From assembly GCA_026125285.1 (NCBI GenBank), contig JAHCLO010000005.1, positions 186,001 to 250,000 of the forward strand: a stretch of DNA of 64,000 nucleotides, written 5' to 3'. A program made the position numbers and the translations under genes. Positions 1 through 64,000 of the stretch are shown in pieces; within the stretch, counting starts at the first letter, position 1, and every line of letters starts with the position of its first letter. A model generated the notes under the pieces. It made no database searches, had not been told where the DNA came from, and was given only the letters and a program-made list of their open reading frames with translations. The stretch is from Verrucomicrobiia bacterium (lineage in GTDB: Bacteria; Verrucomicrobiota; Verrucomicrobiia; Limisphaerales; JADLHS01).

Positions 1-939
1 GTGTTCGAGCATATGGCTGAAGTTCAACATTCAATCAAGGTGGCCGCCCGGCTCTCTGGCCTAACCACCCACGTAATTCGGGTGTGGGAAAAGCGTTACG
101 ACGCCGTGTCACCCGACCGCACGGATACGAACCGGCGTTTATATTCCAAGGAGGAAATCGAGCGATTGAACCTTCTTCGACTCGCCACTGAAGCGGGTCA
201 CAGCATCGGTAACATCGCCCGCCTACCCGCTGAACAGTTGCGCAAGCTGGTGGAGGAATTACCGCCTGCCAAAACACCCACACACACAGCCTCCGCCCGT
301 TCCGTTGACGAAGTGGTAGAGGCTGCCGTAAATGCGACGCGCAATCTGAACGCCACCGAACTGGAGGACATCCTTGGTCGCGCTGCAGTTATGCATGGTC
401 AACATGGCTTGCTGGAGAATGTCATCAGCCCGTTCGCGGTTAAGATTGGAGATTTGTGGCGTGAAGGCGTTATTACTGCGGCACACGAACATTTCGCCAG
501 CGTGCTGGTCAGGAGTTTTCTCATCCGCAATTCCAGACCTTACGCATTGAACGGCAACACCCCGACACTGGTGGTCGGAACCCCGGCCGGACAACTTCAC
601 GAGATTGGCGCCGTCATGGTCGCGGCGGCTGCGAACGACATGGGTTGGCGCGTTGTTTATCTAGGTGCCAGTCTGCCGGCCATGGAGATAGCCGGAGCGG
701 CCATCCAGAACAAAGCACGGGCTGTGGCCTTGAGCATTGTCTTTCCCGGTGATGATCCGAATCTGGCCGCCGAACTGGAAATCTTGCGCACGCTCTTGCC
801 CGAGGAAATGGGGCTTATCGCCGGCGGGCGCGCAGCGGAGTCCTACAAACCCACGTTGCAGAAGATCGGCGCCCTGCATGCTAATGAACTGCGTGAACTG
901 TACCCGATTCTCGAACGTTTGCGCATGCCGGTTGGGTAA
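1..939 (+). CDS. MerR-type regulator with B12-binding domain (CarH/LitR-like)
   Basis: This is a light- or cobalamin-responsive transcriptional regulator. An N-terminal MerR winged helix (about residues 9-78) is followed by a helical B12-cap domain and a C-terminal Rossmann-type cobalamin-binding domain. The cap contains W153-x9-E163-H164, the W-x9-EH signature of CarH photoreceptors. The B12 domain contains a Q-x-H-x-x-G motif, with His200 as the likely lower cobalt ligand. CarH proteins bind adenosylcobalamin in the dark, repress carotenoid or photolyase genes, and release DNA in light. The reading frame opens with GTG at the first base of the window, and an in-frame ATG at position 13 is an alternative start, so the true start is uncertain. 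The SRPBCC gene nearby fits light-response clusters. The target genes are not in the window. Confidence 0.88.
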   Translation: MFEHMAEVQHSIKVAARLSGLTTHVIRVWEKRYDAVSPDRTDTNRRLYSKEEIERLNLLRLATEAGHSIGNIARLPAEQLRKLVEELPPAKTPTHTASARSVDEVVEAAVNATRNLNATELEDILGRAAVMHGQHGLLENVISPFAVKIGDLWREGVITAAHEHFASVLVRSFLIRNSRPYALNGNTPTLVVGTPAGQLHEIGAVMVAAAANDMGWRVVYLGASLPAMEIAGAAIQNKARAVALSIVFPGDDPNLAAELEILRTLLPEEMGLIAGGRAAESYKPTLQKIGALHANELRELYPILERLRMPVG

Positions 940-960
940 AACACCGGGCAGGTTTGCAGA

Positions 961-1170
961 CTACAACTTTGTTTTGATGCCGCAAGCGCGCATCAGACAC
1001 CAGCCACGCGCTGCTTCAAACGACACAAAACCACCTGAAACCACCAGGGCCACGCAAAGCCAGACATTGTAGCTGCAAGCGATCAAGCCGCCGACCACCA
1101 GCAATCCACCCGCAACTCCACGTACAACCCGCCCGCGCCTGTCTATATTTCGCCTGAAAAATGTTTTCAC
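961..1170 (-). CDS. small DUF2892/YgaP-like inner-membrane protein
   Basis: This protein of 69 residues has two hydrophobic stretches (about residues 17-33 and 37-50). It ends with a Gly-Trp-Cys then an Ile-Lys-Thr motif, resembling the YgaP-type transmembrane unit (DUF2892). An N-terminal arginine-rich segment precedes the first helix. The start is GTG. The gene runs convergent to the MerR regulator, with about 20 bases between them, and divergent from the SRPBCC gene. The family function is poorly defined and is sometimes linked to rhodanese domains. I see no such domain here. Confidence 0.6.
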   Translation of the reverse strand: MKTFFRRNIDRRGRVVRGVAGGLLVVGGLIACSYNVWLCVALVVSGGFVSFEAARGWCLMRACGIKTKL

Positions 1171-1224
1171 AAAAATCTCTTAGCACCGCTTTGCGGAACG
1201 GCAAATCCTGTCCCAACTTTCACC

Positions 1225-1710
1225 GTGAAGATGTTCACCTACAAGTCCCAACTTTGGCTGCCTTGCCCCCCTGCTCAAGTGTTTGACTTCTTCTCCGACG
1301 CGCACAATTTGCAGGCAATCACTCCCAACTGGCTCAATTTCAAAATCCTGACGCCCGCCCCCATCCGGATGAAAGAGGGAACGCTGATTGACTACCAGCT
1401 CCGGATCCACGGCCTGCCCGTACGCTGGCAGACAGAGATCACTGCCTGGCAACCGGCTCACCGTTTCGTGGATGAACAAAGACGCGGGCCTTATCGGCTA
1501 TGGATTCACGAACACCGGTTCGATGCGCGAGACGGCGGCACAACCTGCACGGATCAGGTTCGTTACGCGGTTCCGGGAGGCGAATTGATGTATCGCCTGT
1601 TCGTTCGCCGGGATGTCGAGCGCATTTTTGCCTTTCGTGCGGTAAAATTGCGGGCGCTGTTTGGTGGCGGTATTTCCAAAAAACGCAGCCGTCAACCGTC
1701 TGAATTTTGA
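1225..1710 (+). CDS. SRPBCC-fold ligand-binding protein
   Basis: This 161-residue protein has the typical pattern of a START/SRPBCC helix-grip fold. It opens with a strand, then a Pro-Pro-Ala-Gln-Val-Phe-Asp-Phe-Phe helix, and the later part contains a Trp-Gln-Pro-x-x-x-Phe-Val-Asp-Glu-Gln segment common in the CoxG/YndB-like branch. No catalytic residues can be assigned. The start is GTG, or ATG two codons later. Proteins of this kind often accompany CarH regulators, photolyases and carotenoid genes, which fits the regulator upstream, but the ligand is unknown. Confidence 0.75.
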   Translation: MKMFTYKSQLWLPCPPAQVFDFFSDAHNLQAITPNWLNFKILTPAPIRMKEGTLIDYQLRIHGLPVRWQTEITAWQPAHRFVDEQRRGPYRLWIHEHRFDARDGGTTCTDQVRYAVPGGELMYRLFVRRDVERIFAFRAVKLRALFGGGISKKRSRQPSEF

Positions 1711-1767
1711 TTACGCTGAACAATGTTTCAATTAGCGGAGCAGGAGAATTCAGTTTACCGTTCGCCC

Positions 1768-2517
1768 ATGCCAGAACCTCGCATAAAGAGCCACTGCACG
1801 CTGTTGTTGCTCTGCGGGCTTACTTGCCTGCCACTGTCTTTAACCGCGGCTGCGACGAATTCACCCACCGTCTCACGCTACGAAACCCGAGCGGACCACG
1901 ATCCGGACGGCATCGGCAAATTTTACCTGGGACGCGAGATTGCGCATGTCATGGGACATCAGGCCGCCGATTGGCTCGAACGCCCGGAACGCGAACGGGA
2001 GGAACGCACGGATCTGCTCATGCCGGCGTTGAAACTGAATCCAGGAGACGGCGTGGCCGACATTGGTTGCGCCAGTGGCTACCACACCCGCCGGCTGGCG
2101 AAAGCCGTCGGTACCAATGGCGTAGTGTTCGCGGTGGACATTCAACCAGAGATGCTCGTCCTGCTCACGAACCGAATGGCGGCGGAAGGCCTCGGCAATG
2201 TCCGACCCGTGCTCGGCACGAACACGGATCCGAAACTTCCGAGTGCGTCCGTGGACTTGATCCTGATGGTGGATGTGTACCACGAGTTCGATCATCCTTT
2301 CGAGATGGTGCAGGCGATGTGCGCCGCCCTGAAACCGGGCGGGCGCATCGTGTTCGTCGAATTCCGCGCCGAAGACCCCGACGTGCCCATCAAGCCTGTC
2401 CACAAAATGTCGGAGGCGCAGGTGCGCAAGGAGATGAGCGTGCAACCACTCGCATGGGTGGAAACCATCGGAATCCTGCCGTGGCAACACATCATCGTGT
2501 TTCGCAAGCCGCACTAA
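1768..2517 (+). CDS. exported class I SAM-dependent methyltransferase
   Basis: The protein begins with a likely signal peptide: a charged start, a leucine-rich core with two cysteines, and Ala-Ala-Ala near residue 28. It continues as a Rossmann-fold methyltransferase. Motif I reads Asp-Ile-Gly-Cys-Ala-Ser-Gly-Tyr, followed by an acidic strand end (Ala-Val-Asp-Ile) that should hold the ribose of SAM. A Leu-Lys-Pro-Gly-Gly post-motif strand is present. An upstream in-frame ATG at 1723 would add 15 residues and bury the signal peptide, so the internal ATG is preferred. The substrate is unknown. Exported methyltransferases are odd because SAM is cytoplasmic; a membrane anchor facing inward is an alternative reading. 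Confidence 0.75.
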   Translation: MPEPRIKSHCTLLLLCGLTCLPLSLTAAATNSPTVSRYETRADHDPDGIGKFYLGREIAHVMGHQAADWLERPEREREERTDLLMPALKLNPGDGVADIGCASGYHTRRLAKAVGTNGVVFAVDIQPEMLVLLTNRMAAEGLGNVRPVLGTNTDPKLPSASVDLILMVDVYHEFDHPFEMVQAMCAALKPGGRIVFVEFRAEDPDVPIKPVHKMSEAQVRKEMSVQPLAWVETIGILPWQHIIVFRKPH

Positions 2518-2889
2518 GAGCACGTCTGGAAATTCATTGGGGGGAGAGGTTGGGTTGAAAACAGTGTGGCAGAGTTGAAAAAGTGATTTGATAAAGGCCG
2601 CGCGAATGTGCGACTCACTCTCGCGGCAGCGCACTGGGGGCGAGGAATATCGCCTCGTATGACACCGATCTCACCGGCCTGCCGTCCAACTAGGCGACTG
2701 AATCTCCTTGGGTGCCAAGTCAGCCGCTCATCCTATCACGATCCGTTTGTCAGCATAGACGGTCTCCCCATACCCGGCTACGTAACACCAGCAACAGCAA
2801 CCTCTGTTTCGCTCACATATTGTCATCCGCAAAATTTCGGCACGGCAGCCGCGGGTGATCTCTGTAGTTCCAATCCGTATAGAGTTTGA
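2518..2889. other. non-coding stretch downstream of the methyltransferase
   Basis: I see no convincing gene here. Short open frames on both strands lack family features. On the minus strand the stretch continues the frame change at the 3' end of the broken VOC gene, so part of it is probably gene debris. Confidence 0.4.
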
Positions 2890-3304
2890 TCAAGGCGTGG
2901 TCGCCAACCAACCAGATTTCAACATGAAGCCAATCTCCTTTGAAGGAACTGCAGTTGAGCATTTCAACGGGCCGGGCGTTTGCAGCGCGTTGAAATAACG
3001 CGCCGCTTCCGCTTCGATCGGCACCGTCAGCGACAACGAGAAGTCCTGGAAGCTGGTCTGTTCCGTGCCGCAACCGTCCGAGGCCATCACCACGGTCTGG
3101 CCGATGCGGAAGCTGGTGTGCATGACCTTGCTTTCGTAGCCGGGCGCGAGCATACCGGGCGGTGGTGCGTCAGGCGCGTCTTTGTAACGCAGGGTCAGCT
3201 CGACCTGCGCGCCGAGGGCCTGGCGATAGAATCCACCGCCTCTTCACAGTTGCCCGGGATGAAGAGTTAAGCTTGAACGATGCGATTGTCTTTGGTCGTG
3301 CTCA
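2890..3304 (-). pseudogene. broken VOC/PhnB-like (glyoxalase superfamily) gene
   Basis: The minus strand reads as a PhnB-type VOC protein. There is an ATG start, then Phe-Ile-Pro-Gly-Asn-Cys-Glu-Glu-Ala-Val-Asp, then a conserved middle with Met-His-Thr-Ser-Phe-Arg-Ile-Gly and Val-Met-Ala-Ser-Asp-Gly, and Phe-Ser-Leu-Ser-Leu-Thr-Val. It is disrupted by an in-frame TAA about 12 codons after the start and by a one-base loss just after the Ala-Val-Asp segment. The C-terminal Phe-Gly-Met-Val-x-Asp-x-Phe-Gly-Val-x-Trp motif expected in the family is absent and unrelated sequence follows. It lies downstream of the YCII and DUF1428 genes, the usual company of PhnB-like proteins. A sequencing error could explain one lesion, not all three. 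Confidence 0.75.
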
Positions 3305-3366
3305 TGATGTTTTGGCTTCTGGTCTGGTTTTGTTCTTTGCATGAACTCAGAGCAAGGATGCTCCGA

Positions 3367-3444
3367 GAACCCGTAGGCAAAGCTGCCTGCGCTACGTAAC
3401 GCGGGCATCATGCCTGCGGGTTCTGGCGGCATCCCTGCCGCCAG
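3367..3444. repeat. palindromic REP-like repeat pair
   Basis: Two nested palindromes lie in the gap between the DUF1428 gene and the broken VOC gene. AGAACCCG pairs with CGGGTTCT across about 42 bases, and a second hairpin CTGGCGGC-ATCCCT-GCCGCCAG follows immediately. The inner sequence contains GGGCA-NN-ATGCCTG, a core seen again near 44.69 kb. Confidence 0.6.
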
Positions 3445-3462
3445 TTTCAGTCCGCGATTTCA

Positions 3463-3825
3463 CTAAATTTCCACCACCGCCTCGAAGCCGCCATAGATCA
3501 TGCGATTGACATCAAACGGCATATCGTTGAGGTCGCACATGGCGGCGATGCGCGGGTCTTTCATGATCTTCGCGTTCACGGTGTCGCGCTGTTTGCGGGA
3601 CTTATAGACGATGTAGGAAAAAACGATGGCCTCGCCGGACTTCGCTTTGATGCCTTTCGGAAAGGGCAGTCCGCACTTCACATACAAATCGTCCCCGACA
3701 CATTCCTTGTAATCGAGCGCGCCGTATTCCTTCCAAATCTTGCTGGCTTTCTTCGCCATGCGAAGATAGGCGGCGAGTTTCTTCTTGGGAACGGGGATGA
3801 CGAATCCGTCAACGTAGGTAGGCAT
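3463..3825 (-). CDS. DUF1428 (YbaA-like) family protein
   Basis: The protein is 120 residues, the usual family length. It has the characteristic start Tyr-Val-Asp-Gly-Phe-Val-Ile-Pro-Val-Pro-Lys-Lys, the Glu-Tyr-Gly-Ala-Leu-Asp-Tyr-Lys-Glu-Cys segment and the closing Met-Pro-Phe-Asp-x-x-Arg-Met-Ile-Tyr-Gly-Gly-Phe. This is a ferredoxin-like small cytoplasmic protein family of unknown function, often found with YCII and VOC proteins and ECF sigma factors. The YCII gene lies upstream on the same strand with a gap of about 145 bases, and the broken VOC gene lies downstream. Confidence 0.9.
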   Translation of the reverse strand: MPTYVDGFVIPVPKKKLAAYLRMAKKASKIWKEYGALDYKECVGDDLYVKCGLPFPKGIKAKSGEAIVFSYIVYKSRKQRDTVNAKIMKDPRIAAMCDLNDMPFDVNRMIYGGFEAVVEI

Positions 3826-3921
3826 GGTCTAATTGAGAGTTGAGTGTTGATGGTTGATAATTGCGCCCCCCGAGTCGTAGCCGCCGACGTCAGTCGGCTC
3901 AAACTCCGGCCCCAGATTCAG

Positions 3922-3948
3922 ATGGAGCGGACTCACAACGACTGCTAC
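3922..3948 (-). repeat. 27-base dispersed repeat, copy 1
   Basis: Read on the minus strand, this 27-base stretch begins GTAGCAG and ends GTGAGTCCGCTCCAT. It differs at 4 of 27 positions from the copy at 9061. It sits between the YCII and DUF1428 genes. Confidence 0.6.
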
Positions 3949-3969
3949 TGGGGTGGCGGGAGGAATTAT

Positions 3970-4377
3970 TCACGCATAGGCCAGAGGTTCCTTGGCGGCC
4001 AGTTCGTCCACCATGGGACATTGCGGGGCGATGGGCCGCACTTCCACGCGCACGCCGTAGGGCAGGCCCGGGCAGTCTTTGGCGATGCGCACCGCTTCTT
4101 CGAGAGTGTTCACCGTCAACAGAAAATAGCCGGCGATGGTTTCCTTGGATTCCGCGAAGGGACCGTCCGACACGATGCGGTTTGCGCCGGAGACGATTTT
4201 GCCCTCGCGCTCCAGCGGATTGCCGCCGGCGCATTTGCCTTCGTCCTTGAGGCGATTGAACCAGGCCATCCAGTCATCGGCAACCTGCTGCATTTGTTTG
4301 GGCGAAAGCCCCCGGTACCAATCCGCGCTGCGGAAGATGATCAGGTGGCCGTTTTTGTTTGTGTCGTGTGTACTCAT
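3970..4377 (-). CDS. YCII-related (DGPF) domain protein
   Basis: This 135-residue protein has the YCII dimeric alpha/beta-barrel pattern. It includes Leu-Ser-Pro-Lys-Gln-Met-Gln-Gln, the central Val-Ser-Asp-Gly-Pro-Phe-Ala-Glu-Ser-Lys-Glu motif that gives the DGPF name, and a following Gly-Tyr-Phe-Leu-Leu strand. DGPF-type proteins are commonly encoded beside ECF sigma factors and VOC proteins. No sigma factor is present here, which suggests the group has lost its regulator or is regulated from elsewhere. The ATG start is the first of the frame. Confidence 0.9.
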   Translation of the reverse strand: MSTHDTNKNGHLIIFRSADWYRGLSPKQMQQVADDWMAWFNRLKDEGKCAGGNPLEREGKIVSGANRIVSDGPFAESKETIAGYFLLTVNTLEEAVRIAKDCPGLPYGVRVEVRPIAPQCPMVDELAAKEPLAYA

Positions 4378-4589
4378 AGTTTGCGTGTCTTGGTTGATGA
4401 ACGCTGTGGCGATTCAATAGTGCGACGAATGGGCCGCCGAGGTCAGGACAAAAAGTTTTGCGCTGAGTTCACCTCCGGATGAACCCTATGGGCGCAGCCG
4501 AGGTAAGGGGTAGCGCTGCCACGAAAAGTCCGCAAGGCTGGATTGACAGTGACAAATCCACCTGTTTACAGTTGTTCCCGCTCCAGGTT

Positions 4590-4664
<75 letters not shown>

Positions 4665-4792
4665 CTTCAAAACATGTTAGCCAGAAGCGGAACTGCAATT
4701 GTCGTTTTGGCAAATTAAAGACTTGCATCGTTTGGGAAGCAGGCGGATAAAAGTCTCCAAGACGGATTGCGTAATCAGCGCGGGATGATTTT

Positions 4793-7497
4793 ATGGGAAC
4801 GCCACTCAAAACGCTCCTCTTATTGGTGGGAATCACCACTTTCCTCACGGACAACCCGCTACCGGCACAGACCAACAAGGTCACTTGGGACGCAGGGGAG
4901 TGTCACCCCACACGCATTCTTGCGAAGTACAAGGGAGACGAGCGCGCTGTACCGGATAAGGCCGTGTTGAAGCAACTCGGGTTGAAGGCGCATCGCCAAC
5001 TCGGGCTACTGCCGCAGGTCGTTGTGCTGGACTTGGAAGACGCGGCACAAGTCAAAGCCGCAAAAGCGCTGCCACCCCAAGCCCGTGCGCAAGGACTCCG
5101 CGACCGGATTGCAGCCCTTCAAGCCACCGGCCGGTTCGAATACGTCGAACCGGATTACCTGCGCACCCTCAACGCCGAACCGACTGACAGCGCCTTTGTG
5201 GAGGGAACTCTCTGGGCCCTCAAAAACACCGGCCAGAACGGGGGCGTGCCGGGCGCGGACATCGGCGTGACGGCGGCGTGGGACCTCACCACCGGCTCCA
5301 GCGACATCATCGTGGCCACTGTGGATACCGGCATCCGCTACACCCATCAGGACTTGGCCGCCAACCTGTGGCGCAACCCCGGACAACGGCATGGATGACG
5401 ATGGGGACGGCTACATAGACAATGTGTTTGGGATAAACGCACTTTTCCCAACGGACGACGCGCGGGCCGGCGACCCCATGGATGACAACGGCCACGGCAC
5501 GCACGTTGCCGGCACCATCGGCGCGGCGGCCAACAACGGCCACCCGCACGGGACAAACGCTGCCTTCTGGAAAGACCGCCGTGCTCTCCGTCACCGTTAC
5601 CGACCTGCTGCCGGTCACCAACGCAACGGTCACGGCCAATCTCGACGGATTCGTCACCCTGGCGCTGCCTGCGGATACCGGCGCGGGGCCTGGCATTTAC
5701 ACCAACAGCTTCCTCGTGCCCACCCAGCAGTCGTCCTTGAGCGTGTCCGTTGTGGCCTCGGCGCCGGGATGGGAGAACGTCACCAACCACGTCATCTACC
5801 CGGTGATTCTGCCGCCGCCAAATGACAACTTTGCCGACCGCATCGCCATCCCGGCAGGTCTGTGTCCGGTCAGCGTGACCGGGCAGAACGGCAATGCGTC
5901 CCAAGAACCCGGCGAACCTTACCACGGCACCGGTTTGGGCGGGCGTTCACTCTGGTGGTCCTGGACCGCGCCCTTCACCGGCCCGGTGAAAATGTCCACT
6001 GCCGGCAGTTGGGTCATCACCTCGCTGGCGGTCTATACCGGGTCGGTCCTGACCAACCTCAGTTGCGTGGCCTCCAACGACCATCCCAGCTACTACGACT
6101 GGTACAGCGCGCTGACGTTGGAGACGGAAGCGGGGGTCGAGTATCAGATCGCGGTGGACGGCATTGGGCCGGACGCGGGACAGATTGTGCTTGGCCTCCT
6201 GCCGCTGGCCGCGTCCGCCACCCTCGCGGAGGCCCTGGATGATCCGGCGCTCGTCTGGACTTCGGGAGGCCAGTCCCCGTGGACCGGCCAGAACTGCGTG
6301 ACGCACGACGGCACGGACGCCGCCCGGAGCGGCCCGCTGGAGGCCAACGGGCAGAGCTGGCTCGAAACCGTGGCTCCCGGACCGGGCACGCTCACCTTCC
6401 GTTGGAAGGTTTCCTCGGAGGCACGCTACGATTACTTGCGTTTCGCCATCAATGAGACCGAGCAGGCGCGCATCTCCGGCGAAGTGAACTGGCAACAGAA
6501 GACCTACCCGCTTGAACCGGGGATGCACACCCTGCGGTGGGCCTACACGAAAGACTACCTCGTCTCCGGTGGCCAGGACGCCGGGTGGTTGGATGACGTT
6601 GCGGTGGCCTACACCCCCGCAAGACTTGCGATCCCGGCCCGGCTTGGGGATCTCGACGGCGACGCCCAGCCCACCGTGTTGGACCTGACGCTGCTCACCA
6701 GCTACCTCGCCGACACCCACAGCCTTCCCCCGCAGGTCGCCGTCTTTGCGGATGTAAACGGCGACGCGCTCATCACCAGCGACGACCTTGCCGCGCTGGC
6801 CGACGCCATCCTCGGGCGAAGTGCCTTGCGCGTGCCGGTGGACACGGATGGCGATGGCATTCCGGACGTGCTCGAAGCACTGCTCGGCTTGAACCCGAAC
6901 GAGCCCGACTCGAATGGCAACGGCATTCCGGACGGGCAGGAAGATTTTGACTACGATGGTTTGTCAAACGCGCTGGAACTGCGGTTCGGCACTGATCCGT
7001 TACGCCTGGACAGCGACGGCGACGGTTGGTCGGATGATGCGGAACTGACCGCGTTAAGCAATCCGCTTGACGCCGCCTCGCGGCCGTTCCTGATGGTGGT
7101 GTCCGCCCCACCGGCCAGCGTGGTGTTGCCAGCGAATGAAGGCTCCGCCGGCTTGGCGATGAACACCACCGTGGCCGCGCCGCCAGTGACACTGGTCCTG
7201 CCGGCCCATGAGGGAACGGGCGGTCTGGCCGGCAATACCGTCGTGGCGCAACCGCCCGTCTCCGTGGTGTTGCCCGCAGCCGTGATGGAGAACGCCACCA
7301 ACGCCACGATCGTCGCCAACCCGCCGGTGGCGTTGGTGCTGCCGGCCAACGAAGGAGCCGGCGGCTTGACCAACAACACGGTGGTTGCCCTGCCGCCGGT
7401 TGCCCTTGTCCTGCCGATGAATCAAGGCCCGGAAGGGCTGACGAATAATACAGTCATTGCGCTGCCGCCGGTACGTATCGAATGGGAGGAACCATGA
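4793..7497 (+). pseudogene. decayed S8 subtilase with dockerin-like and TSP3 modules
   Basis: The reading starts with a signal peptide and an inhibitor-like prodomain. It then enters a subtilisin domain with the catalytic Asp (Val-Ala-Thr-Val-Asp-Thr-Gly) and His (Asn-Gly-His-Gly-Thr-His-Val-Ala-Gly). The frame changes near 5385 and again near 5560. At the second point the sequence jumps into beta-sandwich modules, so the part carrying the oxyanion Asn and catalytic Ser (Gly-Thr-Ser-Met-Ala) is missing. Beyond it come a Pro-Asn-Asp-Asn-Phe-Ala-Asp module, a jelly-roll module, two EF-hand-like dockerin repeats (6640-6830), calcium-binding thrombospondin-3 repeats (6840-7080) and tandem repeats (7100-7490). 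A protease from this locus would be inactive. A collapsed assembly is an alternative. Confidence 0.8.
7100..7490 (+). repeat. tandem 25-26-residue repeats at the C terminus
   Basis: Five to six copies of a unit with the consensus Pro-Pro-Val-x-Leu-Val-Leu-Pro-Ala-Asn-Glu-Gly-x-Gly-Gly-Leu-x-Asn-Asn-Thr are seen, separated by Val-Val-Ala. The copies diverge at both ends and are most alike in the last two. One copy has its Asn-Glu-Gly segment replaced. The arrangement looks like a beta-rich stalk or attachment segment. Confidence 0.75.
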
Positions 7498-7532
7498 ACG
7501 GCGGTCTTTCCAACGACGGGAGTGATAAACGT

Positions 7533-7606
7533 CGTAGCGGCGGCTCGGCAGAGCGCCGCCATACTCGACTGGTAAGTTTGCGGCGCTATGCCGAGCCGCC
7601 GCTACG
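7533..7606. repeat. REP-like hairpin with 27-base arms
   Basis: The left arm (7533-7559) begins CGTAGCGGCGGCTCGGCA. The right arm (7580-7606) ends with its exact complement TGCCGAGCCGCCGCTACG. The inner nine bases pair with one mismatch, leaving a 20-base loop. The stem is too long and lacks the T-run expected of a simple terminator. Confidence 0.8.
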
Positions 7607-7648
7607 CCTGACGCCTGCCCCGCGCGATTACGCCCGCGCGTGCCTGCC

Positions 7649-7763
7649 GGAGCGCCGGCTTGCAGCCGGCTTCAGCCACGGGTCAACCGAACCAACTGAG
7701 AACACCGCGGCCCCCCCCGTTTGGCGTAAGCAATGCGTCAAGCCGGTCACAGACCGGCGCTCC
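7649..7763. repeat. REP-like inverted repeat with 24-base arms
   Basis: The left arm 7649-7672 (GGAGCGCCGGCTTGCAGCCG and four more) is the imperfect complement of the right arm 7740-7763. Each arm is also itself partly palindromic, so it can fold alone. A run of eight cytosines lies between the arms. Confidence 0.7.
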
Positions 7764-7819
7764 TACGCGCAAGACCATTTTCGGCCAAACGAACCCATTA
7801 ACAGAAAACAACGCACACC

Positions 7820-9019
7820 ATGAAACGCAAAATACGAAACCACACCCGGCAACTCGTCCTCCTGGCCGCCTTGCTTGGCGCACTGAGCCTGCCCCATGTC
7901 CATGCCCAGTTCACCTTCAACTCCGGCAGCACCGGCGGCTACGGGCCGATGCACATCACCACCAACACCACGCTGGATTTGCCGCCCGACGGCATCTTCC
8001 ATTGCACCACCATCACCGTGGCCTCGAACGCCACGCTCAAGTTCACCCCCAACACCCTCAACACGCCCGTTTATCTGCTGGCCCAGGGTGACGTGGTCAT
8101 TGATGGGACGATTGATGTGAGCGGACAAGCTGGCACCGCATCATCAGGCGGAGCCGGTGGGCCGGGCGGGTTTGCGGGGGGAAACCCCGGAACCGGCGGC
8201 TTCCCGGCCAGTGACGGGCACGGGCCGGGCGCCGGTCGCGCCGGAACAGGCCTTGCTGCTGGATCACGTGTAGGAACCGGTGGCTACGGCGGTGTCGGTT
8301 CCCTGTATGAAATTGGCACCAATCATGGATCAACCTATGGCAGTCCCTTGCTCGTTCCGTTGACGGGTGGATCTGGCGGCGGTGGACGCCATGATGGTTA
8401 TGCTGGCTTGGGAGGTGGCGGCGCGATCCTGCTTGCTTCCAATACTCGCATTCATGTGTCAGGCGTCATCGTTTCCTCCGGTTCAATAAGGGATATATCC
8501 GCCTGTGGCTATGGGAGTGGTGGTGCGATAAGACTAGTTTCACCTTCTGTTAGCGGAGGAGGGAGCTTAGACGCTAGAGGAGGCTCTTGGACTGGAAGTC
8601 CCACGATCTACTACGGTGGTGCTGGCCGCATCCGGATTGACTGCATGGACCGGCGCGCGCTGGCCTTGAATCTGGTTCCCAGTTCTGTGGCCACCATCGG
8701 CGCCAACATGGTCGTCTTCCCGCCGAATGCCCCCCGATTGGATATCAGTCAGGTGGGAACGAACTCAATTCCCGTTCCGGCAACCGCGCCCGCCTTCTTC
8801 CTGCTGCCGCAAGGCTCGCCCACGAACCAAACCGTCCGCGTCCAAGCCAGCAACTTTGGCGCGGTGGTGCCCATCCGCGTGGTGCTCACCCCGGACAACG
8901 GCCCGAGCCGTTCCTACGAAGCCGAGATTGACAACACCACCATCAACCCCGCCGAGGTCACCGTGCCGGTGGTCGTGCCCGTGAATGTCCAAGTCCACGT
9001 GAACGCCTGGACGCGGTGA
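7820..9019 (+). CDS. glycine-rich exported surface protein
   Basis: The 399-residue product has a clear signal peptide (positively charged start, Leu/Ala core, Val-His-Ala cleavage site near residue 29). A strand-rich region like a right-handed beta-helix or filamentous-adhesin start follows, then a region about 40% glycine between residues 100 and 270 (Gly-Gly-Ala-Gly-Gly-Pro-Gly-Gly type). The C-terminal 100 residues look like a beta-sandwich. Similar glycine-rich proteins with unpaired beta-helix features are frequent in Verrucomicrobiota, but no function is assigned. It lies between the decayed subtilase and the cohesin-like gene, so a cell-surface role is likely. Confidence 0.75.
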   Translation: MKRKIRNHTRQLVLLAALLGALSLPHVHAQFTFNSGSTGGYGPMHITTNTTLDLPPDGIFHCTTITVASNATLKFTPNTLNTPVYLLAQGDVVIDGTIDVSGQAGTASSGGAGGPGGFAGGNPGTGGFPASDGHGPGAGRAGTGLAAGSRVGTGGYGGVGSLYEIGTNHGSTYGSPLLVPLTGGSGGGGRHDGYAGLGGGGAILLASNTRIHVSGVIVSSGSIRDISACGYGSGGAIRLVSPSVSGGGSLDARGGSWTGSPTIYYGGAGRIRIDCMDRRALALNLVPSSVATIGANMVVFPPNAPRLDISQVGTNSIPVPATAPAFFLLPQGSPTNQTVRVQASNFGAVVPIRVVLTPDNGPSRSYEAEIDNTTINPAEVTVPVVVPVNVQVHVNAWTR

Positions 9020-9060
9020 GGGCTGGACAATGAACGCGCGAATCAACCTCCAGAAACTTC

Positions 9061-9087
9061 GTAGCAGCGGACGTGAGTCCGCTCCAT
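9061..9087 (+). repeat. 27-base dispersed repeat, copy 2
   Basis: This is the second copy of the GTAGCAG...GTCCGCTCCAT repeat. Here the centre forms a perfect small hairpin AGCGGAC-GTGA-GTCCGCT, which is degraded in the copy at 3922. Confidence 0.65.
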
Positions 9088-9176
9088 TTGAATTTCTTGA
9101 AAGATGGAGACGGTTGTCATCGGCTGCTACGGTTCGGAGGAGTGAGCGACGGCGCTTCTATGGTTTTAACCACGTC

Positions 9177-9668
9177 TCACTCACCCACTTGTGACAAGAT
9201 GAACCGCTCAATTTCCGAATCTACAAAGAAGCCCGCTTCCGTGCGCAAGCGGTGGATTTCGCCGCGGAGTGAAGGCACCAATCCGTTTCGCCGGGCGTGG
9301 AGCAATTCCCCCAGCACTCCCGCCACTGGCAAACCGATTTGCCGGGCGGCTTGGCGTCCGCGTTTCTCATCCATCAGCAAGACATCCGCTCGCACGGTCA
9401 ATGCGAAGGGAATGGCTTCGGTTTCTCCGGCGTCCAGCGGAAGCGGTGGGGCCGGGGGTAAGCCGGACGGGGTTTGCACCACGAGCCAGCTTTCGGCGAG
9501 GGCGTCAGCGATCCGGGCTTTTGCCCCGGCGTGGCTCAAGGCGGAGAGTTCCTCTGCGACCGCTGGCGGAATCAGCACTGCTCCATACCGCCGCTTCAGC
9601 AAGTCGAGCCGCCCGATGATGGCGAGGTTGGAAACCGGCGAGGTATTACTGACGGCGCGCATGAGCAA
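9177..9668 (-). CDS. DUF3368 PIN-like toxin
   Basis: This 163-residue protein matches the DUF3368/PIN fold toxins. It starts with Val-Ser-Asn-Thr-Ser-Pro-x-x-Asn-Leu, where the usual Asp is replaced by Asn. It continues with Ile-Pro-Pro-Ala-Val-x-x-Glu-Leu, a Leu-Asp-Ala-Gly-Glu-Thr-Glu-Ala-Ile segment and Leu-Leu-Met-Asp-Glu-Lys-Arg-Gly-Arg. These acidic residues would bind the metal of an RNase. It overlaps the 3' end of the UPF0175 gene by 23 bases, as in toxin-antitoxin operons. A start a few codons later is possible. Confidence 0.9.
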   Translation of the reverse strand: MLMRAVSNTSPVSNLAIIGRLDLLKRRYGAVLIPPAVAEELSALSHAGAKARIADALAESWLVVQTPSGLPPAPPLPLDAGETEAIPFALTVRADVLLMDEKRGRQAARQIGLPVAGVLGELLHARRNGLVPSLRGEIHRLRTEAGFFVDSEIERFILSQVGE

Positions 9669-9900
9669 TGTCTTCCTGCGCTTCCGTCAAACCGTATTGG
9701 CGGGGGATGTCGCGCTCGCCCAATTCCACGCCGAAAGCAAACAGGTCCAGACCAGCCATTCGGGCGGCTTGGGCAAGGGAGAGCCAGCCCCGCGCGTAGT
9801 AGCGGCAGGCCAGTTCGATCTGCATGTGCCGCTCGCGTTCGCCCGGTCCCAAGGGGAGACTGGCGAGGGCCGCTTCGTCGAAATCGAGCGTGATGCTCAT
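9646..9900 (-). CDS. UPF0175-family antitoxin
   Basis: This is an 84-residue protein with the UPF0175 pattern. An N-terminal strand is followed by a helix-turn-helix-like segment with Glu-Leu-Ala-Cys-Arg-Tyr-Tyr-Ala-Arg-Gly-Trp-Leu-Ser-Leu-Ala-Gln-Ala-Ala. A C-terminal tail wraps the partner toxin in this family. It precedes and overlaps the DUF3368 toxin gene, and probably autoregulates the pair. Its promoter must lie in the short gap shared with the divergent cohesin-like gene. Confidence 0.88.
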   Translation of the reverse strand: MSITLDFDEAALASLPLGPGERERHMQIELACRYYARGWLSLAQAARMAGLDLFAFGVELGERDIPRQYGLTEAQEDIAHARRQ

Positions 9901-9921
9901 GCCGGGAGTCTCGCCGGGGTG

Positions 9922-10650
9922 GTGCCGTCCGTCAAGGCTGGTGCCGCTCGGCGCGATTGGGGGACATGGGTTGCCAAGTTTGCGCTGCGTTGCTTTGCGT
10001 GTCTGGCGATGTTGGCGTGTGCGTACGCCCCTGCCGCGGACCTTCAGATCGGTCAGGCCACAGTCCCGCCGGGGGTGGTGGTCAGCGTGCCAGTCATGGT
10101 GGCGGGGGCCTCAGGCGCGGTCGCGGCGCAGTTCGATGTGACTTTCAATTCCGCAGTGGTGAACCTGACGGACGTAACAGCCGGCGAGGGCCTGACCGGT
10201 CACATGGTGGACCAACAAGAGTTGGCGCCCGGCCATTGGCGGGCGCTGGTGTATTCCCCAACCAACGCCCCGATCACCGCCGGAGCGCTGGTCTGGTTGA
10301 GCTTTGCGATTCCGCCAGCCACGCCGGACGGCGTGGTGCCGCTGGGGTTGACAAACGGCATTGTGGCCCGCGTGGCCGGCCAGCGGGTGCAACCACTCGC
10401 GCAAGCGGACGGCGCGCTGAGGGTCTGGTCCGGCGGCAGTTTCCAGTCGCTGTCGCTGACGAGCGACGGACAGTTGCAGATGCAATTCCAAGGGGTTGCG
10501 GATCGCGCGTATGCCTTCGAAGTTTCCACCAACCTGACCGACTGGGTGGCTTTAACCACGAATATGATGGAAGGCAGTCCTCTGAACCTGGTGGTCACTA
10601 ACACCGCGATCTACCCGCAGCAGTTTTATCGTGCCCGATTGGTACCGTGA
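9922..10650 (+). CDS. exported cohesin-like domain protein
   Basis: The frame has no ATG near its start. GTG at 9922 (or 9919) gives a product with an N-terminal hydrophobic export signal ending Ala-Pro-Ala-Ala-Asp. Residues about 40-170 show a cohesin/CBM-like jelly-roll with Val-Pro-Pro-Gly-x-x-Val-x-Val-Pro-Val, Ala-Ala-Gln-Phe-Asp-Val-Thr-Phe-Asn and Gly-Ala-Leu-Val-Trp-Leu-Ser-Phe. The C terminus has the common verrucomicrobial end module Tyr-Ala-Phe-Glu-Val-Ser-Thr-Asn-Leu-Thr-Asp-Trp. Cohesins bind dockerins. The decayed subtilase 3 kb upstream carries a dockerin-like pair. The assignment is by pattern only. Confidence 0.65.
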   Translation: MPSVKAGAARRDWGTWVAKFALRCFACLAMLACAYAPAADLQIGQATVPPGVVVSVPVMVAGASGAVAAQFDVTFNSAVVNLTDVTAGEGLTGHMVDQQELAPGHWRALVYSPTNAPITAGALVWLSFAIPPATPDGVVPLGLTNGIVARVAGQRVQPLAQADGALRVWSGGSFQSLSLTSDGQLQMQFQGVADRAYAFEVSTNLTDWVALTTNMMEGSPLNLVVTNTAIYPQQFYRARLVP

Positions 10651-11179
10651 AAGAGTTATCAACCCCATTGGCATGTCCCAAAGATTCTATCGGCTATGCG
10701 CGCCCCAATAAACCGTAGGGAGCCGCACCCCCAGAGAATCGTATCCTGCCCGCATGCCTACGCTTGGCGAGTCGTGGCTCACTACAAGTCTTTGGCTGTG
10801 CGGTCAATCTATTGGCGCGCAAGCCCCGGCGAAGTGGGCGTGGCCGAAACAGGATTCTCTTTCAGCATCCGCGCTGGCTCTACCGTAATGGAATCCGGCT
10901 TCATCCTCGTATCCAATCGGCACCAGGGCATCAATCGCTGCTTCCCAACGCGCCACGAGGCGTCGCCAGCCGCCCAAGTTCCGGGGTGAGCCCGAGATCC
11001 GCCGGTGCGGTTGAACCATTTTGCTCAAGTTGGGTGTGGCAGTTGCCATGCGCATAAACCTTCCGTCTCCATCGTCACGACGCCAACCGTATCTTGCCAA
11101 CCAATCAGCCTTGGTTGGCCAGTCGTGAGGCAGCCGCGTTCGCACTTTACGGCAGGCTGCATGAGTCAATGGTCGCAAT
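10651..11179. other. intergenic, nothing clearly recognised
   Basis: A 124-codon open frame on the minus strand (10804-11178) has no recognisable domain and is not preceded by a clear ribosome site. It may be a degraded gene. I see no tRNA, no strong terminator and no phage or insertion-sequence end. Confidence 0.4.
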
Positions 11180-12907
11180 TCACTCGGCGGGCCGCCAATC
11201 CAAGACCTTCAATTGCACGGTGCGGCGACCATTGAACTCATTGAGTTGCGGAGCAAAGGCGAGGTCGAACTTGCCAACCGGAAGAGATTCACCACCCGCC
11301 CCCCACCACACCGCCTCGTGTGTGGTCAGACCATCAGTGACCCAGAGCTTGACATGTTGTTTCTCGGAACCGATTCGCTGAAGTGGACGCTGGTGGGCGA
11401 GCTTGCGCGAATAGAATTGTACGGCGGGATTCCCCTGCCCTGTCGGTTGGAGCCGTTTGAATTCAGCCAGCGCCGGCAGGGAAATTTCCTCCATGCCAAC
11501 TTCGGCATCCAGCCGCAACGGCGGCTGGAGGTCCTCGGGCTTCAGCGACCGGCGCGCGAGTTCGTTGAGCCGTTGGCGGAGCGGGTCGAGTTGCTGCGGA
11601 TGGATGGTCAAACCGGCGGCCATGGCATGGCCACCGTGACGTACCAGCAGGTCATCACATTCGCGCAGCGCCGCCGCGAGGTCGAAGCCTGGAATGCTCC
11701 GCCCCGAACCACGCCAATGCTCGCCATCCCCTCCCACGATCAGGGTGGGACGATGAAACTCCTGGAGCACTCGCGACGCCACAATCCCCACCACCCCGAT
11801 ATGCCAAAGTAATTGCCCCTCCACGATGACGAAGTCGGTCTGCGGATCGAACTTGGCGCGCAGGGCGCCGGCGACCTCGCCATGGATCGAGCGTTCAATC
11901 TTCTGGCGTTCACGATTGCGGCTGTCGAGGGCATGAGCCAGCGGCAGGGCTTCCTCCAGGTTACGGGCGCGCAGGAGTTGCAGCGCTTCCGCGGCTGTTT
12001 CCAGTCGTCCAGCGGCATTGAGGCGGGGCCCCAATTGAAACCCAACTTCATACGTCCCGATCTCGCTCGGAGTTTGTGCCACCTGCTTGAGCGCGACCAA
12101 TCCCGGGCGCTGTGTCGTCTGAAGCCGACGCAAGCCTGCGGAAACCAGAATTCGATTCTCTCCCACAAGTGGCACAATGTCGGCAATCGTGCCCAAGGCC
12201 ACCAAATCGAGCAGTGGCCGCAAATCGTAGTCCAACGACCCGGGCAGCCCGCTCTCACGACCGCGTTTAACCACCGCATGGGCCAGTTTGAACGCAAGCC
12301 CGACGGAACAAAGCTCGGTGAAGGCCGACGGCAAGTCAGAATCCACTGCGCAGAGCTGCGGATTCACTAACGCGATGGCAGCAGGGGCTGGCAGGGAAAC
12401 CTGGTGATGGTCCAGCACAATCACCTCCACGCCGCGCTCCTTCAGCCAGGCAATGCTGTTCATTGCCGTCGAGCCGCAGTCCACGGCCAGCAGTAGTGCT
12501 GCGGGGAACTTCTTGAGGCAATTCTCCACGCCATCCTGGCTCAAGCCGTAGCCCTCATCCATCCGATGCGGCAGATAACACTCCGCCCGCCAACCCAGGG
12601 TGGTGAGCACCTCCATCAGCAACGCGGCGGAGGTGACGCCGTCCACGTCATAGTCGCCAAAGATGACCACGGTTTCGGCGGCGGCGCGCGCGCGGAACAG
12701 CCGCTCGACGGCCATCGTCATGTTGGGGAGTAAAAAAGGATCGGCTAGTTGCTTGAGGCGCGGTTCGAGGAATTGCGTGATGGTTTCCGGATCGCTAAGT
12801 CCGCGGTTCAGCAGGCACTGTGCGAGCAGCGGAGAAATTCCGAGCCGGTGGGCGAGTTGCTGTGCCAGCAGGGGTTGGGGGGGCGCGGGCGACCAGCGGT
12901 ATTTCAT
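11180..12907 (-). CDS. recJ: single-stranded-DNA-specific exonuclease RecJ
   Basis: This is a 5'-3' single-strand DNA exonuclease of recombination and repair. The DHH domain is complete, with Asp-Tyr-Asp-Val-Asp-Gly at residues 85-90, the Asp-Cys-Gly-Ser strand near 143 and Asp-His-His at 166-168. The DHHA1 part carries a Gly-Gly-His-x-x-Ala-Ala-Gly motif, and the C-terminal OB domain is present. The length of 575 residues is normal. It is the last gene of the yajC-secDF-terC-recJ series, 19 bases after terC, so it is probably co-transcribed. Confidence 0.96.
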   Translation of the reverse strand: MKYRWSPAPPQPLLAQQLAHRLGISPLLAQCLLNRGLSDPETITQFLEPRLKQLADPFLLPNMTMAVERLFRARAAAETVVIFGDYDVDGVTSAALLMEVLTTLGWRAECYLPHRMDEGYGLSQDGVENCLKKFPAALLLAVDCGSTAMNSIAWLKERGVEVIVLDHHQVSLPAPAAIALVNPQLCAVDSDLPSAFTELCSVGLAFKLAHAVVKRGRESGLPGSLDYDLRPLLDLVALGTIADIVPLVGENRILVSAGLRRLQTTQRPGLVALKQVAQTPSEIGTYEVGFQLGPRLNAAGRLETAAEALQLLRARNLEEALPLAHALDSRNRERQKIERSIHGEVAGALRAKFDPQTDFVIVEGQLLWHIGVVGIVASRVLQEFHRPTLIVGGDGEHWRGSGRSIPGFDLAAALRECDDLLVRHGGHAMAAGLTIHPQQLDPLRQRLNELARRSLKPEDLQPPLRLDAEVGMEEISLPALAEFKRLQPTGQGNPAVQFYSRKLAHQRPLQRIGSEKQHVKLWVTDGLTTHEAVWWGAGGESLPVGKFDLAFAPQLNEFNGRRTVQLKVLDWRPAE

Positions 12908-12926
12908 GGCGCAGACTCAGGGCAGG

Positions 12927-13925
12927 TCAGCCGCCGCTTGAACGCTTGCGGGCGGCGAGTTTCTGTTCACGCTGTTTCACCGCGACCGACACGACGATGG
13001 AGGCCAGAATGATGCCCCCCACCACGATCAGCGAAAGGTTGACGGGAATATCCAACTGAAACCACTTCGGCGGACCGTCGTGCGGGTCCAACAGCATTTT
13101 CACTCCCACGAAGATCAGCACGACGGACAGACCCACCTTGAGGTAGCGGAAATACTCGATCATGCCCGCCAGCACGAAATACAGCGAGCGCAGGCCCAGA
13201 ATCGCAAACACATTCGACGTGAAGACGATGAATGGCTTCTTCGTGACGGCGAAGATGGCCGGGATGGAATCCAGCGCAAAGATGAGATCGGTGGTTTCCA
13301 CCATGAGCAGCACCAACGCCAGCGGGGTAAGCGCCAGGCGGCCCTGCCGTTGCGTGGTGAACTTCTGGCCTTCAAATTCATTGGACACGGGGAAAAACTT
13401 CCGCGTGAGGCGCAGCACCGGGTTCTTCTCAGGATGCACGCCATCATCGCGGACGATCAGCATCTTGATGCCGGTAAACACGAGAAACGCACCAAACAAA
13501 TAGAGCGTCCAGCTAAACCGTTGAATGAGCGCCGCGCCGGCAGCAATCATCACCCCGCGCATGACCAGGGCCCCCAGGATGCCCCAGAACAACACCCGGT
13601 GCTGATACTGCGGCGGCACGCGAAAGTAGGTGAAGATGAGCGCGATCACGAACACGTTGTCCATGGACAAGGACAGCTCGATGATGTAGCCGGTGACAAA
13701 CTCGGTGGTCTCCTGTTTGGTCCATCCCTCCGCCATGGCAGGCGCGATGAACAGGCCAAAGCAGAAAGAGAGCGTCACCCAAAGTGTGGTCCAGGCAATG
13801 GCTTCCTTGAACTTGACGACATGCGCCTTCCGATGGAACACCCCGAGATCCAGGGCCAGGAAGAACAGCACACAAAGGATGAACCCCGTCCAGTGCCAGG
13901 TCGAAATCTCAAGTTGCGCCAGCAT
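12927..13925 (-). CDS. TerC-family integral membrane protein (Alx-like)
   Basis: A 332-residue protein with about eight or nine membrane segments. It contains the family signatures Glu-Leu-Ser-Leu-Ser-Met-Asp-Asn-Val-Phe-Val and Phe-Ala-Leu-Asp-Ser-Ile-Pro-Ala-Ile-Phe-Ala. Relatives (TerC, Alx) are linked to manganese export and metal loading of secreted proteins. Co-location with SecDF and YajC fits recent ideas that TerC proteins metallate exoproteins during export. I looked for a yybP-ykoY manganese riboswitch ahead of it; the gap to secDF is only 75 bases and I see none. Confidence 0.93.
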   Translation of the reverse strand: MLAQLEISTWHWTGFILCVLFFLALDLGVFHRKAHVVKFKEAIAWTTLWVTLSFCFGLFIAPAMAEGWTKQETTEFVTGYIIELSLSMDNVFVIALIFTYFRVPPQYQHRVLFWGILGALVMRGVMIAAGAALIQRFSWTLYLFGAFLVFTGIKMLIVRDDGVHPEKNPVLRLTRKFFPVSNEFEGQKFTTQRQGRLALTPLALVLLMVETTDLIFALDSIPAIFAVTKKPFIVFTSNVFAILGLRSLYFVLAGMIEYFRYLKVGLSVVLIFVGVKMLLDPHDGPPKWFQLDIPVNLSLIVVGGIILASIVVSVAVKQREQKLAARKRSSGG

Positions 13926-14000
13926 GTCAGGAAATGGAGCGCCACCGCACCGCGCACGGAAAGAGGCTCATCATTTGACGCGCCCTGCGCTCCGCGCCGG

Positions 14001-16583
14001 CTACTTCGCGCGGACCACTTCAACCTCTTGCAAGGCGACTTGCGAACCCAGGTTGGGCCGTTCGCCCTTGTGCCACTTCAGAACGATGAAGCACGCGATG
14101 TAGATGCTCGAATAGGTGCCGATGATGATGCCGATGAGGAACACGAAGGCGAAATCATTGATGACCGTGCCGCCAAAAATATACAGCGCCAGCGTCGCCA
14201 GCAACGTCGTGCCGGAGGTAATGATGGTCCGGCTCAAGCACTGGTTCTGCGCCTTGTTCATGATTTCGCGGAACGAGCCATGCATGCCCAGCTTGAGGTC
14301 TTCGCGGATACGATCAAAGATCACAATGGTGTCGTTGATGGAGAATCCGATGATCGTCAAGAAAGCGGCCACCGCGGTGGCGTTCAGTTGATGACCGGCC
14401 AGGAAGTACCAGCCCAGCGTCATCAACACGTCATGTATGATGGCCACCACGGCGCCCACCGCGAAGGAAAACTCGTACCGGAACGCCACGTAAACGAGGA
14501 TACCAAACATGGCCAGCGCGCACGCCAGCATGGCGGTGCGCATGATCTCACGGCCCATGACCGGCCCCACCGTGTTCACGTTCAGCGAAAGGAACTCAGC
14601 ATCCGCGAAATCTGCCTGCAACTGCTGAAGCACTTTCTGGGCGGCATTTTCTCCCGCCTCACCGGCGCCCCCGCCGCGCACCGTCACGCGCAAGGTCCGT
14701 TCGCCTGTGGAAACGTCCTTCTGATAACCAATCAAGGCGTCCCCCACCCCGGCATTGGCCACCGAACTCCGAATCTGGTCCACGCTGATGTCTTTGCTCT
14801 GGTTAAAGGCCAGGGTTATTTCGTCGCCGCCGGTAAACTCCACACCGAGCACGTCCGCGCCGCGGCCAAACACGCCATAACTGACGCCCACCACGATCAA
14901 AAGCCAGGAAGCCACACTCGCCGGCAACGCCCAGCGCATAAAGTCGAACTTCGTGCCACTCACAAACTGGAGCATGCGGATGTTCTTGAGCAGGTTCTTG
15001 GCAAGCATCCAGTCGAAGATCAGCCGGGTCACCACCAGGGCGGTGAACATGCTCACCAAGATGCCAATGGCCAGCGTCACACCGAACCCTTTGACCGGGC
15101 CCGTGCCCATGTAAATAAGAATGACGGCGGAGATGAGCGTGGTGATATTCGAGTCGAAGATCGTGCTGAACGCCTTGCCGTAACCGGCCGCCACCGCGCC
15201 GCGAACCGACTTGCCGGCGGCGAGTTCCTCCCGGATGCGCTCGAAGATGAGGACGTTGGCGTCCACCGCCATGCCAATGGTCAACACGATACCCGCGATC
15301 CCCGGCAGCGTGAGAGTGGTGCCAATGGAACACATCACACCCAACAGGATCACGATGTTGAGTGTGAGCGCTGCATTGGCCACCAGGCCGGCAAACAGAT
15401 AATACACCAGCATGAAGAGCGACACCACGACCACACCGATGATCACCGCGTTTCTGCCACTCTGAATCGAGTCCCGGCCCAACGTCGGGTCCACGTCGTT
15501 GGAGTAAACGATTTGCAGCGGCGCTTTCAGAGGATTCTCCAGCACATTGGCCACCTCAAACGCCTCGCGCATGTCGTATTGGCCGGTGATCTGTCCGCGA
15601 CCGGTTTCGATGGGGCCGCGAATCACTGGCGCCGTGCATAACTCACCGTCCAGGATGATGGCCAGCCGGCGGCCCACGTTCAGCCGGGTAACCTCTCCGA
15701 ACACGACGGTCCCCTCCGAGTTAAGCGTGAAGTCAATTTCCGGCTCGCCCATGTTGCCGCGCGTCACCATGGCCCGGCTGATGATGCTGCCGGTCAGCCC
15801 CCGTTCGGGGCGTTTCTTGACGATCACGGATTCCACGGACTCGGCCCCGCTCCTGGACCGTTGTTTGCGCTTGAGCAGTTCATACCCCGGCGGAATCTCG
15901 CCCAGGCGGACCAGTTCATCGCTGTTCTCGTGGACCAGACGGAACTCCAGATAGGCCGCGCGTTGAATCTGCGTCTTGGCGCTCTCACGCTCGGCGTGGG
16001 ACAACCCCGGCAACTGGATGAGAATGCGGTTGTTCCCGGCGGGCTGGATGATCGGCTCCGCCACGCCAAACTTGTCCACGCGCTTGCGCAACACCTCCAC
16101 CGCGTGCGCCAACGCTCCGGCCACTTCACTCTGATCCACCCGGTTGGTGACGAACTCCACCACCCCCAGCGCATTGGTGACCTCTTGGATGGTGTCCAAC
16201 CGCGAAATATCCATCTCTACCATGAAGGCCGTGCCGCCCTGCAAATCCAGCCCCAGCTTGAGTTTACCCGCGGCCTCGCGCTGCAACCGGTTCAAAATGT
16301 GCATCGTGGGCGCGAGTTCCTGCGAAACCTCGAAGAAAGGGAAATAGGGCCGGATGTCGTTGGTGCCGATGGCCGTCAGCAAATGGGCAAAGGCGCGTTC
16401 CGGATGGTCTTTCTGCAACTCGCGCGCCTGCGACACGATATTGGAGAGCATCCCGTCCTGACGAACCGCCCGCACGGCGAAATGCTCCACCAAATCACGT
16501 CCCCGCGGAGGATAGATTTCAATGGCCGCCCAAACGACCACCAAGACCACAAAGGCCAGCTTCCAATAAAAGTTTCGGCTCAT
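14001..16583 (-). CDS. secDF: fused protein translocase subunit SecDF
   Basis: This single 860-residue chain joins SecD and SecF, the proton-driven accessory subunits that pull preproteins out of the Sec channel. The SecD half has the Gly-Leu-Asp-Leu-Gln-Gly-Gly-Thr motif and six membrane helices in its second part. The SecF half has Gly-Val-Glu-Phe-Thr-Gly-Gly-Asp-Glu and the Ile-Asn-Asp-Thr-Ile-Val-Ile-Phe-Asp-Arg-Ile-Arg signature. SecDF fusions are normal in several phyla. It starts 9 bases after the yajC stop. The large number of exported proteins in the window gives the machinery plenty of clients. Confidence 0.97.
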   Translation of the reverse strand: MSRNFYWKLAFVVLVVVWAAIEIYPPRGRDLVEHFAVRAVRQDGMLSNIVSQARELQKDHPERAFAHLLTAIGTNDIRPYFPFFEVSQELAPTMHILNRLQREAAGKLKLGLDLQGGTAFMVEMDISRLDTIQEVTNALGVVEFVTNRVDQSEVAGALAHAVEVLRKRVDKFGVAEPIIQPAGNNRILIQLPGLSHAERESAKTQIQRAAYLEFRLVHENSDELVRLGEIPPGYELLKRKQRSRSGAESVESVIVKKRPERGLTGSIISRAMVTRGNMGEPEIDFTLNSEGTVVFGEVTRLNVGRRLAIILDGELCTAPVIRGPIETGRGQITGQYDMREAFEVANVLENPLKAPLQIVYSNDVDPTLGRDSIQSGRNAVIIGVVVVSLFMLVYYLFAGLVANAALTLNIVILLGVMCSIGTTLTLPGIAGIVLTIGMAVDANVLIFERIREELAAGKSVRGAVAAGYGKAFSTIFDSNITTLISAVILIYMGTGPVKGFGVTLAIGILVSMFTALVVTRLIFDWMLAKNLLKNIRMLQFVSGTKFDFMRWALPASVASWLLIVVGVSYGVFGRGADVLGVEFTGGDEITLAFNQSKDISVDQIRSSVANAGVGDALIGYQKDVSTGERTLRVTVRGGGAGEAGENAAQKVLQQLQADFADAEFLSLNVNTVGPVMGREIMRTAMLACALAMFGILVYVAFRYEFSFAVGAVVAIIHDVLMTLGWYFLAGHQLNATAVAAFLTIIGFSINDTIVIFDRIREDLKLGMHGSFREIMNKAQNQCLSRTIITSGTTLLATLALYIFGGTVINDFAFVFLIGIIIGTYSSIYIACFIVLKWHKGERPNLGSQVALQEVEVVRAK

Positions 16584-16592
16584 GGGAAAAAA

Positions 16593-16937
16593 TCAGGACT
16601 CCTTCTCGTCCCCGCTACGTTCAACGATTTCGGCAATGGCCGATTTGGTGATCTCCAGCTTCGCATCCGCCGAGCGGATGGCGACCGTCTTCTCCTTCAC
16701 CGAGATGACCACGCCGACCAGCCCGCCGGAAGTGATGACCTTGTCACCGGGCTTGACGGCTTTGAGCAGTTCAGCATGTTGCTTGGCGCGCTTCTGCTGC
16801 GGCCGGATCAAAGCGAAATAGAAGACCACCACCAACAGCACCAAAGGAACCATGCTCGTCCAAATCGGCGGCGGTTGTTGGCCCGGTTGTGTCGGCTGGG
16901 CCATTGCGAGAATTGCGTGCGCGTTGCTTAAATCCAT
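16593..16937 (-). CDS. yajC: preprotein translocase subunit YajC
   Basis: A small single-pass membrane protein with the YajC signature. One membrane helix is followed by Leu-Ile-Arg-Pro-Gln-Gln-Lys-Arg-x-Lys and a cytoplasmic SH3-like domain with Pro-Gly-Asp-Lys-Val-Ile-Thr-Ser-Gly-Gly. YajC associates with SecDF and YidC. The ATG at 16937 is preferred over an upstream TTG at 16946 that would add three residues. It heads the Sec gene series and is divergent from the oxidoreductase gene, with about 150 bases between them for promoters. Confidence 0.95.
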   Translation of the reverse strand: MDLSNAHAILAMAQPTQPGQQPPPIWTSMVPLVLLVVVFYFALIRPQQKRAKQHAELLKAVKPGDKVITSGGLVGVVISVKEKTVAIRSADAKLEITKSAIAEIVERSGDEKES

Positions 16938-17086
16938 TTTCTTCAATAAAGTGGGCGCTCAATCTAAGGAAGCAGCCGCGTTTGGCAAGCGTTATGAACA
17001 GTCAGGATTCGCTTTACATTTCCAGTCGCCCCGAAACAATAAGCGCGGGATATGAAATGGGAATCGTCACAACTTCGGAAAGCTCT

Positions 17087-18388
17087 ATGAAAACCACCCA
17101 CCGCATTGGCCATACTCGTCGTCAATTCCTCCAACGCACCGCGCTCGCCATGGCCGCCCCAATGATTGTTCCCGGCGCAGTGTTGGGGCTCAACGGTGCC
17201 GTCGCACCCGGTAACCGCATCGTGTTTGGCGGTATCGGCATGGGCAACCGGGCCCGCCACATCCTGCCGAATTTTCTTTCGTTCAAGGAAATTCATTTCG
17301 CCGCCGTCAGCGACTCCCGCGCGGATCGCCTGCGCGGGGCCAAGGAAATGGTGGACGCGCATTACCGCAATCAGGACTGCGCCACGTTCGCCGATTTTCG
17401 CGATCTGCTGGCGCGCAAAGACATTGACGCCGTTCTCATCGCCACCGGAAATCGCTGGCACGCCACGGCTTCCATGTTCGCCGCCCACGCCGGCAAGGAC
17501 ATCTACTGCGAGAAACCCATCAGCCTGACCATTCAGGAAGGCCGCAATCTGGTGGAAACCTGCCGTCGTCTCGGCACGATTTATCAGGCCGGGACGCAAC
17601 GCCGCTCCACCGCCTCCTATCGGTTCGCGCGCGATATGGTGCTTCAGGGAAAAATTGGCCGCGTGCATACCGTCGAATCGCAGGTGTGGGAAGGCGGAAC
17701 GGTTCCGCATCAAAAGCCGACGCCGGTGCCGGCGGGCTGGGATTACGATCAATGGCTCGGCCCCGTGCAGTGGCGGCCATTTGTGCAGGCGCGAGTGGAT
17801 AACTGGACGTGCTTTTGGGACACCGGCGAAGGGATGCACACCGACATGGGCACGCATTACACCGATCAAATGCAATGGGTGCTCGACACCGACCAAACCG
17901 GGCCGGTGGAATTTGAAACCAGCGACGTCGTGTGGCCCGACCCCGTGAAGTTCATGAGCGAGACGGCCATCTCGGGCACGTTCCGCTGCCGCTACGCCAA
18001 CGGTATCAACGGCGTCATCTATCAACGCGGCGCGTTCAAGGATCGTTACATTAAATATATTGGCGACGAGGGCTGGATTCAGGTGGACGACGAAACGGAC
18101 GTGGTCACTGCCCACCCGAAATCCATTCTCAGTTTGAAGACCACCGGCGGCGTCAGTTGGGCCAACGCCAGCGGTCACGTCGGCAACCTGCTCGACTCCA
18201 TCCGCAGCCGTCAGCCCACCCTCTGCCATCCCGAAGTCGCTCACCGGGCCCAGACTATTGTGGAATCCATGACCATTAGCGCCCGCCTCAATCGCAAACT
18301 CAAGTGGGACCCGATGCTTGAACAGTTCAACGAGGAAGCCGCCAACCGCATGCTTTGGCGCGAACCACGCGCTCCCTGGAGTGTCTGA
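17087..18388 (+). CDS. Gfo/Idh/MocA family oxidoreductase, Tat-exported
   Basis: This is an NAD(P)-dependent sugar or polyol oxidoreductase family member of 433 residues. The N-terminus has a twin-arginine signal (Arg-Arg-Gln-Phe-Leu-Gln-Arg, then a hydrophobic stretch). A Rossmann core follows with Gly-Gly-Ile-Gly-Met-Gly-Asn-Arg and the Glu-Lys-Pro motif that carries the catalytic lysine. The C-terminal domain includes Asp-Met-Gly-Thr-His-Tyr. Tat export with a pre-bound cofactor is typical for these proteins in Verrucomicrobiota and Planctomycetota. The ATG is chosen because it sits six bases after GGAAAG and starts the Tat signal. It probably forms an operon with the HEAT-repeat gene. The substrate is unknown. 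Confidence 0.93.
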   Translation: MKTTHRIGHTRRQFLQRTALAMAAPMIVPGAVLGLNGAVAPGNRIVFGGIGMGNRARHILPNFLSFKEIHFAAVSDSRADRLRGAKEMVDAHYRNQDCATFADFRDLLARKDIDAVLIATGNRWHATASMFAAHAGKDIYCEKPISLTIQEGRNLVETCRRLGTIYQAGTQRRSTASYRFARDMVLQGKIGRVHTVESQVWEGGTVPHQKPTPVPAGWDYDQWLGPVQWRPFVQARVDNWTCFWDTGEGMHTDMGTHYTDQMQWVLDTDQTGPVEFETSDVVWPDPVKFMSETAISGTFRCRYANGINGVIYQRGAFKDRYIKYIGDEGWIQVDDETDVVTAHPKSILSLKTTGGVSWANASGHVGNLLDSIRSRQPTLCHPEVAHRAQTIVESMTISARLNRKLKWDPMLEQFNEEAANRMLWREPRAPWSV

Positions 18389-18438
18389 ACAATGCAACCT
18401 TTTCCCAAACACAAATCGCGCAACTCGCTTTCCCGACC

Positions 18439-20439
18439 ATGAAAACAAAACTCATCGCCGCACTGATACTGGGATCAGTCCTGCTTGCCGCCACGCCTCC
18501 GGCTGCCACCGCCGCGGACCATTCCGCCCTCATCGCCTCGGTGGCAAAATGGGAATCCGGCCAGGACATCCAACCCTTGTTCCAACTCGAAGAACTCGTC
18601 CGCGAGGCCGTCGGCAACCGAAAGTCGCGCGCCGAACTCGAACTCGCGCTGCTCAAATTACTGGCGCCGGATTGCACTTTCGAGGCCCGTCGCTTCGCCT
18701 GTCAACAACTCGCCATCATCGGCTCGGATGCCTCCGTCCCAGCCCTGGCCAACCTGCTCCAGAACAACGACACCATCGGGCTCGCCTGCCTTGCCTTTGG
18801 CAATCGCCCATCAACCAGGGCTGACACTGCTCTGCGCAATGCGCTGCCTGACGCCGCGGGTCAGGGGCGGCTGCAAATCATCTCCACACTCGGCAATCGC
18901 CGCGACGCAAAGGCGGTCATTCCCTTGGCCATTCTCGCGCGCGACGCCGATTCACTGGTCGCTCTGACGGCGATCCAAGCACTCGGCAAAATCGCGAATG
19001 CGCCGGCCCGAAAAACTCTCACCGCGCTGGAGGGACAACTGAAACCGGAACTCCAAATCACCCTCGCCGATGCTCTGCTGCGCTGCGCTGACGAACTGGT
19101 CAAATCCGGCAGTCGTAAAGTGGCGGCCGCAGTGTACGAACCGTTGACCGCCCAATCCCAGCCGGCCTTCATTCGTCGCGGGGCGTTCGCCGGGCTGCTG
19201 CGGTGCGAGCGCGATGGCGGTGAGCAGCGGATTCTGGAAACCCTGCGCGGCAACGATGCCGTCCTGAAACCCGTAGCCATCGTCGCCATCCGGGAATTGC
19301 CGTCCAAAGGCGCATCCGAACGACTGGGCCGCGAATTGCCCGGCCTCACCCCCATGGAGCAAGTCTGGCTCATTGAGAGTCTCGCTGCCCGTAACGACGC
19401 CGCGGCGCGAGTCGCCGTAGCCTCGGCGCTCTCGGCCTCGGCGGAATCCAACGTCCGCCAGGCTGCCGCCCAGGCGTTGGGGCAGATCGGAGATGCCAGC
19501 GTGATTGGCAAACTGACCCAGGCCCTGGCCGCCGCCAAGGACGAAGCTGAAGTCAACGCGCTGGTCGCCGCCCTGGCGATCGTCCCCGGTGGGCACGCAA
19601 CGGACACGGCAGTTCTCAATGAATTGAACGCCGCCCAAGGCAAGGTCCGAGCGCAACTGATTTCCTCACTCGCCAATCGCCGCAGCGCGGAAGTCTTGAC
19701 TGCCTTATTGAACGAAACCGGCCACCCCGATCCCATTGTGGCGCGTGCTGCCTTTCGGGTTATGTCACGTGCCGGCGCCGAAGACCCGCTCCCCTTGTTG
19801 GTGAACCGATTTGCAGTCATCCGCGACGCTGAATTGCGCGCCGACGTGGAAGGATTCGTGGAACAAGCCGTCGCCGGGACGGAGAATGTTGCAACGCGCA
19901 CCTCCGCGGTCCGTGGCGCGCTTCGGCAAGCCACTGAAGTGGAAGCGCGTGCGGCCTTGTTGACGCTCCTGCCCGCCTGCGGTGATGCCGCGGCACTGGA
20001 AACCCTGAATGAAGCCGCCAACGACGCTGACGCCCGCGTGCGTGCTGCCGCCGTCCGTGCGCTGGCTGAATGGCCGGACGCCTCGGCCTGGAACGCCTTG
20101 GCCGCCGTGTGGCGCAATCCGGAAAGTGATTCGCATCGGCTGCTTTCCTTGCGCGGGTTGACCCGGATGGCGGGCGACGCCAACGCCCGGCCGGATGCCG
20201 CGTTGATCGGACGTTATCGCGACTTGTTGGACGGCGCACGCAACGACGACGAGCGCAAATTGATTCTCAGCGCGCTCGGCGGCGCAGCGCACCTTGACGC
20301 GCTCAACCTCGCCCTGCCCCTGCTCGACGTTCCGGGCGTCCGCGCGGAAGCCGAAGTGGCCGTGAAGAAAATCGCCGGTGCGATCAAGAACCAGCACCCG
20401 GACGCCGCCAAAGCCGCGCTCGAACGCGCCTCGAAGTAG
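18439..20439 (+). CDS. exported HEAT-repeat protein
   Basis: This 666-residue protein has a signal peptide (Met-Lys-Thr-Lys-Leu start, Ala-Thr-Ala-Ala cleavage region) and then a near-continuous array of about 15 alpha-alpha HEAT-like repeats. Repeated features are Val-Arg-Gln-Ala-Ala-Ala-Gln-Ala-Leu-Gly and Ala-Arg-Val-Arg-Ala-Ala-Ala-Val-Arg-Ala-Leu. Such solenoids act as binding scaffolds. In this phylum they often accompany exported sugar oxidoreductases and DUF1080 proteins, which fits the Gfo/Idh/MocA gene ending 50 bases upstream. No enzymatic motif is seen. Confidence 0.88.
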   Translation: MKTKLIAALILGSVLLAATPPAATAADHSALIASVAKWESGQDIQPLFQLEELVREAVGNRKSRAELELALLKLLAPDCTFEARRFACQQLAIIGSDASVPALANLLQNNDTIGLACLAFGNRPSTRADTALRNALPDAAGQGRLQIISTLGNRRDAKAVIPLAILARDADSLVALTAIQALGKIANAPARKTLTALEGQLKPELQITLADALLRCADELVKSGSRKVAAAVYEPLTAQSQPAFIRRGAFAGLLRCERDGGEQRILETLRGNDAVLKPVAIVAIRELPSKGASERLGRELPGLTPMEQVWLIESLAARNDAAARVAVASALSASAESNVRQAAAQALGQIGDASVIGKLTQALAAAKDEAEVNALVAALAIVPGGHATDTAVLNELNAAQGKVRAQLISSLANRRSAEVLTALLNETGHPDPIVARAAFRVMSRAGAEDPLPLLVNRFAVIRDAELRADVEGFVEQAVAGTENVATRTSAVRGALRQATEVEARAALLTLLPACGDAAALETLNEAANDADARVRAAAVRALAEWPDASAWNALAAVWRNPESDSHRLLSLRGLTRMAGDANARPDAALIGRYRDLLDGARNDDERKLILSALGGAAHLDALNLALPLLDVPGVRAEAEVAVKKIAGAIKNQHPDAAKAALERASK

Positions 20440-20479
20440 GCTCAAGTTCTGCGCGTGACGCCGAAGCGGCGCTGACAGC

Positions 20480-21169
20480 GGTTCATTTATCTATATTCCG
20501 ACGCACCCACGCCGCGTGGAGATCCAGGTAAAGCTGGTTTCGACCGCCATTGTGTGCCGACCAACCACCGGCGGGCGGCACGCTGGCACCAACACTCCAT
20601 TGGTCTTTGAAACCCGCCCACCACGGTTTCTCAAAGAACGAACTCATCATCCATTCTTCATCCGAAACACTGGCCTTCCGCGCGAGGGCGACGCTTTCCG
20701 GTGTTCGGCCGCGAAGATAGCGGGCGGCATCGGGATTCAACTCGGCCAGCTTGTCGCTGATGTAATTGGCCCAGCCCAGCGAGGGAGCGTTGGTGCCATT
20801 TTCGCGCCACGGGCCGAGGAAATGCGACTGCCACTGGTTCGACAGGGCCACCGGCACCGGCGGACTGAGCCAGATGCGGACGTTGGGCGCGTACGGGTGC
20901 AGCAAAGGCAGGAACGAGCCCATCGAGTTGTAGCGTTTGCCAGAGGGGTCCACGGGCGGCGTGAGTTGCAGATCGGCATCCGGGACATACGGCATCTTAT
21001 TGGCGTGGTCCTGCAGATACATGGCGGTGGCGATGGCCACCTGATGCAAATTCGAGATGCAGGCGGTGCGCTGCGCGCGTTGCTTCGCTTTGCTGAGGGC
21101 CGGCAGCAACATCGCCGCGAGAACGCCAATGATGGCAATGACCACCAGCAATTCGATCAGCGTGAAGGC
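20480..21169 (-). repeat. 690-base duplicated cassette, copy 1
   Basis: The copy at 51530-52219 lies in the same orientation and differs by six substitutions and no gaps. The cassette runs from the Ala codon before Phe-Thr-Leu-Ile-Glu to three bases past the stop codon. Leader and flanks outside it are unrelated. Confidence 0.95.
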
Positions 21170-21238
21170 GAGTCGGACAATATCCAACGGTGAAGAACGA
21201 GGCGTGGGGTGTTTTGGTTTGACTGAGACTTTGCTCAT
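20483..21238 (-). CDS. prepilin-like protein (type II secretion/DUF1559-like), copy 1
   Basis: This 251-residue protein has a prepilin leader ending Arg-Leu-Ala, followed by [10 protein letters not shown]. Glu5 is in place and a hydrophobic helix should anchor it until peptidase cleavage and N-methylation. The globular part has an aromatic-rich end with His-Asn-Gly-Gly-Arg-Asn. Such proteins are extremely abundant in Verrucomicrobiota and Planctomycetota, where most are of unknown role. Its mature sequence is almost identical to the copy near 52 kb, but the leader of about 23 residues is unrelated. Confidence 0.9.
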
Positions 21239-21546
21239 CTTCGTTCGGATGAATCAAAGAACTCCGACAGTCCACGTGGTGTCAAACTTTGAATTGCCAG
21301 CTGGTCAAATACCAATCCGACTCGGCGGGACACTGACGAATTCGGGTGGCTTGGTCATGGACCGAACGTAGAGGTTCAAGAAACTGGTGACGCATTTCCG
21401 AAGAAGGCCCGGCAAAGGAGACGCAATGATGGCCATTAAAATATTTTTTGGCCAACATCACCAAGGCATGCTTATTCGAAAAGCCACAATCGTTGCCAAT
21501 GTTGTCGAAGGCTTGGGCCAGTGGGTGGATGCCACTCCCGTACCCC
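21239..21546. other. gap between two prepilin-like genes
   Basis: Nothing recognisable is encoded here. The region must contain the upstream signals of copy 1 of the prepilin cassette and the end of the next prepilin-like gene. No strong stem with a T-run was found. Confidence 0.35.
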
Positions 21547-22359
21547 TCACAGATTCGTCGTGATCTTTGAAGGCCGGTAGAAGAGCGTCCAACCGTCCGT
21601 GCCGGAGCCCATGTCAATGGTGGCGCGGGCATTGTTGAGATCGAACCGGAACCACTCACCGTGACCATCCTCGAAGAGAAAGTTCCCGCCTTCCGGCAGG
21701 CCGCCCTGCTTGCGGTGGCTTGCGGTCATGTAGTTTCGTCCATTGTAGAATGTGGACCACGCGATCCCCGCGCCGCGGTTGGCCATCAGCGACCATGAGC
21801 CCACCGCCTGCAACCGATCGCTCATGATCGGCGCATGGCGTTGTCGTCCACCCAGCTTCTTCTTGAAATGCCATTCCCCCAGGCCGGCGGAATTGTACGG
21901 CCAGGTGTTTCCCGCGTTGATTTCCCGACCGGGCAGATAGAAGTAGCCGATCAACTGTTGCGAGTTGTCCGAAACCACACTGGTTTCGGCAATGCGATGC
22001 CAGTCGTCCGTTGGACAATAGAGCACATCGTTGCGCGTGCGTTCGTTGGCCACGGTACCGCGGCGGTTGGGGAAAAGGTAGCTTTTGTAGAAATCATTCA
22101 TCACGGGCGACATCCAACTCAAGTCGCGCCCGCCACGATTGTCCGGAAAGGAGTCCGCATGATCGGCGGCATAGGCGTTGACGGCCACGCCCCATTGTTT
22201 GAGGTTGTTCAGGCATTGAATGCGGATGGCGCGGGACTTGGCCTTCGCCAGTGCCGGCAGAAGCATTGCCGCGAGAATGCCAATGATGGCGATGACGACC
22301 AGGAGTTCGATCAGGGTAAAAGCCCGCCGCAGGCGGAATGACTCGAGGGAGGCGTTCAT
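21547..22359 (-). CDS. prepilin-like protein
   Basis: A 270-residue relative of the neighbouring gene, with a leader of 13 residues (Arg-Arg-Ala) and [14 protein letters not shown]. The C-terminal half has Phe-x-Asp-Gly-His, the family closing motif. It is clearly homologous to the adjacent copy over the first 60 residues but divergent beyond. The prepilin peptidase and assembly genes are not in the window, so its machinery is encoded elsewhere. Confidence 0.9.
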
Positions 22360-22459
22360 GGGCTGAAACTATTTCCGCCCAAGTTGGATTGCAACTCTGT
22401 TTGCAGATCCGGGTTTCTCGTTGCCGACAACCTACGGCTGACTCACTATCCCCGCCGGA

Positions 22460-24643
22460 ATGAGTGCTCCACTGACCGTTGCCACAGAGTTGCATGCTCC
22501 TTCTCCGCTCGCCGCGTTTTCCGCGGACATTCACCGCCCACGACTCTCGCCGCTCTACACTGTCGGACTGGCGGTCGTTGCCTTCGCGATGGTGTTGTTA
22601 CCGGCCATTTACCTCGCCCTCATCGGGCTCACGGGTTGGGGAGTCTTCTATCACTTGAGCCACAACACCTGGATCATGACCGGGCAGGGCAACGGCCTCG
22701 GCCGGTTGCTTCTGTATCTGGGGCCGGCAGTGATCGGGGGTATTCTTGTGTTCTTCATGTTGAAACCGCTCCTGGCCCGCCAGACGAAAGCAGCCGCACC
22801 GCTCTCCCTGGATCCCGCGAAGGAGCCATTGTTGTTCGCGTTTGTGCAGCGAATCTGCGAACTCGTTCACGCACCAATGCCCTGCCGCATTGATGTGGAC
22901 TGTCAGGTGAACGCCTCGGCCAGTCTTCGGCGCGGCTTGTGGAGCAAGGATTTGGTGCTCACCATCGGGTTGCCGCTGGCAGCGGGACTCGACATGCGCC
23001 AGTTCGCGGGAGTGTTGGCGCATGAGTTCGGTCATTTCGCGCAAGGTGCGGGGATGCGGCTGACTTACGTGATCCGGAACATCAATTTCTGGTTCGCCCG
23101 CGTGGTGTACGAACGCGACAAGTGGGACGAATCCCTGGAACATTCAGCGAAGAACGTGGATCTGAGACTTGGCGTCGTTCTGCATGCGGCGCGGGGATGC
23201 GTCTGGCTGACGCGGCGGATTCTTTGGGCGTTGATGCATGCCGGCACGGCCATCAGTTGCTTTATGTTGCGCCAGATGGAATACGATGCGGACAGTTATG
23301 AGGCCAAGGTGGCCGGCAGCGACGCTTTCGAATCCACTGCGGCGCGCCTGCAGGAGTTGAACGTCGCGTCGCAGTTCGCGTTGGAGGAGGCCCGCCAGAG
23401 TTGGACGAGCAATCGCCTGCCGGAGAATCTCCCGCTGCTGGTGGAACACAAAGCCGCAACCCTGCCCGGTGACATCCGCCAGAAACTGCTCAGTTCGGGT
23501 GATTCGACGAAGACCGGGTGGTTCGACACGCATCCTTGCGATGCAGATCGCGTGAAGGCTGCGCGGGCGCTGAACGAACCGGGCGTGTTTCAGGTTGAGC
23601 GGCCCGCGCGCGAATTGTTCGCGGATTTCGCTGAAACCAGCAAGGCCGTTACGCGGCATCAGTACGAGAAGCACTGGGAACTGGAGTTCTCCCCGCAAAA
23701 TCTGGTGTCGTCGGAAGAAATGCTTCGCGAGAGTGCCGCCAACGCCGCGGCCGACGCCGCCATCCGGAGATTCTATGGCGATGTGAACATCAGCCTCGTT
23801 CCTTTGCTGACCGAGGCGTTGTTGCCTCCGTTCCCTGACCTGGGCACCGCCGCAACCCAATGGCGGGAAGCCCGAAACCGGAGCGAGCAGTTGCGGAAAG
23901 ACGCAACTGAAGCTTCCGCCCGAATCGTGCGCGAGCAGCAACGCTTGGTGGATTTTATCTCCGCGCGCCATCTCACGGCGGCGGGATTCAAGCTGGAGGC
24001 GAAGGAGTTTGACTTGCCTGAATCCGCCTCGTCTGTGACCGAACAGGAAACCGCGGCGAACAGCGCGATCACCGCGGCGACCAATGCAATCCATCAGCAA
24101 CTGGTGAAAGTGGACGAGTTTGTCGCGGCACTGCGGAAGCGAGTGACCCTGGCGTTGCGATTTGCGCAGAACGCCAGCGAACGGACTCCCGAAGCGACAA
24201 ATGAACTCGCAGCATTGGCGACTACCCTGGCGGCAGTCGGTGTGGCCATGCCGTCGGTTCATCAAATCGGCACGCGCTTGCGCGCGTTCACCACGCTCGC
24301 TCAAAATCGTGGCAACCACTCCAATCTCGAGGAGGTGGACGCAGAAATGTCCCGGCTGGCGGGGGAATTGAAGCGGTTCGTCGCGGAAGTTGATGCGCCA
24401 CTCGGCAATCTGCCGTATCCGTTCCCGCATCCGCGCGGACGGTTGACGGTGGTGGAGTATGCTCGCTACGAGAAGCCCTGCGCGAACGAATGGGAAACCG
24501 TCTATCGCGAGTGCGATTCGCGCTTGGATCGTCTCTTCGCGCTGCACTACCGGCTAATCGGACTAATTCTTGTCCTGGCTGAAGCTGCGGAGAAGGACTT
24601 AGCCCCAGAGACCGAAGTCCCCGCCACGACCACGACCGCCTAA
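22460..24643 (+). CDS. M48-family zinc metalloprotease, membrane-bound
   Basis: A 727-residue protein with two membrane helices (about residues 35-60 and 90-115), followed by an M48 peptidase domain with His188-Glu-Phe-Gly-His192, the zinc-binding and catalytic site. A Tyr-Asp-Ala-Asp segment about 90 residues on is the likely third-ligand region. In M48 that ligand is usually Glu, so the exact residue is uncertain. The C-terminal 350 residues are mostly helical and not recognisable. Family members (HtpX, Oma1) degrade membrane proteins under stress. It is divergent from the prepilin gene and its neighbours give no further clue. Confidence 0.88.
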   Translation: MSAPLTVATELHAPSPLAAFSADIHRPRLSPLYTVGLAVVAFAMVLLPAIYLALIGLTGWGVFYHLSHNTWIMTGQGNGLGRLLLYLGPAVIGGILVFFMLKPLLARQTKAAAPLSLDPAKEPLLFAFVQRICELVHAPMPCRIDVDCQVNASASLRRGLWSKDLVLTIGLPLAAGLDMRQFAGVLAHEFGHFAQGAGMRLTYVIRNINFWFARVVYERDKWDESLEHSAKNVDLRLGVVLHAARGCVWLTRRILWALMHAGTAISCFMLRQMEYDADSYEAKVAGSDAFESTAARLQELNVASQFALEEARQSWTSNRLPENLPLLVEHKAATLPGDIRQKLLSSGDSTKTGWFDTHPCDADRVKAARALNEPGVFQVERPARELFADFAETSKAVTRHQYEKHWELEFSPQNLVSSEEMLRESAANAAADAAIRRFYGDVNISLVPLLTEALLPPFPDLGTAATQWREARNRSEQLRKDATEASARIVREQQRLVDFISARHLTAAGFKLEAKEFDLPESASSVTEQETAANSAITAATNAIHQQLVKVDEFVAALRKRVTLALRFAQNASERTPEATNELAALATTLAAVGVAMPSVHQIGTRLRAFTTLAQNRGNHSNLEEVDAEMSRLAGELKRFVAEVDAPLGNLPYPFPHPRGRLTVVEYARYEKPCANEWETVYRECDSRLDRLFALHYRLIGLILVLAEAAEKDLAPETEVPATTTTA

Positions 24644-24813
24644 TAGGGTAATGCTGACATTACAGCGCTCGGCCACCGGCGTGAAGACGGCTACCACGCT
24701 TGCCGCAATCCGTCGCAACACTCGAGTTCAACTCGTTCGTGAAATCTCGCGCGAGTGACCGCATCAGCCAATTTCAACTTTCAACGCGCTTCCGCGGTGG
24801 TTACTCTAGCGCC

Positions 24814-27435
24814 ATGTCACGCAAGGCGTCATCCGAACCGGCCAAAGGCTTTGGCGATGTCATCGGCGTTGCGCTGTTGGCCGCGGCGTTGTTGCTTCTG
24901 GTGGCGCAAGTCTCGTTTGACCGCTACGACCTGGCCTCCGTCCGCATCCCGCCCAACAAGCCCGTCCATAACTGGATCGGCCCGTTTGGCGCACACTTCG
25001 CGCACTGGTTTTTTCTGCTGTTCGGCTTGGCGGCGTATCTCCTGCCACTGCTATTTGCCGCGTTTGGCGTGGCGTACCTGTTCAACATCCTCGGTTACCT
25101 GCGCCAGCGTTCCAAGTGGAGCCTCCTGTGGGCGGTCGTGCTGGTGCTGGCGCTGACCGGCCTGTTGCATACGTTGCACGTCAACGGCTGGTCGGGCGGG
25201 ATCAACACGCGCATCGCGGCCCCCAGCCCGGGCGGTTTCCTGGGCGATCTCACCTTTGAGTACGCGTTCTGGATGCTGGGCGCGATGGGGGCGATCATCG
25301 TCTATGTCACGCTCGGCCTCATCAGTCTCTTGTTTCTGACCAATTTCCAACTCGGGCTCTGGCTGCGCGGGTGGTTTGGCAACCGACCCGAACCGGACGA
25401 GGCCAGCCTGCCCGCCGAGGAAGCCGTGCTCGAACGCCGTGCCCGGGAACTGGCGCGGCAGGCACAGAAACTACAGGAGGAAGTTGCCCATTCTGGACTG
25501 GGCGCGGACATGCAGCCCGTGCCGGAACCCACGGTGCGCGATCTCAGTGTGCCGCAGGCTCGACCCGGTCGCGGGAAGAAATCCCCTCCCTCCGAGCCGG
25601 CCAAGGAGCCATTGCCGCCGGACGAAGTCGAAATTATTCCCGCGCGCGAAATCGGCCAAGCCACCGCCGCCGAAGTGCTGGGCAAGAAATCCGAGTCGCC
25701 CGCGAAGCCGGAGGCCAAAACCGGTGCCGCCACGGAGGGCGAACCAAAGTCAGAGGACGAAAAGCCCGCCGAACCGGATATCACCATTACCGGCATCACC
25801 CCGGCGCGGCCCAAACCAAAACGGCCCAAGCCCATCACCGTAGCCTCGACGCCGATGATTGGTAATTACCAGTTGCCGCCACTGGATTTTCTCCAGCATC
25901 CGGACATGACGGTGAAGCCCACGGAATCCAAGGAGGAGTTGATGGCCAACGCGCGCCTCATGCAGCAGACGCTCGCGCAGTTTGACATCGAGGTTTCACT
26001 GGGCGACATCACCAAAGGCCCGACCATCACGCGCTACGAATTGCATCCCGCGCCCGGCGTGAAGCTTGAAAAAATCCAGGCCCTCAATAACAACCTCGCC
26101 GCCGCCCTCAAGGCCGAGCGCATCCACATCCTGGCGCCGGTGCCCGGCAAAAGCTCCGTCGGCATTGAAGTCCCGAATCCCGTCAAGACCAAGGTCATCA
26201 TGCGCGACCTGTTCGAGGCGGACGAGTGGCGCAGCACCAAGGCGAAGCTGCCCATCGCGCTGGGCAAGGACGTTTACGGCCACCCGATCATCGGCGACCT
26301 CACCGAGATGCCCCACCTGCTCATTGCCGGCAGCACGGGTTCGGGCAAATCCGTCTGCATCAATTCCATCATCTCCTCGCTGCTGTATCGCTTCACGCCG
26401 GACCAGTTGCGCTTCGTGATGATTGATCCCAAGGTGGTCGAGTTGCAGCAATACAACGTCCTTCCCCACCTCGTGGTGCCGGTCGTCACCGATCCCAAGA
26501 AAGTCATTCTTGCGTTGCGCTGGGTGGTGAATGAGATGGAAAAACGCTATCAGATTTTTGCGCGCGTTGGCGTGCGCAACATCGGCTCGTTCAATTCGCG
26601 ACCGAAGAACAAACCTCTACCGCAACCGGAACTCGAACTGCCGCTCAAATCCAAGAAGGAGCGAGTCGAACCCGGCGCCGAGGGATTTGCGGTCGAAGTG
26701 GACGAGGAAATCGTCGTCCCGCGCGAGGAGGACATCATCATCCCGGAGAAGTTGAGCTACATCGTCGTCATCATTGACGAACTGGCGGACTTGATGCTCG
26801 TTGCGCCGGCGGACGTGGAAATGGCCATTGCCCGCATCACGCAAATGGCGCGCGCTGCGGGGATTCATTGCATTGTGGCCACACAACGGCCCAGCGTGGA
26901 CGTCATCACTGGTGTCATCAAAGCCAACATTCCCGCGCGCATTGCCTTCCAGGTCGCCAGCCGCGTGGATTCGCGCACCATTCTGGATGCGATGGGTGCG
27001 GACAAGCTGCTCGGGAAAGGCGACATGCTCTACCTGCCACCGGGCAGCGCGAAACTCATCCGCGCCCAGGGCGCGCTCATCACCGACCACGAAATCCAGA
27101 GCGTCGTGGACTTCATCGCCGGTCAGGCCAAGCCGAGTTATGAAATGGAAATCCACCAGCAGCTCTCCAAACCCAGCAGCGGCTATGGCAACGAAAGCGG
27201 CATTGATGAAGATGAGGAAATCATCCAGCAATGTATCGAAGTCATCCGCAGCGAACAGAAGGCCAGTGTTTCGCTGATGCAACGCCGGTTGCGCCTGGGC
27301 TACACGCGCGCGGCGCGTATTATGGATGAACTGGAGAATCGGGGGATCGTCGGTCCGAGCAAGGGCGCCGAACCGCGTGACATCCTCATTGACCTCGACG
27401 GCGAAGGCGCGGACGGCGCGGGGCAGGGAAGTTAA
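24814..27435 (+). CDS. ftsK: DNA translocase FtsK/SpoIIIE
   Basis: A septal DNA pump that clears chromosomes at division. Four N-terminal membrane helices are followed by a charged Pro/Glu-rich linker (about residues 190-340) and the RecA-like motor with Walker A Gly-Ser-Thr-Gly-Ser-Gly-Lys-Ser from residue 506. The C-terminal gamma winged helix (Ala-Ser-Val-Ser-Leu-Met-Gln-Arg-Arg-Leu-Arg-Leu-Gly-Tyr) reads KOPS sites. Between the two halves of the motor, after Arg-Asn-Ile-Gly-Ser-Phe-Asn, there is an insertion of about 55 charged residues. The ATG at 24814 is preferred because the 38 upstream codons have no fold. Confidence 0.95.
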   Translation: MSRKASSEPAKGFGDVIGVALLAAALLLLVAQVSFDRYDLASVRIPPNKPVHNWIGPFGAHFAHWFFLLFGLAAYLLPLLFAAFGVAYLFNILGYLRQRSKWSLLWAVVLVLALTGLLHTLHVNGWSGGINTRIAAPSPGGFLGDLTFEYAFWMLGAMGAIIVYVTLGLISLLFLTNFQLGLWLRGWFGNRPEPDEASLPAEEAVLERRARELARQAQKLQEEVAHSGLGADMQPVPEPTVRDLSVPQARPGRGKKSPPSEPAKEPLPPDEVEIIPAREIGQATAAEVLGKKSESPAKPEAKTGAATEGEPKSEDEKPAEPDITITGITPARPKPKRPKPITVASTPMIGNYQLPPLDFLQHPDMTVKPTESKEELMANARLMQQTLAQFDIEVSLGDITKGPTITRYELHPAPGVKLEKIQALNNNLAAALKAERIHILAPVPGKSSVGIEVPNPVKTKVIMRDLFEADEWRSTKAKLPIALGKDVYGHPIIGDLTEMPHLLIAGSTGSGKSVCINSIISSLLYRFTPDQLRFVMIDPKVVELQQYNVLPHLVVPVVTDPKKVILALRWVVNEMEKRYQIFARVGVRNIGSFNSRPKNKPLPQPELELPLKSKKERVEPGAEGFAVEVDEEIVVPREEDIIIPEKLSYIVVIIDELADLMLVAPADVEMAIARITQMARAAGIHCIVATQRPSVDVITGVIKANIPARIAFQVASRVDSRTILDAMGADKLLGKGDMLYLPPGSAKLIRAQGALITDHEIQSVVDFIAGQAKPSYEMEIHQQLSKPSSGYGNESGIDEDEEIIQQCIEVIRSEQKASVSLMQRRLRLGYTRAARIMDELENRGIVGPSKGAEPRDILIDLDGEGADGAGQGS

Positions 27436-27714
27436 GACAGGTCCATTTTCCGGTTGAACCAGATGTCGCCGATGACGGGGCCGAAACCAAAGTGGACGAG
27501 TTGTTGATTTCGCGTCTGAGCCGGTGCGAATGGCATGCTTGCGGTCGTCCCTGACTCTATGGTATTCTCCTGCCCGTGTTGGCGAGTGTGAGCAGTCAGG
27601 CTCGGAATGATGCCATCAGCATGACCTTGGTTGGTGTTCCGTTTCATTCCGTGGCTCTGGGACCTGGCCGACGCCGGAATACGGTGGCATTTCGAGTTGA
27701 TAGGTGATCAGGTT
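27436..27714. other. gap between ftsK and tRNA-Leu
   Basis: No gene is supported. The short reverse open frame here has no recognisable features. The tRNA promoter should lie in the last 60 bases. Confidence 0.35.
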
Positions 27715-27799
27715 GCCCGCGTGGCGGAATTGGCAGACGCGCTAGATTCAGGTTCTAGTGAGTAACATCGTACAGGTTCAAGTCCTGTCGCGGGCACCA
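27715..27799 (+). tRNA. tRNA-Leu (CAG)
   Basis: The acceptor stem GCCCGCG pairs with CGCGGGC. The anticodon stem CTAGA/TCTAG encloses loop TTCAGGT, giving anticodon CAG. The long variable arm typical of tRNA-Leu is present, and CCA is encoded. A type III restriction locus begins about 70 bases downstream, so this tRNA may mark the edge of an acquired island. Confidence 0.95.
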
Positions 27800-27866
27800 C
27801 TTTAGAATGACTGCTGGGTTTGAACGGCACCCCATCACGGTGGTTTTCAAACGAGATTGCTCCCAT

Positions 27867-30515
27867 TCATGCTGGCTCGACCTTCTCCCTCACCGTTGCC
27901 ACGTCTTTGCTGCCCTTGGGCATGTGAAACACGCAAGCGCCGTTGCTGCGCTCCTGCCAAAGTTCGCCAAGGGCGCGCTTCTCCTTGTTGTCGTCATTCG
28001 ACCAATCTTTTTCGTTTTTGTATTCCACAACCAGAATCCGCCCGTCCGTCAGCAGGCAAACGAAGTCCGGGTAAAACTTGTCGGTGGAGGTTTGGAGCCA
28101 AAACGAACTTGTTTCGCGGCCCGGACCGGGCAGGTTGCGAACCCAAAACTTCACTTCCGGCAATCCGTCCAGAAACACCGCGCAATCGAATTCCTCCCCG
28201 TCGGATTTCAAATCCCCGATCACCGGGAAGTAATGCTTCTTGAACTTGTAGCCACCCCGGTAAAGCTCACTCGCCGGGTAGGCGTCCGGCGGAAACTGAA
28301 ATTCCGTGTCCTTGGCCACCACCAACGGCGTGGCAAATCCCGGCGACAGGAATTCATCGTAAACCTTCTTCTGCGCTGCCGCCCGGTGCGCGGCAATCTT
28401 CCGCTCAACGGCCCGGCTCAACTTGTAGCGGTTCGCGGTCAGTTGTTCCAAGGTCAGCTTCCGCGCGTCCGTCAGGTGCGTCACCAGCGCCGTGATGAAA
28501 ACGCCGGTTTCTTGCGGCGTCAGGTCGTGATGGGAAAAGCTCCGGTCCAGCCAGTTGACCAGCCGCGCCAGCGGCCAAGCGGAATCCACGGAGAGCAACG
28601 TCATTTGCTTTTCCAGTTCCGGCATGAAGCGGGCTTCCAGTTTGCCACTCTCGGAAATGTCCACTTCGCCGGTTTGCGGCACGTCGGCGGCGAGCGTGAA
28701 TTCCGCTTCGGCCAGCGCCGCATCGCATCCCTTCAACGTCCAGCCGAAATCATCCAGGTGCGTCTGCTCGAATTGCTCCAGAAAATCGCCCTGTTTCACG
28801 GCGAGCACCGGCACGCGGAACGGTTCGCCCCGTTCTGACGGCGACTTGGCGGCTTCCACCTTCACCCGCACACGCTGGACGGCGGCGGCGATTTCCGTTT
28901 TGGCTTCCGGCTTGTCGAAGCACTCTTTCAACTGCGCTTCTTCGTCGGCGTTGAGTGTGCCGAGAATCTTCACCGTGTCGGAAGCCGCGTCGAATTCCAC
29001 CTTGGCGGCAAGTTCAACCGGGATTTCCTTTGCGGGCTTGGCCGTCACCTTTTCGGCGACGGTCTTTGCGCCAAGTTCGCCAAGCTCAAATCGGTCCAAG
29101 TCCGCCTCTGCCAGCGGCGCAATCAAATCCCGCGCTTCCTGCTTCTCAAAACCGTTTGCAACCAAGCCATCCGTCAATGCCTTGGCCGATGCGGCAAAAT
29201 TCGCCGACGCGGTAAAGGCGTAGGCGTAATTCAAATCCGCTTCCGTTTTCTTGCTCGCCTTTGGCAAGCGCAGGACGCGGCCCAAGATTTGTTCAACGGC
29301 GGTTGCCGCGTGCAACTCCGCCACGCTGCAAAGGACGTAGGCAAACGGGCAATCCCAGCCCTCTTTCAACGCCTGCACCGTGATGACGTAGCGAATCGGG
29401 CAATCTGCTTTCGATAAGTCCACGCCATCCAATCCCCGATCTTCGCCCGTCGCGCGGACGATTTGCTTTTCGGGAATCTTGAAATCTTCCAGCAAACACT
29501 TTTCCACCACTTCCACCGTCAACGTCTGCCGCGTCGCGCTTTTTGGTTGCGCCTGCAAGAGCATGATGGGCCGGATGTATTCGCCCGTTGCCGCCTTCTC
29601 GCGCTCCGCCGCCTTTTCCAGCCCGTTGCGGATGCCGATGGCCTCGCCCAAAAGTTCCTTCCACTCCGGGCGCGTTTTCAGCTTCACCGGCAGCTTGATC
29701 ATGTGCTCCGCCTTCAACTCCGCCGCCGACACGCTGTAAAGCACGTTGCTGGCGGGATTGTCCTCCGTGCCGGTCAACGTCGGCGTGGCGGTCAGTTCCA
29801 AAATGCACGCCGGGCCAAGCCGCGCCAGCGTGCCGAAGGAAAGCGGCGTGCGCGCGTTGTGCGCCTCGTCCACGATCACCACGGGCTTGCGGACGCGGAA
29901 CACATTCGCCAGCGAATAATCAAACGTGCCGTCCGCGTTGCGGTCCACGTCCCGCAGGATTTCCTCCGGCACGCCCTGAAAATGGCTCATCAAATGGCCG
30001 TTGGACTGAAACACCTTCAGGCCTTCCGTGTCCTCGCGGCGAAACGCCTGCATGGTGGCCACCACGATCACCGTTTGCGAATCCAGCGCCGGTTTGGTGA
30101 CGTAAAGCGCCTCGCCGATGTCCATCACGGCCACGCTGCCAAGCTCCGCTTCCAATGCCTGCCGGTAAGGATGCTCGCGATTGCGCAATGCCTTCAAGGT
30201 CTGCTCGCGGATGGCTTGCGACGGCACCAGCCAGATCACCAGCGAGTTTTCCGCCTGCAACAAATGCCGGTTCGCCACGCCGATGGCGTGACACGCCACC
30301 AGCGTCTTGCCGCCGCCCGTGGGGAGGCGCAGGCAGATGTAGGGCAGGCCCGGCAGCTCTTTCACGTTGCGATAGGCGCGGCCCTCGCCTTCGTGGATTT
30401 CGCCTGTCGTTTCGTAAAAGGCCGTGCCCGCCTTACCCAGCTTGCGGCAGTTCTCGAAATACCGTTTCAGCCAGTGCAGGGCGCGGCATTGATAATCTTT
30501 GAGTTCGTGCGTCAT
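27867..30515 (-). CDS. type III restriction endonuclease, Res subunit
   Basis: An 882-residue helicase-nuclease that cuts DNA only with the Mod subunit. Superfamily 2 motifs are complete, with Walker A Gly-Gly-Gly-Lys-Thr at 67-71, the DEAH box at 216-219, Thr-Ala-Thr-Pro (motif III) and Gln-x-x-Gly-Arg-x-Leu-Arg (motif VI). Near residue 835 is a PD-(D/E)xK-type endonuclease core with Pro-Asp-Phe and Val-Val-Glu-Tyr-Lys. It is the last gene of the locus. The HicAB pair and DUF2281 gene separate it from mod, all on the minus strand. Confidence 0.94.
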   Translation of the reverse strand: MTHELKDYQCRALHWLKRYFENCRKLGKAGTAFYETTGEIHEGEGRAYRNVKELPGLPYICLRLPTGGGKTLVACHAIGVANRHLLQAENSLVIWLVPSQAIREQTLKALRNREHPYRQALEAELGSVAVMDIGEALYVTKPALDSQTVIVVATMQAFRREDTEGLKVFQSNGHLMSHFQGVPEEILRDVDRNADGTFDYSLANVFRVRKPVVIVDEAHNARTPLSFGTLARLGPACILELTATPTLTGTEDNPASNVLYSVSAAELKAEHMIKLPVKLKTRPEWKELLGEAIGIRNGLEKAAEREKAATGEYIRPIMLLQAQPKSATRQTLTVEVVEKCLLEDFKIPEKQIVRATGEDRGLDGVDLSKADCPIRYVITVQALKEGWDCPFAYVLCSVAELHAATAVEQILGRVLRLPKASKKTEADLNYAYAFTASANFAASAKALTDGLVANGFEKQEARDLIAPLAEADLDRFELGELGAKTVAEKVTAKPAKEIPVELAAKVEFDAASDTVKILGTLNADEEAQLKECFDKPEAKTEIAAAVQRVRVKVEAAKSPSERGEPFRVPVLAVKQGDFLEQFEQTHLDDFGWTLKGCDAALAEAEFTLAADVPQTGEVDISESGKLEARFMPELEKQMTLLSVDSAWPLARLVNWLDRSFSHHDLTPQETGVFITALVTHLTDARKLTLEQLTANRYKLSRAVERKIAAHRAAAQKKVYDEFLSPGFATPLVVAKDTEFQFPPDAYPASELYRGGYKFKKHYFPVIGDLKSDGEEFDCAVFLDGLPEVKFWVRNLPGPGRETSSFWLQTSTDKFYPDFVCLLTDGRILVVEYKNEKDWSNDDNKEKRALGELWQERSNGACVFHMPKGSKDVATVREKVEPA

Positions 30516-30545
30516 GGCCTGAATTCCCAGCGTCTCGATTCCCCG

Positions 30546-30758
30546 TTACGCCTTGTCCCACTCGCGCGGCGGAATGTTGGCGGCTCGCAGGATTCGTTTG
30601 GTCAGGCTCCAATCAATGTCTCCGGCGTGCGGATTGGGAATGGTCAACCGCGTTTCGCCTTTCACCATGAACGGGTGTTTCCCATCCTGATATGGCCCGG
30701 TCCACCCGAAGGAGCGCAGCCGGCGCAACAATTCCCGATGCTTAATGGGCTTGGGCAT
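30546..30758 (-). CDS. HicA-family mRNA interferase toxin
   Basis: This 70-residue protein has the HicA double-stranded-RNA-binding-like pattern: an N-terminal helix with Glu-Leu-Leu-Arg-Arg-Leu, then Gly-Lys-His-Pro-Phe with the catalytic His, then Ile-Pro-Asn-Pro-His and a closing Arg-Ile-Leu-Arg-Ala-Ala helix. HicA toxins cleave mRNA. The gene overlaps the end of the HicB-like gene upstream by 17 bases. Antitoxin first is the reverse of the commonest hicAB order. Confidence 0.9.
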   Translation of the reverse strand: MPKPIKHRELLRRLRSFGWTGPYQDGKHPFMVKGETRLTIPNPHAGDIDWSLTKRILRAANIPPREWDKA

Positions 30759-31014
30759 GGGCGGGCTTGCGGCGGTTGCTGCGGTTCAGATTCAACCCGT
30801 CAATCTTCGGCAGTTTGTGGCCCAGGCGCAGTCCCAGCAGCAGCCACTCCTCCAGCGCCCCGCGCAAATCCTCCCGGCACTCCTCCAGCGTTGCGCCCTC
30901 CCCCCAGCAGCCTTTGCACGGCGCGATGCTGCCGAAGAACCGCCCGTTCTCCATCAACTCGTAGTGCGCCCGCCGCATGGCCGCTTCAATGTATTCGGTC
31001 AGCATAAATCTCAT
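30742..31014 (-). CDS. HicB-family antitoxin
   Basis: A 90-residue protein with the HicB partial RNase H fold: Tyr-Glu-x-x-Glu-Asn-Gly-Arg-Phe-Phe-Gly, then Gly-Cys-Trp-Gly-Glu-Gly-Ala-Thr-Leu-Glu-Glu-Cys, then the Leu-Glu-Glu-Trp-Leu-Leu helix. The start chosen is the ATG that overlaps the stop of the preceding DUF2281 gene as ATGA, which implies translational coupling. An upstream start would add 21 residues that overlap the previous gene. It should neutralise the HicA-like toxin downstream. Confidence 0.88.
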   Translation of the reverse strand: MRFMLTEYIEAAMRRAHYELMENGRFFGSIAPCKGCWGEGATLEECREDLRGALEEWLLLGLRLGHKLPKIDGLNLNRSNRRKPAHAQAH

Positions 31015-31199
31015 TCGTAAATCGCGTCCGCCTCGGAATACTGGGCGGCCAGTTGCGACGCGGAAAAACGGCTCCACTCCGCGTCCTCCTTTTCGCCGGC
31101 GCGCCGCGAAAGCAGAAAATCCACATAGTGCAGCGTCTCCGCCTGCAAGTTCTCCGGCAGATGTTTCGCCTTCTCAAAAATCATTTCGGCTGTGCTCAT
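31011..31199 (-). CDS. DUF2281-family small protein (antitoxin-like)
   Basis: The short product has the DUF2281 core Leu-Pro-Glu-Asn-Leu-Gln-Ala-Glu-x-Leu-His-Tyr-Val-Asp-Phe-Leu-Leu. Members often pair with PIN or other toxins as antitoxins. Here it overlaps the HicB start codon by four bases and lies about 40 bases after the end of the methyltransferase gene. The upstream in-frame ATG at 31238 would add 13 residues. Whether it acts with HicAB or is a remnant of another pair is unknown. Confidence 0.75.
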   Translation of the reverse strand: MSTAEMIFEKAKHLPENLQAETLHYVDFLLSRRAGEKEDAEWSRFSASQLAAQYSEADAIYE

Positions 31200-31241
31200 G
31201 CGTAAAATCGTAAATCGTAAATCCTCAATCGTAAACACCGT

Positions 31242-32888
31242 TCACTCCGTTTTGATTTCGTAGGGGATTTGCCGGAACGTGATGCCCTCGCGTTTCAGGC
31301 GGTTCGCGCTCAGGCGGCAGGCCGTGCCGTAGATCACGCGCGGCCCGGTGTGGGGTGGCAGGTGTTTCAAAACGTCATTCGTCAGCACGTTGCCGCCGCT
31401 CGGCTTCTTGTCGTCCAGGATGCCGTTGAACAAAAGGTAAATGGCCCGTCCGTTGTGGACGCCGAGCAATGGTGAACGCGGGTAGGGCGCGTCACTCCGT
31501 GCGCGCCGTTTGTTGGCGTTCGGCGGCGGGCAGAGGACTACCCGCCCTACCGGAGGCAACGGCTCGCCGGTTTCGGTGAAGAAAACATGGTGCGCCAGGT
31601 CCGCGAATTTCACGGCCTCGGCGATTTGGCCGCGCTCGTCAAACAACGGCTCGCCCAGCGTGCAATAGCGGAAACCGCCGCCCGAGCCGGGCGTCTCGCC
31701 GTAACCAGCAATGACGCGCTTCAATCGCTCGGCGGTGATGTCGCGGGCGATCTTCTGCTCCATTTCGACAAGGATGAAACGGCGGCTGCCACCGTCCTCT
31801 TTGTTCAACTGCAAAACGGCGTGGCCGGTTGTGCCGCTGCCGCCAAATGAGTCCAGAACCAAGTCGCCGGGATTCGTGGCGATCTCCAAAACACGCTTCA
31901 TTAAACGCGTGGGTTTTGGAGTATCGAAAGCGGTTTGTGTTCCGAAGATTGACTGAACCTCTTTTCGTGATTCATCGGTGTGACCGACTTCGTCGTGAGG
32001 CCACCACGTCCAAGGAACAAACCCTTCCACTTCCGATAGGTAACGAATCACGCTTGGTTGAGATTTTTGATCTTTGCCGAAGTAAATCCGCCCCTCTGCT
32101 TTGAGCTTCAAGAATTCTGGCTCAATAGTGCTCCAACAACGGCCTTCTGGCGGTTTGTGAACCACACCGGCAGGCGTGTGTATCTCATACATCTGATTGG
32201 GCCGGTAGCCTTGAGCGGTCATTGGGATTCCGCGCCATCGGCCTCGCGGATCGTCGTTCGGATTCTTGTAAATCTTCGCTTGTTCTTCAGTCAGGGGAAC
32301 ACGATTGCGACTCTGCTTAAACAGTTCCGGATTTTCAGCATAGACAACCAAATACTCGTGAACATCGCCGATTGCTTCGCGATTCTCTCGCGAGTAGCGC
32401 TTTTGCCAAATACAAGTCGCGACGAATCGTTGTTTCCCAAAAATCTCGTCCATCAATGCACGTAAGTTCTGAACTTCGTTGTCATCAATCGAAATCCAAA
32501 TCGAGCCATCCTTGCTGAGAAACTGCCGCAGCAAAACGAGCCGCGGATACATCATGCAGAGCCATTTGTCATGGCGCGACAGGTCTTCGGCCTCCTTGCC
32601 GACCACCTGACCGAGCCAGCGTTTGATCTCCGGCGCGTTCACGTTGTCGTTGTAAATCCAGCCCTCGTTGCCGGTGTTGTAAGGCGGGTCAATGTAGATG
32701 CACTTCACCTTGCCGCCGTAGTAGGGCAGCAGCGCCTTGAGCGCGTGCAGATTGTCGCCCTCCACCAGCAAATTGCCCTCGCCCGCCGCGCCCGCCGACA
32801 ATTCCTGGTCGCACTTGACCAGGCGATACGGCACGGCCTTGTGATGATTCACGACGGCGCGCTTCCCAATCCAATCCAGCGTCGGCAT
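31242..32888 (-). CDS. type III DNA methyltransferase, Mod subunit
   Basis: A 548-residue DNA (adenine-N6) methyltransferase that also supplies sequence recognition for Res. The catalytic motif Asp-Pro-Pro-Tyr is at 67-70 and the SAM-binding Asp-Ser-Phe-Gly-Gly-Ser-Gly-Thr-Thr-Gly near 346, the beta-class order. A variable recognition region lies between them. Residues from about 449 include a proline/arginine-rich stretch of about 25 residues encoded by a palindromic repeat (31481-31551), just before Ser-Pro-Leu-Leu-Gly-Val-His-Asn-Gly. The insertion keeps the frame. Base composition is lower in GC around 31.9-32.5 kb (recognition region), a sign of exchange. Confidence 0.93.
   Translation of the reverse strand: MPTLDWIGKRAVVNHHKAVPYRLVKCDQELSAGAAGEGNLLVEGDNLHALKALLPYYGGKVKCIYIDPPYNTGNEGWIYNDNVNAPEIKRWLGQVVGKEAEDLSRHDKWLCMMYPRLVLLRQFLSKDGSIWISIDDNEVQNLRALMDEIFGKQRFVATCIWQKRYSRENREAIGDVHEYLVVYAENPELFKQSRNRVPLTEEQAKIYKNPNDDPRGRWRGIPMTAQGYRPNQMYEIHTPAGVVHKPPEGRCWSTIEPEFLKLKAEGRIYFGKDQKSQPSVIRYLSEVEGFVPWTWWPHDEVGHTDESRKEVQSIFGTQTAFDTPKPTRLMKRVLEIATNPGDLVLDSFGGSGTTGHAVLQLNKEDGGSRRFILVEMEQKIARDITAERLKRVIAGYGETPGSGGGFRYCTLGEPLFDERGQIAEAVKFADLAHHVFFTETGEPLPPVGRVVLCPPPNANKRRARSDAPYPRSPLLGVHNGRAIYLLFNGILDDKKPSGGNVLTNDVLKHLPPHTGPRVIYGTACRLSANRLKREGITFRQIPYEIKTE
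31481..31551. repeat. palindromic repeat inside the mod gene
   Basis: It starts GGTAGGGCGCGTCACTCCGT and continues GCGCGCCG. It ends with CGCCCTACC, the complement of the first nine bases. The first 28 bases match, with one mismatch, the reverse complement of the right arm of the intergenic repeat at 34590. Confidence 0.75.
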
Positions 32889-33008
32889 GGCGCGGAGAAT
32901 AGGGAGCGGGCGGAAGACTGGCGAGCAGGGAAATCAAACCGGCGCGCGGCCGTGCTCAATCGGAGGGCGCCCGGCGTTAAGAGCGGATTGAGGACGAAGT
33001 TTTGAAGA

Positions 33009-33094
33009 TGGTGGTAGGTGATGGATTCGAACCATCGAAGGCGTAAGCCAGCAGATTTACAGTCTGCCCCCGTTGGCCACTTGGGTAACCTACC
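33009..33094 (-). tRNA. tRNA-Tyr (GUA)
   Basis: Minus-strand cloverleaf with acceptor GGTAGGT/ACCTACC, anticodon stem GCAGA/TCTGC around loop CTGTAAA (anticodon GTA), the long variable arm of bacterial tRNA-Tyr, T loop TTCGAAT and encoded CCA. Just upstream on its strand is a short palindrome (CCGTCCCG...CGGGACGG, 33097-33118). Confidence 0.95.
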
Positions 33095-33177
33095 CACCGT
33101 CCCGATTTTGCGGGACGGGGATTAAGCCAGACGCCCTCAACCTTGTCAATCTACTCCACCCGCCCTAACCTGCCGGT

Positions 33178-34521
33178 ATGTTCGATTCCTTAAGCGGCAA
33201 GCTTCAGAACGCCTTTCGCAACCTGCGCGGACTCGGAAAGATTTCCGAGGCCAACGTGGGTGACGCCTTGCGCGAGGTGCGGATGGCGTTGCTTGAAGCC
33301 GATGTAAATTTCAAAGTGGCGCGCGACTTCATTGAGCGGGTCAAGACCAAATCCCTCGGCGCGGAAGTGGTGGCGAGCATTCAACCCGGCCAGCAAATCG
33401 TCAAAATCATTCATGACGAACTGGTGGATTTGCTCGGTTCCGCGAACGCCGGCCTGAATTTCAGCGGCAATCCCACCTGCATTCTCCTGGTCGGTTTGCA
33501 TGGCGCGGGTAAGACCACCTCCGCCGGCAAGCTCGCGCGCTTGATTCAGAAACAGGGGCGCCAGCCGTTGTTGGTTGCCGCGGACGTGTATCGCCCGGCG
33601 GCCATGGACCAGTTGGAGACTCTGGGCAAGCAACTCGACCTCCCAACCTTTGTCCAACGCGGCGAGCGGGAGGTATTGCCGATCGCCCGGGAAGCCCTCG
33701 ACTTCGCGAAGCGAAACAACCGCAACACCCTCATCTTCGATACCGCGGGCCGGCTGCAAATTGACGAACCCCTCGTGCAGGAACTCGTCCGCTTGCGTGA
33801 CCTGGTGAAACCTCAGGAAATCTTGCTCGTGCTCGATGCCGCCACGGGTCAGGAAGCGGTCAACGTCGCCACGCATTTCGATCAGGCGCTGAACATCACC
33901 GGCTCGATCCTCACCAAGCTCGATGGCGACGCGCGCGGCGGCGCGGCGTTGAGCCTGAAGGCGGTGACCGGCAAACCCATCAAGTTTGCGGGCGTGGGCG
34001 AAAAGCTCGACGAGTTCGAGCCCTTCCATCCCGAGCGTATGGCCTCGCGCATCCTCGGCATGGGCGACGTCGTGAGTCTCGTGGAGAAGGCCGCCGAAGC
34101 CGTGGACCTTGAGGACGCCAAGCGCATGGAGGAAAAGATGCGCAAGGGCGAGTTCACGCTCGAAGATTTCCTGGACCAACTGCGCCAGATGAAAAAGCTC
34201 GGCCCGTTGGAAAACATCATGAAAATGCTGCCGGGCGGCGCAGAAGCCTTGCAGGGGCAGGATATGTCCAAGCAGGAAAAGGAATTCAAGCGCATGGAAG
34301 CGATGATTTGCAGCATGACGCCCCAGGAACGCAAAAGCCCGCAAATCCTGAACGCCAAGCGCCGCATCCGCATCGCCAAAGGCAGCGGCGCGAGCGTCAC
34401 CGAGCTGAATACCATGCTCAACAAATTCGGTCAGATGCAGCAGATGATGAAAAAGATGGGCAAGTTCCAGAAGATGATGGCCCGCATGGGTGGCGGCATG
34501 CCGGGGATGTTGCCGCGGTAA
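33178..34521 (+). CDS. ffh: signal recognition particle GTPase Ffh
   Basis: The SRP54 homologue binds 4.5S RNA and nascent signal sequences and docks with FtsY. The N domain (1-88) precedes the G domain, whose P-loop is Gly-Leu-His-Gly-Ala-Gly-Lys-Thr-Thr at 107-114, followed by Asp-Thr-Ala-Gly-Arg and Thr-Lys-Leu-Asp-Gly-Asp. The C-terminal M domain is methionine-rich (Met-Gln-Gln-Met-Met-Lys-Lys-Met) with the RNA-binding helix Ser-Gly-Ala-Ser-Val. The length of 447 is normal. It lies alone, divergent from tRNA-Tyr. Confidence 0.97.
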   Translation: MFDSLSGKLQNAFRNLRGLGKISEANVGDALREVRMALLEADVNFKVARDFIERVKTKSLGAEVVASIQPGQQIVKIIHDELVDLLGSANAGLNFSGNPTCILLVGLHGAGKTTSAGKLARLIQKQGRQPLLVAADVYRPAAMDQLETLGKQLDLPTFVQRGEREVLPIAREALDFAKRNNRNTLIFDTAGRLQIDEPLVQELVRLRDLVKPQEILLVLDAATGQEAVNVATHFDQALNITGSILTKLDGDARGGAALSLKAVTGKPIKFAGVGEKLDEFEPFHPERMASRILGMGDVVSLVEKAAEAVDLEDAKRMEEKMRKGEFTLEDFLDQLRQMKKLGPLENIMKMLPGGAEALQGQDMSKQEKEFKRMEAMICSMTPQERKSPQILNAKRRIRIAKGSGASVTELNTMLNKFGQMQQMMKKMGKFQKMMARMGGGMPGMLPR

Positions 34522-34589
34522 GGTCATCGCGTGGCGTCGTTCTCAGAGCCGCAGCACTCCGGTGCCGTGACGTACCAATTCCGAGACAA

Positions 34590-34668
34590 GGTGGGGCGAG
34601 CCACTCCGGGCGCGCCGTTCAGCCAGCGGGTGCCGGACTGCGGCGCGCACGGCGTGACGCGCCCTACC
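34590..34668. repeat. intergenic palindromic repeat related to the one in mod
   Basis: The left arm GGTGGGGCGAGCCACTCCGG is imperfectly complementary to the right arm GGCGTGACGCGCCCTACC. The family carries 'GGGCGCGTCAC-CCGTGCGCGCCG' on one strand. It lies between ffh and the serpin gene. Confidence 0.7.
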
Positions 34669-34774
34669 GACGCCGCGCGCGGGTTTCCAAACTTCTGAGT
34701 GCCTCCCGCTGGGCTTGGAGAAACTCCTGACTTCGCATCACCGTTGCTCCCCCAAGCGGATTACCGCGGGAAGT

Positions 34775-36040
34775 TCAGCGTGGATCCCTCAAATGACCGA
34801 GGAACAAGCACGCGCCACTGGCGCGATGTTGGATGGCAAAAAGGAACGGACGATCCACACGCACTTCAATGGGCTTGGGTTTCTCCATGACGGCGGACGC
34901 CGCGAACATCGCGACCGCCGTGGCGGCGGCGGCTTCCGTTCCTTTTTCATCCAGGTTGAGGAAGGTTTTGTGAAACACTTCTGAGATGTAGAGGTAGTCG
35001 TCTGGACGCCGCGGGGCGATGCGGTCGAAGTTCGCGCTGCCGCGCGGCTGATCGAACGCGCTTTTCATCCCCAACTTCTGCAACTCCCGGCCCAAAGCCA
35101 TGACCGGCGGCTCAAGTTTGAATTTGGGCAGATGGAGAATGACTTCTTGCGGGTTCAATCGGGCACAGTCTGCCAGCGACCGTGCGGTCAGCGCTTTCTC
35201 CAAATCCGCCAGTCCATCCACTCTGTCCGGAAGCAGAATGAGGAAATGCAGTTCGCCGCCCCGGTAGGGAATGTTCAGGGCAACGTGGCCATTGCGCCGG
35301 GCAAAACCGAGCGTGCGTTTGGCGGTCATCATGGGCACGTTGACGAGATTATTTGCCCCCAAGTGAAATGGCTGCGACTTGGTGGCTGAGGCGCGAAATT
35401 CCTCGGCCCAAGGCGCCTTCAGGTAGATTGCATTCACCAACACAAGGCGGGTGAGATCGTTCAACGCACCTTCGGGAATCAGGTCACGGATGCGCTGGCG
35501 CGTCTGGTCCTCGACCCAATCGTTGATATGCTTCGTGGCGCCCGCGGGATTCCGGGCAAAGTCCAGCGGTTCAAACGGCGCCCCATAGTCATCCCGCACC
35601 AGGGTGAGAAACGGTTCCCGAAAGACGTAGCCCGTCTGACCGAACAAGCAGTTCGCCCCGGTCAGGATGATGGGATCGTTCGTGGCGCCATACTGCTGCA
35701 TCCGCTTAACCTCGCGGGCACTTTCTCGCATCACCTCCTCCAATGCCATTCGCAACGCGGCAAACGAGCGATGCACCGCCGCATCGTCCTCTGGATAGTG
35801 AAGCGCTCGCTGCATCTGGCTGCGCGTCTCGCCCTCGGCCCCCGCGTAGGTCATGGCCAGCGCGCTCTGAATGGAATAGGGCGAGAGCAGGGCGTTCGCA
35901 CCCGGCGGGCCGGATGTTTGCAGCAGCTCGATCCCGAGTGCGTTGATCGCATCGGCGGCGGGAGTGGTTGGTTCAGCCGCATACATGGGAACGGCGGCAA
36001 GGAAGACAGCCAGGACCAATTGTTTCATGAGCCTCATCAT
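34775..36040 (-). CDS. exported serpin
   Basis: A serine-protease inhibitor of the serpin superfamily, 421 residues with a signal peptide (Ala-Ala-Val-Pro-Met-Tyr-Ala-Ala). Conserved serpin segments include Ser-Pro-Tyr-Ser-Ile, Val-Leu-Val-Asn-Ala-Ile-Tyr-Leu-Lys and the closing Asp-Arg-Pro-Phe-Leu-Phe. The hinge reads Glu-Lys-Gly-Thr-Glu-Ala-Ala-Ala-Ala-Thr, which fits an inhibitory serpin. Aligning from P17 Glu puts Ala at P1 and Ser at P1', suggesting an elastase-like target. It lies between ffh and lysA, both housekeeping genes. It could protect the cell surface from self or prey proteases. Confidence 0.95.
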   Translation of the reverse strand: MMRLMKQLVLAVFLAAVPMYAAEPTTPAADAINALGIELLQTSGPPGANALLSPYSIQSALAMTYAGAEGETRSQMQRALHYPEDDAAVHRSFAALRMALEEVMRESAREVKRMQQYGATNDPIILTGANCLFGQTGYVFREPFLTLVRDDYGAPFEPLDFARNPAGATKHINDWVEDQTRQRIRDLIPEGALNDLTRLVLVNAIYLKAPWAEEFRASATKSQPFHLGANNLVNVPMMTAKRTLGFARRNGHVALNIPYRGGELHFLILLPDRVDGLADLEKALTARSLADCARLNPQEVILHLPKFKLEPPVMALGRELQKLGMKSAFDQPRGSANFDRIAPRRPDDYLYISEVFHKTFLNLDEKGTEAAAATAVAMFAASAVMEKPKPIEVRVDRPFLFAIQHRASGACLFLGHLRDPR

Positions 36041-36310
36041 GCATCTAACGTGATTCAGCCTTATTCCATACCCGAAGGCAATTCACAAAACGCCTCCGGT
36101 TGGTACGCGCCTTCACGCCAACAAACCGGTAACTTCCACGGATGTTAAACCGGGTTTCTCATGCTGGTTCGCCGGAGCGCCAGGTGTTAGTCGGTATTGC
36201 GCGGTCCGCGTGCGCAAAGCCGGTCACGCAATGGCGATCCGAGCGCTTGACGCATGGTTCGCAGGATGAAAATTGCGATCAACTCCGAGCCGTGACTGCG
36301 TTACGTCCCG

Positions 36311-37609
36311 TTACTTGAGCCAGGGCGCAAGGCGTTCTCCGGCCCAGATGTCTTTGACAGGCTGGCGTTCGCGCACCACGGCTGCCTGTCGGCCATGGAC
36401 CATTACTTCCGCCGCCAGGGACCGAGTATTGTAGTTCGACGCCATCACAAAGCCGTAGGCACCCGCGCTTAACAACGCCAGGCAATCCCCCTCGGCGACT
36501 TTGGGCAGCGGACGGTCTTTGCAGAAGTAGTCGCCCGATTCGCACACGGGACCAACGACATCCGAACTGAGCAACGCCCCGCCCCGGCGCGTCACGGGCA
36601 CAATCTCGTGATAGGCATCGTAGAAGGCGGGGCGGATCAGGTCGTTCATGGCGGCATCCACGATGATGAAGTTCTTTTGGCCGGTGCGTTTCACGTACTC
36701 CACACGCGCGACCAGAATTCCCGCGTTGCCGGAAATGAACCGGCCCGGCTCGATCAGGATGCGCAACCCCAGTGGCTGGAGCAGCGGCACCAACCTCTGC
36801 GCATAGCGTTCCGGCGTGAGCACGCCACGGGCCGCCGCGCGCTGCCACCAATCGGCCGCGCCGCTGGCCAACGCGGGCTGATAGACGATGCCCAGCCCGC
36901 CGCCGATGCTGAAGAATTCAATCCCGTACCTTGCCTTCAGTCGTTCGGCCAGCGGCAGGACCTTGCGCACCGCCTGTTCAAACGGTGTCACCTGGGTGAT
37001 CTGCGAGCCGATGTGCATCTGCACGCCACGCAAGCGCAAGTGCTTCAAGCGGCTCGCGCGGGCATACACACCCTCCACCTGCTCGAAGGTGACACCGAAC
37101 TTGTTCTCGTATGTGCCGGTCGTAATTTTCGCGTGCGTGTGCGCTTCCACGTCGGGATTCACCCGCACCGCCACCGGCGCCACTTTGTTGAGCCGCGCGG
37201 CCACGCGATTGATGCGCTGCAATTCCGGTTCGCTCTCCGCGTTGAAGGAATACACCCCGCGTCGCAAGGCAAACTCGATTTCCGCCTCGCTCTTGCCCAC
37301 CCCCGCGAACACACACTTGCGTGGATCGCCACCGGCGGCGATCACGCGCTGCAACTCTCCGCCGCTCACGATATCGAAGCCACTGCCCAGATTGGCGAGC
37401 GTGCGCAGCACGGATTGATTGGAGTTGGACTTCATGGCGAAACACACCAGGTGCTTCACCGGGGCCAGCGCCCCATCCAGTCGTTGAAAGTGGCGGGTCA
37501 GCGTTCGCTGCGAATAGACGTAGAGCGGCGTCCCGAATTTGCGGACGAGCGAATCAATCGCGACGCCTTCGCAATACAGCTTCTTCCCAACGTAACGAAA
37601 ATCATGCAT
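36311..37609 (-). CDS. lysA: diaminopimelate decarboxylase
   Basis: The PLP enzyme of the last step of lysine synthesis. The fold-III barrel has Phe-Ala-Met-Lys with the PLP Schiff-base lysine at residue 60, then Ser-Gly-Gly-Glu-Leu, His-Ile-Gly-Ser-Gln, Ser-Ile-Gly-Gly-Gly-Leu-Gly and Glu-Pro-Gly-Arg-Phe. The second-subunit Cys and Tyr motifs Cys-Glu-Ser-Gly-Asp and Gly-Ala-Tyr-Gly-Phe are present. The length of 432 is normal. It is preceded by the SHOCT gene on the same strand, with a hairpin between. Confidence 0.96.
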   Translation of the reverse strand: MHDFRYVGKKLYCEGVAIDSLVRKFGTPLYVYSQRTLTRHFQRLDGALAPVKHLVCFAMKSNSNQSVLRTLANLGSGFDIVSGGELQRVIAAGGDPRKCVFAGVGKSEAEIEFALRRGVYSFNAESEPELQRINRVAARLNKVAPVAVRVNPDVEAHTHAKITTGTYENKFGVTFEQVEGVYARASRLKHLRLRGVQMHIGSQITQVTPFEQAVRKVLPLAERLKARYGIEFFSIGGGLGIVYQPALASGAADWWQRAAARGVLTPERYAQRLVPLLQPLGLRILIEPGRFISGNAGILVARVEYVKRTGQKNFIIVDAAMNDLIRPAFYDAYHEIVPVTRRGGALLSSDVVGPVCESGDYFCKDRPLPKVAEGDCLALLSAGAYGFVMASNYNTRSLAAEVMVHGRQAAVVRERQPVKDIWAGERLAPWLK

Positions 37610-37671
37610 GGTGTGAGAATTCAGGGTTCAGGAGGTCGGGTTCAAAATCCCATCTTGGGTGCAAACAGAAA

Positions 37672-37697
37672 CCCGCCGGATTCGCAAATCCGGCGGG
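37672..37697 (-). terminator. probable intrinsic terminator of the SHOCT gene
   Basis: The 11-base arms CCCGCCGGATT and AATCCGGCGGG form a perfect stem with a four-base loop. On the minus strand the stem is followed by TTTCTGTTT, as expected for termination 20 bases after the SHOCT gene stop. Confidence 0.75.
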
Positions 37698-37717
37698 GAG
37701 ATTGGACAAGAGTGGTT

Positions 37718-38521
37718 TCAAGGCCGGGCGAGAATGGCGGCCCGTTGCTGGTGATAATCTTCCGGCGAAATTTCATCGGCCCGGTACTTGCGCAACAGTT
37801 CGGCCAGTTCCAACTCCTTGGTGGCGGGAATAGGTGAAGGCGGCGCTTCGGGTGACCGAATACTGGGCGCAACCGACGGTGCCGGCGCCTCTGGGAACGC
37901 AACCGCAGTGCCGCTGCGTGGCGCTTTGCCTGATCCACGAACGGTGACCGCGGCTGCCGGGACTGCCGGGTCGTGAGTTTCCTGTCGCAGGGCGGCACGG
38001 GCACGAGCAATGGCTTCATCGTCCTGAGCGACCGGGGGCGTGTACACCGGGGCTGCGGGCGCGGGCGCCACAACGGGAGCGACCGGCGGAGGCGGCGTTG
38101 GCTGGGTCAAAGGTGGCGCGGGCGTCGTAACGACAGGTCTGGCCGGTGCGGCACGGCGCGGCGCCGGTTGTTGCTGAACGTTCAAGTTCTGGATCTCTTG
38201 CCGCACGGCCGCGCGAGCACGAGCGATAGCCTCATCATCCGGAGTGGACATTGGCACCGCAGGTGCAGGGGCGGGCGCGGGTGCGGCGATAATCGCCACT
38301 GGCTGACGTGGAGCGGCTTCCACCGGTGGTGGAGCGGAGGTCGGCATCACAGGCCTGGCCGGTGCGGTGCGGGGAGGAGCGGACTGCTGCTGGGCGTCCA
38401 GTTCGAGCATCTTCTGGCGGAGCGCCTCGCGAGCCCGGGCTTGCGCCTCGGTTTCGGCATGGAGGTTGGTTGCGCCGGCCAGCAAAGCCGCCGCACTGAG
38501 GACGGAGAAATACTTGGACAT
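37718..38521 (-). CDS. exported SHOCT-domain protein with Pro/Ala-rich repeats
   Basis: After a signal peptide (Ser-Ala-Ala-Ala-Leu-Leu-Ala, His-Ala-Glu) come three copies of a short helical repeat, best seen as Asp-Asp-Glu-Ala-Ile-Ala-Arg-Ala-Arg-Ala-Ala-Val-Arg-Gln-Glu. Long Pro/Ala spacers separate them. The C-terminal 30 residues (Glu-Leu-Ala-Glu-Leu-Leu-Arg-Lys-Tyr-Arg-Ala-Asp-Glu-Ile-Ser) match the SHOCT oligomerisation motif. It is probably periplasmic or envelope-associated. The function is unknown. Confidence 0.75.
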   Translation of the reverse strand: MSKYFSVLSAAALLAGATNLHAETEAQARAREALRQKMLELDAQQQSAPPRTAPARPVMPTSAPPPVEAAPRQPVAIIAAPAPAPAPAVPMSTPDDEAIARARAAVRQEIQNLNVQQQPAPRRAAPARPVVTTPAPPLTQPTPPPPVAPVVAPAPAAPVYTPPVAQDDEAIARARAALRQETHDPAVPAAAVTVRGSGKAPRSGTAVAFPEAPAPSVAPSIRSPEAPPSPIPATKELELAELLRKYRADEISPEDYHQQRAAILARP

Positions 38522-38690
38522 CTGCATGGGTGTTTCTTACGAGAAATCTCTGCCCGAAGCAACTGGTTTCCCCGACTGAAATTTTTTCGCTTGCAAATGT
38601 GATCTGATCGGCGTCAGATGCGCTTCGACCCGGCTTTCTCAAAATTATGTCGCGCAACCAAGTCTGACGCTTAGGCCTTGAAAGGCAGAG

Positions 38691-41600
38691 TTGAACTCGC
38701 GGATCGAATCAAATGAACCAAGACTGCGGTTGACTATTAACAACCGCCCGTTGGCAATCGTGCTGGTTCTATCATTGTGGTTGGCTTCCATCCCTGTGGG
38801 CCGCGCGCAAACCCAACTGCTGTTGGAGGGGTTCGAGGGCGCCTGGCCCGGGAGTTGGAGCGTGGGGGATGACAATCCCACCGGGACCCCGGCTTACTGG
38901 AAGGATGTGAACGCGGCGTTTGGGGGCCGCGCACCGCGATCGGGAAGCTGGAAGGGGTATTGCGCCGGGATTGGTTTCGCCGGCACCACCGCCGCGCCGC
39001 AATACACCAATCACATGACGGCGTTCATGAGCCGGACCATCAATCTCACCGGCCAGTCGCGGGTCAATTTGCGTTTCTGGAATCTCGTGCCCTCGATTGA
39101 GAGCAATTTCGATTATTGCCGTGTGTTTCTCGATGGCACGTTGCTGTGGTCCAACGGCATTCCGCGCACCACCTGGACCGAGGTGGCCACCAACCTGAAC
39201 GCGTTTGCCGGCGTCAACCGCACGTTGCGGTTTGAATTCTTCAGCGATGTCACTGTCACCGCCGAGGGCTGGTATCTGGATGACATTGAAGTGACCGCCG
39301 CCAGCGCGCCGGTGGTGGAACAGTTCACCGGTGTGGCCCTGACGAATTACACGGGGTATGTGATCGCGGCCGATGCGTTGACGAATCATCCGGCGTTCAA
39401 CCGCGATGCGCTGCGGCTGCAGTCGGTGTTCCGGGCCGAGAACTTCACGCCGGCGTCCACCAACCTGAGCTACCGCCTGAGCTATCGCCTGCTCGATTCC
39501 GGGGGGGTGCCGTTCCCGATCCTGGAAACCAACGGGGTGGTCAACGGCAGTTCCACCTACAACGTGGTGACCAACGTCACGCTGGCGGGCGGGCAGCGGT
39601 TGATCCTGACCAACCCGGCCGCGCTCGTGCCCGCCGCCCGGCTCAATCCCTACGAAAGCTACACCGTGGAGTGTCGCCTGTTCCGGGGCACGACGGACAC
39701 AGGATTGGTGCGAACCGACGGGCCGTATCAGTTCTTTCACTTCACCAACCTCGTCAGCGGCGACGCGGCGTTCAACGTGCTGACGCGGCTCAACACCGCC
39801 GCGACCAATCGGATCGCCATGGCCAACAACGTGTCGGGCCGGAGCAATTTCATCTACACGGTCAATTACGAAACCCATTGCTACGACAGCTTCAACGATC
39901 CGGCGAATCCGGTGATCGCGTATCCATTGGTGCTCAACTATGCCCTGTTCAACAGCGGTGGTGTGCCGGTGGCGCTCAAGACCAATTCCTCGGTCATCAA
40001 CGAATCCACCTTCAGTTACGAACCTGGCTCGGCCACGCCGGTCCTGCCGCGCGCACGCTTGCGCGTGCAAAACTTGAACCTCGAGCCGGCCGGACAACTG
40101 GATTCGGTGAACCAAACCTATTATCTGGTGGTTTCCATCGGGCACACCAACCAGCCGGGCCAGCCGTTGCTGGCCGGCAACACCACCAACAGCGTCACCG
40201 CCCGCCTGTTGCATTTCAACGGAAGGCTGTTCTTCGGCGGCATCGAAACGCGTTTCACCAGTCTGGCCAGCGATTCTGCCCCCGGAGTGCCGGGCGGGGG
40301 CTTCATCAACAGCACGCTGACCGTGAACAACAACAGCGGGTTCGTGGTTGGCAGCCCGTCGCACACCTACGGCAGCGGCACACCTTTGAGTGTGCGGTTG
40401 TATCCCAACGGCAATGCCGAACTGTCCGCCAGCTTCGTGATCCTCAATGCGCCCACGCCCGATGTGGGCACGGTGAACAACGTCAGCTTCACCCGCGGTC
40501 CGGTTTCGCTCACCACCGCGGGCGCCAGCGCGAACCTGACCGCCACTCTGCCAACCGGGTTTGGCTACACCACCAACAACGCCAGCCTGATGACGCTGCG
40601 CCGGCAAACGGCCACGGTGAATTTTCCCAATGTAACCTTGAATCAGTCCCTGTCGCCCACGAGCGATCTCACCTTCACGCCCGGACCGCCGATTTATTCC
40701 TCCGAGGAATCCAAGCCGCTGTGGATTGCGTCGTGGACGCTGGATTGGAAGGTGTCGCAGGGCGCCTTTTCGCCGGGCGGCACGAACGTCTGGCTGTTCC
40801 ACACCCGGTTTTTTGAGAACTACTTCCAGTTCATCAACAGCGAATTCACGGTCAACCCGGCGGCCATGTCCTTCAAACGGGACAACAGCGGTTACTACCA
40901 GTTCGTGAACACCAGCACGCTGACGAATCCCGTGGTGGTTTATGCCAATGCCCAGGGCGCAGCCGAAATGACCCTGACGGCCCAGTTCAACAACGGAGAA
41001 TTCCGCACCCATTTCCCGTATGACTCCCGCGTTACCTGGACCAACGGCGGCACGATGGTGGTGGAGCGGGATCTGGTGGTGCCCGGTACGAACAGCGCCC
41101 TTCGCGGCGTGGCTTCGGTCAGCGTGCCCTACACCACCACCTGTCCCGGCTGCGACAGCGCGGCGCTGACGAATTTCCCGACGATCCTGCCCGCCGGACA
41201 GCGCCTGCTGTTCACCCGCGACGGCGGCCTGGCGGCAGAGGGGCCGCTCGCTCCGAGCCACACCTTGTCCTGGGGATTCATTCCGGAGGCGGGGGATTTT
41301 GCGCAGCGAGTGCTGTCCTTCACCAATGCGGCGCTACATGTACCGGGTCATTTTGTGCGGGGCGACCAAAACCCACAACCACGCGAGCAAGGGCCGGCGA
41401 CGATCCTGTTGAGCGGCGTGGCGGTCACCAACGGCAACTACATCGAACGGCCCATTACCAGCACCTATCTGCTTGGGTTGGCCGATTACGCGGGGCTGAA
41501 CTTCCGCGTCTATGCCAACAACGCGCGCCAGGCCATCAGCCGACTGGCCGGCAAGGCCGCCGGTCCGTACGGTTTGAGCGGTTGCTCGAAGTATTACGCC

Positions 41601-44600
41601 CGCCTCAGCGGCGTGTCCGGCTTGCACGAGGCGTTTCCCGGCACGTTCCCCTCGCCCATCTACCTCCTGGGTTACGAGATGGATTTCAGCAACTACGGCG
41701 TGGCGTATCTGGACAGCCAGAATGTGGACTCGCGCACCGCCGGCCAGCTCAAGGTGCCGTATCCCTCGGACTTCACCCTGGCTTTCGAGGAGATGAAATT
41801 CACCTGCGTGGGCGGGTTGCTGAACGCCAAGGTCGCGCCCGCCAGCCAGGTCTTCAAAAAACTGGCCTGGTGGAACGCCGACTTCGAGCCGCTGTCCATT
41901 CAGTTCAAGAGCAATCCCGGCGAGACCTGTTCTCCCGGCAAAGGCTCGCTGGTCGTGGGCGTGCGCGGTTACGCCAGCCACATTGACCAGCCGCTCTCCG
42001 GTCTGCTCGGCTTCCAAACCAACGGCAATCTGATTGCGAAATCGTTCGGCCTGGAGGGGATTGATTCGCGCTTGAAAGTGCCCAGCAAGTTCAAACTCAC
42101 CGGCCCGAACAACACGACCTACACCGTCAGCCCGGTGGCCGACGCGTATTACAGCAGTTGGTCGAACACCGTGCCGGCCAATCTGCCCGCGCAAGGGTTC
42201 ATGAACATTGCCGGCAAAATCAAGGTGCCGTTCTTTGACGAACTCAAGGTGCATCTCCACACCAGCGCCCGCACCAACGGCGTGACGCCCGCGCCGAAAA
42301 TCTGGCTGGCCGGCGGCTGGCCGCGCGCGGGCAGCAGCAACCCCAACTTCGGCTGGCGCGTCGGCAGCGACGATTTCTTCACCGCCGCGTATTTCGACCC
42401 GAACAACTTCGGCTTCCCGCCGGGCGTGACGCTGGACAATTACCGGAATAACGCCGGCCAACAGTATCATCCGCGCGCGCAACGGCTCTGGCTGGACGTG
42501 GTTGATTTCGATTATCCGCTCGCCTGGGCTGACAGCACGCGCACGTTCAAATCGCTCCACGGCATCACCAACGACTTGCTGGTGTTCAAAGTGCAGCACG
42601 AAATCACCTACCTCGATCCGGTGAACGCGTCGCTGGATTTCGGCATCCAGTATGACGGCCTGCCGAAAATCAGCCTGGCCAACATGGCGTTCAACGTCAT
42701 TGACGAGCAGTTCGGCGTGGCCAAGGCGCTGGCCAACGCCGCGGGGGACGAAGTGCGCGATGTATTGCTCGAAGGCAGCAAGAACCTTGACCGCATGTTG
42801 GCCAGCACGCTGGACGATTTCGTCGAGGACGTCTTCAAACGCACGTTGGACCCCACGGTGGACGCGCTTTATTCGCGGCTGCAAACCGAGTGGAACGCAC
42901 TGCCGCCCGCCGCCAAGGGCAATTTCCCGAATCAAGTCAGTTTGGTATTGTCCAATTATCTCATCGGCACCGGCCCAGCGCCCGTGCTGACCAACGTCAC
43001 GCGCCAGTTTTACATGCTGGCCGACGGCGCGGCGCAACCGCTGGGTTTGTTGAAGGAACTCACCGACACGCTGGATGAAATCACCAACTCGATCGCGGCC
43101 ATCACGGGCACCATCTCCAAGGGCACGAACGGCGTGCCGCTGGGCGTGGTCAAGGACGGTCTGCTCAAGATCACCGGCGGTCAGCGCGGCATCGCCAAAC
43201 AACTGGTCGGCGAACTGGTCGGGCAACTGGCCTCGGATTTTCTCGGTTCGGTCACCGAGCCGCATGTCAGCAACCTGATGAAGGAGATTGAACCGTCCTT
43301 GCAGCAGATCACCTCGCTGCTGGACGACGTGCAGAAGGCCCTCGGCGAGGTGCGGGCCAAGGTCGCCCTCGGCCAGGAGTTCGCGCAGGAACTGGACACC
43401 AAGATCAAGTCCGGCGCCGCGCAACTCACCAACGCGACGTTCCAGGCCAGCCAGGAGATCCGGACCTTCTTCAACGGGATGAACTACGCGATTGACGATC
43501 CGTTCGTTCATTACTCGTCCACAGAAATCAAACAGATGGTGCGCTCGAAGGTTCGCGAGCGCTTTCAGGAAACCGCCGTTGCCGCCAGCCTCCAGGTTTC
43601 GCTCAAGCAGCGCGTCTATGACCTCGACAGCGTTTATCGCGAGGCGGTGGACAGCGTCTTCCAGCAGCTCAACCAGGTGCTGCGTCAGTTGATCGCGCAG
43701 ACCCTGGCGGAGGTGGACAAGACCGTGAACAGTGCGTTGGGCGACCTGAGTGACACGATCGGCGCGGGCCAGATTGACGGCCATGCGCTCATCAACGGGG
43801 ATTCGCTGAAGATGCTGCGGTTGGACGCACGCTTCCGCTGGCGCGTGCCCGACGACATGGAGTTCAACGCCTACCTCATCATCAAGGAACTGGACTCCTC
43901 GGCCACACCAGGTTGCGGCTTCAGCGGCAGCAGCGCCACCGAGGTGACGCTGGGGGCCGAGGACGTGGACCTAAACTGGATCAGTCCCGACCTCCGGGCC
44001 AGCATTGCCACGAAGTTCAGTTTCCAGACCGGACCGTTCAAGCCGCTGGGCATGGCCGGCAGTTTCAACGTCACGGGCGGATTGAACTTCGAGTCCTTCG
44101 AGATCTACAAGCTGGGCGCGGCGGTGGCATTCGGGCTTAACGAGAATTATCTCGCCGCCATCGCCGGGGTGCGGATGAGGTCTTACGATCTTTCCGGCGG
44201 CATTTACTTTGGGCGCACCTGCACACTGGACCCGATCAAGTTGATTGATCCCGACGTGGCTTCGGTGCTGGGCGACCCGCCGTTCACGGGCGCGTATCTC
44301 TATGGCGAGGGCTGGATTCCGATTTCCGAGGCGGTGCTGGGCATCCCAGCATCATGCCTGTTCAACATCTCGGCGGGCATCGGCGCGGGGGCGTTCTTCT
44401 TCATCGAAGGCCCGACCTACGGCGGCATCATGAAAGCCGGCGTGCTGGGCGAGGCGCTGTGTCTGGTGACCATCCGGGGCGAAGTGAAAATGATCGGCGT
44501 GAAGAGCGGCGACAACCTTCGTTTCAAAGGCAAGGGCCGTCTCAGTGGCAAGGTGGGTGCCTGCCCGTTCTGCGTCAAATTCGGCAAGAACGTCGGCATC

Positions 44601-44636
44601 ACCTACGAAAATGGCTCATGGGACGTGGATTTCTGA
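38691..44636 (+). CDS. giant exported protein, first gene of a three-gene operon
   Basis: A protein of about 1980 residues. A hydrophobic export signal (Leu-Val-Leu-Ser-Leu-Trp-Leu-Ala, ending Gly-Arg-Ala-Gln) precedes a jelly-roll domain of the immune-inhibitor-A type (residues about 40-200: Gly-Phe-Glu-Gly-Ala-Trp-Pro and Trp-Tyr-Leu-Asp-Asp-Ile-Glu-Val). About 1100 residues of beta-sandwich-like sequence rich in Asn and Thr follow, then a long helical region (about 1333-1693) and a beta-rich C-terminal 250 residues with paired cysteines. No ATG or GTG precedes the signal in frame. TTG at 38691 is assumed, and another TTG near 38733 is possible. No known domain covers the middle. Confidence 0.8.
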   Translation: MNSRIESNEPRLRLTINNRPLAIVLVLSLWLASIPVGRAQTQLLLEGFEGAWPGSWSVGDDNPTGTPAYWKDVNAAFGGRAPRSGSWKGYCAGIGFAGTTAAPQYTNHMTAFMSRTINLTGQSRVNLRFWNLVPSIESNFDYCRVFLDGTLLWSNGIPRTTWTEVATNLNAFAGVNRTLRFEFFSDVTVTAEGWYLDDIEVTAASAPVVEQFTGVALTNYTGYVIAADALTNHPAFNRDALRLQSVFRAENFTPASTNLSYRLSYRLLDSGGVPFPILETNGVVNGSSTYNVVTNVTLAGGQRLILTNPAALVPAARLNPYESYTVECRLFRGTTDTGLVRTDGPYQFFHFTNLVSGDAAFNVLTRLNTAATNRIAMANNVSGRSNFIYTVNYETHCYDSFNDPANPVIAYPLVLNYALFNSGGVPVALKTNSSVINESTFSYEPGSATPVLPRARLRVQNLNLEPAGQLDSVNQTYYLVVSIGHTNQPGQPLLAGNTTNSVTARLLHFNGRLFFGGIETRFTSLASDSAPGVPGGGFINSTLTVNNNSGFVVGSPSHTYGSGTPLSVRLYPNGNAELSASFVILNAPTPDVGTVNNVSFTRGPVSLTTAGASANLTATLPTGFGYTTNNASLMTLRRQTATVNFPNVTLNQSLSPTSDLTFTPGPPIYSSEESKPLWIASWTLDWKVSQGAFSPGGTNVWLFHTRFFENYFQFINSEFTVNPAAMSFKRDNSGYYQFVNTSTLTNPVVVYANAQGAAEMTLTAQFNNGEFRTHFPYDSRVTWTNGGTMVVERDLVVPGTNSALRGVASVSVPYTTTCPGCDSAALTNFPTILPAGQRLLFTRDGGLAAEGPLAPSHTLSWGFIPEAGDFAQRVLSFTNAALHVPGHFVRGDQNPQPREQGPATILLSGVAVTNGNYIERPITSTYLLGLADYAGLNFRVYANNARQAISRLAGKAAGPYGLSGCSKYYARLSGVSGLHEAFPGTFPSPIYLLGYEMDFSNYGVAYLDSQNVDSRTAGQLKVPYPSDFTLAFEEMKFTCVGGLLNAKVAPASQVFKKLAWWNADFEPLSIQFKSNPGETCSPGKGSLVVGVRGYASHIDQPLSGLLGFQTNGNLIAKSFGLEGIDSRLKVPSKFKLTGPNNTTYTVSPVADAYYSSWSNTVPANLPAQGFMNIAGKIKVPFFDELKVHLHTSARTNGVTPAPKIWLAGGWPRAGSSNPNFGWRVGSDDFFTAAYFDPNNFGFPPGVTLDNYRNNAGQQYHPRAQRLWLDVVDFDYPLAWADSTRTFKSLHGITNDLLVFKVQHEITYLDPVNASLDFGIQYDGLPKISLANMAFNVIDEQFGVAKALANAAGDEVRDVLLEGSKNLDRMLASTLDDFVEDVFKRTLDPTVDALYSRLQTEWNALPPAAKGNFPNQVSLVLSNYLIGTGPAPVLTNVTRQFYMLADGAAQPLGLLKELTDTLDEITNSIAAITGTISKGTNGVPLGVVKDGLLKITGGQRGIAKQLVGELVGQLASDFLGSVTEPHVSNLMKEIEPSLQQITSLLDDVQKALGEVRAKVALGQEFAQELDTKIKSGAAQLTNATFQASQEIRTFFNGMNYAIDDPFVHYSSTEIKQMVRSKVRERFQETAVAASLQVSLKQRVYDLDSVYREAVDSVFQQLNQVLRQLIAQTLAEVDKTVNSALGDLSDTIGAGQIDGHALINGDSLKMLRLDARFRWRVPDDMEFNAYLIIKELDSSATPGCGFSGSSATEVTLGAEDVDLNWISPDLRASIATKFSFQTGPFKPLGMAGSFNVTGGLNFESFEIYKLGAAVAFGLNENYLAAIAGVRMRSYDLSGGIYFGRTCTLDPIKLIDPDVASVLGDPPFTGAYLYGEGWIPISEAVLGIPASCLFNISAGIGAGAFFFIEGPTYGGIMKAGVLGEALCLVTIRGEVKMIGVKSGDNLRFKGKGRLSGKVGACPFCVKFGKNVGITYENGSWDVDF

Positions 44637-44643
44637 TAACAAC

Positions 44644-47600
44644 ATGCAGTTGACGAACCAATCAAGCGGCTTGGATCGCAGGACAGGCATCCTGCCCGTC
44701 AGGTTGTCGTTTCTCGCGGCCTTGATGCTCTTGTTCCTCCAGCCCGCGGCGGCGCAGGAAGGATTGGAGAATTTGGTGGGCACGGTCGGCACCACGATTC
44801 AGGATAGCGCGGGCCGGCCATGGGCTTATCTCCTCTGGCAGGCGTCCAGTCCGGGCCTGGTGCTGGGGCGCACTTACGCCATCTACGCCAAGCCGGGTGA
44901 CCCGTCCTCACCCGCACCGTTCACGCGGGTCAGCATTGTTACCCAGCAATCCGACACTCGGAACATCGAGCCGCTGCTGCGCCGCTCCGAGAATGTCGGC
45001 CAGAATCCCGCCAAGCTGGAGCAAGACCTCCACAGCGTCTTTGAGTCGCTGATGCCGGCGGGCTCGATCTCGCGCGCCGAGAAATTGTCCGCCGCCATCC
45101 GCGGTTCGCTGGACAACGAGGAGCACTTTCAGAACCTGCTGTTGATGGCGCGGCTGCATCCGGGCGTGGCCATGGCGCTGGGCGTGGCGTATGCCGACGT
45201 GATCGAGCCCGGATTGACCACCTACGAAATCCGTTTGTTCGATCCCGCCCAGGAACGGGACCTTGCGGTCGTTGGCCGCGTGACGCTGCAACCGGATGCA
45301 CCGACCGATCTGCCCGCACCCGGCCCCCCGGTGGAATTTTTGGATTCCTCGGCCCGGGGCGATGTAAACGTCAAGCTGCGCTGGGCCACGCCCGACCCGC
45401 TGCGCCGGCTGGGTCTGTTGCACTACGGCTTCAACATCTGGCGTGTGACCCGCGCATACGCCGAAGCCCCGACCAACAACTGGCACATCACGCCGCCCGC
45501 CAGCGGGTTGCTCGCCACCCGCGCGCTGCAGAATCCCAACCACGTCAAGCGCTGCAACAACCTGCCCGTCCTGACGGACAAGGACTTCAGCGCCGCCGAG
45601 GTCGCCAACTTCAATCCGCCGCCCGCCGGCGATCCGGAGACGTTTTTCTACTCCGACGACGATGGCCGTTTCCGCCCGGGTTACGTGAACCTCGGCTTCA
45701 CCAACGGCGCACGGTTCTACTACTTCGTCACGGCGCGCGACATTTTGGGGCGGGATGGATTGGTTTCCCCCGGAACGCTGCTGACGGTTTGCGACCGGAT
45801 GCCGCCGTTGCCGCCGGACCAACTCAAAGTGGAGAATGATTATTCGTTTACCGGCGGTTCACCGCAACAGTTCCTGCGCGTCACCTGGAAGCAAATCACG
45901 AACACCGTTGATAGCGTAACGAACTATTGGGTTTACCGCTGGACGAACATCGCCCAGATTCAGGCCAGCGCCGGCAATCCCTCGAACAACCTCATCGCCA
46001 TCGTGCGGCACACGAACAACGTGGCCACCGCCAGTTATCTGGACAACGGTCCGGGAGCGCCCGGCGTGGCGAGTGACCTGGGCAAAACCTACTGGTACAC
46101 GGTCCGCGCACAGGATGTCGGCGCGTGCGGTCCAAACCTTTCCGGCAACAGTGCGCCGGCGTTCGGGGTGTTGCGCGATCGCGAAGGGCCGCCCGCGCCG
46201 ACGGGTTTCATTGAGGTCTTCTGTGTCGATCCGAGCATCACGTTGGTGGACACCAACCGCCAGCAACGGGGCGGCACGCCCGGACGGTTCACTTTCCAAT
46301 TCGACGGCGTGCGCACCAGTTCGCGAATCAGTTGGGTGGGTTTCTTGGTGCAAATTTTCGATGCGCAACTCGGAGTGGTGGACACGCTCAACTCGGGGTT
46401 CTTGTTCTATTCGCCGGGCCAACCGACACGGACTTTTTCATTCGAGTTGGGCAGCACCAACACGGGCCGGTTCCTGCTCATTCACCCCTACGCCGCCACA
46501 GTTGATGGCAAATTCACCCCCGTCCCGACGCCGATTCCGTTCTACCTCCTGGAATCCTACCTGGGCGACGTTTGGACTCTGAAGTTCGAGGCCGGACTCA
46601 AAGGCCAGCGCACACGGCTTTCCGACGATTGCCGCCAGCACACACCGACCACCCCCGACGGCAGCAAGACCAACATCATCATCACGGGCACACCATCGCC
46701 CGGCAGCAAGGAGTGGCGTATCTACCGCCGTGTGGATGACGGCCCCATGACCTTGCTCTGCCACGGGGCCGTGGGCGGACCGACGTTCACCTGCCAGGAC
46801 GACGGCGCGCCGCCCAACGGGGCCAATATCTGTTATTACCTTCAGGTGCTGGACGAGCACGGCAACCCCAGCCCCATGGTCAAGCTTGGTTGCGTGGACA
46901 CCGCCCCGCACGCTCCGCCGCCCGCGCCTTTGCTCTCGCCGTTGCTGGCCACGGGCGTCACCAACAATCCGGGCATGACCATGACCTGGTTTGCGCCGCC
47001 GCCGGGCATCGAGCGGTTCCAAGTATGGATCGCCGGCAAACCGCTAACGGTGAAGTCCAATCTCGCCCCGGGCTTTCTGGCACTTCAGTTGCCCAATCCC
47101 ATTCCGCAGACGCTCGTGCTCAACGGCGAGACCAACACTTACGATTTCTACCTGTTTCAGACACCGCGCATCGGACCGGGCTTCGGTCCCGGACCACAGT
47201 TCGCCGTGCCGACCGGCATCGAATTGGGCAACACTTACACGGTGTTTGTGAAAGCCGTCGCCGCCGACGGCACGGTCGGAGAAATGAGCAACATTGAGCA
47301 GTTCGTCTGGAATCCGGCGAACACGAACTTCAGCCTCTGCACGATTCCGTGGCCGGCGCGGGGTTTGCCGGCGCTGAACACCAACCTCCCGCTGGGACTC
47401 GGCGCGAGCTACGTGCAGAGTCAGAACGCGAATTTCACCGGGGCGGTCGTGAGTGTGGGCTTCAAACTCCTGACCTCCAGTAGCGCCGTCAACGTCGCGG
47501 ACCGCCCCCAGGTCATTTACAGCAACATTCCTCCGATGAGCCTGTTGTTCACGAATGGGGACGGCGATCCGATTTTCCCGCTGACTCTGTATCGTTTCCA

Positions 47601-47922
47601 GGTCACGAACACCGCCTTCCCCAAGGTTTCGGGCGACGTGATCCAGGTATCGCCCATGATGGAAAATATCTCCTATCAAATCACCAACTACACCATCAAC
47701 TTAGGCAACACGACCCTGCACGTGACCAACAGTATTCTACGGGATTCATACATCGTGTATGACCGGACCGTCGTGACGGACAACCTGATTTTCTTCTTCA
47801 TGTATCTGCAGGACACGCAACCCGTGATTTCCGGGGCGCGTTACCGCTATCTGCTGGTGCGCTTCCGCAAAAACGGGGAGATCGCCGAGGTCCTGCCGAC
47901 CAATGAAATGGAGGTGCCATGA
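44644..47922 (+). CDS. large exported FN3-like protein, second gene of the operon
   Basis: A protein of 1092 residues beginning seven bases after the first gene's stop. A signal peptide near residues 20-38 (Ala-Ala-Leu-Met-Leu-Leu-Phe-Leu, then Ala-Ala-Ala-Gln) is preceded by Asp-Arg-Arg-Thr-Gly-Ile-Leu-Pro-Val, encoded by a fragment of a dispersed palindrome. The mature part looks like several fibronectin-type III modules, with recurrent Tyr-Trp-Tyr-Thr-Val-Arg-Ala-Gln-Asp-type strands and Pro-Pro-Ala-Pro linkers. No catalytic motif is seen. Close spacing makes it probable that the three products act together at the cell surface. Confidence 0.8.
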   Translation: MQLTNQSSGLDRRTGILPVRLSFLAALMLLFLQPAAAQEGLENLVGTVGTTIQDSAGRPWAYLLWQASSPGLVLGRTYAIYAKPGDPSSPAPFTRVSIVTQQSDTRNIEPLLRRSENVGQNPAKLEQDLHSVFESLMPAGSISRAEKLSAAIRGSLDNEEHFQNLLLMARLHPGVAMALGVAYADVIEPGLTTYEIRLFDPAQERDLAVVGRVTLQPDAPTDLPAPGPPVEFLDSSARGDVNVKLRWATPDPLRRLGLLHYGFNIWRVTRAYAEAPTNNWHITPPASGLLATRALQNPNHVKRCNNLPVLTDKDFSAAEVANFNPPPAGDPETFFYSDDDGRFRPGYVNLGFTNGARFYYFVTARDILGRDGLVSPGTLLTVCDRMPPLPPDQLKVENDYSFTGGSPQQFLRVTWKQITNTVDSVTNYWVYRWTNIAQIQASAGNPSNNLIAIVRHTNNVATASYLDNGPGAPGVASDLGKTYWYTVRAQDVGACGPNLSGNSAPAFGVLRDREGPPAPTGFIEVFCVDPSITLVDTNRQQRGGTPGRFTFQFDGVRTSSRISWVGFLVQIFDAQLGVVDTLNSGFLFYSPGQPTRTFSFELGSTNTGRFLLIHPYAATVDGKFTPVPTPIPFYLLESYLGDVWTLKFEAGLKGQRTRLSDDCRQHTPTTPDGSKTNIIITGTPSPGSKEWRIYRRVDDGPMTLLCHGAVGGPTFTCQDDGAPPNGANICYYLQVLDEHGNPSPMVKLGCVDTAPHAPPPAPLLSPLLATGVTNNPGMTMTWFAPPPGIERFQVWIAGKPLTVKSNLAPGFLALQLPNPIPQTLVLNGETNTYDFYLFQTPRIGPGFGPGPQFAVPTGIELGNTYTVFVKAVAADGTVGEMSNIEQFVWNPANTNFSLCTIPWPARGLPALNTNLPLGLGASYVQSQNANFTGAVVSVGFKLLTSSSAVNVADRPQVIYSNIPPMSLLFTNGDGDPIFPLTLYRFQVTNTAFPKVSGDVIQVSPMMENISYQITNYTINLGNTTLHVTNSILRDSYIVYDRTVVTDNLIFFFMYLQDTQPVISGARYRYLLVRFRKNGEIAEVLPTNEMEVP

Positions 47923-50900
47923 AGCGCACGCAACCTGACCTCGGGCTGCGAAGCCTCGGCGGCGGTTTGATCGCGCTGCTGCTGGTCTCCTCGGCGCCGG
48001 CTTTTGTGTATGAATCGCCCACCGAATTTCAGGCAACGGGCGATTTTGACGGCGATGGCCGCGCGGACCTCGTCCTCGTTGACAAGGCCAGCGGCGGTTA
48101 TCGCATCGGCTATCAGCTTTCCGCCGGTGTTTACACCTGGGCCGAGACTCGCGCCAGCGGCGTGCAAAACGTCTCGGGCCTGAGCGTGGGCCGGCTCACG
48201 GCCACGACCCGCGATGCGTTAGCGTTCACCGCGCCCGACGCCAATCGCATCAATCTGCTCGACGCCTCCAGCCCCACTACCGCCGGCCTGCCGGTGCCCG
48301 TCTTCATAGGGTCCCTGGGACCGAACCTGGTCGCGGCCGTGGACATCGGCGGCGCGGGTAACACAGCCTTTTACGACCTGTTCGTGGGCAGCAGGTATAA
48401 CGGCATTTCACCTTACCGCTACTCCACCGTGCGCAACACCAACGGTGTCGGCTTCAACCTCCTCGCCGACGCCGCCGTGGCTTCGCTCATGGAACGGGCC
48501 AATCGGGTCAGTTTGAAGACGGGCACGACTGACCGGGTGGGCGTGATCTTCCGGGCCGCTTCGGACACGTTTCGCGCTTATGACTTTGGTTCAGGCGGCA
48601 TCGTGCAAACTCTCGCCCAGAACCTGCCCGCTGGAAGTGAGTACGTCGCGGGCCGCTTCAATACGGGCGATTCCCTGAGCCAGTTCCTGTTTTACCGACC
48701 CGGGACGACGCAACTGACACGGCATCAGGTGCAGGAACCGGTGGCTGGCACGTTCAATCTGGCCGCAGGCACCGCGTTCACTTTCAGCCAGCCCATCCGG
48801 CGGGTATTCGTCCTGACCGGCGCCGCCAACCTGCGTCTGCTGGTATTGTTTGGCAGCGGCGAAACGGCGGCGGTTTTTAACTTCGACGGCATCAACGTTC
48901 CGGTCTTGCTCCAGAGCTTCACCGCCGCCGGGGGCGAATCCTTCACCGGCGCGGGCGTACTCGAAGGCGGCGACTTCATGATGTTTTCGGGCGCGCTGGG
49001 ATCGGGCCTCTCGACCCAGTTCCAGACCTGGAACTTCAACGGGGTTGATTTCACGGCGGGCGCCGCCGGCGCGCTGCCGTTCCAGAGCAGCCTCTCGGCG
49101 GCGGGCAATGTGCTGCTCTTCCGCTTCGAGCCGTTCGTCAACAACAACCCCGGTCTGGTGCGGACCCTCAACGCTGGCGACTGGACCTCGACCCTGGCTT
49201 ACACCGGCGGGCCGCCCGTGGTGACCGTCACGGCGGAGCGTTACGGTGGCGCCACGCAAGGGCTGCGCAATCCGACCGTGGCCGCCGTGGGACTGAACCC
49301 GCCGCTGGCCAACTTTGGACTGGCCAACCAGTACTCGAACGCCATCTCGGTGTTCAGCTTCCAACCGCCCGTGGGAGACGAAGTCTCGGAGGTGAAGATC
49401 GCGCCCAACCCGGGGCATTACCAGACGGCCATCGAGTTCACCCTCACCACCACCGATCCGGCGCACCTGGCCATTTATCGTTTGGGAGCCGGCGCGTGGC
49501 AATCCTACACCACGCCGGTGAAGCTGTTCACCAACGCCACGGTCCAGTATTACGCCAGGCCGCCCGCCGGAAACGACAAGTCGCCCATCCGCGCCGCCAG
49601 CTACTCGTTCAGTGCGCCGCCCTCGGAACTCGACTCCGACGATGACGGCGTGCCGGATTTTGTCGAGTTGGGCAAGGGGCTGGATCCCAATGGTGGCGGC
49701 GATTCGGATGACGACGGCTACTCGGACTTGGAAGAGTTGTTGCGCGGCACGGATCCGCTATCCGCCGCGAGTGTGCCCACCAACGCGCCGCGTCTGGAAT
49801 TGAACGCGGTGTTTGACCGCGCCGTCACACCACGACCTTTCGACGGGCCCAACAACCTCACCACCTACTCCGCCACCGGAACGGCGTTGCGCCTTTACGC
49901 CCCGCAAGGGAGTCTCCTCGCGGCCTCGCTGGTGGTTTCCAACGTGGCCGTTAGCGGAGTGACCAATCCGGCTGGCTATCTCACCAATATCGTGGTCCAA
50001 CCCCAGGACCGCTTGCTCGTCGAAGCCACGGAACTGCATTACGACGTCCTCACGACCCACGCGGACAAGCGCATCGGCCGTGAACTCGTGGGCCTGCTGC
50101 CTATCCCGGCTTTCAGTCCGGTGCAGGTGCCATACACCTTCGGCGGAGGGAATCTCGCGACGGAGGCCAATGCCTGGATTCAGTCCGCCTCTAACGCCTA
50201 CGCCAGTGTCACGCGCGAGATTCTCAAGGGCGATCTGACCGTGCGCGACACCCTGGCGGCAGTATTGGTTGAGCGGATGATTGGCCAGATCCTCGTTGCG
50301 CGCGGTTTCAGTTGGGGCACGAACCTCACCTTGTTCCCCTTCCGTCCGAGTGACGCAGGCCGCACCAACCTCTCCCAAGCCGCCCTGCTGGCGCTCGAGC
50401 AGGAAACCACCAACGGACTGCCCGCGTTCCGGTTACAGACGATTTATCACACGATCAGCAACCTGGTGGAAACCTCCAGCCTGGGTTCGATTGTCAATCT
50501 GCGGGCCGTCGCCCAGGAGATTTGCGACATCTGCAGCACACACAACAACGCCAACCCGGCCAGCCTGACGCCGCCGCTGGACCAGTTGCGGCGCTTCCTC
50601 ACGCAGTGCAACTATGACGCGAACTATCTGCCTTACTCCGTGCTCTCGGGCGTGTTCCCCAGCGCCTGCGTCGGCGCCAACACCATCCTGGCCGCCGTGC
50701 CACCGCGCCCCGTGACCAACGTCACCGTCGTTGCCACCGCCTCTGCGCCCGGGCTGCCGGCTGACAGTTTTCTGCTGCACGGCAGCGCCACTCCGGTTGA
50801 ACTGCTGAAGGATACGGGACGACCGTATGACCTGCTGTATTCCTTCGGATTGTTGCCCGGCGCCCTGCTCCAGGTGCGCGGCTATGCCGACATGACCGCG

Positions 50901-51386
50901 CCGCCCGGCAGCCTCGGCGTGGAAGTCATCACCGCGAGCCTCACCAGCATCCCCGTCGCCAGCGACTCCGATCTCGATGGCAACCTGCTGGTGGATTCCT
51001 GGGAGAAACTATTTTTCGGCGACGGCCAGAATCCCTTTGGCGACTGGGACGGCGATGGCTACACGAACCTTCAGGAGATGTTTGAGAACTCCGACCCGAA
51101 CGATCCGCTGGGCATTCCCGCCGTGCCCATCGCGGCGCTGGGGCCGCCCTTCATGGTGTTGATTCCGGACGGTGCCCAGCTCCGGCTGAGATTCAACTGG
51201 CCCGAGGTTTACCTGAACCGCGTTCAGTTTGGCGTGAAATCATCCCCGGACCTCGGCACGCCGTTCAGCACGGTGCCGGCGCTCGGCCCGCTGCCGGTAC
51301 CCGGCCAGCCCGACACTTTCGATCTGGTGATTTCGACCCCACCGTCGCCAAGCCACTTCTACTTCCTTTATTTGTCGCTGCTTTAA
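47919..51386 (+). CDS. large exported protein with VCBS-, chitobiase-C- and TSP3-type modules
   Basis: Third gene of the operon. Its ATG overlaps the previous stop as ATGA, so translation is coupled. After a signal peptide (Leu-Leu-Val-Ser-Ser-Ala-Pro-Ala) comes an FG-GAP/VCBS-like region with Gly-Asp-Phe-Asp-Gly-Asp-Gly-Arg-Ala-Asp. At about 487-565 there is a chitobiase C-terminal-like module (Ala-Ile-Tyr-Arg-Leu-Gly, Thr-Val-Gln-Tyr-Tyr-Ala). Calcium-binding thrombospondin-3 repeats follow at about 569-610 and again at about 1015-1065. The end shows the common Pro-Asp-Leu-Gly-type module. It is probably anchored or secreted. The target surface is unknown. Confidence 0.82.
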   Translation: MKRTQPDLGLRSLGGGLIALLLVSSAPAFVYESPTEFQATGDFDGDGRADLVLVDKASGGYRIGYQLSAGVYTWAETRASGVQNVSGLSVGRLTATTRDALAFTAPDANRINLLDASSPTTAGLPVPVFIGSLGPNLVAAVDIGGAGNTAFYDLFVGSRYNGISPYRYSTVRNTNGVGFNLLADAAVASLMERANRVSLKTGTTDRVGVIFRAASDTFRAYDFGSGGIVQTLAQNLPAGSEYVAGRFNTGDSLSQFLFYRPGTTQLTRHQVQEPVAGTFNLAAGTAFTFSQPIRRVFVLTGAANLRLLVLFGSGETAAVFNFDGINVPVLLQSFTAAGGESFTGAGVLEGGDFMMFSGALGSGLSTQFQTWNFNGVDFTAGAAGALPFQSSLSAAGNVLLFRFEPFVNNNPGLVRTLNAGDWTSTLAYTGGPPVVTVTAERYGGATQGLRNPTVAAVGLNPPLANFGLANQYSNAISVFSFQPPVGDEVSEVKIAPNPGHYQTAIEFTLTTTDPAHLAIYRLGAGAWQSYTTPVKLFTNATVQYYARPPAGNDKSPIRAASYSFSAPPSELDSDDDGVPDFVELGKGLDPNGGGDSDDDGYSDLEELLRGTDPLSAASVPTNAPRLELNAVFDRAVTPRPFDGPNNLTTYSATGTALRLYAPQGSLLAASLVVSNVAVSGVTNPAGYLTNIVVQPQDRLLVEATELHYDVLTTHADKRIGRELVGLLPIPAFSPVQVPYTFGGGNLATEANAWIQSASNAYASVTREILKGDLTVRDTLAAVLVERMIGQILVARGFSWGTNLTLFPFRPSDAGRTNLSQAALLALEQETTNGLPAFRLQTIYHTISNLVETSSLGSIVNLRAVAQEICDICSTHNNANPASLTPPLDQLRRFLTQCNYDANYLPYSVLSGVFPSACVGANTILAAVPPRPVTNVTVVATASAPGLPADSFLLHGSATPVELLKDTGRPYDLLYSFGLLPGALLQVRGYADMTAPPGSLGVEVITASLTSIPVASDSDLDGNLLVDSWEKLFFGDGQNPFGDWDGDGYTNLQEMFENSDPNDPLGIPAVPIAALGPPFMVLIPDGAQLRLRFNWPEVYLNRVQFGVKSSPDLGTPFSTVPALGPLPVPGQPDTFDLVISTPPSPSHFYFLYLSLL

Positions 51387-51529
51387 GCAAGGCGCATCAA
51401 TCCGTGCGCCGTGGCGAGCCAGCGCGTTCCTCCGAGTTTGTCTTATTTTGCCTTCGGCCTCGTTCCTCCCGGAGTCAAATGGCTTTCTCCAAGTGACCCT
51501 GAACGTCGCGAGCCGGATTGCCGTGTGAA

Positions 51530-52219
51530 GGTTCATTTATCTATATTCCGACGCACCCACGCCGCGTGGAGATCCAGGTAAAGCTGGTTTCGACCGCCAT
51601 TGTGTGCCGACCAGCCACCGGCGGGCGGCACGCTGGCACCAACACTCCATTGGTCTTTGAAACCCGCCCACCACGGTTTCTCAAAGAACGGACTCATCAT
51701 CCATTCTTCATCCGAAACACTGGCCTTCCGCGCGAGGGCGACGCTTTCCGGTGTTCGGCCGCGAAGATAGCGGGCGGCATCGGGATTCAACTCGGCCAGC
51801 TTGTCGCTGATGTAATTGGCCCAGCCCAGCGAGGGAGCGTTGGTGCCATTTTCGCGCCACGGGCCGAGGAAATGCGACTGCCACTGGTTCGACAGGGCCA
51901 CCGGCACCGGCGGACTGAGCCAGATGCGGACGTTGGGCGCGTACGGGTGCAGCAAAGGCAGGAACGAGCCCATCGAGTTGTAGCGTTTGCCAGAGGGGTC
52001 CACGGGCGGCGTGAGTTGCAGATCGGCATCCGGGACATACGGCATCTTAGTGGCGTGGTCCTGCAGATACATGGCGGTGGCGATGGCCACCTGATGCAAA
52101 TTCGAGATGCAGGCGGTGCGCTGCGCGCGTTGCTTCGCTTTGCTGAGGGCCGGCAGCAACATCGCCGCGAGAATGCCAATGATGGTAATCACCACCAGCA
52201 ATTCGATCAGCGTGAAGGC
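51530..52219 (-). repeat. 690-base duplicated cassette, copy 2
   Basis: Direct repeat of 20480-21169 at an offset of exactly 31,050 bases, with six mismatches. Four of these change an amino acid. No insertion-sequence ends or target duplications are visible at its borders. Confidence 0.95.
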
Positions 52220-52291
52220 AAATCCAGAAGTCCAAGACGACACAAAACCGACACTACCGCGCTTCACGTTGGAGGGCGAATCTGTAATCAT
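51533..52291 (-). CDS. prepilin-like protein, copy 2
   Basis: The mature part has four replacements relative to copy 1 (Thr for Ala and Ile for Val in the hydrophobic helix, Thr for Asn, Pro for Ser). The leader before Phe-Thr-Leu-Ile-Glu is entirely different (ending Trp-Thr-Ser-Gly-Phe-Ala). The ATG at 52291 follows a GACAGG sequence and gives a normal leader length. A start at 52339 would add 16 residues. The role is unknown. It lies just beyond the three-gene surface operon and is convergent with it. Confidence 0.88.
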
Positions 52292-52449
52292 CCTGTCAAA
52301 GTTGGCACCGAGCATTGCGAGCAGGTGTGAAAGTGTCAAACTGGATTGTCGCCAATGTGCAGGTGGGGGGGTGGAGGTCTGGTCCTTTTAAGCTTTTGCC
52401 CGATTGAACGGCATCCGTAAGGACTGGGATCATTTTGAGGAGCCACACC

Positions 52450-53292
52450 TCAACGCTCAAACACGAAGCGGCTGCCGACGTCCGCTGCGGCACAGCGACC
52501 GGGAAAGCTTTCCCACAGACGCGCCAGCGCCACCAGGCCGGTGCAATGTGCCGGCGCGAGCAGCGGCACATTCCAACGACGCAACGCTTCAACTGTGTCC
52601 GCGAGCCTTTCCGGAGAAGCATTGAGGAGGTGCATGCCACCCAGCACGGCACGGAGAGGAGCGCCTTCTACGAGTTGTTCAATGTGGAGCAATGTGTTTA
52701 CCACACCCGCATGCGCACAGCCGAGCACCACCACGACACCTTCGGCTGTTGGGAAATACAAAGCCTGATCGTCCATCAGGGGATCTGGTTGCTGGCATTG
52801 TTCGTCCAGAAAGAACCGCCCGCCAACATCCTCAAAGTCTGTGCGCCGTGGGATTTCGCCGGTGACAAAAACGCCTTGGATCACTTCCTGATGAGTCTGC
52901 GTCACGACCAGGTTCTTACCAATTCCGGCCACAGCCTGCCTGCTCGCCTCCGGCATTCCGATGTAACGGGCAACGCCCGGAGTGCTGCCGCTGAACTTGG
53001 GCTGCATCGCCGCTGGGTGCAGAAAGACTCGGGTGTTGGGAGACCTGTGGCGCACGGCGGCCAGTCCGCCGGTGTGATCGTCGTGCCCGTGACTGAGCAC
53101 GATGGCATCAAGGTCTTCCAGCGAACAGCCGAGAGTCCCGGCGTTTTCGAGCACCAATTCCGTCTGGCCCGTGTCGAACAGCACGCGCCGCCCGCCGCTT
53201 TCGATGAGGAACGACAAACCGTGCTCCGCTTTCAACCCGCGCCGGTGAACCGAGTTCTCCACGAGCACGGTGATGCAAAATTTTTCACTCAT
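52450..53292 (-). CDS. MBL-fold metallo-hydrolase (dihydropterin-synthase-like branch)
   Basis: A 280-residue metallo-beta-lactamase-fold enzyme with the binuclear metal motif His68-Gly-His70-Asp-Asp72-His73. Further ligand candidates are Gly-Cys-Ala-His and a late Pro-Ala-His-Cys-Thr-Gly. The overall pattern (Leu-Phe-Asp-Thr-Gly-Gln-Thr start, Gly-Gly-Met-His-Leu) is that of archaeal/bacterial MBL proteins related to the 4-(beta-D-ribofuranosyl)aminobenzene 5'-phosphate synthase family. Relatives are often encoded with NifX/NifB-like proteins, which also occur in this cluster. The start overlaps the thioesterase end by eight bases, so the two are co-transcribed. Confidence 0.85.
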   Translation of the reverse strand: MSEKFCITVLVENSVHRRGLKAEHGLSFLIESGGRRVLFDTGQTELVLENAGTLGCSLEDLDAIVLSHGHDDHTGGLAAVRHRSPNTRVFLHPAAMQPKFSGSTPGVARYIGMPEASRQAVAGIGKNLVVTQTHQEVIQGVFVTGEIPRRTDFEDVGGRFFLDEQCQQPDPLMDDQALYFPTAEGVVVVLGCAHAGVVNTLLHIEQLVEGAPLRAVLGGMHLLNASPERLADTVEALRRWNVPLLAPAHCTGLVALARLWESFPGRCAAADVGSRFVFER

Positions 53293-53728
53293 GAGGTCTG
53301 ATGAATTTCCCTAGCGCCCGGGCTTTGACTTTTCCGCCTTGCGCGATTTCCGCACGCAATTCGAGCAAGCCATGGCGGGACGACTCCCGCCAAGCGCGCA
53401 CGGAGAGTTCTTCTGCCGCCTGCACGGGGGAGCGGTAGCGCACCCGGAGGTCGGCGGTCAACGCTCGGATGCCGCGGGCGAAGAGGCAATGGGTCATGGC
53501 CCCATCGAGCAGCGTGGCCACGATGCCGCCGTGCAGCACGCCGGGGTAACCTTCCAACGCGCAATTGCCGATGAAAGATGCGCTGACACTTCCATCCGGG
53601 GCGGTGGTGTAGCGCAAGGCCAGCCCCAGAGGATTGGAGGCGCTGCAGGCGAAGCAGAACGGATGCGCTTCCGCTTGCGTGCTGCGGCGAGCGATTTCGA
53701 CATCCGTGGAATCAACTGGCGTTGTCAT
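53285..53728 (-). CDS. PaaI-family hotdog thioesterase
   Basis: A 147-residue hotdog-fold protein with a Cys-Phe-Ala-Cys N-terminal motif and the acyl-CoA thioesterase signature Gly-Val-Leu-His-Gly-Gly-Ile-Val-Ala-Thr-Leu-Leu-Asp-Gly-Ala. The His-Gly-Gly and Asp are the active-site residues of PaaI/YbgC-like enzymes. The ATG is preceded by GGAGG. It is the first gene of a pair with the MBL protein, and a sigma-54-type motif lies directly upstream. The substrate is an unknown acyl- or aryl-CoA. Confidence 0.9.
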   Translation of the reverse strand: MTTPVDSTDVEIARRSTQAEAHPFCFACSASNPLGLALRYTTAPDGSVSASFIGNCALEGYPGVLHGGIVATLLDGAMTHCLFARGIRALTADLRVRYRSPVQAAEELSVRAWRESSRHGLLELRAEIAQGGKVKARALGKFIRPHE

Positions 53729-53742
53729 TGGAGAACCTCCAA

Positions 53743-53757
53743 GCAATGGCAATGCCA
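53743..53757 (-). promoter_or_regulatory. sigma-54-type promoter before the thioesterase
   Basis: Minus strand TGGCAT-TGCCA-TTGC has GG and GC separated by ten bases, as in -24/-12 promoters. Transcription would start about three bases before the ATG, downstream of the GGAGG site. This makes either the promoter or the ribosome site questionable. Confidence 0.45.
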
Positions 53758-53879
53758 GTGGTAGCGGCGGCCATCCTGGCTGCCGTAGAGCCGCGGCGTC
53801 CCGCCCGGCAGATAACGTGGCCGAACTTGCTTGAATGGAGAAAATCACAAGCCACAGGATGATTCGTGCGGCTTGTTCC

Positions 53880-53898
53880 GGGCGGCAAGCTGCCGCCC
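53880..53898. repeat. short palindrome upstream of the sigma-54 regulator
   Basis: GGGCGGCA-AGC-TGCCGCCC is a perfect hairpin with eight-base arms. It resembles the CTGGCGGC...GCCGCCAG hairpin near 3.4 kb. Confidence 0.5.
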
Positions 53899-54006
53899 TC
53901 TACGGCAGGCGAGACGCCCGTCGCTACTTCCACCGTGGCAAAATGCCATTGCGAACCGGCATGGGAACGCGGAAGATGCAATGGCAGCTTCATCCGCCGC
54001 CCAATT

Positions 54007-55329
54007 ATGAACGACGGTTTCCACAGCCAACTGCTCGACTCGGTGCCCGATGGGGTTTTCACCGTGGACGCCGAGTGGCGCGTCACGTCGTTCAACCGCG
54101 CGGCCGAACAGATCACCGGCGTGCGCCGGCAGGAGGCCATTGGGCGACCGTGCTGCGAGGTATTTCGCGCCAGCATCTGTGAAAGCGCCTGCGCGCTGAA
54201 GCAGACGCTTGCGACGCGCCGGCCCATTTCGAACAAGGTGGTTTACATCGTGAACGCGCAGGGCGAGCGGATTCCCATCAGTATTTCGACGGCCGCGCTC
54301 AAGGATGCTCGCGGCAAAATCATCGGCGGAGTGGAGAGCTTTCGCGATCTGCGGTTGGTCAACGAACTGCGGCAGGAGGCGGAACAGCAGGATTCCTTCT
54401 CAGACATCATCGGTCGGAGCGCGGCGATGCGGCAGTTGTTCGACCTGCTGCCCGCCGTGGCCGAAAGCGACAGCACGGTGTTGCTCGAAGGGACAAGCGG
54501 CACGGGCAAGGAATTGTTCGCCCGCGCCATTCATCAGCTTTCCGGACGGCGCGCGAAGAAATTCGTCGCCCTCAACTGTGGCGCATTGCCCGACACGCTG
54601 CTGGAGAGCGAATTGTTCGGCTACAAGGCGGGCGCGTTCACCGACGCGCGCAAGGACAAGCCCGGCCGCTTCGCGCTGGCGGAGGGTGGCACGTTGTTCC
54701 TCGACGAAATCGGAGACATCTCGCCCGCGATGCAGTCGCGATTGTTGCGCGTGTTGCAGGAGCGAACCTATGAGCCATTGGGCGGGGTTGAACCGATTCG
54801 CGCCAACGTCCGCGTGATCGCGGCCACGAACAAATCGCTGGAAAACCTCGTGCGCGACGGAAAGTTCCGCGACGACCTGTTCTATCGCATCAACGTGGTG
54901 CGCCTGGAACTGCCGGCGCTGCGGGATCGGCGCGAGGATTTGCCGTTGCTGATTGATCATCTGATCGCGAGGTTCAACCGGCTCAAGGCGCGCGACATCG
55001 CCGGCGTTTCCGATGCCGTGCTGGCGCGGTTGATGGAATACGATTTTCCCGGCAACGTGCGCGAATTGGAAAACATCATCGAGCACGCGTTCGCGTTGTG
55101 TCGGGGCGGCTTGATTGAGCTGAACCATTTGCCGCCGAAGTTGCGCGGAGACGAAGCTGTGCTAGGCAGCGGCCTGCCGCCCGGGGTGACGCTGGCGGCG
55201 ATGGAGAAGTTGCTCATTCGCGATGCGCTGCGCCGGAACAACGACAACCGGGCGGCCGCTGCCCGCGAGCTGGGCATTGATGCGAGCACACTGTTCCGGA
55301 AGCTCAAGACGCTGAAGCTGAACGGTTGA
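54007..55329 (+). CDS. sigma-54-dependent activator with PAS domain
   Basis: A 440-residue enhancer-binding protein. A PAS domain (about 5-115) contains Cys49, Cys50, Cys58 and Cys62, a spacing that could bind an iron-sulfur cluster or sense redox. The AAA+ domain has Walker A Gly-Thr-Ser-Gly-Thr-Gly-Lys-Glu at 162-169 and Walker B Leu-Phe-Leu-Asp-Glu-Ile-Gly-Asp. The sigma-54 contact loop is Gly-Ala-Phe-Thr-Asp-Ala at 209-214, where most have Gly at position five. A Fis-type helix-turn-helix ends the chain. The ATG before Asn-Asp-Gly-Phe starts the PAS domain directly. It lies in the middle of genes preceded by sigma-54-type motifs and is the obvious candidate to control them. Confidence 0.95.
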   Translation: MNDGFHSQLLDSVPDGVFTVDAEWRVTSFNRAAEQITGVRRQEAIGRPCCEVFRASICESACALKQTLATRRPISNKVVYIVNAQGERIPISISTAALKDARGKIIGGVESFRDLRLVNELRQEAEQQDSFSDIIGRSAAMRQLFDLLPAVAESDSTVLLEGTSGTGKELFARAIHQLSGRRAKKFVALNCGALPDTLLESELFGYKAGAFTDARKDKPGRFALAEGGTLFLDEIGDISPAMQSRLLRVLQERTYEPLGGVEPIRANVRVIAATNKSLENLVRDGKFRDDLFYRINVVRLELPALRDRREDLPLLIDHLIARFNRLKARDIAGVSDAVLARLMEYDFPGNVRELENIIEHAFALCRGGLIELNHLPPKLRGDEAVLGSGLPPGVTLAAMEKLLIRDALRRNNDNRAAAARELGIDASTLFRKLKTLKLNG

Positions 55330-55404
55330 GAACGCGGAAAATAGCCCCTAGGCAAACGGAGCGCCGCCCTGAGTTAGCCGGCGCGAAAACTCTCGCCGCC
55401 CGGT

Positions 55405-55818
55405 TCACCACAGCAGACTTTCCATTTCACCGACGTGCTTGTGCTCGAGGGTGGCTTGTTCCTTCATGCGCTGCTTGAGGGATGAGAGTTGTGCTTTTTC
55501 GGCTTCGCACGCGAGCTTGAGATAATTTTGCTCATCGGTGTGCTCCTCCGAGGCGTCATGTCGCAACATTTCGCGCAAGGTGATTTGAGGACGGACTACC
55601 GTGGGTGACAGAGTTGGGTTGTCGCCCATGGCGACAATCTGATCGGCCAGATATTGAGCGCGTTCAACTCTTTCGTGGGCCTCGGCCAAATACAACGCCC
55701 TCACGGTCGCCTGACTTTCACCGTGGAGCGAAGCGGCTTCGATCACATACCGGAGCAACGCGCTAATCTCGCGATTGAATTGTCGGTTCAACAGATTGGC
55801 AAGTCGGGCGTGCTTCAT
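55405..55818 (-). CDS. ferritin-like diiron protein
   Basis: A 137-residue four-helix protein. Glu is present in the first helix (Arg-Glu-Ile-Ser-Ala-Leu-Leu-Arg-Tyr), Glu-Ala-His-Glu-Arg in the second, Glu-Glu-His in the third and Glu-His-Lys-His-Val-Gly-Glu in the last, the pattern of bacterioferritin/rubrerythrin-type diiron sites. It begins two bases after the stop of the exported TsaA-like gene, so the two form an operon. It could store iron or remove peroxide. Confidence 0.85.
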   Translation of the reverse strand: MKHARLANLLNRQFNREISALLRYVIEAASLHGESQATVRALYLAEAHERVERAQYLADQIVAMGDNPTLSPTVVRPQITLREMLRHDASEEHTDEQNYLKLACEAEKAQLSSLKQRMKEQATLEHKHVGEMESLLW

Positions 55819-55820
55819 GT

Positions 55821-56381
55821 TCACTTCCTGGTGGGATTCGCACCGCTCTCTTGCTGGCCGGATGGCGGTCCAGCCCACTTGGGCACGCGCACTTTGCCCT
55901 GCGGGCGATCGTTCCCAGGAGTGTAGGGTTTGAGATCAATCACCGGCGTCTGATCGAAAGCGTCAATACTTTCAATCTCGATGTCCGTCCCCTGGATGGA
56001 AACGACGCGGCACAAACTCAGGGCAATCAGGTTCGGCCGCATGGGCGAACGCGTAGCGAAGACGCCGGTGAGTGGATTCTCGCGGTTGCCGCGCGGATGA
56101 ACCCGCAGGACGGCGCGCTTCTCGGGGGTGTCGTTGCGATCAAACCAATAGCACACCCAGATGTGCGACCATTCCTCCAGTCCCAGCAGGCCGTCCTGGT
56201 GGCGTGCGTCCAGGCGAATGAAGGTTCTTCTTCCTTCCTTTTCGATGCGACCGACGGGCGTGACGGCAAATGGTGCGTTGGCGGTTTTCTTTTCCCCGGT
56301 TTGGGTGTTGGGTTCGGTGCGTTCGGCGGCCACGGCGATGGCCACCAATGCGATCAGGAGCGGCAGGGCCCAGTTTTTCAT
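55821..56381 (-). CDS. TsaA/TrmO-like domain protein with export signal
   Basis: Relatives (TrmO, UPF0066) methylate N6-threonylcarbamoyladenosine-37 of tRNA in the cytoplasm, using SAM. The domain signature is present: Pro-Val-Gly-Arg-Ile, Gly-Leu-Glu-Glu-Trp-Ser-His-Ile, Val-Phe-Ala-Thr-Arg-Ser-Pro-Met-Arg-Pro-Asn and Asp-Leu-Lys-Pro-Tyr. Unusually, the protein begins with Met-Lys-Asn-Trp-Ala-Leu-Pro-Leu-Leu-Ile-Ala, a typical signal peptide ending near Ala-Ala-Glu. Export would separate it from SAM and tRNA, so it may have another role. Divergent from the thioredoxin-like gene. Confidence 0.85.
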   Translation of the reverse strand: MKNWALPLLIALVAIAVAAERTEPNTQTGEKKTANAPFAVTPVGRIEKEGRRTFIRLDARHQDGLLGLEEWSHIWVCYWFDRNDTPEKRAVLRVHPRGNRENPLTGVFATRSPMRPNLIALSLCRVVSIQGTDIEIESIDAFDQTPVIDLKPYTPGNDRPQGKVRVPKWAGPPSGQQESGANPTRK

Positions 56382-56458
56382 AAGGCGGTTACTTGCCAGT
56401 GTTCTGGCCAACTCACTCACTCCATCAGCACAGCCCGTTCCGCGCACGAGTTCGCGAG

Positions 56459-56473
56459 TGGCACAAGCAGTGC
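56459..56473 (+). promoter_or_regulatory. sigma-54-type promoter before the thioredoxin-like gene
   Basis: TGGCAC-AAGCA-GTGC has exact GG-N10-GC spacing. The predicted start of transcription lies only two bases before the chosen ATG, although AAGGA lies just before that ATG. Confidence 0.65.
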
Positions 56474-56486
56474 ATTGAAGGACATC

Positions 56487-56831
56487 ATGAAGACGGTGAT
56501 GGAAATCGAGGGTGAGCAATTTGAGCGCGAGTTGGGCGCGGTGGCGGAACCGGTGTTGGTGCATTTCTACGCATCGTGGAGCGGGCAATGCCGAATCCTG
56601 GCGCCCACACTGGAGCAACTGGCTGCCGAACTCGGAGATGAACTGCGGGTGGCCAGGGTGAACCTGGCCCACTGTCCGGAACTGGCTGGCCGTTACGCCA
56701 TTACTGATGTGCCGGCGTTGATTCTCTTCGAGGACGGACGGCCGATTGCATGCATTGATGCTGAGATGCTTCCCCGGCAGATGAAGGTGAAGTTGCAGGG
56801 CTTGCTGGCGGACTACGTGATGCCTCGGTAA
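56487..56831 (+). CDS. thioredoxin-fold protein with SGQC active site
   Basis: A 114-residue thioredoxin fold with Leu-Val-His-Phe-Tyr-Ala-Ser-Trp and cis-Pro region Val-Pro-Ala-Leu-Ile-Leu-Phe. The usual Cys-Gly-Pro-Cys is Ser32-Gly-Gln-Cys35, so only the second, normally buried cysteine remains. A monothiol or chaperone-like role is likely rather than dithiol reduction. The ATG at 56499, four codons later, is an alternative start that would leave room for a short leader after the sigma-54-type promoter. Confidence 0.88.
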   Translation: MKTVMEIEGEQFERELGAVAEPVLVHFYASWSGQCRILAPTLEQLAAELGDELRVARVNLAHCPELAGRYAITDVPALILFEDGRPIACIDAEMLPRQMKVKLQGLLADYVMPR

Positions 56832-57142
56832 GGGCCGGCGTTGGGATGTCGCGGATGGTGTGTTTGGCGGAAGCCGAAGCGTAGCGTTTCGCCACGCTCA
56901 CGGTTCGCAAGTGTGGCATCCCGCCACGCATTGCCAGATTGCGTATGAGCTGCACTTCGCACGCGCACCAGTGGGCGCTGTAGTCGCGCCCGCTTCAGTC
57001 AGATTCGGCCCTGGCACGGACACTGCCACTGGGCTTGGGTGACGGTTGGAACTATTTGCGGCGATGCGGTTCTGTCTTGATAGTGCGGGAAAACAAATGC
57101 CGACACGGGATCTTCACCATAACCCTGGAAATCTAAACAAGA
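56832..57142. other. gap with a sigma-54-type promoter
   Basis: No gene is supported. Short palindromes (GTGGC-ATCCC-GCCAC near 56.92 kb) precede a sigma-54-type motif at 57012. The leader of the oxidoreductase gene would be about 105 bases. Confidence 0.5.
57012..57026 (+). promoter_or_regulatory. sigma-54-type promoter before the oxidoreductase
   Basis: TGGCAC-GGACA-CTGC, with GG at 57013-57014 and GC at 57025-57026. It would give a leader of about 105 bases. Confidence 0.65.
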
Positions 57143-58861
57143 ATGAAACCAAATCGAATCCTCATCATTGGCGGTGTGGCGACGGGCGCGAAAGCCGCCG
57201 CGCGGGCGCGCCGCCGCGATCCCCACGCGGAAATCACCATCGTCGAGCGCGGGCGTCTGCTCTCCTACGCGGGCTGCGGCATGCCGTATTACATTCAAGG
57301 ACAAGTGCATGACTTCCACGAGTTGATGTCCACGCCGGTCGGCGTCGTTCGGGACGGGACGTTTTTTCAGAACGTGAAGGACATTCGCGTGCTCAACCTG
57401 ACGCTGGCGGAGAAAATTGATCGCGCGCGCAGGATGGTTGCCGTGGTCAACGTCACCACCGGTGAGAAAAGCGAGTTGCCGTACGACAAACTGGTCATCG
57501 CGACGGGTGGAGTGCCGTTCGAGCCGCGGATCGAAGGCGTGAATTTGAACCGCGTGTTCCGGCTGAACCTGCCGGACGATGCGCTCGCGATTCGCGAGGC
57601 CACCGAACACGGCAATATCAGGCGGGCCGTGCTGATTGGGGGTGGTTTGATTGGTCTGGAGACCGCCGAAGCCCTGGTGGCGCGCGGCATCCAGGTCACC
57701 ATCGTCGAGATGCTCGATCAACTGCTTCCGGCGATGCTGGACTGGGAAGTCGCGGCCTTTCTGGAAAAATATCTGCGCGGACGCGGGCTCGACATCCGGC
57801 TCAATCAGAAAGTCACGCGGCTGGAAGGTGACGGCGATGGCAACGTCGCACGCGTGCATACGACGGCCGAAGTGATCGAGGCGCAGATGGTCTTGATCGC
57901 CATCGGCATTCGGCCGAATGTGCAACTCGCCAAGGACGCCGGCCTGGCGCTCGGCGCGACCGGTGCGATTGCGGTCAATGAGCAACTTCAGACCAGTGAC
58001 CCCGACATTTACGCAGGTGGTGATTGTGTCGAATGCACGCATCTGCTTACCGGACAGAAGGTATTCGTTCCGCTTGGTTCGACAGCGAATAAACATGGCC
58101 GTGTCATTGGCGACAACGTCACGGGCGGCAAATCCACCTTCCCCGGCATTGTGGGCACGACTGTCTTCAAAGTGCTCGATTACAATCTAGCTCGCACCGG
58201 CCTGACGGAAAAGCAGGCGCGACAGCTTGGCCACGATGTGCTGACCGCGCTGGTGCCCGGACCGGATCGCGCGCACTATTATCCGACCGCGGCGACCCTG
58301 CTCGTGAAGCTCGTCGCTGACGCCAAGAGCGGAAAACTGTTGGGCGCGCAAGCCATCGGCCCTGGCGACGCGGTCAAGCGGATTGATGTGCTGGGCACCG
58401 CGCTGACGCTCGGCGCGACGATTGATCACCTGCCGGATTTGGACCTCGGCTACGCTCCACCGTATTCGTCCGCGGTGGATCCACTGGCGCACGCCGCCAA
58501 CGTGTTGCGGAACAAACGCGACGGCCTCGCGCGGGCGCTCACGCCGCAGCAGTTGAAAACCAAGCTCGACACCGACGACCCCGTCGTGCTGCTGGACGTG
58601 CGCACACCGCCGGAGCGCGACCAGATGCAATTGCGCGACCCGCGCGTCGTTTGGATTCCGCTGGGCCAGTTGCGCAAGCGGGTGGCGGAGATTCCCCGCG
58701 ATCGTGAGATCGTTTGCTACTGCAAAGTCAGCCAGCGCGGTTACGAAGCGCAACGGATCTTGGACGGCGAGGGTTTCACCAATGTGAAATTCCTCGATGG
58801 CGGATTGGTAGCCTGGCCGTATCCCTTTGGTGACGGTAACGGTCAGGCAGAAAGGAAGTGA
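57143..58861 (+). CDS. CoA-disulfide-reductase-type flavoprotein fused to rhodanese
   Basis: A 572-residue fusion. The first 450 residues are a two-dinucleotide-binding flavoprotein with FAD motif Ile-Gly-Gly-Val-Ala-Thr-Gly, the redox-active Cys45 in Ser-Tyr-Ala-Gly-Cys-Gly-Met-Pro-Tyr, the NAD motif Ile-Gly-Gly-Gly-Leu-Ile-Gly and the FAD-binding Ile-Tyr-Ala-Gly-Gly-Asp. The C-terminal 100 residues are a rhodanese domain whose loop reads Cys-Tyr-Cys-Lys-Val-Ser-Gln-Arg. Such fusions reduce CoA-disulfides, persulfides or polysulfides with NADH. The DUF302 gene starts three bases after its stop. Acts in the cytoplasm on thiol and sulfur balance. Confidence 0.93.
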   Translation: MKPNRILIIGGVATGAKAAARARRRDPHAEITIVERGRLLSYAGCGMPYYIQGQVHDFHELMSTPVGVVRDGTFFQNVKDIRVLNLTLAEKIDRARRMVAVVNVTTGEKSELPYDKLVIATGGVPFEPRIEGVNLNRVFRLNLPDDALAIREATEHGNIRRAVLIGGGLIGLETAEALVARGIQVTIVEMLDQLLPAMLDWEVAAFLEKYLRGRGLDIRLNQKVTRLEGDGDGNVARVHTTAEVIEAQMVLIAIGIRPNVQLAKDAGLALGATGAIAVNEQLQTSDPDIYAGGDCVECTHLLTGQKVFVPLGSTANKHGRVIGDNVTGGKSTFPGIVGTTVFKVLDYNLARTGLTEKQARQLGHDVLTALVPGPDRAHYYPTAATLLVKLVADAKSGKLLGAQAIGPGDAVKRIDVLGTALTLGATIDHLPDLDLGYAPPYSSAVDPLAHAANVLRNKRDGLARALTPQQLKTKLDTDDPVVLLDVRTPPERDQMQLRDPRVVWIPLGQLRKRVAEIPRDREIVCYCKVSQRGYEAQRILDGEGFTNVKFLDGGLVAWPYPFGDGNGQAERK

Positions 58862-58864
58862 GTT

Positions 58865-59293
58865 ATGGGCGATTACAGCATTTCAACGGTGGTGAAGCTG
58901 CCGTTCGTCCGCGCGTTGCAGGAGACGTTTCGCGCGCTCAAGGAAGAGGAGTTTGTCGTCATTACTGAGATTGATCTGCAGGCGGAGCTCGAGAACAGAG
59001 TCGGTCAAAAGATCCGGCCTTACACGATTCTGGGCGTGTGGGTGCCCTCGTGGGAGTACCAGGCATTGGCGCACGAACCCGACATCGCGCTGCTGATGCC
59101 GAGTCACGTCTGTCTATGGGAAAACGCCGACGGCACCTGCACGTTGGCGACGGCGGATCTGAAGCACCTCTGTCACACGGAAGACAAATCGCCACTGGCT
59201 GAGGCGGCCCGGGCGGTCAATGCCCGGCTGCGAGCGGTCGTGGCCTCGGTGCAGTTTGCCGGAACGATGGCGAAGCCGACACTGACTCAATGA
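58865..59293 (+). CDS. DUF302 domain protein
   Basis: A 142-residue cytoplasmic protein with the DUF302 pattern: Ala-Leu-Lys-Glu-Glu-Glu-Phe near the start, the Tyr-Thr-Ile-Leu-Gly-Val-Trp strand, then Leu-Leu-Met-Pro-Ser-His-Val. The family fold is a small beta-barrel of unclear function, often near thiol and sulfur enzymes. It is coupled to the flavoprotein gene three bases upstream. Confidence 0.88.
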   Translation: MGDYSISTVVKLPFVRALQETFRALKEEEFVVITEIDLQAELENRVGQKIRPYTILGVWVPSWEYQALAHEPDIALLMPSHVCLWENADGTCTLATADLKHLCHTEDKSPLAEAARAVNARLRAVVASVQFAGTMAKPTLTQ

Positions 59294-59643
59294 TTGCGGC
59301 CAGCGGGACAAAGGAACAGGGCTTCGACCTGCCAGTGAGGGTGTCATGGGTGCGGCGGGCGCACGCGCCCAAGGTTATCGGCTCAAGGATGGGCGCTGTC
59401 GCCCACCGTAATGCCGATGACACATCTTGGTCGGCCCCCCGCTGACGTTAGCAGTTTATCCCCGGACGGGCGGGCGCGTGAAAAACTTGGGTTTTACGGT
59501 GCTTTTGGATGAGCGCCTTTCGACGCGGTCACGCGACAGCCATCGCAACAACGAATCGCCGGCATGGCACGAGGCGTGCAAGTTGGTGAGAACGACTACG
59601 CAGTTGACACTGCAAACCAAAACCAAAACACGAAAGGCACAGC
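59294..59643. other. gap with a sigma-54-type promoter
   Basis: No gene is supported. GC-rich hairpin-forming sequence (about 59345-59415) may end the flavoprotein operon, and a sigma-54-type site at 59565 precedes the next gene. Confidence 0.45.
59565..59579 (+). promoter_or_regulatory. sigma-54-type promoter before a small exported protein
   Basis: TGGCAC-GAGGC-GTGC followed by A. GG and GC are ten bases apart. The predicted leader is about 53 bases with GAAAGGCACAGC before the ATG, so promoter and ribosome site are compatible here. Confidence 0.7.
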
Positions 59644-60048
59644 ATGAATACTACAATCACATCGTTCCACCCGATCCGTTTCGGTCTGGCGGTCCTGGCA
59701 CTGGCGGCCCTGCTTTTGATGCCGCTGCGTGCGGCTGATGGAACCCTCACGATCCAAGTCAAGTGTTCCCCGGCGGTGGTCATTCTGGATTCAGTGGCCA
59801 ACGGCAATTGCATGACGGTGCATACGGATCTGCGTTATTCCAAGGTGGACAGGACGCAGCCAATCGAACTCAACGGCCTTCCGGCAACGGCGGTCTTTTC
59901 GGACAGCCGGGGCCAGTTGGTGGCCAAGTTTGACCTCACCGTGCTCAAGACCATGCTGACGGTGCCCGCAACGACACTCACGCTGACCGGCAGGACCACT
60001 GATGGTTTGCAGTTCATCGGAGCGGACGAAGTCCGGGTCATTGAATAG
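59644..60048 (+). CDS. small exported protein of unknown function
   Basis: A 134-residue protein with a signal peptide (Leu-Ala-Val-Leu-Ala-Leu-Ala-Ala-Leu-Leu-Leu-Met, then Leu-Arg-Ala-Ala) and a beta-rich body of about 100 residues with two cysteines. I do not recognise a family. It is a single-gene unit between a sigma-54-type promoter and a strong terminator. Confidence 0.8.
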   Translation: MNTTITSFHPIRFGLAVLALAALLLMPLRAADGTLTIQVKCSPAVVILDSVANGNCMTVHTDLRYSKVDRTQPIELNGLPATAVFSDSRGQLVAKFDLTVLKTMLTVPATTLTLTGRTTDGLQFIGADEVRVIE

Positions 60049-60115
60049 CGGTCAGCGTGGCAACGGCATAATCCAGCCGTTCCGGCAGCATCGCGAAACG
60101 AGAGCAGGGATGCGC

Positions 60116-60161
60116 GGAGACAGCGACGGTAATAAGCAACCGTTGCGTCTCCGATTTTTTT
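60116..60161 (+). terminator. intrinsic terminator
   Basis: GGAGAC-A-GCGACGGT pairs with ACCGTTGC-GTCTCC, with one bulged A and one G-U pair, and is followed by a run of seven T. It lies about 70 bases after the small exported protein gene. Confidence 0.85.
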
Positions 60162-60404
60162 CACCCGTTGCTCGTGGCCAAGCGTGGCCGCCCACACCGG
60201 GGATCGGCATCGTCCGAGATTCTTCCTGTAACCGATTCAGTTCTCGAAGCGCTGAGAGGGTTGGCCGGCAGCGCGAAGTGCCACGGACCGGCCTCGTCGC
60301 CGAAGCAAAACGCCATGCCCGGATTCAGCCGATCGGTTCAAACAGCGGCCGTTCCCAGCGATGACGGCGCGATTTTAGGTCCGTTACACGGTTCGGGACT
60401 CGCC

Positions 60405-60419
60405 TGGCACGTCCTGTGC
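60405..60419 (+). promoter_or_regulatory. sigma-54-type promoter before the NifX-like genes
   Basis: TGGCAC-GTCCT-GTGC has correct spacing. The predicted transcript start is only about one base before the GTG start codon, although GGGGAGAG lies between promoter and start. Confidence 0.6.
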
Positions 60420-60431
60420 CTGGGGAGAGTT

Positions 60432-60860
60432 GTGACTGTGGCCATTCCCATCTGGCGGGAGCGCGTGTCGCCGTTGCTCGACGCGGCGACGCGATTGCTG
60501 GTCGTGACCCGACAGCGCGGCATCGAAGCGCAGCGAAGGGAAATCTTGCTCGGAGCGCTCCCGCCAGCGGCGCTCGCCCGCAGTGTCGCGGAACTACGAG
60601 TGGACGTGCTGCTCTGCGCGGCCATCTCGGAGCCACTCCTGCGAGAATTGCGCACCCGCGGCGTCCGGGTACGCCCGCATCTGTGCGGTGAGGTGGAAGC
60701 CGTGCTGAGAGCCTTCTGCCATCGCCGGTTGTCGCGCGATGAGTTTCGGATGCCGGGTTGCTGGGGGCGGGATTTGCACGGCCGGTGTGGGAACCAGCGC
60801 AAATCCAGCGGATGGGCCACGAGCAATGTCAACTCCACAACATCGAAGTTACCATTATGA
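60432..60860 (+). CDS. NifX/NifB-type metal-cluster-binding protein 1
   Basis: A 142-residue member of the dinitrogenase iron-molybdenum cofactor family. It has Val-Ala-Ile-Pro-Ile-Trp, Arg-Val-Ser-Pro-Leu-Leu-Asp-Ala-Ala, Val-Asp-Val-Leu-Leu-Cys-Ala-Ala-Ile-Ser, His-Leu-Cys-Gly-Glu-Val and Met-Pro-Gly-Cys-Trp-Gly. The conserved cysteines near 80, 102 and 127 could bind metal or an iron-sulfur cluster. GTG starts at 60432 or, two codons later, 60438. It overlaps the next gene as ATGA. No nitrogenase genes are seen, so the role is more likely general metal-cluster carriage. Confidence 0.85.
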   Translation: MTVAIPIWRERVSPLLDAATRLLVVTRQRGIEAQRREILLGALPPAALARSVAELRVDVLLCAAISEPLLRELRTRGVRVRPHLCGEVEAVLRAFCHRRLSRDEFRMPGCWGRDLHGRCGNQRKSSGWATSNVNSTTSKLPL

Positions 60861-61312
60861 ACTCATTGTCTCCGACCCCGGCCCAATCGGGCATTTTGCG
60901 CATTGCCATCCCCCATGAAAACGGCCGCCTGCACGGCCACTTCGGCGGTTGCCGTGAGTTTGTGTTGGTGCAAGTGGACGCGGAAAAAAAGGTGGCGCTG
61001 CACACCGAAGTGTTGCCCGCGCCGGAACACAAGCCCGGTGCATTTCCGCGATGGCTGCGCGAGCAGGGCGTGGAGGTTGTCATTGCGGGCGGCATTGGTC
61101 AACGCGCGTTGGCCAACTTTGGCCATCACGGCATTACGGTGCGAGCCGGCACGGCAGACGCGTCCGTGGAACACCTGGTCACCGCGTATCTCAACGGTCA
61201 GTTGACTGCCACGCCCGATGGTTGCGAACACCACGAGCATCACCACCACCATGTGCATGGTCATGGTCACCACGATCATCACCACGGCCATCACGGAGAG
61301 GGCCAGACATGA
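60857..61312 (+). CDS. NifX/NifB-type protein 2 with histidine-rich tail
   Basis: A 151-residue relative of the previous gene. The core has Arg-Ile-Ala-Ile-Pro, Gly-Arg-Leu-His-Gly-His-Phe-Gly-Gly-Cys and Val-Val-Ile-Ala-Gly-Gly-Ile-Gly-Gln. The last 25 residues hold about 16 histidines in clusters (His-Glu-His-His-His-His-His), a typical nickel/zinc/cobalt buffer or delivery sequence. The start and stop overlap both neighbours by ATGA, so the four genes 60432-62531 are translated as one coupled unit. Confidence 0.9.
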   Translation: MNSLSPTPAQSGILRIAIPHENGRLHGHFGGCREFVLVQVDAEKKVALHTEVLPAPEHKPGAFPRWLREQGVEVVIAGGIGQRALANFGHHGITVRAGTADASVEHLVTAYLNGQLTATPDGCEHHEHHHHHVHGHGHHDHHHGHHGEGQT

Positions 61313-61665
61313 AAATCGCCGTGTTGCAAAGTGACGGCCGCTTGTTTCCGCAATGCAAGGAAAGCGGGCAGGTGGCGGTTCTGGAGGTTGATCCCGTCAA
61401 CCAAAGCGTTCGCCGAACCAAGTTGCTTTCGCCACCACCACAGGCCGTGGGCGCGCTGGCCGACTTGTTGGGCCGGGAGAACGTCGAAGTCTTGCTGGCG
61501 AGCGGCATTCCGCAGCGGGACCGCGAGTTGATCGAACAAAAGGGGATCGAAGTCATCGTCGGCGTGCCGCCGCATCGGGTTGAACCGGTGGTGGCAAATT
61601 ACCTGGCGGGTACGCTGCAAACGGGAGATAACCCTTGCGAGCAACCAGCGGGAGGCAGCGCATGA
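61309..61665 (+). CDS. NifX/NifB-type protein 3
   Basis: A 118-residue protein with a weaker version of the same fold: Lys-Ile-Ala-Val-Leu-Gln-Ser-Asp-Gly-Arg-Leu, Val-Glu-Val-Leu-Leu-Ala-Ser-Gly-Ile-Pro and Gly-Val-Pro-Pro-His. It lacks most of the cysteines of the first copy and has a single Cys near residue 19. Starts and ends with ATGA overlaps. Three different versions in a row suggest stepwise specialisation. Confidence 0.8.
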   Translation: MKIAVLQSDGRLFPQCKESGQVAVLEVDPVNQSVRRTKLLSPPPQAVGALADLLGRENVEVLLASGIPQRDRELIEQKGIEVIVGVPPHRVEPVVANYLAGTLQTGDNPCEQPAGGSA

Positions 61666-62531
61666 GATGCTTGCGGGCCGTTACAGTCGGATCGCAAACC
61701 CAGGTTGGGAATCTGACGGCTGGCGCGCCTTTGCCGGTTGAAGCGGTTCAAGCCAATCATCTTGCATTGGCGACGCGTAACGCAAACAACCTTCGATTTG
61801 GATACGACGTGGAGGCCAGCGTGCGGTTTGTGCTGAAGCACACGTTGCCTTTGCGCGGTCGCGTTTTGGACATCGGCACGGGCAAAGGCCGGTTTGTCAT
61901 TCCCCTGGCCCGGCATCTCTCCAAGGTTACGACCGTGGACATCAGCGCCAGGGAGCAGCGCATGGCGCGATTGGAGGCGACCCATGCCGGCGTGGCTGAC
62001 CGCATTGACTTCGTCCTGGCCGACGCGGGGGCGCTGCCGTGGCCGGCGGGCAGCTTCGACGCGGTGACATCGTGGAACGTGTTCCACCATCTTGACGATC
62101 CGGAGCGCGTGTTCAACGAACTGGTTCGCGTGCTGAAGCCCGGCGGCAAACTGGTGTTGGCTGATTTTTCCCCCGCAGGTTTTCGGATCATCGACACAAT
62201 TCACGCCGCGGAAGGCCGACGTCATCCGCACCCGCCGAGCCGGTTCTCGCATTGGTGCGCCGGACTGCGGCAGCGCGGTTTCGTGGTCAACCGATTCGTA
62301 AGCTGCCACCAAGAAATGCTGGTTGCGCGGTGTCCCCGGCACGGCACGCCGGAATACGGACAGCCTTGTCCGCATGCTGATACCAGCAACCACTCGCGGA
62401 CGATTCCGTCCGCGCTCCAGTTCCGACCGATTCATCAGAGAAGCTGCACCGTTGCCGCGTGGCTTCCCCGGAGTATCTCGCTCCGACCTGCCGCTTTCTT
62501 CCCGCGGGCCTCTGTTTCCAACATCAACTGA
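61662..62531 (+). CDS. class I SAM-dependent methyltransferase
   Basis: The product is 289 residues. Motif I reads Val-Leu-Asp-Ile-Gly-Thr-Gly-Lys-Gly, followed by Val-Thr-Thr-Val-Asp-Ile and a Phe-His-His-Leu-Asp-Asp segment like Methyltransf_11 proteins acting on small molecules. The final 60 residues (after Met-Leu-Val-Ala-Arg) are Ser/Arg-rich and have no counterpart in the fold, so the true domain ends near residue 225. Translation starts at the ATGA overlap with the third NifX-like gene. A role in metal, metalloid or thiol methylation is conceivable but not shown. Confidence 0.85.
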   Translation: MRCLRAVTVGSQTQVGNLTAGAPLPVEAVQANHLALATRNANNLRFGYDVEASVRFVLKHTLPLRGRVLDIGTGKGRFVIPLARHLSKVTTVDISAREQRMARLEATHAGVADRIDFVLADAGALPWPAGSFDAVTSWNVFHHLDDPERVFNELVRVLKPGGKLVLADFSPAGFRIIDTIHAAEGRRHPHPPSRFSHWCAGLRQRGFVVNRFVSCHQEMLVARCPRHGTPEYGQPCPHADTSNHSRTIPSALQFRPIHQRSCTVAAWLPRSISLRPAAFFPRASVSNIN

Positions 62532-62542
62532 AAGGACAAATC

Positions 62543-62962
62543 ATGAGCAAAGAAAATCTGATTCAAGGACTGAACGACGACCTCGCCGCCGAACTCGGCA
62601 CGGTCATTCGCTATACCTACCAGGCCGCCAAGTGCTATGGCCTGCAGGGCGCGGAATTGCGCGAACTCCTGGTCAAGGAGGCGCAAGATGAACTGGGCCA
62701 TGCCGCCTACCTGATGGATGTCATCGTGGACCTCGGGGGCGAACCGACCACCACGCCGAAGCCATTCGAGAAACCCGCCGATCTCAAGGGCATGATCGCG
62801 CTCAATGTGAAGATGGAGGCCGAAGACGTAACCAACTATCTGGCGCACGCGGAACTGGCCGAACAACTCAAACTGCCCGAGATTAAAATGAAGCTCGAAG
62901 AAATGGCTGCCGACGAGGCCGGGCACGGTCGCGAGTTGCGACGGCTTTTGAAGGGACTGTGA
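62543..62962 (+). CDS. bacterioferritin/rubrerythrin-like diiron protein
   Basis: A 139-residue four-helix protein with a complete diiron set: Glu in Ala-Ala-Glu-Leu-Gly-Thr-Val-Ile-Arg-Tyr, Glu-Leu-Gly-His, Glu-Ala-Glu-Asp and Glu-Ala-Gly-His-Gly. GAAAGGA precedes the ATG. It is clearly different from the ferritin-like protein at 55.4 kb, so the cluster encodes two. It begins 11 bases after the methyltransferase. Confidence 0.92.
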   Translation: MSKENLIQGLNDDLAAELGTVIRYTYQAAKCYGLQGAELRELLVKEAQDELGHAAYLMDVIVDLGGEPTTTPKPFEKPADLKGMIALNVKMEAEDVTNYLAHAELAEQLKLPEIKMKLEEMAADEAGHGRELRRLLKGL

Positions 62963-63017
62963 GTTTACAATCACAGATTCCATCGCTTTGAAAACCAAAG
63001 TCAAACACGAGTTCACC

Positions 63018-63932
63018 ATGAAAAAGTATTTCTCAGTTCGTGCCATCGGCACACTACTCTTGTTTGCCACAGGCTTTGATACTGTGGTCACGGACCTCCA
63101 CGCGCAGGCTGGCGAAAAATCGCCACCCGCACTGGCTTCGGCAGTGTTGCAGAAGATTGATGCCGCAACTCCCTCGGCTGCCACCGCAAAAGCCAGGCAG
63201 TCCCGACGAATCCTCGTCTTCTGGCGCTGCGAAGGATTTTTCCATGGAGAAGGCATCGCTGGCGGCAACCACGCCCTTGCGGAAATGGGCCGCAAGACCG
63301 GCGCTTATACGGCCGACTTCAGCAACGACTATGGCGTTTTCGAGCCGGCCAACCTGGCGAAATACGATGCCCTCGTTCTGAACAACACAACCCAGTTGAA
63401 GCTGCCGGAAGCGGCCCAGCAGGGATTGCTGGAGTTCGTCCGCAAAGGCAAAGGGTTGGTCGGAATTCATGCGGCCACGGACTCGTTTTACGACTGGCCG
63501 GAAGGAGCATCCATGCTCGGCGGCTTGTTCGACGGGCATCCTTGGGGCGCCGGCGGCACCTGGGCGTTCAAGTTGGATGAGCCGGAACATCCGCTGAACC
63601 GCGCTTGGGGTGGCAAGGGATTCAAACTTCAGGACGAGATCTACCAGTTCAAGTCGCCCTACACGCGCGCTGACCGGCGCGTGCTGGTCAGTCTTGACCT
63701 GTCCGACCCAACCACCGGCGGCGTGGAGAAGGGTATCAAGCGTACCGATCGCGACTTCGCTGTAGCGTGGATCAAGAACGAAGGGCAGGGACGGGTTTTC
63801 TACTGTAGCCTGGGTCACGCCGCGAATGTATTTCAGGATGCGAAGGTTCTCCGATTCTACCTGGATGGAATTCAATTCGCGCTCGGTGATCTTGAGGCGG
63901 ATTCCAGCCCACGAAAACTGTCGTCCAAGTAA
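63018..63932 (+). CDS. exported ThuA-domain protein
   Basis: A 304-residue protein with a signal peptide (Gly-Thr-Leu-Leu-Leu-Phe-Ala-Thr, His-Ala-Gln-Ala) followed by the ThuA class I glutamine-amidotransferase-like fold: Leu-Val-Phe-Trp-Arg-Cys-Glu-Gly-Phe-Phe-His, Leu-Val-Gly-Ile-His-Ala-Ala-Thr-Asp-Ser and Arg-Val-Phe-Tyr-Cys-Ser-Leu-Gly-His. ThuA proteins are linked to trehalose and other glycan use and are abundant and exported in Verrucomicrobiota. The family lacks the catalytic Cys triad of true amidotransferases. No sigma-54-type motif precedes it. Confidence 0.92.
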   Translation: MKKYFSVRAIGTLLLFATGFDTVVTDLHAQAGEKSPPALASAVLQKIDAATPSAATAKARQSRRILVFWRCEGFFHGEGIAGGNHALAEMGRKTGAYTADFSNDYGVFEPANLAKYDALVLNNTTQLKLPEAAQQGLLEFVRKGKGLVGIHAATDSFYDWPEGASMLGGLFDGHPWGAGGTWAFKLDEPEHPLNRAWGGKGFKLQDEIYQFKSPYTRADRRVLVSLDLSDPTTGGVEKGIKRTDRDFAVAWIKNEGQGRVFYCSLGHAANVFQDAKVLRFYLDGIQFALGDLEADSSPRKLSSK

Positions 63933-63967
63933 CGCTGACTGACATCATAAGAAAGGAGCCACCGAAA

Positions 63968-64000
63968 ATGAAAAACACCGAGAAGTCTTTGGCGGGCCAG
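63968..64000 (+). CDS. start of a further gene (cut by window end)
   Basis: An ATG preceded by AAAGGAG opens a frame of 11 codons to the end of the window (Met-Lys-Asn-Thr-Glu-Lys-Ser-Leu-Ala-Gly-Gln). It is too short to assign a family. Confidence 0.6.
   Translation, partial: MKNTEKSLAGQ

Follow-up and report, generated by a model that had tools for sequence, protein, structure and literature searches.

The 64,000-nucleotide stretch of DNA analysed here (hereafter, the window) carries three consecutive genes for small proteins of the PF02579 fold, designated A, B and C, followed by a gene for a methyltransferase, D (Table 1). Judging from the sequence, we consider it reasonably likely that these genes belong to a σ54-controlled cluster for the binding or delivery of metal clusters or metal ions, and that this cluster is a derived version of an orange-protein (ORP) type of operon. 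The reading draws on the match of B and C to the ORP domain, on the gene order of related loci that we term type I, and on the parallels with the orp operons of D. vulgaris. It draws also on a σ54 site at a fixed position before A and on an activator gene found along with A in 35 of the 52 A-containing loci, of which many are truncated by contig ends. Against it stands the composition of the clade to which the window belongs (type II), which lacks the defining ATPases of the orp core.

Table 1. Positions and characteristics of the cluster genes, the predicted promoter and neighbouring genes in the window
Feature	Position	Strand	Remarks
Metallo-beta-lactamase-fold (MBL) protein	52450..53292	-	Divergent from activator; present in 23/52 A loci
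Thioesterase (4HBT)	53285..53848	-	Adjoins MBL gene; σ54-like site at 53757
σ54-dependent activator (PAS-AAA+-HTH_8)	53974..55329	+	GAFTDA motif; PAS motif CCEVFRASICESACA
CoA-disulfide-reductase-like (CoADR-like)/rhodanese protein	57143..58861	+	Under equivalog cut-offs; σ54-like site at 57012
DUF302 protein	58865..59293	+	69-80% identical in L029, L075, L155
σ54 -24/-12 promoter, predicted	60405..60420	+	TGGCACGTCCTGTGCC; about 27-28 bases before A start codon
Gene A	60432..60860	+	PF02579-fold subfamily; FxMPGC motif; conserved Cys62, Cys85, Cys110
Gene B	60857..61312	+	ORP-domain protein; HFGGC motif; His-rich tail
Gene C	61309..61665	+	Diverged B-type copy; HFGxC motif gone; C-terminal GDNPCEQ
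Gene D, class I SAM-dependent methyltransferase	61662..62531	+	
Ferritin-like protein	62543..62962	+	PF00210 64.6 bits; 79-88% identical in L029, L070, L153, L155
CooC/MinD-like P-loop ATPase, start only	63968..64000	+	Continues past window end

Three overlapping genes of the PF02579 fold

ATGA overlaps at 60857, 61309 and 61662 form the joints between A and B, B and C, and C and the methyltransferase gene, and support the operon coupling suggested in an earlier note on this DNA. The description given there of three NifX-like genes in a row with a methyltransferase is borne out by profile and fold comparisons with PF02579. The Pfam scores are 21.9 bits for A, which is below the cut-off of 26.3, 68.7 bits for B and 32.0 bits for C, and no further PF02579 gene is encoded in the genome of 7.16 Mb. 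The three do share one fold, as had been claimed, but they are not equivalent members of it: a tree built from 56 PF02579 proteins sets A and its relatives apart as a separate clade (support 100/100) and places B and C together in another (99/98).

Gene A encodes five cysteines, at positions 62, 85, 96, 110 and 119, which agrees with the several cysteines noticed earlier. In the alignment, the first, second and fourth of these are conserved across the subfamily together with the FxMPGC motif. The AlphaFold2 model of the protein has a mean pLDDT of 84, and its best match in a Foldseek search was PH0822, with a TM score of 0.85 by target length. Confident matches were confined to PF02579-type structures, with NifX and the D. 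gigas orange protein among the weaker ones, and the profile search with gene A also finds PF02579 structures. By its predicted structure, gene A is a member of the PF02579 fold despite the Pfam score below cut-off. The fold is common to A and the uncharacterised structures MTH1175, PH0822 and TM1816, but A carries the FxMPGC tail and lacks the HFG motif of B-family proteins. Within the phylum, from which all the A sequences compared were taken, 104 of 388 genomes gave a match to the A profile, about 40 of them strong, and no match to gene A was found on plasmids. Gene A, at the front of the operon, represents a NifX-fold subfamily for which no library model has a name.

Gene B encodes 24 histidines in total, of which 16 lie within the last 28 residues, matching the earlier estimate of about 16 in this tail. 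The alignment places the HFGxC motif ahead of a C-x-H end, after which comes the tail, rich in His, Asp, Glu and Gly. The best profile for B is the C-terminal (Di-Nase/ORP) part of the MrpORP model NF041136, with 104.6 bits, and C matches the same part with 60.3 bits; both proteins align solely to positions 261–365 of this 365-position model, lack its P-loop NTPase domain and score far under the 450-bit cut-off. A profile labelled A2 matches the D. gigas ORP (2wfb) with an E-value of 7e-8. When gene B alone was used as the query of genome contigs, only one distant Kiritimatiellia locus was returned, and on plasmids there were distant matches only, at 27–37% identity.

The third gene has, as proposed earlier, lost most of its ligands: C contains no HFGxC motif and has just Cys16, Cys110 and one histidine. 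The AlphaFold2 prediction retains the fold (pLDDT 87). Most likely, C serves as a structural partner or is a copy in decay. It probably descends from a short-tailed B type, as suggested by the likeness of its GDNPCEQ end to the GxNxCDH end of short-tailed B proteins and by a weak grouping with these proteins in the tree (84/70, on a long branch). No adjacent second B resembling C was found in 320 genomes of the order. An independent-looking degenerate B-type gene with the sequence HFGEA, reminiscent of gene C, is present in genome G829 (L166, about 7909–8340), where an intact B lies about 3 kb away; in genome G703 some 5 kb separate two B genes.

A σ54 site at a fixed distance before gene A

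In most loci a σ54 −24/−12 site lies at −26 to −31 from the start codon of A. Of 17 loci fetched later, 16 contain A, and in 15 of these 16 the site is at −27 to −30 and scores at least 18 of 21.5; some of these loci are closely related to earlier ones, and their independence is incomplete. Several loci of other classes have the site farther upstream of A, at −33 to −51. Strong sites (score 19 or more) occur at a background rate of only about 9.6 per 100 kb of strand, so that the fixed position before A cannot be due to chance. The genome of the window contains rpoN, and the fixed promoter-to-start spacing makes σ54 control directly testable.

The usual distance from the −12 element to the transcription start was taken as 12 bases, and together with the spacing of the site this suggests that the A message begins 2–3 bases before the start codon and would be nearly leaderless. 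This reading is made less certain by the GTG start codons of A in about half of the loci, which are unusual for leaderless translation.

Activator orthologues from 25 loci carry GAFTDA in 16 cases and GAFTGA in 9, and all 25 have the cysteine motif C-[CSA]-x-V-[FL]-x(5)-C-x(3)-C-A in the PAS domain. In OrpR of D. vulgaris, a PAS-bound Fe-S cluster senses the redox state.

Additional σ54-like sites were noted in the window at 53757 (minus strand, thioesterase) and, on the plus strand, at 56459 (thioredoxin), 57012 (CoADR-like) and 59565 (a small secreted-looking gene). None of these four sites recurs ahead of the corresponding genes in relatives, and σ54 control of the thioredoxin, CoADR and hypothetical genes is therefore not proposed. 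A palindrome that might bind the activator was sought in the sequence preceding A and at the remaining σ54-like sites, and no shared one exceeded the shuffled control.

Two types of cluster across the phylum

As judged by gene content and order, the conserved unit in the phylum is σ54 activator–A–(X–two [4Fe-4S] MinD ATPases)–B and not an A-B-C triplet. Here X is a protein of MTH1175-like type with few or no cysteines, which makes up the third clade of the PF02579 tree (98/94). Type I loci comprise the activator, A, X, two MinD proteins bearing 4Fe-4S domains, and B, and in varying order they also have MBL, thioesterase, radical SAM, methyltransferase and ARMT1-like genes. Where B has the motif HFGHC, X or MinD ATPases are found in the same stretch in 18 of 19 cases, and where B has HFGG and a His-rich tail, X and MinD are absent in 18 of 20. 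The window is of this second kind (type II), with HFGG, a His tail and neither X nor MinD. A Fisher test of the link between B motif and X/MinD gives P 6e-8, a value that overstates the link and is not independent evidence, since the tree needs just two changes, close to one evolutionary event. Presence counts are in addition lower bounds, as several loci end at contig edges.

No MinD ATPase was detected in the whole genomes of the window and of G004, G010, G117 and G204, and one was found in the positive-control genomes G026, G051, G346, G356, G298 and G180. The cysteine of HFGGC is replaced by Ser or Ala in the type II loci L157, L159, L160 and L168, in keeping with a change to His ligands. 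Transfer of the cluster between lineages is probable, given that another family, from outside the order (f67), is represented in the type II clade and that a genome of the same genus as the window (G001) has no PF02579 gene.

These comparisons bear on the proposal in the earlier note of a graded relay of binding, storage and scaffold through A, B and C. The NifX-like fold, the coupling and a storage-like His-rich tail are supported; a relay built from A, B and C is not. The note named a triplet conserved nowhere among its possible refutations, and triplets do recur elsewhere, in G298, G346 and G356 (L062–L064). These triplets are A-B-X, however, with a third member from another clade, and G004 and G010, of the window's own family, have no third copy. 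The idea of A-B-C as a conserved triplet was consequently abandoned, as C has no adjacent counterpart in the 320 genomes. In two further loci (L068 and L069, genomes G086 and G220), an N-terminal part that by eye is DUF134-like is fused to a PF02579 domain, with a second PF02579 gene immediately downstream.

Relation to orp operons and proposed function

The ORP complex of D. vulgaris involves the ATPases Orp3 and Orp4 with [4Fe-4S] motifs, Orp5, the ORP-homologous Orp8 and MrpORP (PMC6345978). The orp operons are under the control of σ54 and the activator DVU2106 (PMC3897727), in which the σ54-contact motif is GAFTDA (PMC4641369). The orp operons (DVU2103–DVU2109) and the window are alike in the σ54 promoter, predicted in the case of the window, in a dedicated GAFTDA activator and in ORP/Di-Nase domains; type I relatives and the orp operons additionally have two MinD-like ATPases with 4Fe-4S domains in common. 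The window differs from the orp operons in that both Fe-S ATPases and X are absent, in that subfamily A, a His-tailed B and the methyltransferase are present, and in that no Mrp ATPase is fused to its ORP domain. Most knowledge of ORP systems comes from sulfate reducers, and what these systems do is not settled. The cluster described here would be a conserved version with a σ54 promoter in another phylum, and its loci with and without Fe-S ATPases offer a natural comparison that could show the roles of ATPases and carriers.

In the mechanism that we envisage, the PAS activator would sense redox or Fe-S status through its conserved cysteine motif, in the manner of OrpR, and fire the σ54 polymerase at the promoter recognized by comparison before A. 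Genes A, B, C and the methyltransferase gene would then be translated in a chain by way of their ATGA overlaps. A and B appear from fold and profile to be small carriers of the NifX/ORP type, of which A would bind through its three conserved cysteines and B through the HFG site, the C-x-H end and the His-rich tail. In type I, seemingly the ancestral arrangement, the carriers are accompanied by X and by two MinD ATPases that contain ferredoxin domains. With X and MinD gone from type II and the His-rich tail having appeared there, the cargo is probably a His-ligated metal or metal-sulfide, which may be passed on with the help of the downstream CooC-like ATPase. More tentatively, the window may represent a derived branch of a phylum-wide ORP-like system in which the Fe-S ATPases were dropped and the ORP carrier changed from Cys- to His-based metal binding, with a σ54 promoter giving a nearly leaderless message for A, a carrier not described before.

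The ZIP and heavy-metal P-type ATPase genes that recur in the clusters support a role in metal handling, and they would also suit the buffering of Zn, Ni or Co, with the His tail of B acting as a divalent-metal store for the CooC-like ATPase, alongside ZIP and the P-type ATPase and without any Fe-S chemistry. Tails rich in His are a typical feature of nickel and zinc chaperones, and the Ser or Ala at the HFGGC cysteine in the four type II loci is in line with this idea. Such buffering is nevertheless unlikely, as A keeps three cysteines, Fe-S chemistry is indicated by both the cysteine motif of the activator and the radical SAM enzyme, and the transporter genes are found in just a minority of the 52 A loci (P-type ATPase in 6, ZIP in 11).

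A storage function could likewise be imagined from the example of P. furiosus IssA (PF2025), which stores thioferrate and combines the PF02579 fold with a long, special tail at its C terminus (PMC5524996). The domain of B is also followed by a long, low-complexity tail and ferritin-like genes are nearby, so that Fe-S or metal might be stored with the NifX-fold domain nucleating a polymer around which the tail wraps, and with the ferritin-like protein as an iron partner. We regard this as quite improbable: the IssA tail is rich in glycine, aromatic residues and arginine, unlike that of B, and the presence of genes for the σ54 activator, the methyltransferase and the radical SAM enzyme suggests a function beyond storage. 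That the proteins are true NifX, carriers of the nitrogenase cofactor, is scarcely credible, for although they belong to the same Pfam family and fold, and NifX is among the fold matches of A, the closest profile is that of ORP and not NifX. A nitrogenase role was discarded on the finding that the genome contains no PF00148 gene (positive control, G045), which holds unless the assembly misses a nif cluster.

The methyltransferase and neighbouring genes

The association with a methyltransferase pointed out in the earlier note recurs, with a methyltransferase close to that of the window in 13 of the 52 A-containing loci. In L027 and L029 this gene overlaps B and the gene order is reversed. The last ~65 codons of the window's methyltransferase gene (62340–62531) have no counterpart in relatives and may reflect read-through or a shifted end. 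Past the end of the window (L021) there are radical SAM, thioredoxin, ARMT1-like, deformylase, heavy-metal P-type ATPase and ZIP genes. On the minus strand, a gene with a pilin-like N-terminal methylation motif is present in two copies (20483–21238 and 51533–52339), 31 kb apart and 99.1% identical over 687 bases.
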